Source: a virus. From it: DNA of 21,001 bases. Under the pieces are notes generated by a model, which saw nothing but the letters and a program-made list of their open reading frames with translations, was not told the origin of the DNA and did no database searches. Shown here piece after piece: positions 1 to 21,001 of the stretch. The DNA is taken from positions 1-21,001 of IMG/VR virus record IMGVR_UViG_3300017763_003495; one strand, written 5' to 3'. Position 1 is the stretch's first letter, and the number at the start of each line of letters is the position of its first letter. Both the position numbers and the translations under genes were made by a program.

Positions 1-1
1 A

Positions 2-388
2 GTTATTAGACAGTTTGGTTCTATAACAGAAAATATTGTAGGAGGCCAACCAGGCAACAAAGGTGAAGATCTTTCTTCATCAATACTTTCTAATTTAAAT
101 TTAGAAAGAGAATTTATCGATGGCAGAAAATATGAATTAGTATATGGTATCTTTAGAAAATATGTTGAAAGCGATTCATTGGCTCAAGCATATAGTTTAT
201 TAACAATGGATGCTATGAAAAAGTTTAATACTAATATCGAAGACTTGTTTACAGAAGTAACTAACGGAATTGAGTTTAGTGATTTGGGTATTGCGTTATT
301 GAATAATTATAGACCGTCCACAAGCCAAGTAGCCATTAGAAAAGCACAAACACCCAATTCATTTATTGGTAGACATATTATTGCTTAA
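2..388 (+). CDS. C-terminal part of an unidentified late phage protein
   Basis: The frame is open from base 2 to the TAA at 386-388, so the window cuts this gene and its true start lies upstream. A TTG at 179 is in frame, but the coding frame continues without a stop before it, so TTG is not the start. About 128 residues are visible. They are soluble-looking, with no membrane segment or catalytic motif I recognise, and the protein ends in FIGRHIIA. Its place directly before the gp4 gene suggests a head, neck or tail completion protein (T4 has gp3 and gp2 near gene 4), but I see no sequence proof. Function is unknown. Confidence 0.75.
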   Translation, partial: VIRQFGSITENIVGGQPGNKGEDLSSSILSNLNLEREFIDGRKYELVYGIFRKYVESDSLAQAYSLLTMDAMKKFNTNIEDLFTEVTNGIEFSDLGIALLNNYRPSTSQVAIRKAQTPNSFIGRHIIA

Positions 389-391
389 ATA
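384..391 (+). promoter_or_regulatory. Late promoter -10 octamer (CTTAAATA) for gp4
   Basis: CTTAAATA matches the T4 late consensus TATAAATA at six of eight positions. It ends exactly 5 nt before the ATG at 397, the same spacing as six other such motifs in the window. T4 late octamers are centred near -10, so transcription should start at or next to the ATG. Confidence 0.6.
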
Positions 392-396
392 CTAGC

Positions 397-825
397 ATGG
401 CTAGAAGATTTCATAAAGGTTTATATAATTTAAAAAACCCACAAAAGTATGTAGGTAAACACGCACCTAGGTTTAGATCTGGATGGGAAGCAACATTTAT
501 GAGAATGTGTGATAATCACCCAAGTGTTTTAAGTTGGGCAAGTGAACCGGTAAGAATACCATATAGACATCCGTTTACAGGAAAGTGGACGATGTATGTT
601 CCAGACTTTATTATGATATATGTAAATAAACGTGGTAAAAAAATTGCTGAGATGGTGGAAATAAAACCAAAAAGTCAGACAACAATGGAAAGTATTAAGT
701 CGCAAAAAGAAAAAGCTGATGTTATAATTAATCAAGCAAAGTGGAAAGCGGCGGCTGAATGGACAAAAAGAAAAGGAATTAGATTTAGGGTCTTGAATGA
801 AGACTCAATCTATGCTATAAAGTAA
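397..825 (+). CDS. gp4: Head completion nuclease gp4 (TnsA-like PD-(D/E)XK fold)
   Basis: This 142-residue protein resembles T4 gp4, needed to finish DNA-filled heads before tails attach. The family hallmark region runs from about residue 26 (RSGWEATFMRMCDNHP) through WASEPVRIPY and YVPDF to VEIKPK. It carries a nuclease-like set of acidic and basic residues: Glu31, Asp70, Glu88 and Lys90, as in TnsA-type restriction-fold enzymes. The length is normal for the family. The ATG follows a late octamer by 5 nt with no Shine-Dalgarno sequence between them. The next gene (gp16) starts 2 nt after this stop, so the two are probably co-transcribed and translationally coupled. The identification is from conserved motifs and context; which substrate it cuts is not known from sequence. 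Confidence 0.88.
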   Translation: MARRFHKGLYNLKNPQKYVGKHAPRFRSGWEATFMRMCDNHPSVLSWASEPVRIPYRHPFTGKWTMYVPDFIMIYVNKRGKKIAEMVEIKPKSQTTMESIKSQKEKADVIINQAKWKAAAEWTKRKGIRFRVLNEDSIYAIK

Positions 826-826
826 T

Positions 827-1408
827 ATGAATAAAAAATTAGAAGATACATTTGATTTACCAAACATAGAAGATATGATAGCGGAACAAGAATCTGCAGA
901 GGAAAATCAACAAGAAGCATCTGAAAATAAAACTACAGAAGTAGTTGAAGAAACAGTAGAACAACCAGAACAACCAGATGAAGCAGTAATAAAAAAAGCA
1001 TTATCAACAGCTCAAAAAATTGACAATGCTTTACCGCAAGTTAAAAACTTGGAAGCACATGATGGTGATATGGATGATTTTTCAGATGAAGCAATGAAGT
1101 CATATCGTGAACTAATGGATTTAGGTATGAATTCTGAGGCTAGACACGCCGGTAAAATGTTTGAAGTAGCTTCTACAATGCTGAAAAATGCCGTAGAAGC
1201 CAAGAACGCAAAAGCTGACAAAAAGCTAAGAATGATTGAGCTACAGTTGAAAAAACAACGTGTAGATCAGTGGGATAACAAGGGTACAAGCACTGATGAA
1301 GTCATAGAAGGCGAAGGATATGTGGTAGGAGACCGCAATAAACTACTAGATCAGCTGATTCAAAAGGTAAATGAAACCGATGATAAATCCGATAAGGAGG
1401 ATAAATAA
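827..1408 (+). CDS. gp16: Terminase small subunit (gp16-like)
   Basis: The 193-residue product has a disordered, acidic first 90 residues followed by a helical core (about 95-150) containing RHAGKMFEVASTMLKNA and then a Lys-rich helix (LRMIELQLKKQRVD). This resembles the central helical hairpin of T4 gp16 (family pattern: R-H-x-E-V-F-A-T-L-x4-T). Small terminase subunits form a ring that recognises DNA and stimulates the ATPase of gp17, whose gene lies downstream at 4898. The usual adjacency of genes 16 and 17 is broken here by five reading frames. The start at 827 has no Shine-Dalgarno sequence and lies 2 nt after the gp4 stop, so coupling is likely. A TATAAA at 816-821 is off the usual late-promoter pattern. 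Confidence 0.72.
   Translation: MNKKLEDTFDLPNIEDMIAEQESAEENQQEASENKTTEVVEETVEQPEQPDEAVIKKALSTAQKIDNALPQVKNLEAHDGDMDDFSDEAMKSYRELMDLGMNSEARHAGKMFEVASTMLKNAVEAKNAKADKKLRMIELQLKKQRVDQWDNKGTSTDEVIEGEGYVVGDRNKLLDQLIQKVNETDDKSDKEDK
1400..1407 (+). promoter_or_regulatory. Late promoter -10 octamer (GATAAATA)
   Basis: GATAAATA matches the T4 late consensus at seven of eight positions and ends 5 nt before the ATG at 1413. It overlaps the 3' end of the gp16 gene. An AAGGAGG sequence at 1394-1400 lies upstream; it could serve as a ribosome site only on readthrough mRNA, since a transcript started from this octamer would lack it. Confidence 0.65.
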
Positions 1409-1412
1409 AAAT

Positions 1413-2051
1413 ATGAAGAGTTTTAAATCATATCTATCTGAAGCAGTAAAAGAGATTCCGTTAAGAATTAAAATAGCGGCAGAAGTTACTGATGACATGA
1501 TGAACGTTATTGAAACAGAATTATCTAGATTTGATGTAGTATCTGTTTCTAAACCAACTAAAACTATTATGCAAGAGCATCCATTGGACTTTGGTACAAA
1601 GATTAGAAACACTGAAGTTTATATAATTGATGCAGTAGTACACTTACCAGTATCGCATGAAACAATTAGAAGAAACCTTTCCGACAAGTTAGGTTTAGTT
1701 TATGACTACGTTGTAGTCAAAGGTCCTAATGATCCTATTGAGGCAGAGAACGAAGCAGAAGTGGCAAGACAACAAGCCAATGCAGAAGACTATCAACCTA
1801 AAATGGGTAAAGAGTACAGCGAAGATGAGCAGTACAAAGACGCAGATAAAATTGCTGGTGAAGAACACAAAAAGAATTTCCTACAAACATTGATCGATAA
1901 CAAAGCAAAAGATCCAGACAGAGCAAACGTTGAAGTTGAAGGACCATTGAGTGTCGCAACTAAAACAGATGCAAAAGATTCAAGTGAACCAAGAGAGTCA
2001 GAGAAAGGTGCCAAATCACCTTTGTCAAATGACAATAGAGGTAAAAAATAA
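1413..2051 (+). CDS. Putative virion-internal protein with capsid-targeting-like N-terminus
   Basis: I chose ATG 1413 over the longer frame from 1371 because it follows both a late octamer and AAGGAGG, begins 4 nt after the gp16 stop, and yields the N-terminus MKSFKSYLSEA. That peptide resembles the T4 capsid-targeting sequence (MKTYQEFIAE) that sends proteins into the prohead and is cut by protease gp21 after an L/I-x-E motif (here LSE). The 212 residues then show a beta-alpha-beta-beta-alpha-beta pattern (about 20-105), possibly ferredoxin-like, followed by a charged, low-complexity tail. I recognise no enzyme motif. Its stop overlaps the next ATG by 1 nt (TAATG), implying coupling. A core or internal head protein is an inference. 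Confidence 0.7.
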   Translation: MKSFKSYLSEAVKEIPLRIKIAAEVTDDMMNVIETELSRFDVVSVSKPTKTIMQEHPLDFGTKIRNTEVYIIDAVVHLPVSHETIRRNLSDKLGLVYDYVVVKGPNDPIEAENEAEVARQQANAEDYQPKMGKEYSEDEQYKDADKIAGEEHKKNFLQTLIDNKAKDPDRANVEVEGPLSVATKTDAKDSSEPRESEKGAKSPLSNDNRGKK

Positions 2052-2521
2052 TGATGGAAGCTCAAGCAAAATCATACACAATCACAGTTGAAGATCTAGG
2101 AAGTTTTGATCTAGACGAAGATAGATCAATTGCACCATCAATTGAATTTGCTTTAAAGCAAAGTGGTGTTGCAGATGCAGTAGTTGATCAAAACGAATTT
2201 AATTCATCTATGGTAGAAGTTGTAACAACAGCTACACAAGACGAGCTTGAAAGAGCTTTACAAAGAGACGATTTACAAGCAGAGGTATCTATGAACGAAG
2301 ACAATGAAGAGATGGTACATTCACCAGCCGGTCAGTTCAAGCAAGATGATTTCACTTCAGGCGTTAAAGCACAAAAGAAATTCAAATACGTTCCAGCTAA
2401 ACATGGAGACAATCCATTAACCAACGAAGACGAAGCTGTGACAGAAGATCGCTTTGAGGCTTTGATGAGTGAATATAAATCATTTGTTGCTGAAAGCGAC
2501 TCAAAAAAAAAGACTCAATAA
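2051..2521 (+). CDS. Uncharacterised acidic phage protein, upstream half of a probable frameshift pair
   Basis: This 156-residue, strongly acidic protein starts at an ATG overlapping the previous stop by 1 nt. Residues 1-90 look folded (SYTITVEDLGSFDLD onward); the rest is polar. Near the end is SEYKSFVAES, which resembles the prohead protease recognition pattern. The frame ends with codons TCA AAA AAA AAG ACT CAA TAA. The A-AAA-AAG heptamer at 2506-2512 is a classical -1 slippery site, and the -1 frame stays open to 3093 without a convincing start of its own. The gene therefore probably makes two products: this 156-residue protein and a fusion of about 347 residues. Function is unknown; its position suggests a structural or assembly role. 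Confidence 0.7.
   Translation: MMEAQAKSYTITVEDLGSFDLDEDRSIAPSIEFALKQSGVADAVVDQNEFNSSMVEVVTTATQDELERALQRDDLQAEVSMNEDNEEMVHSPAGQFKQDDFTSGVKAQKKFKYVPAKHGDNPLTNEDEAVTEDRFEALMSEYKSFVAESDSKKKTQ
2506..2512 (+). promoter_or_regulatory. Predicted -1 ribosomal frameshift site A-AAA-AAG
   Basis: Nine A residues (2503-2511) followed by G create A AAA AAG in the zero frame of the 2051 gene, the same heptamer used by E. coli dnaX. Slipping back one base continues as KKDSIISEAGQ into the downstream frame. The zero-frame stop is only three codons further (2519-2521). I see no strong stem-loop or upstream Shine-Dalgarno stimulator at the expected distances. A homopolymer length error in the assembly is the main alternative. 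Confidence 0.5.
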
Positions 2522-3093
2522 TCAGTGAAGCTGGACAAATAGCACAAATCCTACAAAGGGATTACGGCAATCATGTGGCACGTACACAGGCAAAGATCCA
2601 AGATGATTTTAAAGCGGCAGGTGTAGAAGAACCATTCAACATAATGTCAGAACCGTTGTTTACCAAGTCAGCAGAATCAATTTTTCGTATGGGTAGACGT
2701 GGAGGCGGACAACCAGGCCTAAAAGCAATTGGTGGAATTGAAGACCTAACACGTAATCTAAAAGATATACAGTTGGGTGTGTCCATAGCAGGTTTCCAAC
2801 CACAGGCACTAAAACAGCTGGATCCAAACGTGATCAAAAACAGAATAAAATCCATTCCATCAGGAGAGCCATTTAGTAACATGGAAGGATACATTGAAAC
2901 TAAAGAAGATGCTTACAAAATAGTACGTATTAGAAATTTGTATTTGAACATATTGTCGCAAATGGAACTATCTAGTAGATTAGATCCAGGCAAAGCAAAA
3001 GACATACCAGGCAAAGTAGGCGGTGCATTTGATAGAGCGGCACAGGCAGTTGGCACAAACACTGGTAACTATCAATCTATAGTAGATCAATAA
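2512..3093 (+). CDS. Downstream half of the frameshift pair, uncharacterised
   Basis: The frame is coding-like from just after the slippery site (DSIISEAGQIAQILQ) to the TAA at 3091-3093, giving about 193 residues. There is no in-frame ATG before 2644. A GTG at 2575 exists but has only a weak AAAGGG about 14 nt upstream, and the open frame extends well before it. I therefore read this as the C-terminal extension of the 2051 gene made by -1 frameshifting, or else one gene broken by an indel. Visible features are a Gly-rich basic stretch near FRMGRRGGGQPG, a polar helical region, and no membrane segment. No family recognised. Non-coding DNA follows it, so it ends this transcription block. Confidence 0.65.
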   Translation, partial: DSIISEAGQIAQILQRDYGNHVARTQAKIQDDFKAAGVEEPFNIMSEPLFTKSAESIFRMGRRGGGQPGLKAIGGIEDLTRNLKDIQLGVSIAGFQPQALKQLDPNVIKNRIKSIPSGEPFSNMEGYIETKEDAYKIVRIRNLYLNILSQMELSSRLDPGKAKDIPGKVGGAFDRAAQAVGTNTGNYQSIVDQ

Positions 3094-3118
3094 ACAAGCA
3101 TTAAGACACAGTTAAGGA

Positions 3119-3168
3119 AACCACCCGCGAGGCGGAGCGGCCAAGACACCCATGATTTCGACCGCGAA
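3119..3168 (+). other. GC-rich patch with RNA-folding potential in an intergenic region
   Basis: In an otherwise AT-rich genome this stretch is markedly GC-rich. CCGC (3125-3128) can pair with GCGG (3132-3135) across a 3-nt loop, or CCGC (3162-3165) can pair with GCGG (3137-3140), so competing hairpins are possible. No long frame covers it and there is no T-tract, so it is not a standard terminator. It may be a structured leader or small RNA; I cannot match it to a known RNA family. Confidence 0.3.
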
Positions 3169-3175
3169 CATACAA

Positions 3176-3281
3176 AACACATACACAAAAGCTAATACAA
3201 CACATACACATAAATCGCATACAACATATATAACACATACACATAAATCGCATACAACACATACAAAAAGTCGCATACAAA
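3176..3281 (+). repeat. Cluster of C/A-rich direct repeats (AACACATAC...CATACA)
   Basis: A 28-nt sequence at 3199-3226 recurs identically at 3232-3259 (period 33 nt). Degenerate relatives begin at 3176 and 3256. The units share AACACATAC followed by a CGCATACA-like segment. The + strand is almost free of G, so transcripts would be unstructured. There is no uniform spacer, so this is not a CRISPR array. Role unknown: it could bind a protein or act as an unstructured spacer before the late promoter at 3314. The rest of 3094-3326 shows nothing else I can call. Confidence 0.7.
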
Positions 3282-3313
3282 AATATAACATAATTTAAAA
3301 CCTACACACACAA

Positions 3314-3321
3314 TTTAAATA
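3314..3321 (+). promoter_or_regulatory. Late promoter -10 octamer (TTTAAATA) for the radical SAM gene
   Basis: TTTAAATA matches the T4 late consensus at seven of eight positions and ends 5 nt before ATG 3327. No Shine-Dalgarno sequence lies between them. Confidence 0.6.
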
Positions 3322-3326
3322 AGTGT

Positions 3327-4421
3327 ATGTTTAACAAGATAGATATTAACAACATTGAAATAGTTGAAATTGAAGCAACAACATATTGTAATGCAGGATG
3401 TCCTTATTGTGCTAGACACGATCATGGCACTAGTAAAACAATAGAGTCGTTGCCTTTGAGACATATTCCGTTTGAAGTGTTTAATCAATTACGAGAAGAT
3501 TTAGATTTTACATCCCGCAATAAATCAAAAGATGTAGAGCTTTGGTTTGTTGGAAATTTAGGAGATGTAATAATGCATCCACAGTTGCCACAGATATGGG
3601 AGTACTGTGTTAAGAATTTTGGAAAAATAGAAGTAGAAACTAATGGCGGTATTAGACCTATTAAGTTTTGGCAAGAAGCAGGTAGAATCAGCAAAGAAGA
3701 AAGCCAAAAAGCCAGTGACCCAGCTACAATGACTTTTGCTATTGATGGATTAAAAGACACTAATCACTTGTATAGAAAAGGAGTAGATTGGGATAGACTA
3801 ATAGCCAATGTTGAAGCCTACATCAATGCTGGTGGCGATGCTACTTGGAAGTATTTGGTCTTTGAGCATAACAAACATCAAGTAGATGAAGCAGAAAGAC
3901 TTGCTAAGAAATTAGGATTTACAAAGTTTCTTCCTCAGTATTCGACCAGATACAGTGACGACATTTATGATGATGAACAGATTGAATTAAGAGAAAAAGA
4001 AGGAAATTTTTTATCATCTGATGTTGATAAAGTAATTGAAGAAGAAGCACGTAGATTGAATATTGATTTAAAAAATCCAACTAATGATATTGAATGCAAA
4101 TCTTTTGTAAAAAATAAAATATACATAAACTCACATGGTAGAGTTTGGCCATGCTGTTGGCATTCGTTAGAATATGACACAACTAAACTTATGTTACAAA
4201 AAACTGAACCATGGATGATACCTTTTATTGAAAAAAGATTTAATGACTATACCAAATATTCATTAAAAGAAATTGCCAGTTCACGACTTTGGAAACAAAT
4301 GACTGATGCATGGGAAACTGAAAAAAGAAATAATGATGGAAGTTTAAAAATGCAGTTGTGTTACGATAAATGTTCAAATAGTAAATGGAAGTTAACTTGT
4401 AATATATCTAAACGTGATTAG
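3327..4421 (+). CDS. Radical SAM enzyme with SPASM-like C-terminal cysteines
   Basis: The 364-residue protein has the radical SAM motif CxxxCxxC at Cys21, Cys25 and Cys28 (TYCNAGCPYC), which binds a 4Fe-4S cluster and S-adenosylmethionine. The radical SAM barrel follows, and the C-terminal third has further cysteines at 257, 276, 277 (GRVWPCCW), 345, 349 and 358. That pattern fits a SPASM or twitch-type auxiliary cluster domain, typical of enzymes that modify peptides or proteins and of some other maturases. No precursor peptide is evident next to it; the following gene (146 residues) is too large and not precursor-like. The gene has its own late promoter, so the enzyme is likely made during virion assembly. 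Substrate is unknown; modification of a virion or host protein is speculation. Confidence 0.85.
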   Translation: MFNKIDINNIEIVEIEATTYCNAGCPYCARHDHGTSKTIESLPLRHIPFEVFNQLREDLDFTSRNKSKDVELWFVGNLGDVIMHPQLPQIWEYCVKNFGKIEVETNGGIRPIKFWQEAGRISKEESQKASDPATMTFAIDGLKDTNHLYRKGVDWDRLIANVEAYINAGGDATWKYLVFEHNKHQVDEAERLAKKLGFTKFLPQYSTRYSDDIYDDEQIELREKEGNFLSSDVDKVIEEEARRLNIDLKNPTNDIECKSFVKNKIYINSHGRVWPCCWHSLEYDTTKLMLQKTEPWMIPFIEKRFNDYTKYSLKEIASSRLWKQMTDAWETEKRNNDGSLKMQLCYDKCSNSKWKLTCNISKRD

Positions 4422-4423
4422 TC

Positions 4424-4431
4424 CGTAAATA
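4424..4431 (+). promoter_or_regulatory. Late promoter -10 octamer (CGTAAATA)
   Basis: CGTAAATA keeps the TAAATA core but differs from the T4 consensus at its first two bases. It ends 5 nt before ATG 4437, matching the spacing of the other late motifs, and no Shine-Dalgarno sequence is present. Confidence 0.5.
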
Positions 4432-4436
4432 TTTTT

Positions 4437-4877
4437 ATGTTACGAGATGAGTACACAAAAATCTTTTATGACATTGTTCGCGAGACAAAAGATATTCATT
4501 CCCTAGAACTGCCTATTCATCTCGAAGCATACATCGTGATGTTATTATCATCATTTGTGGACAAGCCAGACTTCTTACCCAAGTTATCCTTTGCAGAAAA
4601 TTTATTAAAGTTAAACAAATATAGTTCATTACCTGCAAAGGATTTGGGTGATGTTTGTTTGTTTGTAACCGGTGTATTCCCCACGTACAACGCCTCTAGT
4701 GGTTTAGATGTGTCTTACTATACATTTGTTGGAAAGAGTAGCTACAGCCACGTTAAATTTGGTTTAAACGGGGAATTATTTGCTGAATTATCAGATAAGT
4801 TTGAATATTTGTGTAGATTCATTAATATGTCTATTGGAATAGACAATAGAAACCAGTATTTTAATCTACGTCATTAA
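4437..4877 (+). CDS. Conserved-looking protein of unknown function beside terminase
   Basis: This 146-residue soluble protein begins at an ATG 5 nt after a TAAATA core. It is mostly helical, with a distinctive central segment (LGDVCLFVTGVFP, then YYTFVGKSSYSHV) that looks like a conserved core around residues 66-105. There is no signal peptide, membrane segment or nucleotide-binding motif. It lies between the radical SAM gene and gp17, each with its own late promoter, so no operon partner can be deduced. I cannot assign a family with confidence; a soluble assembly or host-interaction factor is possible. Confidence 0.75.
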   Translation: MLRDEYTKIFYDIVRETKDIHSLELPIHLEAYIVMLLSSFVDKPDFLPKLSFAENLLKLNKYSSLPAKDLGDVCLFVTGVFPTYNASSGLDVSYYTFVGKSSYSHVKFGLNGELFAELSDKFEYLCRFINMSIGIDNRNQYFNLRH

Positions 4878-4884
4878 CTGCGTA

Positions 4885-4892
4885 TATAAATA
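4885..4892 (+). promoter_or_regulatory. Late promoter -10 octamer (TATAAATA) for gp17
   Basis: This is a perfect match to the T4 late consensus. It ends 5 nt before ATG 4898. It sits in a perfect inverted repeat, CGTATA-TAAA-TATACG (4881-4896), which could also form a small hairpin or protein-binding site. Confidence 0.75.
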
Positions 4893-4897
4893 TACGT

Positions 4898-6505
4898 ATG
4901 GTACATAAAAGTCTAGACGGAAATTTAACTAAAAAAGCATACGCAAAAACCAAGTATACAGAAGCTCAGTTACTTGATCTAAAACAATGTGCTGACAAGA
5001 AAACTGGTTATTTGCAATTCATGAAAAATCATATGTGGATTCAACATCCTACTAAAGGACGTATGAAATTTGAGCCATTTGAGTACCAAGAGAGATTGTT
5101 AGAAACATATAATAATAATAGATTTGCAATCGCCATGTGTGCAAGGCAAACTGGTAAAACAACCTGTGCGGCAGGATACTTGTTATGGTATGCTATGTTT
5201 CATCCAGATGTTTTAATATTGATTGCGGCACACAAATATCAAGGTGCCCAGGATATCATGCAACGTGTAAGATTTGCTTATGAAGAATCACCTGACTATA
5301 TCAGATGTGGAGTAACAAGTTATAATAAAGGATCAATGGATTTTGATAATGGTTCTAGGATTATAGCACAAACCACAACTGAAACAACAGGTAGGGGTAT
5401 GTCTATATCTTTAGTTTACATGGATGAGTTTGCATTCGTTGAACCACAACAAAAGGCCAGTGAGTTTTGGACTTCACTATCTCCAACATTGTCAACAGGT
5501 GGTAAGTGTATTATTACATCAACACCAAACAATGATGACGATGTGTTTGCAGGACTATGGAGAAGTGCAAATAAAAAAGTTGACGAATTTGGTCAACCTA
5601 CTAGAGATGGTACAGGTATCAATGGCTTTAGAGCAATAAATGTACATTGGTCAGAACATCCAGATAGAGATGAACAATGGGCCAAAGATGAACGTGCAAG
5701 AATAGGTGAAGAAAGATTTAGACGTGAGCATGATTGTGAATTTATCGCATTTGATGAAACACTAATCGATGGATTAAAATTAATCACATTAGCAGGAAAA
5801 GATCCTTTATACAAAACAGGTCAAGTACGTTGGTATGAAAGGCCTAGAAAAGGAAACACTTATGTTGTAGCCTTAGATCCTAGTTTAGGTACAGGAGGAG
5901 ATTATTCAGCAATACAAGTTTTTAGTTTACCGGAGTTTACACAGGTAGCTGAATGGCAACATAACAAAACAACAGTACAAGGACAAGTTAGAACACTACT
6001 AGGTATTTTAAAAGATTTAGATACTCAATTAAAAGAACAAGGAACACCGCAACCGGAAATTTATTGGACTATAGAAAATAATACTTTAGGTGAAGCGGCC
6101 ATTGTTGCTATTGAAGAAATGGGTGAAGATAGATTTCCAGGTTTCTTTACACACGAACCTAGACGTGCTGGACAACAAAGACGTGATGTACATAAACGTA
6201 AAGGATTTAATACAACACACAAAGCAAAACTATCTGCTTGTTCAAGATTAAAAAATTGGGTTGAAACAGGTAAGTTACAAATACATAGTAGAAACTTAAT
6301 TAGAGAGCTTAAAGTATTTGTTGCAAAAGGAAATTCATTCTCAGCTAAATTAGGAGAAAATGATGATTTGGTATCTGCTAGTTTACTGTGTTGTAGATTA
6401 GTCGGAAATTTAGCAAAATATGATCCTATATTTGAACAAAGTTTAGGACAACGTGATGATGAAGATGGTGAAGGTAATATTGTGCCTATGCCAATGATTA
6501 TATAG
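4898..6505 (+). CDS. gp17: Terminase large subunit gp17 (packaging ATPase/nuclease)
   Basis: The 535-residue protein is the DNA-packaging motor that pumps DNA into proheads and cuts concatemers. ATPase domain: Walker A ARQTGKTT at 82-89, Walker B ending SLVYMDE at 171-177 with catalytic Glu177, and coupling motif ITSTPN at about 206-211. The C-terminal RNase H-like nuclease shows its three acidic clusters: ALDPSLGTGGD, TIENNTLGEAA and ENDDLVSASLL. T4 gp17 is 610 residues, so this is a compact version lacking part of the N-terminal extension. It has its own late promoter and no Shine-Dalgarno sequence. The partner small subunit is most likely the 827-1408 gene. Confidence 0.97.
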   Translation: MVHKSLDGNLTKKAYAKTKYTEAQLLDLKQCADKKTGYLQFMKNHMWIQHPTKGRMKFEPFEYQERLLETYNNNRFAIAMCARQTGKTTCAAGYLLWYAMFHPDVLILIAAHKYQGAQDIMQRVRFAYEESPDYIRCGVTSYNKGSMDFDNGSRIIAQTTTETTGRGMSISLVYMDEFAFVEPQQKASEFWTSLSPTLSTGGKCIITSTPNNDDDVFAGLWRSANKKVDEFGQPTRDGTGINGFRAINVHWSEHPDRDEQWAKDERARIGEERFRREHDCEFIAFDETLIDGLKLITLAGKDPLYKTGQVRWYERPRKGNTYVVALDPSLGTGGDYSAIQVFSLPEFTQVAEWQHNKTTVQGQVRTLLGILKDLDTQLKEQGTPQPEIYWTIENNTLGEAAIVAIEEMGEDRFPGFFTHEPRRAGQQRRDVHKRKGFNTTHKAKLSACSRLKNWVETGKLQIHSRNLIRELKVFVAKGNSFSAKLGENDDLVSASLLCCRLVGNLAKYDPIFEQSLGQRDDEDGEGNIVPMPMII

Positions 6506-6508
6506 ATA

Positions 6509-6516
6509 GATAAATA
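6509..6516 (+). promoter_or_regulatory. Late promoter -10 octamer (GATAAATA)
   Basis: GATAAATA ends 5 nt before ATG 6522 and follows the gp17 stop directly. The same 15 bases from TAAATA through the ATG and its next G recur inside the gene at 6847-6861. Confidence 0.65.
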
Positions 6517-6521
6517 ACAAT

Positions 6522-8468
6522 ATGGCAGTAGATTATAACATAGTAGCTGAAAAAATATTTCGTATTCTAAAAGGACGTGGTTATTCTGTACAATTATTTG
6601 ATGCAGAAGATGGCAATGAAATTGTTGATCCAAAAAAAGCAAGATTCTTTTATATACAGGAGCCTAATTTAATGGTAAATCTAAGTATAGAAAATAGTGA
6701 AGTAAAGCTACATAAAGGACCAGAATCTATAGATGAAGTAGCATCTACAGTGGCTTCTTTAAAGAAATTAGCCAGAGATAACTTATTAGACTTTGATTTA
6801 CGTGAATTTGGAAGGGAAATTAAGCCTAAAAATTATAGTTTTAGGTTAAATAACAATATGGAACAGATTAAAACAGAAGGCTATTCAGCCATTGCAGGCA
6901 CGGTAAAAACTAGTACTCAAAAACTAGAAAATGCCAAGCTATTAATTAAACACAGATCTCCAGTGAATGAAGAAATTCCTGGTGCAAGATCAAGAAACAT
7001 TTCAGCATTATACATTGAAAACGGTCAAGGTGAAAGATTTAAATATCCTTTCATTCACTTGAATGGTGCAAGAGCGATGACACGTCACGTACAAAATGGT
7101 GGTAACCTTTACGATGAAGTTGGTCAAAGTATTGTAAACATGAGTGAACAAATGAGTAAGATCAGAGAAGTATTAAATGTAATGAGACGTTCTCCTGCAA
7201 TACAAGAACAAGGTGGTTCTGTTTATAATTCTATGTTAACAAGACAAGACAGATTAAGAGAAACGATCAAAAAATTAACTACTATTGAAGGTTACAACAA
7301 CTATGTAGAAAATTTTGCTAGACACGAAAGCAAAGAATATGATCAAGACACTCTAAACAAACTAAAAGAAAAATTTACAGTTAGTTCAATGGACAACAGA
7401 GTTGCTGAACTACTTCCAATGATACAAGAAATACATGATGAAGAAATCAATGACAATGCGTCATTAAGAAATCGTATCGCAAAAGAATTAGAAAAAGGTG
7501 CAATAGAAATGCATCCTAGATCAGCAGGACAATCAGAGTATGCACCATCAAACATAATGAAGTTTAATGATAGCAAAGCTGAGTTGGCTTACAAGATTTC
7601 AGATTTAGCCGCAAGAGCTAAAAACGATGAAGTTTCTGTATTCTTAGCTAGAATGTCAGACAAACTAACAGGCATTGACAAAGACCCAATGGTGCAAGAT
7701 GATGTTGCAACTATTAGATCAATTCTTGCAAAAGTAAAAGATCCAGCAGAACAAAAAGATGTAGCTAGTAATGAATCAAAAGATTTACCAGAGCTATCAA
7801 AATTAGATGAAAGCTTCGATAGAATTTTAGGTATGTATTCAGATACAATGAATTTTGAAGATGCTGAAACTTTAGCTAAAGCAAAAGACAAGTTTACTTA
7901 CATTGGTAAAAATGTAAATCCAAAAGTAAGTTACAACAGTTGGTTAAAAGATATTAAATCAAAAGAAATTGATGATCCACAATTAAAAGATAGAATTCAA
8001 AACAAAGGTGCGTATGGTGTATCAGGTGATAACCATGCTAAATGGTCACAAGAATATAGAGCCTACAAAGCAGAAGCTGAAGGTGAAACAGAAGCACCAG
8101 TTGAAACAAGTGATATACCACAAGGTGACTTTTCAGAAAATGATGCGGCAGATTTAGAGCATGATTTTGAAGAGTACAGAGATGCAGTACATGATTCAAT
8201 CAAAACAGATGCTCATTACCAGGGTAAATCAAAAGAAGAAATTATTGATATGTTAAGAAAAGAAGCAGACTCAATTGGATATGCAGATGTATCAGACGGT
8301 GACAGACACCCATCAGAACCAGACTGGTTAAACAGAATTGCTGATGAAATGTCAAAAGAAGAAGCTTCACCGGAAACTGTTAATGCAGAAAATATGCAAG
8401 GTACAGATAAATTACCACATCATTCAGATGAATTAGCTAGAATGGTAGCATTATCAGGAATTAGATAA
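6522..8468 (+). CDS. Large uncharacterised late protein (648 aa), probably virion-associated
   Basis: The gene follows gp17 behind its own late promoter, where T4 has the tail sheath gene, but the sequence does not look like gp18. Residues 1-230 look folded (FRILKGRGYSVQLFD; a conserved-looking FKYPFIHLNGARAMTRHVQ near residue 170). Residues 230-460 are rich in long charged helices. The tail from about 500 on is acidic and probably disordered. There is no signal peptide, membrane segment or nucleotide-binding motif. An in-frame ATG at 6858 carries a TAAATA core 5 nt upstream, so an N-terminally shorter form (536 aa) could exist. Late expression and size suggest a structural or packaged protein; no family assigned. 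Confidence 0.85.
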   Translation: MAVDYNIVAEKIFRILKGRGYSVQLFDAEDGNEIVDPKKARFFYIQEPNLMVNLSIENSEVKLHKGPESIDEVASTVASLKKLARDNLLDFDLREFGREIKPKNYSFRLNNNMEQIKTEGYSAIAGTVKTSTQKLENAKLLIKHRSPVNEEIPGARSRNISALYIENGQGERFKYPFIHLNGARAMTRHVQNGGNLYDEVGQSIVNMSEQMSKIREVLNVMRRSPAIQEQGGSVYNSMLTRQDRLRETIKKLTTIEGYNNYVENFARHESKEYDQDTLNKLKEKFTVSSMDNRVAELLPMIQEIHDEEINDNASLRNRIAKELEKGAIEMHPRSAGQSEYAPSNIMKFNDSKAELAYKISDLAARAKNDEVSVFLARMSDKLTGIDKDPMVQDDVATIRSILAKVKDPAEQKDVASNESKDLPELSKLDESFDRILGMYSDTMNFEDAETLAKAKDKFTYIGKNVNPKVSYNSWLKDIKSKEIDDPQLKDRIQNKGAYGVSGDNHAKWSQEYRAYKAEAEGETEAPVETSDIPQGDFSENDAADLEHDFEEYRDAVHDSIKTDAHYQGKSKEEIIDMLRKEADSIGYADVSDGDRHPSEPDWLNRIADEMSKEEASPETVNAENMQGTDKLPHHSDELARMVALSGIR

Positions 8469-8488
8469 ACCAAATCTTAGGAGAGTTT

Positions 8489-8668
8489 ATGAAATTACCA
8501 AAGTTTAAAATGCCAAAAATGCCAAATGTTGGTAAGATGGCCAATGAAGCAAAAGGTAAAGTAACAGGCGCAGTATCAGGAGCAACTGATAAAGTAAAAG
8601 GCGCAGTATCAGGAACATCAAAAAAAGTTACTGGTGCAATTAAGAACTTAAATCCATTTAAAAAATAG
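8489..8668 (+). CDS. Small basic protein with three 11-residue repeats
   Basis: A 59-residue frame starts at ATG 8489, 5 nt after AGGAG (8479-8483), a good ribosome site. The sequence is Lys-rich with no Cys, Trp or Tyr. Residues 24-34, 35-45 and 46-56 are imperfect 11-mers of the form KVxGAVSGxxx, encoded by visibly related 33-nt units. Eleven-residue repeats with alternating Lys and small hydrophobic residues, as in synuclein or LEA proteins, often form extended amphipathic helices that contact membranes. The N-terminus (MKLPKFKMPKMPN) is basic and Pro-rich. It lies just downstream of the 648-residue late gene and 1 nt before the promoter of the B12 module. Function unknown; membrane or nucleic-acid binding is inference. 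Confidence 0.75.
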   Translation: MKLPKFKMPKMPNVGKMANEAKGKVTGAVSGATDKVKGAVSGTSKKVTGAIKNLNPFKK

Positions 8669-8669
8669 A

Positions 8670-8698
8670 TTGACTTCGGAGCAACAAAAAGGTATACT
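8670..8698 (+). promoter_or_regulatory. Sigma70-type promoter of the B12 module (TTGACT-17-TATACT)
   Basis: The -35 hexamer TTGACT (8670-8675) and -10 hexamer TATACT (8693-8698) each differ from consensus by one base and are separated by an ideal 17 bp. Transcription should begin near 8705, just ahead of the riboswitch. The host RNA polymerase could therefore transcribe this operon early, without the phage late factors. Confidence 0.8.
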
Positions 8699-8705
8699 AA
8701 AGAAT

Positions 8706-8820
8706 AATTAGTACCGAAATGCATGGTGGGAAATCAAGGTGTAATTCCTTGGCTCTTCCAGGAACCGTAAAGTCGGAGCGCCACCCGGTACAGTCCGCTG
8801 TCGAATGAAGGCCTGGAAAA
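8706..8820 (+). promoter_or_regulatory. Cobalamin (B12) riboswitch
   Basis: The leader carries the order of conserved elements of Cobalamin-family riboswitches. P1 pairs GTACCG (8711-8716) with CGGTAC (8786-8791); P2 pairs GGTGG (8725-8729) with CCACC (8781-8785). GGGAA at 8728, the GGTGTAATTCC hairpin (stem 8735-8739 with 8747-8751), the ACCGTAAAGTC segment and GGAGCGCC follow. TTCCAGG (8756-8762), at the L5 position, is perfectly complementary to CCTGGAA (8812-8818), as expected for the L5-L13 kissing loop that switches expression on B12 binding. No terminator follows, so control is probably at translation or by RNA folding near the first gene. High B12 would be expected to reduce expression. 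Confidence 0.85.
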
Positions 8821-8878
8821 GTCTAGTTCTACAATGTAAAGTTAACAGTGGCAATACGGAAACGTAAATAAAACTGTT

Positions 8879-9403
8879 ATGAGTACAACAAAAAAAACAT
8901 TATTAATGATATTATACTACTCAGGCATTCTTGCTTTAAGTAGATTGATACCACATCCACCTAACTTCACACCAATCATAGCCATGGCTGTTTTCATGCC
9001 ATATATGATCCGTGATGTTTATACAGCGATGTTGATTCCATTAGTAGCGATGTTTATATCTGATTTATATTTGGGTATGCATTCATCGATGTTTTGGGTT
9101 TATGGAAGTATAATGTTATGTACACTATTAAGTACATCAACATTAAAACAAAAATCCTTAACACATTTGGCATCAGTATCGGTAGGATCAGCAGTAATGT
9201 TTTATGTGATAACAAATTTTGCTGTATGGTTGACGTCTACAATGTATCCAAAAACATTAGAAGGATTAGTTATGTGTTACACAATGGCTATTCCATTTTT
9301 TCAAAATACATTCGTGAGTACTATTTTATATGTTTCTGTATTATTTGCAATATATGAAACAGCTAAAAGGAGTTATTCATGGCTAAAAAGGCAATACTTG
9401 TAA
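8879..9403 (+). CDS. DUF6580-like membrane protein, putative B12 uptake component
   Basis: The 174-residue protein has five to six hydrophobic segments and the conserved patch SRLIPHPPNFTPIIAMAVF near the N-terminus, plus SDLYLG, WVYGS, VITNFAVWL and MYPKTLEGLV. These match the DUF6580 family of small integral membrane proteins, which look like substrate-binding subunits of vitamin transporters. It is the first gene after the cobalamin riboswitch and overlaps the BtuB-like gene by 25 nt, so both are regulated together. Its likely place is the inner membrane, perhaps moving cobalamin or a precursor after BtuB brings it to the periplasm. No energising ATPase gene is nearby, so it would need host partners or act alone. 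There is no clear Shine-Dalgarno sequence; a CGTAAATA lies 8 nt upstream. Family match fairly sure, substrate inferred. Confidence 0.8.
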   Translation: MSTTKKTLLMILYYSGILALSRLIPHPPNFTPIIAMAVFMPYMIRDVYTAMLIPLVAMFISDLYLGMHSSMFWVYGSIMLCTLLSTSTLKQKSLTHLASVSVGSAVMFYVITNFAVWLTSTMYPKTLEGLVMCYTMAIPFFQNTFVSTILYVSVLFAIYETAKRSYSWLKRQYL

Positions 9404-11244
9404 TACTACTATTCTTTACATGGGGATTTATTTTTAATTCCGTAAATGCAGAAGAAACAAATAATTGGAATTCAGAATCTTTATATGAAAAAGATGACAC
9501 ACCAGTTGTCACTATAACAGTTTACGTATTAAGAGATCCTACATCAAAAACAACAGAATCAATGAGTGTAGATTACGTTGACAGTTATACAATACAAAAC
9601 ACAAACACACAAGACACAGTACAAGCAATTAAAAGAATTACCGGACTGACAGTTATACAATCAGGATCAACAGGACAACAAACGTCAGTATTCATGAGAG
9701 GAACCAATTCTAATCATACTATGGTTGCAATAAATGGTGTCGCAATAAAAGATCACTCTACAACAGGTGGATTGCACGACATAGGTTCTGATTTTATCAA
9801 ACACGTTACCGCAATACAAGTTGTAAAAGGTTCACAAGGAACACTATTTGGTGCAAACGCAGTTGGTGGTGTAATTAATTTTATTACTACAGGCAAGTAC
9901 GAAAACTCAATTTCAACAACTGTAGGATCTAACAATACAAAAAGTTTAACTTTAAAAGTACACAAATATATCAACAATCATTCTATTAGTTTTACAGCAG
10001 ATGGAACAACTTCAGATGGTATATCAGTTGCACCAACTGGAACTGAAAAAGACGGATTTGATGCAAACAATTTTACATTAGATACTGAAAGTAAATATGA
10101 TGGTTTTGATTTAAGAACCACAATAATGAAACGAACTAGTGATGCTGACTTAGACAGCGGCACATCAGATGACTTAGATTACACATCCAAAAGTGATATG
10201 AATCTTTATCAAGTTGGTAGCAAAATTGATAACTCATTAGGTTTTAGTAATTTTACATTCTCTAGAACAGAATACGATAGAGAATATGTTAATGGTACTG
10301 AAATTGATACATATGATTCCAATTCAAATACTTTTATTTTTACTAACACAATACAAAATGAAGAAATTGATTTTACCCCAGGAATTGAATATGAACAGTT
10401 TGACGGTACGTTTAATAACACAGGATCATACACATCATCTGTAGACAAAGAAGGAAACAATGCATCTGTTTTTTTAAACAGTAATGTCAATGTTGGAGAA
10501 GACTTTTTATACTCAATAGGTATAAGACATGACAATCCAAGTTTGTTTGGCGACTACACAACTTATAGATTGGGTGGAGTATATACCGTAACAAATAACT
10601 TTAAATTAAAAAGTAATTACACAACAGCAGTAAAAACACCTACGTTATACGAACTGTACGGGGCAGACAGCTATGGTTACAGTGGTAATGCTAACTTACA
10701 ACCAGAAGAAGCACAAACAATTGATATAGGGTTTGAATATAAGTTTAACAATCATTCGTTGGACTTTGTATATTTTGATACAGACTTAGATAATATGATC
10801 ACATATGGTAATAGTACATATTCTAATGCATCAGGAAAATCCAATAGACATGGTGCTGAAATAAAAACAACATCAACGATAAATGAAAATGTATTTCTTA
10901 GAAATGGATTGACTTGGACGATTGCACAAGACAGCAATAACAAACAAGTTACAAGAAGACCTAGGTGGCAATCATTTTCAGCAGTTGATTGGATACTAGG
11001 TAAATCAAACAATTCACTTGAATATGTGTATATGGGAGAACATCTAGACATCGATTCATCAACTTATGCTACAATTACTAAACCAGCAGTAGGTGTAGCC
11101 AACTTTCATACCAAATATGAAGTAGCAAAAGATACCAATATTGTGTTGTCTTTAAACAATATAACAGACAAAACGTATGAAAGACCAGACGGATATAACC
11201 AAGATGGACGTAATTTTATGTTAACCTTTAAAAAGAACTTTTAA
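9379..11244 (+). CDS. btuB: BtuB-like TonB-dependent vitamin B12 receptor
   Basis: The 621-residue product is full-length for BtuB (E. coli: 614). It has a signal peptide (hydrophobic core LVILLFFTWGF, probable cleavage after SVNA at residue 24), a TonB-box-like DDTPVVTITV (39-48), a plug domain (about 70-170) with SVFMRGTNSNHTMVAINGV and FGANAVGGVINFIT, and a 22-strand-type barrel ending in the C-terminal Phe used for outer-membrane assembly. BtuB binds cobalamin outside the cell and passes it to the periplasm using TonB energy. The start at 9379 has AAAGGAG 6 nt upstream and lies inside the previous gene. The cobalamin riboswitch upstream supports B12 as ligand. A weaker alternative is a related receptor for another corrinoid. 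Confidence 0.92.
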   Translation: MAKKAILVILLFFTWGFIFNSVNAEETNNWNSESLYEKDDTPVVTITVYVLRDPTSKTTESMSVDYVDSYTIQNTNTQDTVQAIKRITGLTVIQSGSTGQQTSVFMRGTNSNHTMVAINGVAIKDHSTTGGLHDIGSDFIKHVTAIQVVKGSQGTLFGANAVGGVINFITTGKYENSISTTVGSNNTKSLTLKVHKYINNHSISFTADGTTSDGISVAPTGTEKDGFDANNFTLDTESKYDGFDLRTTIMKRTSDADLDSGTSDDLDYTSKSDMNLYQVGSKIDNSLGFSNFTFSRTEYDREYVNGTEIDTYDSNSNTFIFTNTIQNEEIDFTPGIEYEQFDGTFNNTGSYTSSVDKEGNNASVFLNSNVNVGEDFLYSIGIRHDNPSLFGDYTTYRLGGVYTVTNNFKLKSNYTTAVKTPTLYELYGADSYGYSGNANLQPEEAQTIDIGFEYKFNNHSLDFVYFDTDLDNMITYGNSTYSNASGKSNRHGAEIKTTSTINENVFLRNGLTWTIAQDSNNKQVTRRPRWQSFSAVDWILGKSNNSLEYVYMGEHLDIDSSTYATITKPAVGVANFHTKYEVAKDTNIVLSLNNITDKTYERPDGYNQDGRNFMLTFKKNF

Positions 11245-11250
11245 TTTTTT
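11228..11250 (+). terminator. Weak candidate terminator after the BtuB gene
   Basis: TTAAAA (11228-11233) can pair with TTTTAA (11239-11244) around a short loop, followed by six T residues (11245-11250). The stem contains only A-T pairs and overlaps the stop codon, so termination would be inefficient at best. Confidence 0.25.
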
Positions 11251-11253
11251 AGG

Positions 11254-11282
11254 TTGACATTTCCGTCATAAATAGATATACT
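11254..11282 (+). promoter_or_regulatory. Sigma70-type promoter of gp32 (TTGACA-17-TATACT)
   Basis: A perfect -35 (TTGACA, 11254-11259), a 17-bp spacer and TATACT (11277-11282) form a strong host-type promoter. It shares spacer length and -10 sequence with the B12-module promoter, so both may belong to one early class. Start is expected near 11289. Confidence 0.8.
11267..11274 (+). promoter_or_regulatory. Late-type octamer (CATAAATA) inside the gp32 promoter
   Basis: CATAAATA lies in the spacer of the sigma70-like promoter. It would start transcripts near 11280, about 108 nt before the gp32 ATG, unlike the leaderless arrangement of the structural genes. T4 gene 32 is likewise transcribed at more than one stage, late included, so dual control is plausible. 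Confidence 0.4.
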
Positions 11283-11314
11283 AGTGTTTAATGTTAGTAA
11301 TGATATTGAACACT
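11283..11314 (+). promoter_or_regulatory. Hairpin in the gp32 mRNA leader
   Basis: AGTGTTTAA (11283-11291) pairs with TTGAACACT (11306-11314) as a 9-bp stem with one G-U pair and a 14-nt loop. It lies at the predicted 5' end of gp32 transcripts, ahead of unstructured repeats. T4 gp32 represses its own translation by nucleating at a leader pseudoknot and spreading over unstructured RNA; the layout here is analogous. Confidence 0.5.
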
Positions 11315-11320
11315 ATTATA

Positions 11321-11380
11321 TACAAACATAGGCAAACATAGGCTAACAAAGGCTAACAAAGGCTAATATAGGCAAAGGAG
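11321..11380 (+). repeat. 10-nt tandem repeats in the gp32 leader, running into its RBS
   Basis: Six consecutive decamers align in register: TACAAACATA, GGCAAACATA, GGCTAACAAA (twice), GGCTAATATA and GGCAAAGGAG. The last one contains the AAGGAG ribosome site, 7 nt before the ATG at 11388. The array is rich in A and unlikely to fold, which suits a cooperative single-strand-binding operator for gp32 itself. Confidence 0.8.
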
Positions 11381-11387
11381 AAATAAT

Positions 11388-12452
11388 ATGGCGACTTTAG
11401 CAGAAATAAGAGCGAAGCTATCAGAACAAGAAACAAAACAAAAAGGTGGTAGCACAGTAGGGGATAATGCAATTTATCCATTCTGGAATATTCCAGAAGG
11501 CACAACATCAACACTAAGATTTTTACCAGACGGCAATAAAGATAATACATTCTTTTGGCAAGAAAGAGCTATGATCAAATTACCATTTCCTGGTATTAAA
11601 GGTTCACAAGATACAAAACCTACTCTAGTACAAATTCCTTGTATGGAGATGTTTAATGAACCATGCCCAATTTTATCTGAAGTAAGGACTTGGTTTAAAG
11701 ATCCTGCACTAGAAGATATGGGAAGAAAATATTGGAAAAAAAGAAGTTACATTTTCCAAGGTTATGTAGTTAATTCTACATTAGACGAACAAGAGACACC
11801 GGAAAATCCAATTAGACGTTTTGTGATTAATCCGTCAATCTTTAACATTATCAGATCAGCATTAATGAATCCTGATATGGAAGATCTACCAACTGATTTA
11901 GAATCAGGTAGAGATTTTAAATTGACTAAAACACAAAAAGGTGGCTATGCAGATTATTCAACATCTACTTGGTCGTTCAAAGCAAGATCATTAAGTGAAT
12001 CAGAAAGAGGTGCTATAGACCAGTATGGTTTGTTTAATCTTTCAGACTTTATGCCAAAGAAACCTTCAGCAGAAGAACTTGGTGTAATGCAAGAAATGTT
12101 TAAAGCATCTGTAGATGGTGAACTGTATGATCCAGATAGATTTGGTCAATACTATAAGCCAGCAGGTTTTAATTCTAGAGGTGGAAACACATCTAGCTCT
12201 GCTAGTACAACAACTACAGTTAACAAAACTGTTGAAACTCCTGTTGCTACTACACCTGCCCAACCTGTACAAACAGAAGCAGTACAACCAGCAGTACAAC
12301 CAGCAGTAGCTACTCCAGTAGCACCTGCACCTGCACAGGTAACTGTTAATGAAACAGTAACAGCAACGGCAACTGACACAGCTAAACCGGCCGCTGGAGT
12401 ATCAGCAGACGACATCTTAGCAATGATCAGAAGTAGACAAGCTAACAAATAA
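11388..12452 (+). CDS. gp32: Single-stranded DNA-binding protein gp32
   Basis: The 354-residue protein resembles the gp32 family that coats ssDNA during replication, recombination and repair. Residues 1-20 form the basic N-terminal region for cooperative binding. The core (about 25-240) contains FWNIPEGTTSTLRFLPDG, KYWKKRSYIFQGYVV and DFMPKKPS. The zinc site of T4 (His-Cys-Cys-Cys) seems reduced: only Cys85 and Cys93 are visible. After residue 250 comes a Thr/Ala/Pro/Val-rich linker of about 80 residues, ending in SADDILAMIRSRQANK rather than the acidic tail of T4 gp32. The start follows AAAGGAG by 7 nt. The leader (promoter, hairpin, decamer repeats) suggests autogenous translational control. 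uvsX follows. Confidence 0.9.
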   Translation: MATLAEIRAKLSEQETKQKGGSTVGDNAIYPFWNIPEGTTSTLRFLPDGNKDNTFFWQERAMIKLPFPGIKGSQDTKPTLVQIPCMEMFNEPCPILSEVRTWFKDPALEDMGRKYWKKRSYIFQGYVVNSTLDEQETPENPIRRFVINPSIFNIIRSALMNPDMEDLPTDLESGRDFKLTKTQKGGYADYSTSTWSFKARSLSESERGAIDQYGLFNLSDFMPKKPSAEELGVMQEMFKASVDGELYDPDRFGQYYKPAGFNSRGGNTSSSASTTTTVNKTVETPVATTPAQPVQTEAVQPAVQPAVATPVAPAPAQVTVNETVTATATDTAKPAAGVSADDILAMIRSRQANK

Positions 12453-12470
12453 AAGTTAAAATGTATTCAA

Positions 12471-12498
12471 GTGGAGAAGTATTAATTTATTTCTCCAC
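12471..12498 (+). other. Intergenic hairpin between gp32 and uvsX
   Basis: GTGGAGAAGTA (12471-12481) pairs with TATTTCTCCAC (12488-12498), an 11-bp stem with one G-U pair and a 6-nt AT loop. No T-tract follows, so it is not a standard terminator. The right arm (TCTCC) is also complementary to GGAGA in the uvsX ribosome site at 12511-12515, so alternative pairing could control uvsX translation; it may instead protect the gp32 mRNA 3' end. Confidence 0.65.
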
Positions 12499-12519
12499 AA
12501 GAATCAGCAAGGAGATATT

Positions 12520-13629
12520 ATGGTAAGACCATTTGATGTAAGTAAATTTAGAACAAGTTTAACAAAAAGTATACAAGGAATCTCTACAGGTTTTGATTCT
12601 GATCCTACAGATTGGGTATCAACAGGAAACCACACACTCAATTATTTGATTAGTGGAGATTTTAATAAAGGAATACCTCTAGGTAGGGTAACAATGTTAG
12701 CAGGTGAATCAGGTTCAGGTAAGAGTTTGATTGCATCAGGTAACCTTATTGCTAATGCACAAAAACAAGGAGTTTTTTGTATAGTGATGGATTCGGAAAA
12801 TGCATTAGACGAAGCATGGTTAAATGCATTAGAAGTAGACACATCACCAGAAAAACTTTTAAGAATTAGTGTTGCAATGGTAGATGATGTTGCTAAAATT
12901 ATTAGTGACTTCATTATAAATTATAAAAAAGATTATGAAGACAAACCAGCAGAAGAAAGACCAAAAATTTTATTTGTGGTTGACAGTTTAGGTATGTTAC
13001 TAACACCAACAGATAGAGATCAATTTCAAAAAGGTGAAATGAAAGGTGATTTAGGAAGAAAAGCCAAATCATTGACAGCACTAATCAGAAACACAGTAAA
13101 CTTAATTGGTGCTTTAAATATTGGATTAGTTTGTACCAACCACACGTATGCATCACAAGATATGTTTGATCCAGATGATAAAATATCAGGCGGACAAGGC
13201 TTTGTTTATGCATCAAGTGTAGTAGTTGCTATGCGTAAATTAAAACTTAAAGAAGATGAAGATGGCAATAAAATAACTGATGTCATGGGAATACGAGCCG
13301 CTTGTAAAGTAATGAAAACTAGATTCAATAAACCTTTCGAAGGAGTACAAGTAAAAATTCCTTATGGGGCAGGAATGGATCCATATAGTGGTATGGTAGA
13401 ACTTTTTGAGAAAAAAGGATTGCTAGTAAAACAAGGAAATAGACTAAAATATATTGATAGAATGGGTAAAGAACATATTCATTTTAGAAAACAATGGACA
13501 GGTGAAAATTTAGATTTAGTAATGGCTGAATTTAAAGAACCAACACCATCAAATAAAACAAAGGATGTAGAGAATGATGACACAGACGGAAATCGAGCTT
13601 CTAATAGAGACATGGCAGAAACTGAGTAA
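12520..13629 (+). CDS. uvsX: UvsX recombinase (RecA/Rad51 family)
   Basis: The 369-residue protein is the strand-exchange recombinase that drives recombination-dependent replication and repair in T4-like phages. Walker A is GESGSGKS (62-69); Walker B is ILFVVDS (150-156); the loop region DKISGGQGFVYASS follows at about 220-235. The length is close to T4 UvsX (about 390). ATG 12520 follows AAGGAG by 5 nt. It lies directly after gp32, with a hairpin in between that could couple or separate their expression, and its 3' end overlaps the next gene by 56 nt. The C-terminal tail is polar and acidic (VENDDTDGNR). Confidence 0.96.
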   Translation: MVRPFDVSKFRTSLTKSIQGISTGFDSDPTDWVSTGNHTLNYLISGDFNKGIPLGRVTMLAGESGSGKSLIASGNLIANAQKQGVFCIVMDSENALDEAWLNALEVDTSPEKLLRISVAMVDDVAKIISDFIINYKKDYEDKPAEERPKILFVVDSLGMLLTPTDRDQFQKGEMKGDLGRKAKSLTALIRNTVNLIGALNIGLVCTNHTYASQDMFDPDDKISGGQGFVYASSVVVAMRKLKLKEDEDGNKITDVMGIRAACKVMKTRFNKPFEGVQVKIPYGAGMDPYSGMVELFEKKGLLVKQGNRLKYIDRMGKEHIHFRKQWTGENLDLVMAEFKEPTPSNKTKDVENDDTDGNRASNRDMAETE

Positions 13630-13837
13630 CTACGTTCCTGCAAAAGACAGGTTAGATGCCGCTAAAGCCTTTGTGCTATTATTAGACGAGTATGGGTTAG
13701 ATGATCAAGCTCAGCAAGAGTTTAAAGATGTTGATGATTATCTAGCTGATGCTATTGATGGTTACTATCTTGATACAGATGATGATGAAGACTATTCAGA
13801 AGATTATGGAAGTGATGCAGAAAGTGATGATTATTAA
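13574..13837 (+). CDS. Small acidic protein downstream of UvsX
   Basis: The frame encodes 87 residues and overlaps the uvsX 3' end by 56 nt; ATG 13574 or 13577 could be used. The first 55 residues (WQKLSNYVPAKDRLDAAKAFVLLLDEYGLDD) look like a small helical domain. The last 25 are almost all Asp, Glu, Ser and Tyr. The acidic tail could mimic DNA or bind basic partners such as UvsX or UvsY, but that is speculation. Its stop and the next ATG share one base (TAATG), so the genes are coupled within a recombination cluster. No known family recognised. Confidence 0.75.
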   Translation: MMTQTEIELLIETWQKLSNYVPAKDRLDAAKAFVLLLDEYGLDDQAQQEFKDVDDYLADAIDGYYLDTDDDEDYSEDYGSDAESDDY

Positions 13838-14307
13838 TGGCAAAATGGTATAATATAGTTTCACAAAACTTGAGTAAACTTCCTGACTGTATAGACCATT
13901 TTGAAGATCAGTTGGAAGAAGCTAGAGTAGAAACTGGCATGAAAGGAAATATTGAAAAGAATGCTAGTAATGTTCCAGGAATAGTAGAACATAGGTTTAA
14001 CCAATTGCAAGAAATTGAAGCCATCTTAGAATTTCTAAATATTAAATTAAGGCAAGTAAAAAGCAAATACTATAGAACATATTTAGAAAACTATCAACGA
14101 GCATTAACATCAAATGATGTAAAAAACTATATTGAAGGAGAACAGGAAGTAGTAGACACTTCGAATCTAGTAAATGAGTTTGCATTATTGAGGAATAAGT
14201 TTTTAGGATTGTTAAAAGCTATTGATTCAAAGCAGTTTCAAATTAATAACATTGTAAAATTAAGGGTAGCAGGGTTAGATGATGCGGAATTATTTGCAAA
14301 AAAATAA
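13837..14307 (+). CDS. uvsY: UvsY-like recombination mediator (tentative)
   Basis: The 156-residue protein is all-helical and charged. Its C-terminal half (VVDTSNLVNEFALLRNKFLGLLKAI, then FQINNIVKLRVAG) resembles the end of T4 UvsY, which has a similar alternation ending in a FAIKHI...AG-type segment. UvsY helps load UvsX onto gp32-coated ssDNA. Position supports this: it follows gp32, uvsX and the acidic protein, with a 1-nt overlap. It is slightly longer than T4 UvsY (137). The match is weak by eye, so another helical replication accessory protein remains possible. Confidence 0.5.
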   Translation: MAKWYNIVSQNLSKLPDCIDHFEDQLEEARVETGMKGNIEKNASNVPGIVEHRFNQLQEIEAILEFLNIKLRQVKSKYYRTYLENYQRALTSNDVKNYIEGEQEVVDTSNLVNEFALLRNKFLGLLKAIDSKQFQINNIVKLRVAGLDDAELFAKK

Positions 14308-14321
14308 TTTTGTGTTATAAT
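14294..14321 (+). promoter_or_regulatory. Candidate promoter before the lysin gene (TTGCAA-16-TATAAT)
   Basis: A perfect -10 TATAAT (14316-14321) is preceded at 16 bp by TTGCAA, four of six matches to the -35 consensus. The predicted start falls within a few bases of ATG 14327, which has no Shine-Dalgarno sequence. AT-rich sequence makes a chance match possible. Confidence 0.35.
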
Positions 14322-14326
14322 AATAT

Positions 14327-14968
14327 ATGAGAACAATACTTTTTATAGCAATACTGTTGGTAATACCAATATTATTTTGGACAACTGATTTAATAGAAGA
14401 TACGCCCAAAAAACAAACTAAAAAAGTTCAAAAAATTATTAAAACAGAACACTCTGTAATTGAAGTAGTACAGTATAAGGACGACAAGCATAAGTTTATT
14501 CATACAATAAAAAAATGCTTAAATGAAATAGAAAAAGATATGCCGAAAGATCAACTAATACCAACTGCATTAATAATAGCTCAAGCGGCACATGAGTCAG
14601 GTTGGGGAACATCTAGATTTGCCAAAGAAGCATATAATATTTTTGGCATTCGTACTTGGGATAAAAACGAGGAGCAAATAAAAGCTAGAGGCAATCCAGA
14701 CGCAAAATGGGGAATAAAAGTTTTTAGTGATTGGTGTGACTGTACAGCATATTATTATGATTTGTTAAATCGTCATCCAGCATATGAAGGTTTTAGAACG
14801 GCTAGAGGAATGATGTTAAAGTTTGAAGAAAAAGCAGATGCTATAACACTAGCAAAATTTTTAACTGAATTTAGTGAACTAGGACAAACATATACACGAA
14901 GAATTGAAACTACAATATATCAATTAAATGAGACATATCTAGATGAGCACGGCAATATTAAAGATTAA
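14327..14968 (+). CDS. Membrane-anchored glucosaminidase-type peptidoglycan hydrolase (Bax-like lysin)
   Basis: The 213-residue protein starts with a single hydrophobic segment (TILFIAILLVIPILFWTT, residues 3-20) and a charged linker. A glycoside hydrolase family 73 / Bax-type domain follows (about 55-205): IIAQAAHESGWGTSRFAKEAYNIFGI contains the catalytic Glu90 and the conserved SGWGTSRFA. Such enzymes cut between N-acetylglucosamine and N-acetylmuramic acid. The N-terminus could be a signal peptide or a signal-anchor, so export by the host Sec system without a holin is possible. The unusual location is inside the recombination cluster; the 3' end overlaps uvsW by 26 nt. It may act in lysis or in remodelling of the wall. 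No separate holin gene is recognised nearby, although the 17884 membrane protein is a candidate. Confidence 0.82.
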   Translation: MRTILFIAILLVIPILFWTTDLIEDTPKKQTKKVQKIIKTEHSVIEVVQYKDDKHKFIHTIKKCLNEIEKDMPKDQLIPTALIIAQAAHESGWGTSRFAKEAYNIFGIRTWDKNEEQIKARGNPDAKWGIKVFSDWCDCTAYYYDLLNRHPAYEGFRTARGMMLKFEEKADAITLAKFLTEFSELGQTYTRRIETTIYQLNETYLDEHGNIKD

Positions 14969-16394
14969 AGACGAAGTAAACGTTAAATTTGAAGGTCTAG
15001 ATGTATCTACTAGACGTAAAATTTCTGATAAGTTAAAGTTTTTCGTACCGTATGCATATCATTTACCTGCATACAAGCTAGGTAGATGGGATGGTAACAT
15101 ACGTTTTTGTGATATAGGAGCAAGAACCTATTTGAATTTGTTAGACAGGGTGTTGCCTACTATTGAAGAAAATGGATACGAAATTAAAATTGAGGATTAT
15201 AGAAAAAATATAGATATTTCTTTTGATAAAATTGACAAACAATATTTTGCTGACAAAGTATGGCCAGCGAATCATCCAGTAGCAGGAGAACCAATTGTGT
15301 TAAGAGATTATCAAGTACAAGTAATTAATGATTATATCAGTAATCCACAGAGTTTACAAGAAGTAGCCACAGGTGCTGGTAAAACAATTATAACAGCCGC
15401 ACTATCTAAGATGTGTGAAAAGTTTGGAAGAACTATTGTAATTGTTCCTAATAAAAGTTTGGTAACACAAACAGAAGCAGACTATAAAACAGTTGGTTTA
15501 GACGTTGGTGTGTATTTTGGAGAACGTAAAGAACTAGGACACACACATACTATTTGTACTTGGCAAAGTTTGAATAACTTACACAAGAAATCAAAAAAAT
15601 CAGAAGCTGATTTTCCTATTGATGAATTTTTAGATAATGTATCGTGCGTTATGATAGATGAAGTACACATGGCACGTGCAGACGTGCTTAAAACGTTATT
15701 AACGGGGCCTTTTGCGGGTATACCTATTAGATGGGGACTAACAGGAACGATACCAAAAGAAGAATTTGAACAAGTAAGTTTAGAAGCATCAATTGGCAAA
15801 GTGTCAAACAAACTGTCAGCAAGAGAATTACAAGAAAGAGGCGTACTAGCACAATGTCATGTTAATGTTATACAAACACAAGACATGAGATCATTTAGAA
15901 GCTATCCAGAAGAAGTAGCATATCTAGTAAGTGACCCAACCAGATTACAATTTTTAAGCAATCTAATTGAAGAAATGCGTCCGGGCGGAAATACTCTAAT
16001 ACTAGTTGATAGAATTAAGTCGGGTGAAGTACTAGCAGACCTAATTCCAGACGCAGTTTTTATACAAGGTAAAACAAAACTAGAAGATAGAGAAGAAGAA
16101 TATAGCGAAGTAGCAACAGAAAAACACAAAGTATTAATTGCAACATACGGTGTCGCGGCTGTGGGTATCAATATACCAAGAATATTTAACTTGGTGCTTG
16201 TAGAACCCGGAAAGAGCTTTGTAAGGGTAATACAAAGTATCGGAAGGGGCATAAGAAAAGCAGAAGATAAAGACCATGTACAAATTTGGGACATAACTTC
16301 TAAATGCAAGTATTCAAAAAGACACTTAACAACAAGAAAAAGGTTTTACAAAGAAGCCAATTACCCGTATACTGTAAGTAAGGTAAACATATGA
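14943..16394 (+). CDS. uvsW: UvsW helicase (superfamily 2 RNA-DNA/DNA helicase)
   Basis: The 483-residue protein matches T4 UvsW, which unwinds R-loops and branched DNA and helps switch replication from origins to recombination. The N-terminal DNA-binding region (about 1-110) precedes LRDYQVQVI (120), Walker A TGAGKT (143-148), IVPNKSLVTQ, DEVH box (239-242), GLTGTIP and, in the second RecA-like domain, ATYGVAAVGINIP and QSIGRGIR. All key helicase motifs are intact and the length is close to T4 UvsW. The start overlaps the lysin gene by 26 nt; the stop overlaps the next ATG by 4 nt (ATGA), so expression is coupled. Confidence 0.95.
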   Translation: MSTAILKIKDEVNVKFEGLDVSTRRKISDKLKFFVPYAYHLPAYKLGRWDGNIRFCDIGARTYLNLLDRVLPTIEENGYEIKIEDYRKNIDISFDKIDKQYFADKVWPANHPVAGEPIVLRDYQVQVINDYISNPQSLQEVATGAGKTIITAALSKMCEKFGRTIVIVPNKSLVTQTEADYKTVGLDVGVYFGERKELGHTHTICTWQSLNNLHKKSKKSEADFPIDEFLDNVSCVMIDEVHMARADVLKTLLTGPFAGIPIRWGLTGTIPKEEFEQVSLEASIGKVSNKLSARELQERGVLAQCHVNVIQTQDMRSFRSYPEEVAYLVSDPTRLQFLSNLIEEMRPGGNTLILVDRIKSGEVLADLIPDAVFIQGKTKLEDREEEYSEVATEKHKVLIATYGVAAVGINIPRIFNLVLVEPGKSFVRVIQSIGRGIRKAEDKDHVQIWDITSKCKYSKRHLTTRKRFYKEANYPYTVSKVNI

Positions 16395-16891
16395 AAATTT
16401 TAACACCAGACAACCATAGTTATAATCTAAACAAAGTTCCTGAACTCGTTGATGATCTTCAGTACTGTGTATTAGATACTACAAATCCAAAAAATATTGA
16501 TTTCTTTTTTATTCCATTGATTTTTTTAGAGTCATTTAATGCACCTAGCATGGTACTAGAAATAAAAGGTGTTAATATTCAAATGCCAATTGATTGGAGC
16601 ATAATGGTGATTGAAAGAGAGTTAGGACAATGTGAGATGGTTCCATTAACAAGTTTAAATGATAGAGGCTTTGAAGCATTAACAATGAACCCATTAACAA
16701 CAGGACTAATAAATTCAGCAGAAATAAAAGTAGTAAATGTATTTCAAGAGGTTAAATGGTATTTTCCAAAACTTAAATTTGGACATATTATTGCTGTTCC
16801 ACTAGGTGAAGGAGAAAATCCAGACTGTTTGTATTTTGCAAAAGATATTAATCAATTACCAGATACAATGGATGTAGGATCTTTCTTTTAA
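16391..16891 (+). CDS. Conserved T4-like marine phage protein of unknown function
   Basis: The 166-residue protein has a beta-rich appearance with MPIDWSIMV, VPLTSLNDRGFEALTMNP, VKWYFPKLKFGHIIAVPL and a C-terminal DCLYFAKDI. From memory a similar protein sits near uvsW in related marine T4-like phages, but I know no function for it. It starts within the uvsW stop (ATGA) and shares one base with the next start (TAATG), so it is part of the uvsW-gp62 operon. There is no nucleotide-binding or membrane motif. A replication or late-transcription accessory role would fit the context but is unproven. Confidence 0.8.
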   Translation: MKILTPDNHSYNLNKVPELVDDLQYCVLDTTNPKNIDFFFIPLIFLESFNAPSMVLEIKGVNIQMPIDWSIMVIERELGQCEMVPLTSLNDRGFEALTMNPLTTGLINSAEIKVVNVFQEVKWYFPKLKFGHIIAVPLGEGENPDCLYFAKDINQLPDTMDVGSFF

Positions 16892-17367
16892 TGGCAAAAA
16901 AACAATTAAACCTAAATCAAATGCTATACAATATCGATATTGGTAATATGGATTGGTATGACAGTTTAGATGAAGAAGAAAAAAAGTCATTTTCACCATA
17001 TGTAGCTATGCGTTTTGTATCAAGTATCAAAGGAAACAAATATTTACAAGAATCATATATTGAAAATATCAATGAATTCTGTAATAGAGACTTTTCTACG
17101 TTACAGAAACATCATGATACTAGTAGGTTATTTTGGAAGTTATTATGCTTATGTGGATCAGGAAAGAAAATGTTTCATCCATGGATCAAAGCACCTAAAG
17201 GAAACAAACGTAAAAAAGGAAAAGTAGAAGAATTTCTATCAGAAGTTTATCCAAATGCAAAAAACGATGAACTACAGTTATTGAAATCCACATTAACAAA
17301 AAAAGAAATTTCACAATTAGCCAAAGATGCTGGCTATTCAGATAAAGACATTAAGTTGATAAAATGA
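16891..17367 (+). CDS. gp62: Clamp-loader small subunit gp62-like protein (tentative)
   Basis: The 158-residue helical protein has the order expected of gp62: an N-terminal helix, SFSPYVAMRFVSSIKGN, a central LFWKLLCLCGSGKKMFHPWIKAPKGNKRKKGK basic region, and a C-terminal helical part (LTKKEISQLAKDAGYSDKDIK). T4 gp62 (187 residues) joins four gp44 ATPases to load the gp45 sliding clamp. The genes for gp44 and gp45 are not in this window, so context neither confirms nor denies it. The start shares one base with the previous stop and its own stop overlaps the next ATG (ATGA). Assignment is by pattern only. Confidence 0.55.
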   Translation: MAKKQLNLNQMLYNIDIGNMDWYDSLDEEEKKSFSPYVAMRFVSSIKGNKYLQESYIENINEFCNRDFSTLQKHHDTSRLFWKLLCLCGSGKKMFHPWIKAPKGNKRKKGKVEEFLSEVYPNAKNDELQLLKSTLTKKEISQLAKDAGYSDKDIKLIK

Positions 17368-17510
17368 TCGATAAAAAACAATTAGACAGAATTGAGAAGA
17401 AGTTAGACAAGTTGGAAAAGAAACTTGATAGCCATATTGAAGAAATATGGACGGTTTATAAACCCATAAAAGAACTATTAAAAAAGCTAGAAAGATTTAA
17501 GTTATGGTAG
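17364..17510 (+). CDS. Short coiled-coil protein (48 aa)
   Basis: A 48-residue frame starts in the ATGA overlap with the gp62-like gene and ends 7 nt into the next gene, so its position in the operon is fully coupled. The first 27 residues (LDRIEKKLDKLEKKLDSHIEEI) show clean heptads of Leu/Ile, indicating a coiled coil. The end is WTVYKPIKELLKKLERFKLW. It is probably an oligomerising accessory protein; function unknown. Confidence 0.65.
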   Translation: MIDKKQLDRIEKKLDKLEKKLDSHIEEIWTVYKPIKELLKKLERFKLW

Positions 17511-17887
17511 AACATTTAATGGTACAACAACAAGTCAAAAGCAAATGGCAACACATGGTTGGTGTCATATGCCTTAATCAAACTTATAGAAAACAAGTTA
17601 AACAGGTGTTGCCAGAGTTATTCAAAAGATATCCAAATGCTGTAAAATTTATACGTGGCAGAGTAAAAACACAACAAAGAATATTGAAGCCACTTGGTAT
17701 GTGGAAAGTTAGGGCTAAGAGATTAAGAGGTATGAGTGTAGACTTCTTGAGTTGGAATGGAAAAGAAGCATCTGACTTATACGGAATAGGCAAGTATGGC
17801 AGTGATAGTTATAAAATATTTTACAAGAATGAAATACCAAAAGATGTGCAAGACAAAGAATTAAAAAAGTATATAGAAAAATTATGA
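17504..17887 (+). CDS. MBD4/HhH-GPD-like DNA glycosylase
   Basis: The 127-residue protein resembles the glycosylase domain of MBD4, a helix-hairpin-helix base-excision enzyme acting on T or U mispaired with G. Shared features: WQHMVGVICLNQTYRKQ near the N-terminus, RYPNA, ILKPLGMWKVRAKRL (60-74), the hairpin LYGIGKYGSDSYKIF (92-106), and Asp117 in QDKELKKY at the position of the catalytic Asp of MBD4 (EDHKLNKY). There is no catalytic Lys or iron-sulfur cluster, so it would be a monofunctional glycosylase. It is shorter than the family domain by a little at the N-terminus. It overlaps the previous gene by 7 nt and the next by 4 nt, inside the replication operon, suggesting a role in repairing deaminated bases in phage DNA. 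Confidence 0.75.
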   Translation: MVEHLMVQQQVKSKWQHMVGVICLNQTYRKQVKQVLPELFKRYPNAVKFIRGRVKTQQRILKPLGMWKVRAKRLRGMSVDFLSWNGKEASDLYGIGKYGSDSYKIFYKNEIPKDVQDKELKKYIEKL

Positions 17888-18054
17888 AAAGTTTACTAAA
17901 AATATGGCAGTATGCATTAGGATCATTCTCAGATGATAAAACTAAAGATTATGACAGACAAGTTTTAATCATTAGAACATTTTGGGTAATATTGCATATT
18001 GTCACTTGTTTAATGATTATACTTGGCAATGGCCATTTAATGGGGTGGTGGTAA
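17884..18054 (+). CDS. Small single-pass membrane protein (56 aa)
   Basis: The frame starts in an ATGA overlap with the glycosylase gene and ends by sharing one base with the next ATG (TAATG). The 56-residue protein has a charged, polar first half and a hydrophobic segment at about 29-49 (IIRTFWVILHIVTCLMIILG), with a short NGHLMGWW tail. It is a single-pass inner-membrane protein by appearance. It could be a holin-like or host-membrane factor, but size and topology alone do not show this. Confidence 0.65.
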   Translation: MKSLLKIWQYALGSFSDDKTKDYDRQVLIIRTFWVILHIVTCLMIILGNGHLMGWW

Positions 18055-18731
18055 TGACGTTTACTTGTAAATTCTGCAACAAAACATTTAGTTCAGAGCA
18101 TACATTGATTGCTCATATGTGTGAACCAAAAAGACGTTGGACAAATAGAAATGATAAAAACGTTCAATTGGCTTTTAGGTGTTATCAGCACTTTTGGAGA
18201 ATAACTTCTTCAACTATGAAAACTGAAAGAAATTATGAAGACTTTATGACTAGCAAATATTATACTGCATTTGTAAAGTTTGCAAATTATCTTTCTGATG
18301 TGTATGTGTCTTCAATTGAAAACTATGTTGAATGGTTATTAAAAAACAGAGTTAGAGTTGACAGATGGTCAACTGACACAGTATACGAAGAATATATCAA
18401 AGAGTATGCTGTAAGAGAGTCGGCTGATAGAGCAGTTGAAAGAACGATACTCACAATGAAGTCATGGGGTGAACAAAACCATATGCCATGGAATACATTT
18501 TTTACAAAATGTTCCAAACCAAGAACTATACATTTAATTAGATCTGGTAAAATATCACCATGGGTATTGTATAATTCAAATTCTGGGTTACAATTTTTAG
18601 AATCATTGACACCACAAGAAATGATTATGATAGAAGATTATGTTTCACCAGGACAGTGGGCTAGTAGATTTAACCAAAGCAAGGAGGATGTATCTTTTGT
18701 AGTAGAAATTACAAAAGCATCATTTATATAA
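18054..18731 (+). CDS. Conserved phage protein with N-terminal zinc finger
   Basis: I chose ATG 18054 (225 residues) over the longer frame from 17982 because it shares a base with the previous stop and begins at the finger. Residues 1-20 (FTCKFCNKTFSSEHTLIAH, then Cys) resemble a C2H2 finger with CxxC, Phe, Leu and His, but the last ligand spacing is short (HMC). A mainly helical domain follows, with YYTAFVKFANYL, VRVDRWSTDTVYEEYI, GKISPWVLYNS and a final EDYVSPGQWASRF. From memory similar finger proteins occur in T4-like marine phages without assigned function. It lies within the replication operon, so nucleic-acid binding is likely. Confidence 0.8.
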   Translation: MTFTCKFCNKTFSSEHTLIAHMCEPKRRWTNRNDKNVQLAFRCYQHFWRITSSTMKTERNYEDFMTSKYYTAFVKFANYLSDVYVSSIENYVEWLLKNRVRVDRWSTDTVYEEYIKEYAVRESADRAVERTILTMKSWGEQNHMPWNTFFTKCSKPRTIHLIRSGKISPWVLYNSNSGLQFLESLTPQEMIMIEDYVSPGQWASRFNQSKEDVSFVVEITKASFI

Positions 18732-19039
18732 TGACAAAATTGAGCAAACAAGAAATATCAGATTTGAACTCTATAGCTACTGCAATGACTTTGTCAGAAA
18801 CTGAAAGAAAACACTTGATTGAAGAGTGGGGAAAATTACAGGTATTGGTTAAGGTATCTGATAAAGAAATATTTGATAAAAACAAAACACTTATTCAAAA
18901 TGCATTAAGTGAAATGGAAAGTTTGGGAAAAAGAGTTAAAATGATTGAAATATACATGGGCTCTTTGAAAAACAGAATTGAAGAACAAGTGAATAGTAAT
19001 AAAAAACAACTGAAAGATATTAGTAAAATCAAGATATGA
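18731..19039 (+). CDS. Small helical protein of unknown function
   Basis: This 102-residue, Lys/Glu-rich protein is predicted to be almost wholly helical, with probable coiled-coil stretches after residue 55 (SEMESLGKRVKMIEIYMGSLKNRIEEQV). It starts within the previous stop codon (TAATG) and its stop overlaps the next ATG by 4 nt, so it is translated as part of the chain. No motif or family recognised. Confidence 0.75.
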   Translation: MTKLSKQEISDLNSIATAMTLSETERKHLIEEWGKLQVLVKVSDKEIFDKNKTLIQNALSEMESLGKRVKMIEIYMGSLKNRIEEQVNSNKKQLKDISKIKI

Positions 19040-19614
19040 AAATAGCTAAAACTGATATAGACATTGATACAGCAGATAGAGAACAGGTATTAAAACACTT
19101 GAAACATATCCCAGCTGGGATCAAAGATAAGGATAGAATGAAGAAACACAATACAGGTGTTTACTTTACTGATATTCCAGTTAATCCGTTGGCTAAAGTT
19201 TCTAATATTGAATACAAAGAAGCAGAAGAAAGAGGATATTTTAAATTAGATATTTTAAATGTCTCTCTTTACAAAGATGTTAAAGATGAACAACATCTAG
19301 ACAAACTGGTATCACAGGAGCCATTATGGGAATTACTAGAACAAGAAGATTTCAGCAAACTATTATTTCACGTAGGAGATCACAGTTCCATTTTAAAAAC
19401 AATGAAGCCAAAAACAATAGAACAATTGGCAATGGTATTGGCAGTGATAAGACCAGCAAAAAGATATCTGTTAAAACAAAATTGGCAAGAGATTGAATCT
19501 AATGTTTGGAACAAACCAACAGACGGCAGTTACTACTTTAAGAAAGCTCATGCAGTGGCTTATGCTCATGCAATAGTAGTACAAATGAATTTAATCTGTG
19601 AAGATGCTGTATAA
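19036..19614 (+). CDS. Truncated C-family (DnaE/PolC-like) DNA polymerase fragment
   Basis: The 192-residue protein resembles a short internal part of bacterial DNA polymerase III alpha. Matches in order: GYFKLDILNVSLYKDV (68-82; compare GLVKFDFLGLRTL, holding the third catalytic Asp), PLWELLEQEDFSKLLFHV, then IEQLAMVLAVIRPAK (128-142; compare ALFRPGPL of the fingers) and YFKKAHAVAYAHAI (167-180; compare FNKSHAAAYAL). The other two catalytic Asp residues, the PHP and N-terminal palm parts and the clamp-binding region are missing, so it cannot be a complete polymerase. It might bind DNA or nucleotides, or interfere with or assist the host replisome. It ends the operon; the DNA after it holds no clear gene for 120 nt. 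Confidence 0.65.
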   Translation: MKIAKTDIDIDTADREQVLKHLKHIPAGIKDKDRMKKHNTGVYFTDIPVNPLAKVSNIEYKEAEERGYFKLDILNVSLYKDVKDEQHLDKLVSQEPLWELLEQEDFSKLLFHVGDHSSILKTMKPKTIEQLAMVLAVIRPAKRYLLKQNWQEIESNVWNKPTDGSYYFKKAHAVAYAHAIVVQMNLICEDAV

Positions 19615-19640
19615 AATTTACTATATGGATAATTACAAGT

Positions 19641-19739
19641 ATGCGTAAACACTTTAAACGAAATTGCTTCAACTATGTATCGGCTGTATATACATCTAGT
19701 ATATTGTTATTGTTGGCTAATTTGTTTGTAGGTCTTTAA
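19641..19739 (+). CDS. Possible tiny membrane peptide (32 aa)
   Basis: A 32-residue frame begins at ATG 19641 with a basic start (MRKHFKRNCF) and a hydrophobic end (SSILLLLANLFVGL). It sits between a plus gene and a convergent minus gene, overlapping the latter's stop by 4 nt. There is no Shine-Dalgarno sequence or coupling, so it may be a chance frame. Confidence 0.25.
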   Translation: MRKHFKRNCFNYVSAVYTSSILLLLANLFVGL

Positions 19740-20116
19740 TTAGTAGTTTTTTTTACTAGTGAAATATTTCTTCTAATTATTCTTTTTTTCATCACATTGT
19801 TTAAGCTAGTGGCTACACCAAATATAATTTCAACGTCTTTGGTAGTGAATGTTTTTATTTGATCTTTGAAACTGTCAAACTCTCTGTTAAGGAAAATATT
19901 GATGGGAATAGTTCTATTTGATTCCCACCACCACATTTCTCCCAGTTCTAGGAACTTTTCTTTCAGTGATTGAGTGGGTATTCTGTCGTAAATGTACATT
20001 GTTGTAACGTATTGGTCTTGATTTTGTATGATTCCTACATACTCATTCAAACCGTGCCGTATACAGCTTAAGAACGGGAACTTTTCTTTTAAATCTGCGT
20101 AATCCATTTTTTCCAT
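19736..20116 (-). CDS. Uncharacterised phage protein on the minus strand
   Basis: This is the only confident minus-strand gene. It encodes 126 residues beginning MEKMDYADL (ATG at 20114-20116; a second ATG at 20105-20107 is possible). A conserved-looking core reads FPFLSCIRHGLNEYVGIIQNQD, then TTMYIYDRIPTQSLKEKFLELGEMWWWESNR, with a basic tail. No motif tells its function. It converges on the replication operon and diverges from the virion gene at 20127 by only 10 nt, so its start overlaps that gene's late octamer. The promoter would lie inside the 20127 gene; a TATAAT on the minus strand about 30 nt upstream is a candidate. Confidence 0.8.
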   Translation of the reverse strand: MEKMDYADLKEKFPFLSCIRHGLNEYVGIIQNQDQYVTTMYIYDRIPTQSLKEKFLELGEMWWWESNRTIPINIFLNREFDSFKDQIKTFTTKDVEIIFGVATSLNNVMKKRIIRRNISLVKKTTN

Positions 20117-20121
20117 AAATA
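20114..20121 (+). promoter_or_regulatory. Late promoter -10 octamer (CATAAATA)
   Basis: CATAAATA ends 5 nt before ATG 20127 and matches the T4 late consensus at seven of eight positions. It also overlaps the start codon of the minus-strand gene, so late transcription from here could interfere with that gene. Confidence 0.65.
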
Positions 20122-20126
20122 TCTAT

Positions 20127-20918
20127 ATGTCTAGTACTTATACATTATATATCTTCGCTGAACAACACCAGCTAAATGTGTCATCTCAAGTAAATAGTAA
20201 TATGACTATGTACGATAAAAACATTTTACTATATCACGGCTTAGATAACAAGCTAAATTTTGCCTTTTTAGATCAAGACCGTAACAAGTATGATTTAACA
20301 GGTGATACAGTTTATTTCAGAGTTCAAGATATTGAATCAAAGGAAACTATATTTGCTAAAACAATGGATATTGATAGTGCCATAAACGGTACTGCTTCTG
20401 TTAGTTTTACAGCAACTGAATTGTATGAAGTAGCTGATGGTTTTTACAACTTCACAGCATACGTTGAAGATGCAACAAAAACTCAGTCAGTAATATACAC
20501 AGATAGAGCTGGCCAAATCACAGGCACACTAGAAATCATTGATGGTGCAATACCAAAAGCTAGACCAACACAAAACACAACGGCATTTACGTTACGTAAT
20601 ACATTTTATTACAGCGATAATTTGTCAGGAGCATCAGAGCGTAATTTGACTGCTAGGAATCATACTATTTCTTTATACTCAACTAACTTTACCGGAAATG
20701 TAAGAATTGAAGGTAATTTAGATGACACACCTAGCAATTCAGATTCACATTGGTTTCCAATTGATGTAGTTGGTATGGGTATCAATGACATAACTATGAC
20801 AGCTCATACAGGCCCAACTCCATTTTTCTTTCAATCATCTTGTAGACATATAAGAGTAAGATATAAAGCAGGTTCGGGTAATTCAGGTACTTTTGACAAA
20901 ATGTTACTAAGGAATTAA
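20127..20918 (+). CDS. Virion structural protein with BppU-like N-terminal domain
   Basis: The 263-residue, beta-rich protein has an N-terminal part (FAFLDQDRNKYDLTGDTVYFRVQD ... YNFTAYVEDATKTQSVIYTDRAGQITGTLEI, about 45-140) with the arrangement of baseplate upper-protein (BppU/IgG-like) domains. A second beta domain follows (GNVRIEGNLDDTPSNSDSHWFPID, then FFFQSSCRHIRVRYKAGSG) that looks like a carbohydrate- or fibre-associated jelly-roll. It is likely part of the baseplate or a tail fibre. It has a late octamer 5 nt upstream. A second in-frame ATG at 20202 also has a TAAATA core 5 nt upstream, so that start cannot be excluded. Confidence 0.75.
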   Translation: MSSTYTLYIFAEQHQLNVSSQVNSNMTMYDKNILLYHGLDNKLNFAFLDQDRNKYDLTGDTVYFRVQDIESKETIFAKTMDIDSAINGTASVSFTATELYEVADGFYNFTAYVEDATKTQSVIYTDRAGQITGTLEIIDGAIPKARPTQNTTAFTLRNTFYYSDNLSGASERNLTARNHTISLYSTNFTGNVRIEGNLDDTPSNSDSHWFPIDVVGMGINDITMTAHTGPTPFFFQSSCRHIRVRYKAGSGNSGTFDKMLLRN

Positions 20919-20919
20919 A

Positions 20920-21001
20920 GTGTCAGATCATTTTCCATTGGTCCATAAAAATTTGAACGTGGCCGACAAACAAGTTTACATTGTTAATGAATATAACAGA
21001 G
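20920..21001 (+). CDS. Start of a further gene cut by the window end
   Basis: GTG 20920 follows the previous stop by 1 nt and has AAGG 7 nt upstream. The frame is open to the last base (SDHFPLVHKNLNVADKQVYI onward, 27 codons). It is probably another virion gene co-transcribed with the BppU-like gene. Too short to identify. Confidence 0.55.
   Translation, partial: MSDHFPLVHKNLNVADKQVYIVNEYNR

Follow-up and report, generated by a model that had tools for sequence, protein, structure and literature searches.

The window, the whole 21,001-nucleotide stretch of IMG/VR virus record IMGVR_UViG_3300017763_003495 analysed here, carries a riboswitch, a DUF6580 gene and a BtuB-like receptor gene, all on the plus strand, and thus the complete co-directional cassette that the preliminary description had proposed. 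Its features are as follows.

8670..8698, + strand: sigma70-like promoter TTGACT-17-TATACT, 10/12 matches, 12 bases before the aptamer
8711..8791, + strand: AdoCbl-II riboswitch aptamer (RF01689, 93.0 bits), with the L5 docking bases at 8757-8760
8795..8851, + strand: 3' regulatory domain, in which strand A (8795-8800) pairs with strand B (8846-8851); conserved with SAR11-order loci
8814-8817, + strand: L13 docking bases, within the 3' regulatory domain, pairing with L5
8824-8828 with 8840-8844, + strand: inner stem of the 3' regulatory domain
8844..8878, + strand: start-codon hairpin, strand B (AACAGU, 8844-8849) with strand C (ACUGUU, 8873-8878)
8879..9403, + strand: DUF6580 gene, 174 aa, predicted all-helical membrane protein with an ECF S-component/BtuM-like fold
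9379..11244, + strand: BtuB-like TonB-dependent outer-membrane receptor gene, 621 aa, overlapping the DUF6580 gene by 25 bases
11254..11282, + strand: promoter-like site (11/12) between the cassette and the gp32-like gene, the downstream cassette border
11388-12452: gp32-like ssDNA-binding protein gene, downstream of the cassette

Both reading frames are open from ATG to stop, in agreement with the initial view that the parts are intact, and comparison with contig L004 (95% DNA identity) gives dN/dS values of 0.118 and 0.112 for the two, which indicates that the cassette genes are under purifying selection. The promoter had been called near-consensus and matches at 10/12 positions, but such sites are not enriched in the region (12 found, 15.6 expected), and because they do not exceed chance it is position alone that argues for the one at 8670..8698. 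No intrinsic terminator was found in 8400-11450.

Phage context

Phage genes flank the cassette on both sides, the whole window is contained in two longer contigs at 99.8-99.9% identity, and the cassette junctions are identical in contigs from several assemblies. The leader motif is present in 14 public IMG/VR contigs, including a 242,646-base phage record in which the neighbours of the cassette match those in the window, and other phage contigs hold the cassette parts in the same order. Riboswitch, receptor and DUF6580 occur together in 9/14 of these contigs, 3/14 end too early to judge, and two have the riboswitch and receptor without DUF6580. As had been proposed, this is a genuine module carried by phages, and it places host-type genes within a phage genome, which makes it a candidate auxiliary metabolic gene cassette. 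The chance that it is instead host sequence wrongly assembled into a contig of phage origin, a concern raised at the outset, is vanishingly small: the flanking genes and longer contigs exclude it in practice, and the shared junctions, the same neighbours in the 242-kb record and a base-pair flip specific to the phage leaders (see below) all speak against it.

Five phage contigs encode DUF6580 without a riboswitch above threshold, and in the two whose ORFs were read (L039 and L042) the receptor is absent. A first DNA pattern for the aptamer matched 11 viral stretches; two belong to the population from which the window itself comes, and RF01689 was found in none of the other nine, which were scanned. 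Neither DUF6580 nor the leader has a match in annotated phage records, and a viral fold library search returned nothing at E<=0.001.

The leader RNA

The leader matches RF01689 (AdoCbl-II) at 8711-8791 on the plus strand over the full length of the model (1-81), far above the gathering score of 36.5 (E 6e-23). The earlier assignment to a cobalamin riboswitch therefore stands as to class but not as to family, since RF00174 reaches 15.7 bits against a gathering score of 31.5 and is rejected. In an alignment of 39 leaders (9 phage, 30 bacterial), pairing holds in 94.8% of 1394 cells, a level that 0/500 shuffles attained. One L5-L13 pair is UA in 30/30 bacterial rows and AU in 9/9 phage rows, a compensated flip; the outermost docking pair fails in 15/39 leaders. 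Judged by this sequence evidence, the leader RNA would bind and sense cobalamin.

Strands B and C are present in all nine phage leaders. Strand B can pair with either strand A or strand C, and B:C excludes A:B. When strand A is blocked, folding gives the B:C hairpin a probability of 0.96-1.00 in 9/9 phage leaders; when L13 is held open, the energy model favours B:C in eight of the nine and A:B in none. The start-codon hairpin is thus the default fold, and since it prevails even with L13 open, folding lends no support to the formation of A:B. The unconstrained leader folds weakly better than shuffles (z -1.56; 11/200 as good) and its lowest-energy fold lacks the outer aptamer helices of the RF01689 family, so that single-sequence folding gives no support. 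A conserved upstream mini-ORF at the leader CAAUG was considered and rejected, the AUG being missing in several bacterial rows and in phage L165.

DUF6580 and the receptor

The 8879-9403 product matches PF20221 (DUF6580) with 159.4 bits against a cut-off of 27, as the description of a DUF6580-like membrane protein had anticipated. A model built from five sequences (pLDDT 75.5) was compared with 419 chains: BtuM with cyanocobalamin (8c7p) ranks first with Z 13.4, a value of about 13 being one that can be common among helical bundles, and ranks 1-16 are all S-components or CbiM. The superposition on 8c7p aligns 158/174 residues with an rmsd of 2.9. Foldseek alone gives no match to this model at E<=0.001, a profile of the five phage proteins finds no PDB sequence at E<=1 and hence none to BtuM, the ECF Pfam families do not match DUF6580 even at E<=10, and it has no PHROG match. 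Together with its association with cobalamin riboswitches in SAR11-order genomes, the model makes DUF6580 a probable B12 transporter of the inner membrane, of the BtuM-like solitary S-component type. Because the model best matches BtuM and the gene lies beside that of a BtuB-like receptor, the cassette probably spans both membranes.

The BtuM of Thiobacillus denitrificans (8c7p; as far as the available text of PMC6072759 describes it) resembles DUF6580 in predicted fold, in size, in that no ECF module was found and in co-occurring with a BtuB-like receptor, although the two have no detectable sequence relation. BtuM depends on an essential Cys80, the invariant cobalt-binding cysteine of loop 3; the DUF6580 loop after Asp62 has His68 in 61/80 and Tyr in 16/80 bacterial relatives, and Cys133 (72/80) lies outside that loop. 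These relatives are the best 80 of 264 and were scanned with the PHPPNF motif, so conservation of that motif is partly due to selection. EcfT/CbiQ (PF02361) was found in 0/19 records (12 bacterial, 7 phage) from genomes of unstated completeness, with controls positive in 10/14.

In the receptor, the TonB barrel (PF00593, 119.1 bits) and plug (PF07715, 59.3 bits) are both above cut-off. Its best NCBIfam model is TIGR01779, 'TonB-dependent vitamin B12 receptor', matched nearly over its full length. The claim of a full-length BtuB-like receptor thus holds for architecture and nearest family, but the score of 223.7 bits falls far short of the equivalog cut-off of 599.7. Among solved structures BtuB is the closest by sequence (112 bits; the next other receptor has 57), and the BtuB proteins of E. 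coli and Salmonella have the same plug and barrel, with about 24% identity between the phage receptor and that of Salmonella. An AF2 model of the receptor has a pLDDT of 28.5. The signal peptide, TonB box and C-terminal Phe are consistent with the sequence as read by eye.

Bacterial relatives

AdoCbl-II is above cut-off in 28/297 SAR11-order genomes, with a TonB receptor match downstream in 28/28 loci; DUF6580 is present in 26/28 of these genomes and within 5 kb of the riboswitch in 25/28. When RF01689 matches at E<=0.001 are counted, DUF6580 is found in 61/64 genomes with a match and 16/233 others (Fisher p 3e-44). An Rfam search also covered 40/80 bacterial DUF6580 loci and gave a cobalamin-class riboswitch in 30/40; because these loci were partly picked for having receptors, the association rests on the SAR11-order set, which is unselected for gene content.

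The SAR11 cassettes (L124, L066, L117, L125 and the 28 loci) share with the phage the riboswitch family, 3' domain, TonB receptor and DUF6580, and 26/28 of the SAR11-order leaders align to the phage leader over at least 84 bases at 71-89% DNA identity. They differ in their unflipped L5-L13 pair and, where read, in gene order, which is riboswitch-receptor-DUF6580 as opposed to riboswitch-DUF6580-receptor in the phage, an order also seen in bacterial locus L061. In the receptor tree, the phage receptors share a clade with the AdoCbl-II-controlled receptors of SAR11 (Pelagibacterales), whereas phage DUF6580 lies on a branch apart from the DUF6580 of SAR11 cassettes; the two genes have different histories. 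The receptor tree has a bacterial set cut to 18 rows. It leaves out L142 and L148 as short, L139 and L140 because L125 and L124 already stand for their genomes, and L071, L100 and L110; nor does it include the receptors of L003, L004 and the remaining contigs from the window's population. The phage host is most likely an alphaproteobacterium and probably SAR11.

What the imported vitamin might serve

What would a phage do with B12? The suggestion that import feeds a B12-dependent ribonucleotide reductase is contradicted, since the window's phage population encodes class Ia NrdA (1066 bits) and NrdB (448.6 bits), both above NCBIfam cut-offs, as they are in the 242-kb relative; a phage NrdJ is accordingly rejected. 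The proposed search for metH was equally negative, the MetH reactivation domain PF02965 being found in 0/4 phage records tested. That the cassette feeds some phage-encoded B12 enzyme, be it NrdJ, MetH or a cobalamin radical-SAM enzyme, is highly improbable. Radical-SAM proteins with part of a B12-binding domain are encoded by two related contigs, in one case some 1 kb ahead of the riboswitch, yet these domains score 23.0 and 20.7 bits against a cut-off of 32.1; a B12-binding domain above cut-off occurs in 0/12 of the mostly fragmentary phage records tested, and PF02310 has no match at E<=0.001 in 10/12. Because the classified phage RNRs are B12-free, the B12 demand must lie outside the phage RNR, and the imported vitamin would most likely serve host B12 enzymes during infection. 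In four AdoCbl-II SAR11 genomes tested, none of NrdJ, mutase and MetH was above cut-off.

Two other readings concern the proteins themselves. Other phages are known to use BtuB as their receptor, and the protein of the cassette could replace or block a host surface receptor against superinfecting phages, with B12 import incidental. The contigs that have riboswitch and receptor without DUF6580 are in its favour; but most contigs that can be judged keep the receptor together with a riboswitch of the B12 class and a transporter-like protein, and receptor dN/dS stays near 0.1 between close relatives, so that this reading is very unlikely. DUF6580 might also handle another substrate, such as a corrinoid precursor or another cofactor, and adjoin the receptor for another reason. 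ECF S-components as a group bind many vitamins, DUF6580 is widespread beyond B12 loci (46/80 bacterial loci, some cut by contig ends, have no TonB receptor within 1.5 kb), and the five phage contigs without the riboswitch fit as well. Its tie to cobalamin riboswitches in SAR11 and the place of BtuM at the top of the structural list argue against this, and we regard it as improbable. We consider it likely that the window holds a phage-encoded, B12-regulated cobalamin import cassette composed of riboswitch, BtuM-like DUF6580 and BtuB-like receptor.

Proposed mechanism and direction of the switch

In the import cassette, the AdoCbl-II aptamer would sense cobalamin, with loop L5 pairing with L13 of the conserved 3' domain, and would control translation of both genes. 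The host TonB system would power the outer-membrane receptor during infection, and DUF6580, a solitary S-component-type transporter of the inner membrane working like BtuM, would pass the vitamin onward in place of BtuCDF. The leader and receptor are common to the phage and SAR11 cassettes.

We take the env8 riboswitch to be of the same aptamer class as the phage leader. Ligand binding to env8, a class-II cobalamin riboswitch, represses translation, and its L5-L13 kissing is as in the phage leader (PMC10907184, available in part). By analogy with this precedent, import raised when B12 is poor is the plausible default. The ribosome site of env8 lies in the P13 loop, whereas the phage start codon is about 60 bases downstream, behind a separate hairpin; at that distance L13 cannot mask the ribosome site directly. 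The ligand could instead activate: the bound aptamer would dock L13, strand A would take strand B, and the start codon would be freed, so that the phage imports B12 when some is already present. The alternation of strand B between A and C just before the ATG, and a start-codon hairpin as the default fold, suggest such a switch, but with the env8 precedent and the failure of A:B to be favoured when L13 is held open we judge it unlikely.

Many B12-auxotrophic Gram-negative bacteria have BtuB and no BtuCDF, according to the accessible part of PMC6072759. In the bacterial genomes considered here BtuC absence is not strict, since FecCD (the BtuC family) is matched in 7/12, four of them barely above cut-off. 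More tentatively, and with slightly less than even confidence, we propose that the B12 importer so far missing from the inner membrane of SAR11, SAR116 and other BtuCDF-less bacteria is DUF6580. On this view, large phages of alphaproteobacteria, probably of SAR11, acquired it on two or more occasions and combined it with a receptor, and with a B12 switch bearing a swapped docking pair, into a complete import route across both membranes that would sustain the B12 supply in infection despite a B12-free RNR.

Relation to other phages

Surface ocean waters hold little B12, and the association of DUF6580 with cobalamin riboswitches points to a directly testable B12 importer for some of the sea's most abundant bacteria. 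The authors of a study of class II RNR virioplankton suggested, in the portion available, that such phages might regulate or enhance B12 uptake (PMC10547690), and the cassette may offer a concrete genetic basis for that guess. Both groups are tied to B12, but the class II phages depend on a B12 RNR, unlike the two cassette phages with a classified RNR, which is the B12-independent class Ia. A phage with its own vitamin sensor could tune gene expression to the vitamin status of its host. This is reminiscent of the glutamine riboswitch of marine phage Melnitz, likewise a metabolite-sensing RNA carried by a phage that infects streamlined marine bacteria, although that one has another ligand and controls tmRNA, as far as the available text relates (PMC9004378), and the cassette riboswitch precedes transporter genes. 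The literature searched yielded no description of this cassette and no mention of DUF6580. The receptor matches PHROG 5687 (110 bits), a phage family for which no function is given there, so TonB-receptor-like phage proteins are already in the PHROG collection. Annotated phage records hold nine receptor matches, all below 60% identity, of which four bear a B12 receptor or B12 transporter label and the other five are unannotated.

Results

Composition and distribution of the cassette

The 21,001-base virus fragment carries a riboswitch, a DUF6580 gene and a TonB-dependent receptor gene, surrounded by genes for terminase, head, connector, gp32-like ssDNA-binding, UvsX-like, UvsY-like and helicase proteins.

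8670 (start), promoter-like site, 10 of 12 positions matching
8711-8791, AdoCbl-II riboswitch (RF01689, 93.0 bits)
8879-9403, DUF6580 gene (159.4 bits)
9379-11244, TonB-dependent receptor gene

Another promoter-like site and then the gp32-like gene follow 3' of the cassette. The preliminary description was right about a cobalamin-class riboswitch but not about its family, since RF00174 stays below threshold (15.7 versus 31.5 bits) and the match is to RF01689. In the leader of the gp32-like gene (11315-11376), a 22-base stretch (AACAAAGGCT-like) is present five times, in overlapping copies spaced by exactly 10 bases, an arrangement that might be an autoregulatory binding array.

The cassette is phage DNA. 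Two longer contigs, G001 of 67.8 kb and G002 of 58.2 kb, span the entire window with 99.8-99.9% identity. A third, G003 (46.1 kb), begins within the receptor gene and includes the remainder of the window. Scanning IMG/VR with the motif of docking loop L13 of the leader RNA found 14 contigs, G001 and G002 included; RF01689 was recognized by Rfam in 7 and by leader alignment or reading in the remainder. Related phages do carry the three-part module, a check proposed in the preliminary description: nine of the 14 show the order riboswitch-DUF6580-receptor, counting L166, whose receptor extends past the end of the stretch; two have riboswitch and receptor only; and three end, as contig or stretch, shortly after the riboswitch. 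The cassette adjoins terminase or gp32 homologs in the window, L166 and L162, a stretch of a 242,646-base phage record in which the cassette lies at about 142,165-144,686 with phage genes around it. By eye, it is 3' of a helicase-like gene in contig stretches L010 and L163, and 5' of a thyX-like gene in L165. Neither DUF6580 nor the leader was found among 50,697 annotated phage records; the receptor matches PHROG 5687, which gives no function.

The riboswitch-receptor-only arrangement of L165 encodes a 534-aa receptor (minus strand, 9117-10721) that aligns with the window receptor over two separate segments (1-351 and 526-621) and with the receptor of the SAR11 AdoCbl-II locus L124 over nearly its full length; its plug is matched, and its barrel has no Pfam match at E<=0.001. 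In G004 (L034), the contig of the second cassette setting, genes for a dioxygenase alpha-like (ring-hydroxylating) protein and an FAD/NAD oxidoreductase lie directly 3' of the receptor, and an FTR1 iron permease is encoded at a distance of some 15 kb.

Selection indicates that both cassette genes are kept functional: dN/dS for DUF6580 and receptor is 0.118 and 0.112 against L004, a contig 95% identical in DNA, and 0.285 and 0.281 against L162. Terminase gives 0.079 against L166.

The receptor and the DUF6580 protein

The receptor scores 223.7 bits with the B12 receptor model TIGR01779, 182.5 with BtuB and 93.9 with the best non-B12 model, and BtuB ranks first among solved structures (112 versus 57 bits for the next). 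We label it BtuB-like, because the equivalog cut-off was not reached and structure prediction was not usable.

DUF6580 is probably a B12 transporter. The best match of its AF2 model (pLDDT 75.5, built on 5 sequences) is the solitary B12 transporter BtuM with cyanocobalamin (8c7p; Z 13.4, rmsd 2.9, 158 of 174 residues). The comparison covered the 419 chains that Foldseek placed highest; ranks 1-16, which we take, in part by title, to be S-components or CbiM, extend to Z 8.9, followed by a fall to Z 7.5. Foldseek alone gives S-components at TM about 0.5 with E-values that are not significant, sequence search found no solved-structure relative, and the Pfam ECF families do not match. The conserved residues H26, which falls inside the motif used for scanning, D62, H68 (or Y) and Y75 suggest a likeness to H28, D67, C80 and Y85 of BtuM (PMC6072759), compared by order rather than residue alignment.

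Genomic association points the same way. AdoCbl-II exceeds its cut-off in 28 of 297 SAR11-order genomes, and in each of the 28 the sequence downstream matches a TonB receptor; DUF6580 is present in 26 and lies 2.0-3.9 kb from the riboswitch in 25. It occurs in 61 of 64 genomes with an RF01689 match (E<=0.001) versus 16 of the remaining 233 (Fisher p 3e-44, an overstatement, as related SAR11-order genomes are not independent). Counting against a B12 transporter, 46 of 80 bacterial DUF6580 loci have no receptor within 1.5 kb, partly through contig ends. On the supporting side, EcfT/CbiQ was found in none of 12 bacterial genomes studied via their loci. FecCD (the BtuC family) was matched in 7 of these at 24-28 bits, with 4 exceeding the 26.5-bit cut-off, and the matching frames are about 270 residues long, leaving BtuC doubtful rather than excluded.

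The leader RNA

An alignment of nine phage and 30 bacterial leaders shows that the leader is under constraint at the RNA level. The named structure pairs 94.8% of 1394 cells, a value reached by none of 500 shuffles, and slid versions pair 23-47%. At one column pair of the docking helix between loops L5 and L13, the 30 bacterial rows without exception have U-A and the nine phage rows A-U, a clean compensatory change that also suggests that the phage leaders are a separate lineage. Weaker points are the pairs changed on both sides (14 versus 11.1; 12 of 500 shuffles as high), the outer docking-helix pair, which fails in 15 of 39 rows, and the fourth A:B helix pair, which fails in 21 of 39; single-sequence folding was unconvincing on its own.

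Downstream of the aptamer, each of the nine phage leaders gives strand B (A[A/G]CAGU) two alternative partners: strand A, part of the docking domain, and strand C (ACUGUU). B:C is still favored in eight when the energy model holds L13 open. Strand C ends 0 to 3 bases 5' of the start codon (0 in seven of nine), unlike the class-II switch env8, whose ribosome site is within the P13 loop and whose ligand represses translation (PMC10907184). Family precedent suggests that B12 would repress the phage cassette; the geometry of the leader would also allow activation by ligand.

Discussion

Where did the cassette come from, and in which host does it act? In the larger receptor tree, a single clade (100/100) unites 11 SAR11-order receptors, all from AdoCbl-II loci, with the seven phage receptors, which form two groups; given the strongly supported branches, the label phage must change twice. 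Because both phage groups branch beside the 11 and not inside them, the tree shows phage-SAR11 exchange without giving its direction. The DUF6580 tree likewise has two phage groups and at least two changes, one group being the window type and the other L039, L042 and L043, which joins SAR116. It places the window DUF6580 apart from the SAR11 partner genes, and the cassette is therefore a mosaic. A permuted (two-piece) tmRNA with the identical tag ADENLALAA is present in G003 (L032:9306-9626) and in the 242-kb record (L181:12238-12557), and the copy in the latter matches the tmRNA family of alphaproteobacteria at 152.8 bits. Taken together, trees and tmRNA point to an alphaproteobacterial host, probably SAR11. 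The phage contigs L039-L043 encode DUF6580 at 56-57% identity and have no riboswitch over threshold; in two of them read by ORF, the gene is 3' of helicase-like or clamp-loader-like genes (by eye) with no receptor adjoining. The DUF6580 tree makes theirs an independent acquisition of a member of this family.

The earlier proposal that imported B12 feeds a phage ribonucleotide reductase does not stand: the window's population encodes a class Ia enzyme, with NrdA at 1066 bits and NrdB at 448.6, both over cut-off, and the 242-kb relative also has NrdA and NrdB of this class over cut-off. The thymidylate synthase of the phage is ThyX, an enzyme not known to use B12. A phage MetH, also raised there, fares no better: the MetH domain, like a mutase, is found in none of four phage records, and no B12-binding domain exceeds its cut-off in 12. 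Radical-SAM proteins of two related contigs (L168 and L169) have a partial B12-binding domain below cut-off. On the bacterial side, NrdJ exceeds its cut-off in six of the 12 genomes and a mutase in four, and the MetH reactivation domain is found in none. In the four SAR11 genomes carrying AdoCbl-II (G007-G010), no NrdJ or mutase exceeds its cut-off; three of them do encode a different protein whose B12-binding domain is over cut-off.

DUF6580 could be viewed as the missing inner-membrane B12 importer of SAR11, SAR116 and others without BtuCDF, captured at least twice by large phages of alphaproteobacterial, probably SAR11, hosts and giving them a two-membrane B12 route despite a B12-free ribonucleotide reductase. 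We hold this tentatively, at slightly less than an even chance; its probability is lowered from an even chance because G007-G010 have no NrdJ or mutase over cut-off to account for a use of B12 by the host.

TonB-receptor-like proteins in phages are already known as such, a SusC-type receptor having been described from a marine megaphage (PMC9723777). In published work, a marine phage has a glutamine riboswitch (PMC9004378), riboswitches are reported absent from pelagimyophages (PMC7029224), and phages with class II RNR are suggested possibly to enhance B12 uptake (PMC10547690). No phage B12 riboswitch or B12 uptake cassette was found in the open library searched, which includes only a minority of subscription papers and no bioRxiv preprints.

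Other gene groups accompany these phages. One radical SAM protein, confirmed by domain search, is encoded at 3327-4421 of the window, and G310 (L182-L184) has a long run of ORFs at about 198,800-220,000 of the record, many radical SAM/SPASM-like by eye. G003, of the same phage population as the window, encodes several Fe-S cluster assembly (SUF) proteins (L032:10442-10864, L033:958-2385, L033:2388-3125 and L033:3442-4653): SufB (860 bits) and SufC (354.5) are over cut-off, SufS just below (471.2 versus 475.1) and a SufE-like protein well below (55.5 versus 160). Similar ORFs are seen by eye in the 242-kb relative.
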